Positions 1 through 10,399 of a stretch of DNA of 10,399 bases are shown one piece after another. Below the pieces are notes generated by a model. The model saw only the letters and a list, made by a program, of their open reading frames with translations, had not been told where the DNA came from and did no database searches. The stretch comes from Verrucomicrobia bacterium TMED44. Lineage in GTDB: Bacteria > Verrucomicrobiota > Verrucomicrobiia > Opitutales > Seribacteraceae. Each line of letters opens with the position of its first letter. Position 1 is the stretch's first letter. The stretch is from the NCBI GenBank assembly GCA_002168015.1, contig NHCX01000080.1, positions 8,215-18,613 of the forward strand, read 5' to 3'. The translations under genes were made by a program, and so were the position numbers.

Positions 1-1727
1 TTAGAACTTCCCTCTGCAAATTCGAGGTCATCACCCAGGCGTAGAATTTCTTCAATTTCTCCTGTTACTTTTTCTCCTAAATCCCGTTCTTTTATAAATT
101 TCGTCAATTCATCACTGGAAAGTGCAAAACTATTTCGACTTTTATCCATCTTGTTAATTTGCATTCTCAGCAAGTCTTTGAACGCACGAAAGAATTGGAC
201 ACCGTCGCGATGCTCAGTACTTTCATTAAGTTTGCGACTCAAGTTAGCTTTTTTGATCCGAAAATCTTCCTTCAAGCTATTTCTTTTCTTCGAACCCAAA
301 ATCAAAAAAGTCGCAACTGTGAAAAATGGAATCAATTGGATAACCCAGAACCATGAGTTTTTATCTACTGGGGTACTTTTTAGAGATGTTGTCCACTCTC
401 CTGGATCGCTAGCAGTTTGAAATAAATCGCCAGGTGAACTTGGATTCTGCATGTTTTTTTGTGCCTCAGATGAAGAGGTACTCGGAGGGAGTTCCCATTT
501 TTTACCTGGGTTTACTTGGAGTTTTAAATTCTGCCCCTCGATCGTTTCATACCTCTCTTTGTAAGGATCAAAAAACGAAAACATTATAGAGGGTAAATCT
601 AAGCTTCCTTCTTTAAGGGGTGTTATAATAAATTCAAAATTCTGCTTGCCTTCAAATTTAGTTTCTTGGTTACCCTCAAAAAGAAAAGCGGGTGGTCCTA
701 CTTTGAATTCTTTGTTGGAGAGTAATTCAGGTGCAGGAATAGCAGCAAAATTACCCTGTCCCTGCAGTGAGAAGTTTAAACGTACAGGGTCACCAACTTC
801 AACTTGATCGGAATCTATGCGAGTTTTTGTGCTAAAGTTACCGATTGCACCAGAAAATCCAACCGGTTTGTTCGAATAAGGGAGAGGTTTTACTTCAATG
901 GATTTGGTGGGTAATGTAACGGTCAAAGATTCTTCTCTGCCAAAGCCAAAAAAAGGATCGTTAAAGAAGGGGCTTGTGAATGGAGAGTTCCTTCGTGAAT
1001 TTACCCTGACTCTCAAATTGACTTCGAAGCTGATGTCTTTAATTCCAGCCATTGCTGCAGTTAGACTAACCGGCCAGGTAAAGCTAGAGTATAATTTTCC
1101 GTACTTGCTAACATTCCTTTTTTCATCCGCCCATTTACCGAGCTTGTTACTTGAAAATGATTCACCAATTTTAGTTGGTACATTTTCTATTCGGTTCACG
1201 GGTAGGCGATCCCATATAAATAGAGTGAGTGACGACATTATCGTCTCGCCCTCATAGAGATAGTCCTTAGGGAGTTTTAACTCCAAAAAGGCCGCCTGCC
1301 TTAAATCCGCTTGTGCTTGCTTTTCTTTTTGGTTGGGGGGTAACACTTGCAAGGTAGCCGGAGGAACGATCAGCTTTTGTCCTTCAACAGTTAGAGGCCA
1401 AGAGGGAATCGTAAATGAGCCCACTCTTTCGGCTTGAACCTGAAAGCTAAGTTCTACTCTGACTAAGGGTACTCCATTAAAATTAGCAGTACGAAGAGTT
1501 TGCCGAGTGTTGGAGATTCTGAGTCCTGAAACCTGTGGAAGGCTGCCTTGAGGGTTTTGTTGAGTGCCATGAATTACAACTTTATAGGTGGCTCTGCCAG
1601 TACTTGACACAGAGGGTGGACTAAAGCTCGATTCTACATATATTTTTTGGCCAAAAGTTTTTGTGTGATTGAAGTTCACGCATTGGCAAATAATAAATAA
1701 AAAGATGCAATGTTTGAAAATGATCAT
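1..1727 (-). CDS. batD: BatD family protein, 3' end cut by the window edge
   Basis: This is an uninterrupted reading frame of 575 codons that leaves the window still open. The ATG lies 9 nt after the batB stop, with no clear Shine-Dalgarno. The N-terminus has a hydrophobic signal segment (residues 6-17) ending near FGQ; its cysteines do not form a proper lipobox. About 430 residues of beta-rich extracytoplasmic sequence follow, with the start of the mature part reading VESSFSPPSVSSTG and a DPFFGFG motif near residue 250, both typical of BatD. One TM helix (about 457-477, WFWVIQLIPFFTVATFLIL) precedes a basic stop and a helical cytoplasmic tail (about 480-575). BatD is known as the membrane-anchored, Ig-like component of Bat operons and probably contacts BatA/BatB outside the membrane. 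The tail resembles the C-terminal part of the DUF4381-like protein in the same operon. Family assignment is firm; molecular function is not established. Confidence 0.85.
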   Translation of the reverse strand, partial: MIIFKHCIFLFIICQCVNFNHTKTFGQKIYVESSFSPPSVSSTGRATYKVVIHGTQQNPQGSLPQVSGLRISNTRQTLRTANFNGVPLVRVELSFQVQAERVGSFTIPSWPLTVEGQKLIVPPATLQVLPPNQKEKQAQADLRQAAFLELKLPKDYLYEGETIMSSLTLFIWDRLPVNRIENVPTKIGESFSSNKLGKWADEKRNVSKYGKLYSSFTWPVSLTAAMAGIKDISFEVNLRVRVNSRRNSPFTSPFFNDPFFGFGREESLTVTLPTKSIEVKPLPYSNKPVGFSGAIGNFSTKTRIDSDQVEVGDPVRLNFSLQGQGNFAAIPAPELLSNKEFKVGPPAFLFEGNQETKFEGKQNFEFIITPLKEGSLDLPSIMFSFFDPYKERYETIEGQNLKLQVNPGKKWELPPSTSSSEAQKNMQNPSSPGDLFQTASDPGEWTTSLKSTPVDKNSWFWVIQLIPFFTVATFLILGSKKRNSLKEDFRIKKANLSRKLNESTEHRDGVQFFRAFKDLLRMQINKMDKSRNSFALSSDELTKFIKERDLGEKVTGEIEEILRLGDDLEFAEGSS

Positions 1728-1736
1728 GGAATAGAG

Positions 1737-4154
1737 TTAATAATCTCGACCATTCGCAGAAGTGCCAATGATGTTTTGTTTATTATCATCCAAGTTTTGA
1801 CTTTTGGACTCCATTTCCTGCAACAATCTTTCGTAGAGACCATTCACTTGCTCAGGGTCAGTTTCTTTGCTCCGTTCAGGATTATTTGACGGATCAGGGG
1901 TTGGATTGTTTTGTTCTGAATTATCTTCTGTTTGATTGTTATCTGATGATTGTTGCTGCTCCTGCGAATTATCTTGGATACCAAAGAGCAAGGGCTCTGT
2001 AGGTGATTCATAATCAATCCAGGTAAGGTAAGCTTTCTTTTCTTCTATGGGATAAGTGATATTGGCATCTGCGTTGTTAGGTAAGACGCAAACTGAATAT
2101 TGACCGGGTGGGGCAGGGAAGGTAAAGGACCCATTATTGTCAGGTATGAATGAGGTCTCATTATCATCTAGTTGGAAATTTCCATCTTTATCCAAAAAAA
2201 GTTTGGCTTGAGAAAACCCTGCCTCCTCATTTTCTTTTTGTGAATTACCATTTTTATCTGACCAAATTGTACCTCGAATGATAGGAGCAGAACGATAAGG
2301 CAGAGTAACGGTTGAGTCTCCTGGTTTTTCAATCGTAATGGATACATTTTTAACACCTGTTGGGTTTAATGGGGGCGGAGGGGTGGGGAAAACGGGTATG
2401 AGAAATGGATTAGAAGAACTATTAATTTCTAAGATCTCCGAATCTATGGAAAGGGAAACTGGATAAATTGAGGAGATCCATTCGAAGGCAAATTGCCCAT
2501 CCTGGTTTGTTTTCAGGAACGGCTCTTCGGTGGAATTATGCTCACCGTCATTATTTTTGTCCCAAAAAACTTTTGCAGATAGTCTAGTTTCGTTCTCTTG
2601 AACTCTGCCATCTCCATTGATATCACGCCAGATCACTCCCCTAATTATGCAGACAAGAGAGTTAATTCTTTCTTCAATTTGTTTTTTTAAAGAATTTAAA
2701 TTGGAGGAAGCCTTCAAGTTTCCATCTAACTGATAAGCAGATTCATAATAATTAATCGCTTTATCCCAAGTTTCTCTAGCTTTAGAAACATTTTGCTGGT
2801 CTAGCCAATTGTTGGTTTCCTTATAAAAAAGATTTCCTAATTCGTTGAGTGCTTTGGATTGTAAGTCAGGTGAATCTATTGATTGGTCTATTGATTGACG
2901 AAGTCTTTCTTTTGCCAAGCTGAAGTTTGATGACTTTGAATGGGCTAATCCAGCATTGAGCAAAAGCTTGGCCATCATGTTTGGCTCTACCTCAGAGCTT
3001 GCATTGATCTCAGTTTCATAAAACTTAGCTGCATGATTCCATTCTTCATTCTGGGCCGCTTCTTCAGCCCTTCTAATATTGTCTTGCTTTAAGCATCCAC
3101 TAAAAAAGCACAAGATAATAGTTAAGCAGAGAGTCATACCTTTTTTGATTGTTGATCTTGCTGCTGGAGTAAGCTTTTCAAATAGTAAAATTAGTACTGC
3201 AATTAAGGCAAAAGGTTGAAATCTTTCGATTGGTATTTCAGAGGAGAATTGCTCTCGAGTTTTTTGTTCGCCGATGGTTTTGAGTGTCTTGAAAACATTT
3301 GCTAGCCCTTGCCCAGTAGATCCTAAAGGATAGTACTTTCCGTTAGATTCCTGAGAGATTGCTTCGAGTGACTTTTCATCCATTTGGGAAATGATTGTTT
3401 GACCAGAAGGATCAAGCAAAAAATTTCTCGCAGGTTTATCCACTGGATCAGTAGGTATACGAGTTCCTTCTGGAGAACCAATGCCAATGGTAAATATTTT
3501 AATCCCTTCCTTTTCGGCTTCCTTAGCTCTTTTTAGCCCCCCACCTTCTAAATCCTCTCCATCTGAAATTAGAACCAAGAACTTATCCCGATCGTCATGG
3601 GAAAAGGATCGGGCGGCTTCATCTATCGGCATGGCCAAATTTGTTCCGGGAGATTTGATCGAGCCAACTTCCACATTACTTAAAGTATTGAGGAAGGCCT
3701 GATGGTCTAAAGTAAGTGGGCATTGTAGGAATGCATTTCCTGCAAAAGTAATAAGTCCGACACGATCCCCTCTTAGATCTCCAATGAGATTGGAAATACT
3801 GAGCTTAACTCTTTCAAGTCTGTTGGGTCGGACATCTCTTGCAAGCATACTTTTTGACACATCAAGAGCGATAATTAAGTCAATGCCGGAAGGTTTGGAT
3901 GTACGATTTTTTGAGCCCCATTGAGGTCTTGCCAGTGCTAGGGTAATAAATCCCAAGCCAACGAGGAAGATTCCAAGTTTTAGAAAATTTCTTTTTTTGG
4001 AATAAAGTGGAGATAATCTGGAAAATAATTTAGCTGAAGTTAACTTAAAAATCCTCCTTTCTTTGTGGCTTTCGCTCCAAAAGAAAACGATCAGTAAAAG
4101 AGCAATCGTTACCGAACCTGCAAGCAAGAAATAATGGCTTGTGAAAACAGTCAT
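1737..4154 (-). CDS. batB: BatB-BatC fusion: membrane VWA protein with TPRs and SdrD_B-like Ca-loop domains
   Basis: The protein has 805 residues from the ATG at 4154, whose ATGA overlaps the batA stop; a GTG at 4229 would extend it 25 residues into batA without a hydrophobic or family-like sequence, so it was not used. Order of parts: TM helices at about 9-25 and 59-75; the ARPQW motif; a VWA domain (about 90-290) with a complete MIDAS (D98-x-S100-x-S102, T171, D198); a third TM at about 314-325; a basic stretch; then a second signal-like segment at 340-354 (MTLCLTIILCFFSGC). TPR-like helices follow (358-495), then two SdrD_B-like domains (about 504-572 and 626-692) with four D-x-N/D-x-D/N loops, a Q/N/D/S/P-rich linker (727-770) and an amphipathic end (YERLLQEMESKS) like BatC termini. 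Charge distribution puts the VWA, TPR and SdrD_B parts outside the inner membrane. BatB normally has about 330 residues and BatC about 200-250, so this protein is clearly enlarged. A role in scaffolding the envelope Bat complex is inferred. Confidence 0.87.
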   Translation of the reverse strand: MTVFTSHYFLLAGSVTIALLLIVFFWSESHKERRIFKLTSAKLFSRLSPLYSKKRNFLKLGIFLVGLGFITLALARPQWGSKNRTSKPSGIDLIIALDVSKSMLARDVRPNRLERVKLSISNLIGDLRGDRVGLITFAGNAFLQCPLTLDHQAFLNTLSNVEVGSIKSPGTNLAMPIDEAARSFSHDDRDKFLVLISDGEDLEGGGLKRAKEAEKEGIKIFTIGIGSPEGTRIPTDPVDKPARNFLLDPSGQTIISQMDEKSLEAISQESNGKYYPLGSTGQGLANVFKTLKTIGEQKTREQFSSEIPIERFQPFALIAVLILLFEKLTPAARSTIKKGMTLCLTIILCFFSGCLKQDNIRRAEEAAQNEEWNHAAKFYETEINASSEVEPNMMAKLLLNAGLAHSKSSNFSLAKERLRQSIDQSIDSPDLQSKALNELGNLFYKETNNWLDQQNVSKARETWDKAINYYESAYQLDGNLKASSNLNSLKKQIEERINSLVCIIRGVIWRDINGDGRVQENETRLSAKVFWDKNNDGEHNSTEEPFLKTNQDGQFAFEWISSIYPVSLSIDSEILEINSSSNPFLIPVFPTPPPPLNPTGVKNVSITIEKPGDSTVTLPYRSAPIIRGTIWSDKNGNSQKENEEAGFSQAKLFLDKDGNFQLDDNETSFIPDNNGSFTFPAPPGQYSVCVLPNNADANITYPIEEKKAYLTWIDYESPTEPLLFGIQDNSQEQQQSSDNNQTEDNSEQNNPTPDPSNNPERSKETDPEQVNGLYERLLQEMESKSQNLDDNKQNIIGTSANGRDY
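1845..1976 (-). other. Low-complexity Q/N/D/S/E/P-rich linker in the BatB-BatC fusion
   Basis: Residues about 727-770 consist almost only of Gln, Asn, Asp, Ser, Glu and Pro with hardly any hydrophobic residue (for example QEQQQSSDNNQTEDNSEQNN). This predicts a disordered acidic spacer between the second SdrD_B-like domain and the short C-terminal helix. BatC proteins often have such a linker before a conserved helical end; that comparison is from family knowledge. Confidence 0.75.
2079..2279 (-). other. Second SdrD_B-like domain with two EF-hand-like calcium loops
   Basis: Residues about 626-692 repeat the plan of the first domain: IRGTIWSDKNGN start, with loop D633-K-N-G-N ending in E643/E644, the strand AKLFLD, loop D655-K-D-G-N ending in E666, then D-N-N-G-S-F-T-F and the PPGQYSV ending that is typical of SdrD_B domains. 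It is separated from the first copy by a proline-rich stretch (about 586-596, PTPPPPLNP). The two copies differ enough to be an old duplication. Confidence 0.7.
2439..2645 (-). other. First SdrD_B-like domain with two EF-hand-like calcium loops
   Basis: Residues about 504-572 of the BatB-BatC fusion read as an SdrD_B-type beta sandwich: G-V-I-W-x-D start, a loop D511-I-N-G-D-G ending in acidic E522, a strand (AKVFWD), a second loop D532-K-N-N-D-G with E543/E544-P, then a T-N-x-D-G-x-F-x-F strand. This matches the known consensus of that domain (GxVWxDxNxDGxxxxxE ... VxLDxNxxGxxxxxEP ... TxxxGxYxF). Such domains bind calcium and are extracytoplasmic, in keeping with the predicted side of the membrane here. 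Confidence 0.7.
3093..3137 (-). other. Internal lipoprotein-like signal segment inside the BatB-BatC fusion
   Basis: Residues 340-354 of the fusion start with Met, are preceded by basic residues (STIKKG), carry a hydrophobic core LCLTIILCFF and end in S-G-C followed by L-K-Q. This is the layout of a type II signal peptide, though F at the -3 position is not the usual Leu. It sits exactly where the BatB part ends and the TPR (BatC) part begins. The codon before the Met is preceded by AAAAAAGGT, too close to be a good ribosome site. It may work simply as a fourth TM helix. Processing or internal initiation is only a possibility. Confidence 0.5.
4151..4154 (-). promoter_or_regulatory. ATGA stop-start overlap between batA and batB
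   Basis: The batB ATG (4154-4152) and the batA TGA (4153-4151) share bases. This fixes the batB start in preference to the upstream GTG at 4229 and predicts translational coupling of two proteins expected to sit together in the membrane. Confidence 0.75.
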
Positions 4155-5209
4155 GGTATTTGCAGGAATAGAGTTCGATGGAGTAAGAATCCCAGAGTTA
4201 TAAAGATAGCACCCAGGGAAAGGGTCCACTGGTATAAGTCTTCAAACAAAGCATTCACCTCGAGTTGAATCTCAGATTTTTCCAGTTTATCGATTTCATT
4301 ATAGATGGAACTCAACCTTTTTTTGTCTTTAGCTTCAAAAAATTTGGCATCCGTAATGGTCGAAATTTCTTGGAGAATTTTTTTGTCTACTGGATAGTTC
4401 GCTACATCAATAACGGGTGTACCATTTGCATATCTTATCAGGTCTCTTGCATTAGGATCATACAAGTATGTCCGGGTTCTCGCATTTGTACCGATCGCAA
4501 TCGTGTAAATTTTGATCTCATCCTTTTTGGCACCTTCCGCATAAATTAATGGGCTGTGAGTAGGAGAGGGCTCATCTTTACCGTCTGTTAATAAAATCAA
4601 TATTTTGCTCTTAGATTCCAAGGTTCTCAGACGGTTAATTCCTTCAGCAAGGGCGGATCCGATATTTGTTCCTGTCTGCTGGGTAAGTCCAACTTCCAAT
4701 CTTGCAAGATTAGTTTGAAGGTATTGCTTATCAAGAGTTAAAGCACTCACCAGATAGGGATTGACTGCAAATGCGACTAACCCGATCCGGTCATGTGTTC
4801 TCTTTTCTATGAATTCTTTTATTACATCTTTCACCACATCTAATCTTGTGCTCATTTCTTCGCTCGATTGACTCATATCCAAGGCAAGCATCGACCCCGA
4901 TAAATCAACCGCCAAAACAATATCGACTCCACTCGATATTATAGTTCGGGAGCTCTGATCTAATTGTGGGCGAGCAACCGAGAGTATTACAAATGCGAGG
5001 CCGGTGTAAAAAAGAAAAGTTGGTAACCAAATCAATTTAGCTTTAAGAGATTTCCTAGGCATACTTAGTTTTTCAATAACTGAAAATTTGATGGCAGGTT
5101 TTCTACGCAGTTTACTATTTACAATCCAAATTGTGAGGGGAATTAGCCCTAATAGAGCTAACCAGTAGGGTTCAGCTAAGGTAAGGTTTTGTAGAGAAAA
5201 ATCTTCCAT
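4151..5209 (-). CDS. batA: BatA-type membrane VWA protein
   Basis: The protein has 352 residues, the usual BatA length. TM helices lie at about 15-30 and 60-78, separated by a basic loop (KLRRKP) that should be cytoplasmic, followed by the family motif ARPQ at 79-82. The VWA domain (about 95-290) has a full MIDAS: D102-L-S104-G-S106, T181 in TGTNIGSAL, and D209 in LLTDGKD. A third TM lies at about 328-345. The VWA domain is therefore placed outside the inner membrane with bound divalent metal. In Bat operons BatA and BatB are paired VWA subunits, and this gene touches its upstream neighbour (TAATG) and overlaps batB (ATGA), so production of the three should be coupled. The exact ligand is unknown for the family. 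Confidence 0.92.
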   Translation of the reverse strand: MEDFSLQNLTLAEPYWLALLGLIPLTIWIVNSKLRRKPAIKFSVIEKLSMPRKSLKAKLIWLPTFLFYTGLAFVILSVARPQLDQSSRTIISSGVDIVLAVDLSGSMLALDMSQSSEEMSTRLDVVKDVIKEFIEKRTHDRIGLVAFAVNPYLVSALTLDKQYLQTNLARLEVGLTQQTGTNIGSALAEGINRLRTLESKSKILILLTDGKDEPSPTHSPLIYAEGAKKDEIKIYTIAIGTNARTRTYLYDPNARDLIRYANGTPVIDVANYPVDKKILQEISTITDAKFFEAKDKKRLSSIYNEIDKLEKSEIQLEVNALFEDLYQWTLSLGAIFITLGFLLHRTLFLQIP

Positions 5210-5211
5210 TA
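5209..5211 (-). promoter_or_regulatory. TAATG stop-start overlap before batA
   Basis: The TAA stop of the DUF4381-like gene shares its last A with the ATG of batA, giving TAATG. No Shine-Dalgarno is needed if ribosomes reinitiate here, which fits the lack of strong ribosome sites throughout the operon. Confidence 0.7.
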
Positions 5212-5820
5212 TCTTTTCTTAGAATCTTCAGGTTCTTCTGTTTCTGAAGACTTTTCCTGTGCGGTAATTCGGGAATGGGTGTCTTTAACAAAGTGAAGTG
5301 CTGAATCGAGTAAAAGATTTATCTCACTGGTATCGGTGGTTTCTTCGGAATATTTTACCCGGTCTCCACGATCTACAAACTCTTTCAGTAAGTCTTCGTA
5401 GGTGTTGCTGAAAAATGGATTAGATGCAATTTCGATAATAAATTCTTCACCCGTAAGTTCCATGGCAGGCATATTAAATTGCTTTTGCACATAAATTCTA
5501 AGAATTTCGGAAAGTTTAAACACAAAGGGTTTTGTTCCTAGTTTTAATTTATTTTTTTGAAGTTCTTCAATAGCTTCTAAAGCCTCAATATATGGATCAA
5601 TAACTTCTTCGGTATCTTCGTTTGTTGGGTTATTTTTCTTTTTTCGGAAAAGGAAGAAAATAACCATTGAAAATAGTAAAATTGCGGAAAAAATTAAAAT
5701 CCAAAAGAGATTTTCGGAACATAGTTGCCAAATCGTTTTGTAAATGGAGATAGGTTCTTCACTCAGTACATGGGGATCGAGCAGATGAGGCTTATCCTGA
5801 ATTTTGAAAAACTGATTCAT
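5209..5820 (-). CDS. DUF4381-like single-TM protein of the Bat operon
   Basis: The protein has 203 residues: a short N-terminal segment that should be extracytoplasmic, one TM helix at about 38-58, a basic stop (FRKKK) and a cytoplasmic part. The region 75-161 carries the features I associate with DUF4381: DPYIEALEAIEEL, then KPFVFKLSEILRIYVQKQF, P-A-M-E-L-T-G-E-E-F, and a final D-R-V-K-Y. Such proteins typically lie between DUF58 and the first VWA gene in MoxR/Bat operons, as here. It starts 4 nt after the DUF58 stop. The C-terminal tail is acidic and basic mixed and probably disordered. Its role may be to link the cytoplasmic MoxR/DUF58 pair with the membrane VWA proteins; this is inference from position and topology. 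Confidence 0.75.
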   Translation of the reverse strand: MNQFFKIQDKPHLLDPHVLSEEPISIYKTIWQLCSENLFWILIFSAILLFSMVIFFLFRKKKNNPTNEDTEEVIDPYIEALEAIEELQKNKLKLGTKPFVFKLSEILRIYVQKQFNMPAMELTGEEFIIEIASNPFFSNTYEDLLKEFVDRGDRVKYSEETTDTSEINLLLDSALHFVKDTHSRITAQEKSSETEEPEDSKKR

Positions 5821-5824
5821 TGAA

Positions 5825-6757
5825 TTAACTTCGTCGAGATTTTCGCAGATGAAAAAATTCTTTTAACGCCTTGTCGAATTCAACATTTGTGGAAAGCTTG
5901 AAGATATCAATTCCTCTTCTTTGCAGTTTGCGGGAAAAGTTCTTTTGCTGTTTTGCCGTTAATTCGGCGTATTCTTCTAAAAATTCATTATTTGAAAGAT
6001 CAACGGTAATTCTTTCCCCTGTCTCCGCATCTTCAAAAGTAGTAAAGCCAACTTTTGGGAGTGAAATTTCATTCGGGTCATGAATCTGGGCACAGATCAA
6101 ATCATGCCTTCTTTTGGTTGATGAGATTTCTTTGTAAAATTGCACCTCTACATCTTCTTCCTCCAAAGAGGAAAATTCAGGAATGATAAAGTCGGAAAGA
6201 AAAAATACAACAGCTCGCCTTCTCATTACCTTGTTAATAAACCTCAAGCCTTCATTTAAATTTGTCTTTTTTGTTTTATTCCGGTGAAAAAGAATTTCCC
6301 GAAGGATACGCAGAACATTTTTCTGCCCGTTGGCTGGGGGTAAATATATTTCAACTTCCTCCGCAAAGAGTAAGAGCCCAACCTTATCTCCATTGCGACT
6401 CGCTGAAATTGCCAATAACGCACTTAGCTCTGCTAGCCTTTCTCTTTTAGTTCGTGATTCAGAGCCGAAAATAGTGCTCTCACTTATATCTATTGCCAAC
6501 AATATGGTTAATTCTCTTTCCTCGCGATACTGTTTTACAAAAGGGGCTCCCATTTTTGCTGTGACATTCCAGTCAATGGACCTAACTTCATCACCTGGTT
6601 GGTATTCACGTACTTCTTCAAAGTCAATTCCTTGGCCCTTAAATGCACTTTGATAAGAACCTGACAAGACTTCGGAAACTAGTCGATTGGACTTAATTTC
6701 TATTTGTCTAACTTTACGCAGAATCTCCCGCGTAAACTCTTGATCGGGTTCATTCAT
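5825..6757 (-). CDS. DUF58 domain protein (VWA-like, MoxR partner)
   Basis: The protein has 310 residues and is soluble, with no TM helix. The DUF58 signature is complete: G43-I-D-F-E-E-V-R-E-Y-Q-P-G-D at 43-56, then V-R-S-I-D-W-N at 58-64 and K-Q-Y-R-E-E-R at 75-81. It lies in front of a VWA-like fold with a MIDAS-type D90-I-S92-E-S94, a TN pair at 165-166 and LSDF at 187-190. These proteins are encoded directly after moxR in many bacteria and are regarded as cytoplasmic VWA-like adaptors of the MoxR ATPase. Here the gap to moxR is 27 nt and to the next gene 4 nt. The start chosen (ATG 6757) gives the expected MNEPDQEF N-terminus; no Shine-Dalgarno is visible in front of it. Confidence 0.92.
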   Translation of the reverse strand: MNEPDQEFTREILRKVRQIEIKSNRLVSEVLSGSYQSAFKGQGIDFEEVREYQPGDEVRSIDWNVTAKMGAPFVKQYREERELTILLAIDISESTIFGSESRTKRERLAELSALLAISASRNGDKVGLLLFAEEVEIYLPPANGQKNVLRILREILFHRNKTKKTNLNEGLRFINKVMRRRAVVFFLSDFIIPEFSSLEEEDVEVQFYKEISSTKRRHDLICAQIHDPNEISLPKVGFTTFEDAETGERITVDLSNNEFLEEYAELTAKQQKNFSRKLQRRGIDIFKLSTNVEFDKALKEFFHLRKSRRS

Positions 6758-6784
6758 TCAAATAAAAGGAATCGACCAGAATAT

Positions 6785-7792
6785 TTAAGGCACTGGGATC
6801 GTTTCGAATATTTTCTTTACAATATCGTCGCTAGTTACATTTTCAGCTTCTGCTTCATAACTTACCATCACCCGGTGTCGAAGAACATCTAAACCCACAT
6901 CCTTGATGTCCTGGGGAGTGACAAAGCTCCTGCCACTCATGAATGCAACTGCCTTGGAAGCCAATGCCAAGCTAATGGTAGCTCTAGGAGAGGCACCAAA
7001 TCGAATGAAAGCACTTAACTCTGACGCACCGTAACTGTCCGGGTTACGAGTCGCTAGGACAACATCAACCAGGTAGCCTTTGAGTTTTTCATCTAAATAA
7101 ATGCCATCGACAAGTTTTCTAGACTTGAAAATAGTTTCTGCATCTACAACCGGATTGACATCGTGAGAGACGGAAACACTCGCATTAGCATTTAAAATTC
7201 GAAGTTCATCTTCCCGATTGGGGTAATCAACTACCAACTTAAGCATGAATCTGTCCATTTGGGCTTCCGGAAGAGGGTAGGTCCCTTCTTGGTCAATCGG
7301 GTTTTCGGTTGCTAGCACAAGAAAAGGTTGAGGTAACTGGTAGGTTTCATCACCGATGGTAACTTGCCTTTCTTGCATACCTTCGAGCAGAGCACTTTGA
7401 ACTTTTGCAGGAGCTCGATTAATTTCATCCGCAAGAAGAAGGTTTGTAAAAATTGGTCCCTTTTTAGTGGTAAATTCTCCTTTGCTTGGACTGTAGATTA
7501 ATGTACCTAGAACATCGGCGGGCAGAAGATCAGGGGTGAATTGAATTCGCTTAAAGTCAGCCTGTAAGCATTGGGAGAGGGTCTTGACTGCGAGGGTTTT
7601 GGCAAGACCCGGTACTCCTTCCAATAAAACATGTCCGTTTGCTAGCAGTCCAATAATCAAGCGGTCTACAAGATATTTTTGGCCCACAATTACGCGCCCG
7701 ATTTCGCTTCTCAGGAGTTCTACCCAGGAAGCTTCGTTTTGGATTTTTCGCTGCTCTTCAGGAGCAGGTGTTTGAATATTGGGATTTGTCAT
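6785..7792 (-). CDS. moxR: MoxR family AAA+ ATPase
   Basis: The protein has 335 residues from the ATG at 7792. A TTG ten codons upstream (7822) is in frame, but the MTNPNIQT start fits family length better. Motifs: E-I-G-R-V-I-V-G-Q (about 30-38), Walker A GVPGLAKT (59-66), a PDLLPADVLGT insert typical of MoxR (87-97), Walker B LLLADEIN (118-125), sensor 1 ATEN (161-164), the QEGTYPLPEAQMDRF segment with the arginine-finger region (168-182), and sensor 2 GASPRA (266-271). All catalytic elements are intact. MoxR ATPases form rings and remodel or mature partners, often with VWA domains. As the first gene of the operon, it is the likely cytoplasmic motor for DUF58, BatA and BatB. Confidence 0.95.
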   Translation of the reverse strand: MTNPNIQTPAPEEQRKIQNEASWVELLRSEIGRVIVGQKYLVDRLIIGLLANGHVLLEGVPGLAKTLAVKTLSQCLQADFKRIQFTPDLLPADVLGTLIYSPSKGEFTTKKGPIFTNLLLADEINRAPAKVQSALLEGMQERQVTIGDETYQLPQPFLVLATENPIDQEGTYPLPEAQMDRFMLKLVVDYPNREDELRILNANASVSVSHDVNPVVDAETIFKSRKLVDGIYLDEKLKGYLVDVVLATRNPDSYGASELSAFIRFGASPRATISLALASKAVAFMSGRSFVTPQDIKDVGLDVLRHRVMVSYEAEAENVTSDDIVKKIFETIPVP

Positions 7793-7934
7793 TGTAATTC
7801 TTAAGCCTCGAAGCGTAAGCAAACCATAGATTTGTCCAAGTTTAAATTAAGTTCGTTCTTTATGACAAATTTTTCTACTTGCGGAGTTGTGTCTGCTGGA
7901 GATGCTTAAAGAAAATATCTAATCCAAGAGTAAA
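7793..7934. promoter_or_regulatory. Divergent intergenic region between moxR and the CHASE2 gene
   Basis: These 142 nt are AT-rich and must carry the promoters of the Bat operon (leftward) and of the CHASE2 gene (rightward). I see no convincing operator palindrome. Directly upstream of the CHASE2 start, and in its frame, lies a six-codon ATG...TAA (7902-7922). That in-frame stop excludes a longer N-terminus for the CHASE2 protein. The stretch before its ATG reads AAGAGTAAA, a weak ribosome site. Confidence 0.5.
7840..7868 (-). promoter_or_regulatory. Possible sigma-70-like promoter for the moxR-bat operon
   Basis: On the minus strand TTGTCA (7868-7863) is followed after 17 nt by TTAAAC (7845-7840), about 48 nt before the moxR ATG. 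The -35 box is good and the -10 box is poor. In an AT-rich gap such a match can arise by chance, so this is a weak call. Confidence 0.22.
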
Positions 7935-10399
7935 ATGTTTAAATTTAGTAAAGAATCACAAATCACTTTCTTTAGTCTTCTGATTATCCCAGTCATTTGG
8001 GCGTGCCTTAATTATTTTGGACTTTTAGATTATTTAAAAACCAAGTCTGTTGATTGGAGGATGCAAATGAGAGGAGAGATAGCTCAATCCTCATTTGATT
8101 TGAATGAAACGATTATTGTCGAAGGGAATGTTTCCATTCCCAAAGTTCCTAAGCTTACCTATGTCAACTTCGATGCTTCTACCCTTGCGATGGATGATGT
8201 AGGGGAAAGACCATGGGATCGTGCTTTTTTTCGAGACATGGCGATGGCACTTATTGAGCGTGGGAATGCTCGTGTTCTCGCTTTTGACTTTGGGTTTACC
8301 CCTAAAAGTATGTCAAAAATGGTTCCTCTCGAAAACTCCTACAGGAGCGACATGGCTATGGGGGAGCTTGTCAATAAATACCCTGAAAAGGTAGTTCTTG
8401 GATGTCTTTATTCTGGGGTTCCCACTCCATTCGTGAAAGGTGTTGGTTCAAGTGCTTTTCCCCCTTTATTTAAAGATGGATATTCCATCGATTCCTCTTT
8501 TGAATCTGGGAAATTTAATTATCCGGAGTCTCCAACATATCCTCTGATAAATTATCAAAATGATCGGTACCTAGGAAGACTGGGATCTTTTACAGTCCCT
8601 CCCTACCGGGCTGTGGATGAGATTCCTCGTTGGGTTCCACTTTGGTTCCCATCCGGTGGTAAGTCTCACGCTTACAATTTGCTAGGAGGGAAAAAAAGTA
8701 AGTTAATTTTCGAACTTCCCAAGGAGAACGCTTCAAAAATAGAAGAATTAAAATCTAAGGTTCAGATCCTGAAATCTTCCAAGCAAAGCCTGCAAGCGAA
8801 ATTAGCACAGCATGCTTCAAAGATGGTTTCACTTACTGAAAAGAAGGCAATATTTACTCAAAAAATTTCCAAAATTTCAGCTGATAATAATAAAGTAGAT
8901 GAACTAAGTTCCGCTCTTAAGAATTTTACGAACACCCTTAAGGCAAACCCAGCCCTGTCAGCAGTGATTAGACCCCAAATTAAGAATAAGGAAATAGAAA
9001 TCTCTGAAATACTTCAGAGTTATTTTTCGGATGACGATTCGAACACTTCTAAATTAAACACCGCTGAACTTAAGGCTGAAATCGAAGAAATAAATGAAAC
9101 AATGGCTAATTTAAAGGTCGCATTGAATGCAAACCCAGCCCTTTCAGCGGTAATAGGTCCGCAAATTTCAAAAAAAGAAAAAAGATTACAAGAAATAAAT
9201 AAGTTACTAGAGGGGCAAAAAGATAACCCTCAAATGACATCTGAACTAAAAGAACAAGCTGTCAAAAAGATAAAAGCACAACTAAGCGATCTGAATAAAA
9301 GCTTGGAAAACATTAATCCTGAGCTTCAAGATGTTGGATCTAAGTTAGCATCAGCGAGGGTAGAAATTGATGAAATTGATGCTTCGATTAGTGCAGCTGA
9401 AATCAGACTTAGCCAATTTAAAGGGGATTTCCCCACAGAACTCGTTGAGGATAATAACACACTGAAGCTCGTTTATTCCGGTCAAGATTCTAAGCTTGTA
9501 GATAGTCAGCCTAATCAAGTTCCACTCTTCCATGACAAAAAGGTTTTCACTCTAGGTTTAGAGGCAATGCTTGCGTATTATGGTGTGAATGAAGATGCAG
9601 TCTTTATCTCCGAAGATAGAACGGTGATTAAAATTTCGGACACTGAAGGTAATAAAATTATTGATTGTAAAATGGTAGAGGGTCAATTTGTTGAGGTTAA
9701 TTGGTTTTCTAAATGGACTGAATTAGTTGAAGAAGAAGAACTTCTTCGAGATGCCAAGAAATTCTATGGCGATGAAGAATATGAAAAATACATCGCTTTG
9801 ATACGTCCAATATTCGAGTCGCTTATCAGTCGAGCATATGCTGACAATCCAGATGTAGACCAAACTGATATCTTACAGGCAATAAAAGATCTTGGTGTTG
9901 AGCAAGATAAAGTAAAACTTGCCCAAAAGCTGCTAAATGCAAAACATGATGATAAAAATCTTCCATCATTTGAACAACTCAGAGAAGTTGCAACAAGTGT
10001 CAGTTATTATTTTGTTTCTCCTAGACTGGAATCTGACTTTAACCCGATGTGTGGCATGCGTGATATCATCGAAAATGCCCGTTTTCAAGATGAAGTAACC
10101 GCGAGTATCATCAAACTTAATGAGAAGATAGAAAGTCTTGGAGGTCCAAATTTTATGGGTAAAATCAATTCTGCACTAGAAGCTAATCCTAAAAATGAAG
10201 ATCTTCTTTTAAAAAAAGTCCAAGTAGAAGAGGCAATTGCATTGAATCGAGCCACTCTTGCTCGTCAAGAAGATGAATTATTGAGAATCAACGATTTTTT
10301 TGCATCGTTTACAAACTCTATTGTTCTCATAGGACCAGAAGAGAAAACATTTCAGGACTTAGCACCTACCCCATTTGATAAGGCCACGGTTCCAAAGGT
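7935..10399 (+). CDS. CHASE2 domain protein with large coiled-coil insertions, 3' end cut by the window edge
   Basis: The frame is open for 821 codons from the ATG at 7935 to the edge. One TM helix lies at about 8-30, followed by L-L-D-Y-L-K-T-K-S-V-D-W-R, as in CHASE2 starts. CHASE2 landmarks follow: Y-V-N-F-D at 76-80, R-P-W-D-R at 92-96 and A-F-D-F-G-F at 116-121. The pattern resumes at V-F-T-L-G-L-E-A-M-L-A-Y-Y-G (537-550), continues to about 590, and returns with N-S-I-V-L-I-G (794-800) near the edge. Between these lie a coiled-coil insert (about 266-498) and a second helical insert (about 591-790). CHASE2 is an extracytoplasmic sensor domain, normally 300-400 residues, followed by TM helices and an output domain (cyclase, kinase or similar). 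The output part here is beyond the window, so the function is unknown. It faces the Bat operon across 142 nt, so co-regulation or sensing of envelope state is possible but unproven. Confidence 0.75.
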   Translation, partial: MFKFSKESQITFFSLLIIPVIWACLNYFGLLDYLKTKSVDWRMQMRGEIAQSSFDLNETIIVEGNVSIPKVPKLTYVNFDASTLAMDDVGERPWDRAFFRDMAMALIERGNARVLAFDFGFTPKSMSKMVPLENSYRSDMAMGELVNKYPEKVVLGCLYSGVPTPFVKGVGSSAFPPLFKDGYSIDSSFESGKFNYPESPTYPLINYQNDRYLGRLGSFTVPPYRAVDEIPRWVPLWFPSGGKSHAYNLLGGKKSKLIFELPKENASKIEELKSKVQILKSSKQSLQAKLAQHASKMVSLTEKKAIFTQKISKISADNNKVDELSSALKNFTNTLKANPALSAVIRPQIKNKEIEISEILQSYFSDDDSNTSKLNTAELKAEIEEINETMANLKVALNANPALSAVIGPQISKKEKRLQEINKLLEGQKDNPQMTSELKEQAVKKIKAQLSDLNKSLENINPELQDVGSKLASARVEIDEIDASISAAEIRLSQFKGDFPTELVEDNNTLKLVYSGQDSKLVDSQPNQVPLFHDKKVFTLGLEAMLAYYGVNEDAVFISEDRTVIKISDTEGNKIIDCKMVEGQFVEVNWFSKWTELVEEEELLRDAKKFYGDEEYEKYIALIRPIFESLISRAYADNPDVDQTDILQAIKDLGVEQDKVKLAQKLLNAKHDDKNLPSFEQLREVATSVSYYFVSPRLESDFNPMCGMRDIIENARFQDEVTASIIKLNEKIESLGGPNFMGKINSALEANPKNEDLLLKKVQVEEAIALNRATLARQEDELLRINDFFASFTNSIVLIGPEEKTFQDLAPTPFDKATVPK
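8943..8981 (+). repeat. Copy 1 of a 13-residue repeat (ANPALSAVI-x-PQI)
   Basis: Residues 337-349 of the CHASE2 protein. The copy at 9129-9167 matches at 12 of 13 residues (R346 here, Gly there) and at 32 of 39 bases. All but the R/G codon differ only at silent third positions, which points to a duplication kept by selection on the protein. Confidence 0.85.
9129..9167 (+). repeat. Copy 2 of the 13-residue repeat (ANPALSAVI-x-PQI)
   Basis: Residues 399-411 of the CHASE2 protein, exactly 62 residues (186 nt) after copy 1. Both are followed by a K-K/N-K-E stretch and a Leu/Ile-rich helix. Weaker relatives with an NP turn follow at N431 and N461 and, in the second insert, at N638 and N751. Confidence 0.85.

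Follow-up and report, generated by a model that had tools for sequence, protein, structure and literature searches.

The Bat operon and the BatB-BatC fusion

The window analysed here, 10,399 nt of Verrucomicrobia bacterium TMED44 (assembly GCA_002168015.1, contig NHCX01000080.1, positions 8,215-18,613), carries a minus-strand Bat operon encoding, according to Pfam, a MoxR ATPase, a DUF58 protein, a DUF4381-like protein (a weak match under the Pfam cut-off), a BatA-like protein, a BatB-BatC fusion and BatD. The setting of the fusion is an ordinary moxR-DUF58-batA-batB/C-batD operon, in which the following genes were placed:

6785..7822, minus strand: MoxR-type AAA ATPase (Pfam AAA_3, E=1.8e-65)
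5825..6757, minus strand: DUF58 protein of the Bat operon (Pfam DUF58, E=3.9e-66)
4151..5209, minus strand: BatA-like VWA protein (Pfam VWA, E=1.7e-18; BatA, 23.5 bits vs a cut-off of 25.9)
1737..4154, minus strand: BatB-BatC fusion gene (805 aa from the ATG at 4154, the likely start, in an ATGA overlap with the batA stop)
3..1727, minus strand: BatD-like protein (Pfam BatD, E=6.7e-17; runs off the window, 595 aa in total by the contig frame)

Just outside the window, a gene for a TPR-SH3 protein (L130:7342-8157) overlaps the end of batD and is a possible, BatE-like member of the operon. The divergent neighbour encodes a CHASE2 protein (window 7935-10397 and L131:38-2866) whose frame continues beyond the window into an adenylate/guanylate cyclase domain, and the rod-shape genes for MreB, MreC and a penicillin-binding transpeptidase, plus Lgt, lie near the bat operon (L131:3519-9513).

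An alternative, GTG-started reading frame of the fusion extends to 4229 and would encode 830 aa. Because the ATG at 4154 overlaps the batA stop and full-length homologs are mostly about 795-816 aa long (100 matches listed), we favour the ATG as the start. Residue numbers refer to the GTG frame (830 aa) unless stated, the GTG number being the ATG number plus 25. The fusion is made up of these parts:

4068..4142, minus strand: hydrophobic segment 1 (residues 30-54; hydropathy, helix in the full-length model)
3921..3989, minus strand: hydrophobic segment 2 (residues 81-103; hydropathy, full-length model)
3354..3881, minus strand: VWA domain with conserved MIDAS (residues 117-292; Pfam PF00092, E=2.8e-17; PF13519, E=4.2e-19)
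3156..3236, minus strand: hydrophobic segment 3 (residues 332-358; hydropathy; model helix 313-326 in ATG numbering)
3090..3152, minus strand: internal signal-peptide-like segment ending in the lipobox FSGC (residues 360-380; Cys379)
2673..3092, minus strand: TPR-like helical part of BatC (residues 380-519; model helices to residue 500 in ATG numbering)
2289..2657, minus strand: SdrD_B-like copy 1 (residues 525-647; no Pfam hit in the window protein)
1974..2288, minus strand: SdrD_B-like copy 2 (residues 648-752; Pfam PF17210, E=1.5e-5)
1851..1973, minus strand: low-complexity polar/acidic linker (residues 753-793; mostly predicted disordered)
1740..1850, minus strand: conserved C-terminal tail (helix VNGLYERLLQEMESK, then terminal GRDY; conservation and model helix)

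The features of BatB are present, namely a MIDAS-bearing VWA domain between membrane segments and the MoxR-DUF58-BatA-BatD operon, and the protein matches NCBIfam BatB_Lepto with E=4.5e-38 (131 bits vs a 350-bit cut-off). Within the MIDAS, D98 and D198 are invariant and S100, S102 and T171 are conserved at 90% or more (ATG numbering). Pfam hits for TPR in the window protein are weak and under the cut-off; TPR families are listed on some homologs, and on order-level relatives that align through the same part. In the full-length model, in which domain placement is unreliable given a pTM of 0.40, the last helix of the TPR region ends at residue 500 and the first beta strand begins at 501; further on, the linker at 732-766 has pLDDT <50, residues 767-784 form a helix and the last 21 residues again have pLDDT <50 (ATG numbering).

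Identity and fold of the tandem domains

A preliminary description had assigned the segment behind the TPR part to tandem SdrD_B-like domains by pattern reading, and at the level of the family an SdrD_B-type identity is supported: PF17210 is precomputed on 73 of the 100 homologs listed, and profile and fold matches lead to SdrD. In the window protein itself, Pfam SdrD_B matches the second copy only (E=1.5e-5, 25.6 bits vs a cut-off of 29.7), and the relatives L050, L048, P0048 and P0100 likewise fall below the PF17210 cut-off (28.9, 26.5, 22.0 and 28.5 bits); copy 1 receives a Pfam SdrD_B hit in L048. The duplication first seen by eye is real, as the two copies align with a score of 93, far above what 2,000 shuffles gave (mean 26.5, highest 51). 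The stretch originally marked, 2079..2645, covers the loops and is too short, since by the model copy 2 reaches to about base 1974.

Structure prediction of residues 525-752 gave two beta domains, which in fold come closest to the B1-B2 pair of staphylococcal SdrD. SdrD is both the top Foldseek hit and the sole molecule named among the sequence-profile hits, the top solved fold matches are the B domains of SdrD and UafA, and the predicted model shows an Ig-like/CnaB-type beta fold like that of SdrD B1. As this fold is common and the model is a prediction, likeness to SdrD would by itself leave SdrD_B membership unsettled. The fusion shares with SdrD B1-B2 of Staphylococcus aureus (PDB 10ps, 4jdz, 8vdk; PF17210) the tandem arrangement of beta domains and, by alignment, a D-x-N-x-N-G loop directly after a Trp. 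It differs in that identity across the fold alignments is only 10-19%, in that each copy in the fusion has a second EF-hand-like loop that the aligned SdrD stretches lack, and in its carrier, a TPR/VWA protein rather than a cell-wall adhesin. Dockerin, a candidate raised by the EF-hand-like loops, was rejected, as Pfam listed none even with E values up to 1 allowed, and the beta model, which matches SdrD, opposes it.

Calcium-type loops

Each copy contains two loops of the calcium-binding type:

2589..2624, minus strand: Ca-type loop 1, DINGDGRVQENE (residues 511-522, ATG numbering)
2523..2561, minus strand: Ca-type loop 2, DKNNDGEHNSTEE (residues 532-544, ATG numbering; conserved acid at position 13)
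2223..2258, minus strand: Ca-type loop 3, DKNGNSQKENEE (residues 633-644, ATG numbering)
2157..2192, minus strand: Ca-type loop 4, DKDGNFQLDDNE (residues 655-666, ATG numbering)

All four lie exactly where the preliminary description had put them, in the numbering of the ATG-started 805-aa protein, and are near-invariant in an alignment of 101 sequences (the window protein and 100 homologs listed, with identities down to 42%). The one amendment concerns loop 2, which is present at 532-544 with its conserved acid at position 13 and not 12. The pattern D.[DN].[DN].{6}[DE], composed only after the loops had been seen, has four matches in the whole fusion, all inside the SdrD_B-like segment. When this segment was shuffled 20,000 times, 19,341 shuffles had no match, 646 had one, 13 had two and none had three or more. 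In 101/101 sequences each loop has residues suited to be ligands at positions 1, 3 and 5, and a closing acid is likewise found in all 101 for each of the four loops, in loop 2 at position 13 (E569), position 12 being acidic in only six. The 16 nominal ligand positions have a mean entropy of 0.57 bits vs 1.44 elsewhere in the region, a value matched by 2 of 9,999 random sets. The acidic Ca-coordinating loop residues typical of SdrD_B are therefore present throughout this alignment, suggesting that the tandem domains bind Ca2+.

According to PMC6232131, each B domain of SdrG and SdrD contains three ions; with Ca2+ these domains unfold at forces above 2 nN, whereas EDTA weakens or unfolds them. 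Ca2+ affinity is described there as varying from one B domain to another and is estimated as sub-nM for SdrG B1. By analogy with these domains, the earlier suggestion that Ca2+ would rigidify the stalk is plausible. Its companion, that the Bat complex might respond to calcium, is not supported, since the sub-nM estimate points to an ion with a structural part rather than to a sensor. In favour of domains that sense calcium and switch the Bat complex are the four conserved Ca-type loops. The relatives found include isolates that we take to be marine, judging from their record titles, and sea water contains millimolar Ca2+, so the loop sites would always be filled. With that, the SdrG B1 estimate (PMC6232131) and searches that turned up neither a switch nor a link to signalling, we consider a sensing role very improbable.

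Distribution among relatives

To judge how widely the pair occurs in BatB-BatC proteins, we drew on several genome samples. A search of 57 relatives gave a bat hit in 33 of the 37 genomes from the window's family, and the hit entered the SdrD_B region in 33/33, being split across two frames or contigs in G033 and G007; in the other families of the order, BatB-BatC hits stopped at residue 541 or before. Two genomes, G016 (C8, C3) and G035 (C28, C38), each carry two BatB-BatC genes with the SdrD_B pair.

For the other families, 68 loci were surveyed. Setting aside L051 (partial, from the window's family) and L122-L124 (no BatB frame), as well as L048 and L050 (window's family) and L045, L047, L049 and L128 (BatB without a downstream BatC frame), left 58 BatC portions. 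The survey includes 62 other-family loci with a BatB frame, which represent 58 of the 74 matched other-family genomes plus four from the 57-relative search, the remaining 16 of the 74 lying outside it. None of the 58 portions contained SdrD_B (0/58 with our own profiles, none at E <1). PF17210 was also absent from the 25 commonest Pfam families over these portions, a listing that a single-member family could escape, and neither PF17210 nor PF18998 was marked on any of the best 120 of 3,465 proteins listed for a Verrucomicrobiota relative. Within the genomes sampled, SdrD_B is therefore no standard part of BatB or BatC, in agreement with what had been surmised from family knowledge.

Wider scans with the region gave the following. 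First, in the order sample 46 of 273 genomes matched. Of these, 33 belong to the window's family; the matches in the remaining 13, from other families, were weak (best E 2.6e-9) and lay in frames of at least 1,717 aa, except for one 156-aa fragment. Weak second matches, in frames of 1,748-3,702 aa, were also seen in some genomes of the window's family. Second, the phylum sample gave matches in 40 of 387 genomes, with 391.5 bits for that of the window itself and 64.7 for the next best. Three of these matches lay in frames <1,000 aa (G573, G484, G445), with no BatB-like frame in the stretch fetched; the other match frames listed are at least 1,133 aa long. Third, a scan of one genome per species, blind to independent inventions because its patterns were drawn from the window's family, returned 42 loci, of which 39 were titled Verrucomicrobia, Verrucomicrobiota, Opitutia, Opitutae or Opitutales and three were weak, at 24-27% identity.

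Elsewhere in the order, the slot after the TPR part is filled differently: low-complexity sequence in 52 of the 58 BatC portions, InlB-B repeats in 11 (seven have both) and neither in two. Pfam PF18998 picks the same 11/58 as our own InlB-B profile (L032, L034, L036, L082, L098, L099, L104, L105, L107, L118 and L127). These fusions, from families f7, f8 and f21, resemble the window's in placing a foreign-type repeat module in the same post-TPR position; they differ in the domain family, a divergent PF18998 with two or four repeats by our own profile, and in that the conserved tail is missing from the four f7 members found (L032, L098, L099, L104).

What fills the slot bears on two other accounts of the SdrD_B pair. 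The surface of the tandem domains, rather than their stiffness, might recognise an envelope ligand, be it protein, glycan or peptidoglycan. Residues beyond the loops (W534, W556, E583-I585 and a PPPP run) are invariant or nearly so, seemingly more than a plain spacer needs, and the InlB-B repeats that occupy the same slot in other families are of a type known from surface proteins. However, no folded domain was recognised in the slot in 47/58 of the other BatC portions, and among solved structures B domains, those of SdrD and UafA, match best, SdrD-type B domains being described as linkers or stalks (PMC6232131, PMC9210967); we consider such a binding module unlikely. Alternatively, the slot might accept any sequence, the SdrD_B pair having no specific role, as the wide variation of its content and length between families would allow. 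Retention of the region in all 33 bat-hit genomes of the window's family, with loops near-invariant at homolog identities down to 42%, makes a neutral insertion very improbable.

The C-terminal tail ends in [RK][DN][WY] in 93/101 members of the window's family set, in [DN]W in 118 of the best 120 of the 3,465 BatB-BatC proteins listed for the Verrucomicrobiota relative, and in W or Y in 48/58 other-family BatC portions. The ten without such an end are the four f7 members, three at a contig end (L035, L038, L106) and three unexplained (L043, L088, L120). The end of the tail is likely a docking peptide for a partner. Docking on the VWA metal site of its own chain was considered and is not supported, as the full-length model leaves the tail disordered.

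Membrane topology and the internal lipobox

Hydropathy indicates four segments: two at the N-terminus, a third past the VWA domain and a last one that closes with the lipobox FSGC. In Borrelia BB0173, a related VWA protein, there are three TM helices and the VWA domain is periplasmic (PMC5700661). A fourth crossing after a BB0173-like three-TM layout would bring the BatC half back into the periplasm. The hydrophobic segments, the periplasmic VWA domain of BB0173 and the internal lipobox all agree with the site outside the inner membrane that had been predicted for the tandem domains.

With identical patterns applied to both sets, the lipobox inside the fusion was found in 97/101 homologs vs 6/58 other-family BatC portions by a loose pattern and in 88/101 vs 3/58 by a stricter one. 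Its Cys is present in 97/101 sequences and the Gly before it in 94/101. In G033, BatC is a separate gene (L048) that opens with the same kind of signal, LSGC. Many other-family fusions have a signal-peptide-like segment here without the Cys, by a crude count of hydrophobic segments that may catch segment 3. A gene for Lgt lies about 7 kb beyond the window on the same contig, and LspA is present in the genome.

The internal lipobox suggests, from sequence, that the BatC half would be lipid-anchored and perhaps cut from BatB. Tentatively, and with some doubt, the fusion could be a polyprotein whose internal signal is used by Lgt and LspA, separating inner-membrane BatB from lipid-anchored BatC, whose Ca2+-locked SdrD_B stalk would then extend through the periplasm, possibly starting at the outer membrane, and present the conserved tail. 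The lineage that has the stalk also has the lipid anchor, and the two may have been gained together.

Discussion

On our reading, the BatC half of a BatB-BatC fusion acquired a tandem pair of SdrD_B/CnaB-type beta-sandwich domains in a single family of uncultured Opitutales; computation supports what the pair is, how well it is conserved, where it sits and how it is distributed. Domains of this type are otherwise known mainly from large surface proteins. The fusion resembles the BatB-BatC of Leptospira biflexa (PMC3557215) and of other Verrucomicrobiota in having VWA and a TPR-like part in one chain within a Bat operon. It differs from other Verrucomicrobiota in its SdrD_B pair, found in 0/58 portions of the order's other families and in none of the best 120 of 3,465 proteins, and from those other-family portions in its lipobox, rare there (3 or 6/58). 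In the open-licence literature searched, we found no description of SdrD_B in Bat proteins, nor of the combination of SdrD_B with BatB/BatC, its restriction to one family in our samples or the interchangeable slot; already known separately are the BatB-BatC fusion (PMC3557215) and SdrD_B as a stalk domain (PMC9210967).

We infer that the tandem SdrD_B pair is probably a Ca2+-stabilised, rigid periplasmic spacer that separates the TPR part from the conserved tail. The last TPR helix would run directly into the first beta strand, giving a stiff rod, and the rod would be stiffened by Ca2+ as in the SdrG and SdrD B domains. Past this spacer, BatC would continue with a disordered linker and a short helix and end in an Arg/Lys-Asp-Tyr/Trp peptide. 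The spacer would keep this tail peptide a set distance from the membrane anchor, where it may contact a partner, for instance BatA, BatB or BatD.

Bat proteins occur in several phyla. Their function remains elusive, according to a study of Leptospira biflexa (PMC3557215). That one lineage has a presumably stiff stalk of calcium type precisely where other families have a disordered linker or other repeats suggests that the distance from TPR to tail, or the reach of the tail, may matter for Bat. The internal lipobox raises the question of whether the fusion is cut in two, and the stalk that of whether its length determines what the tail contacts.
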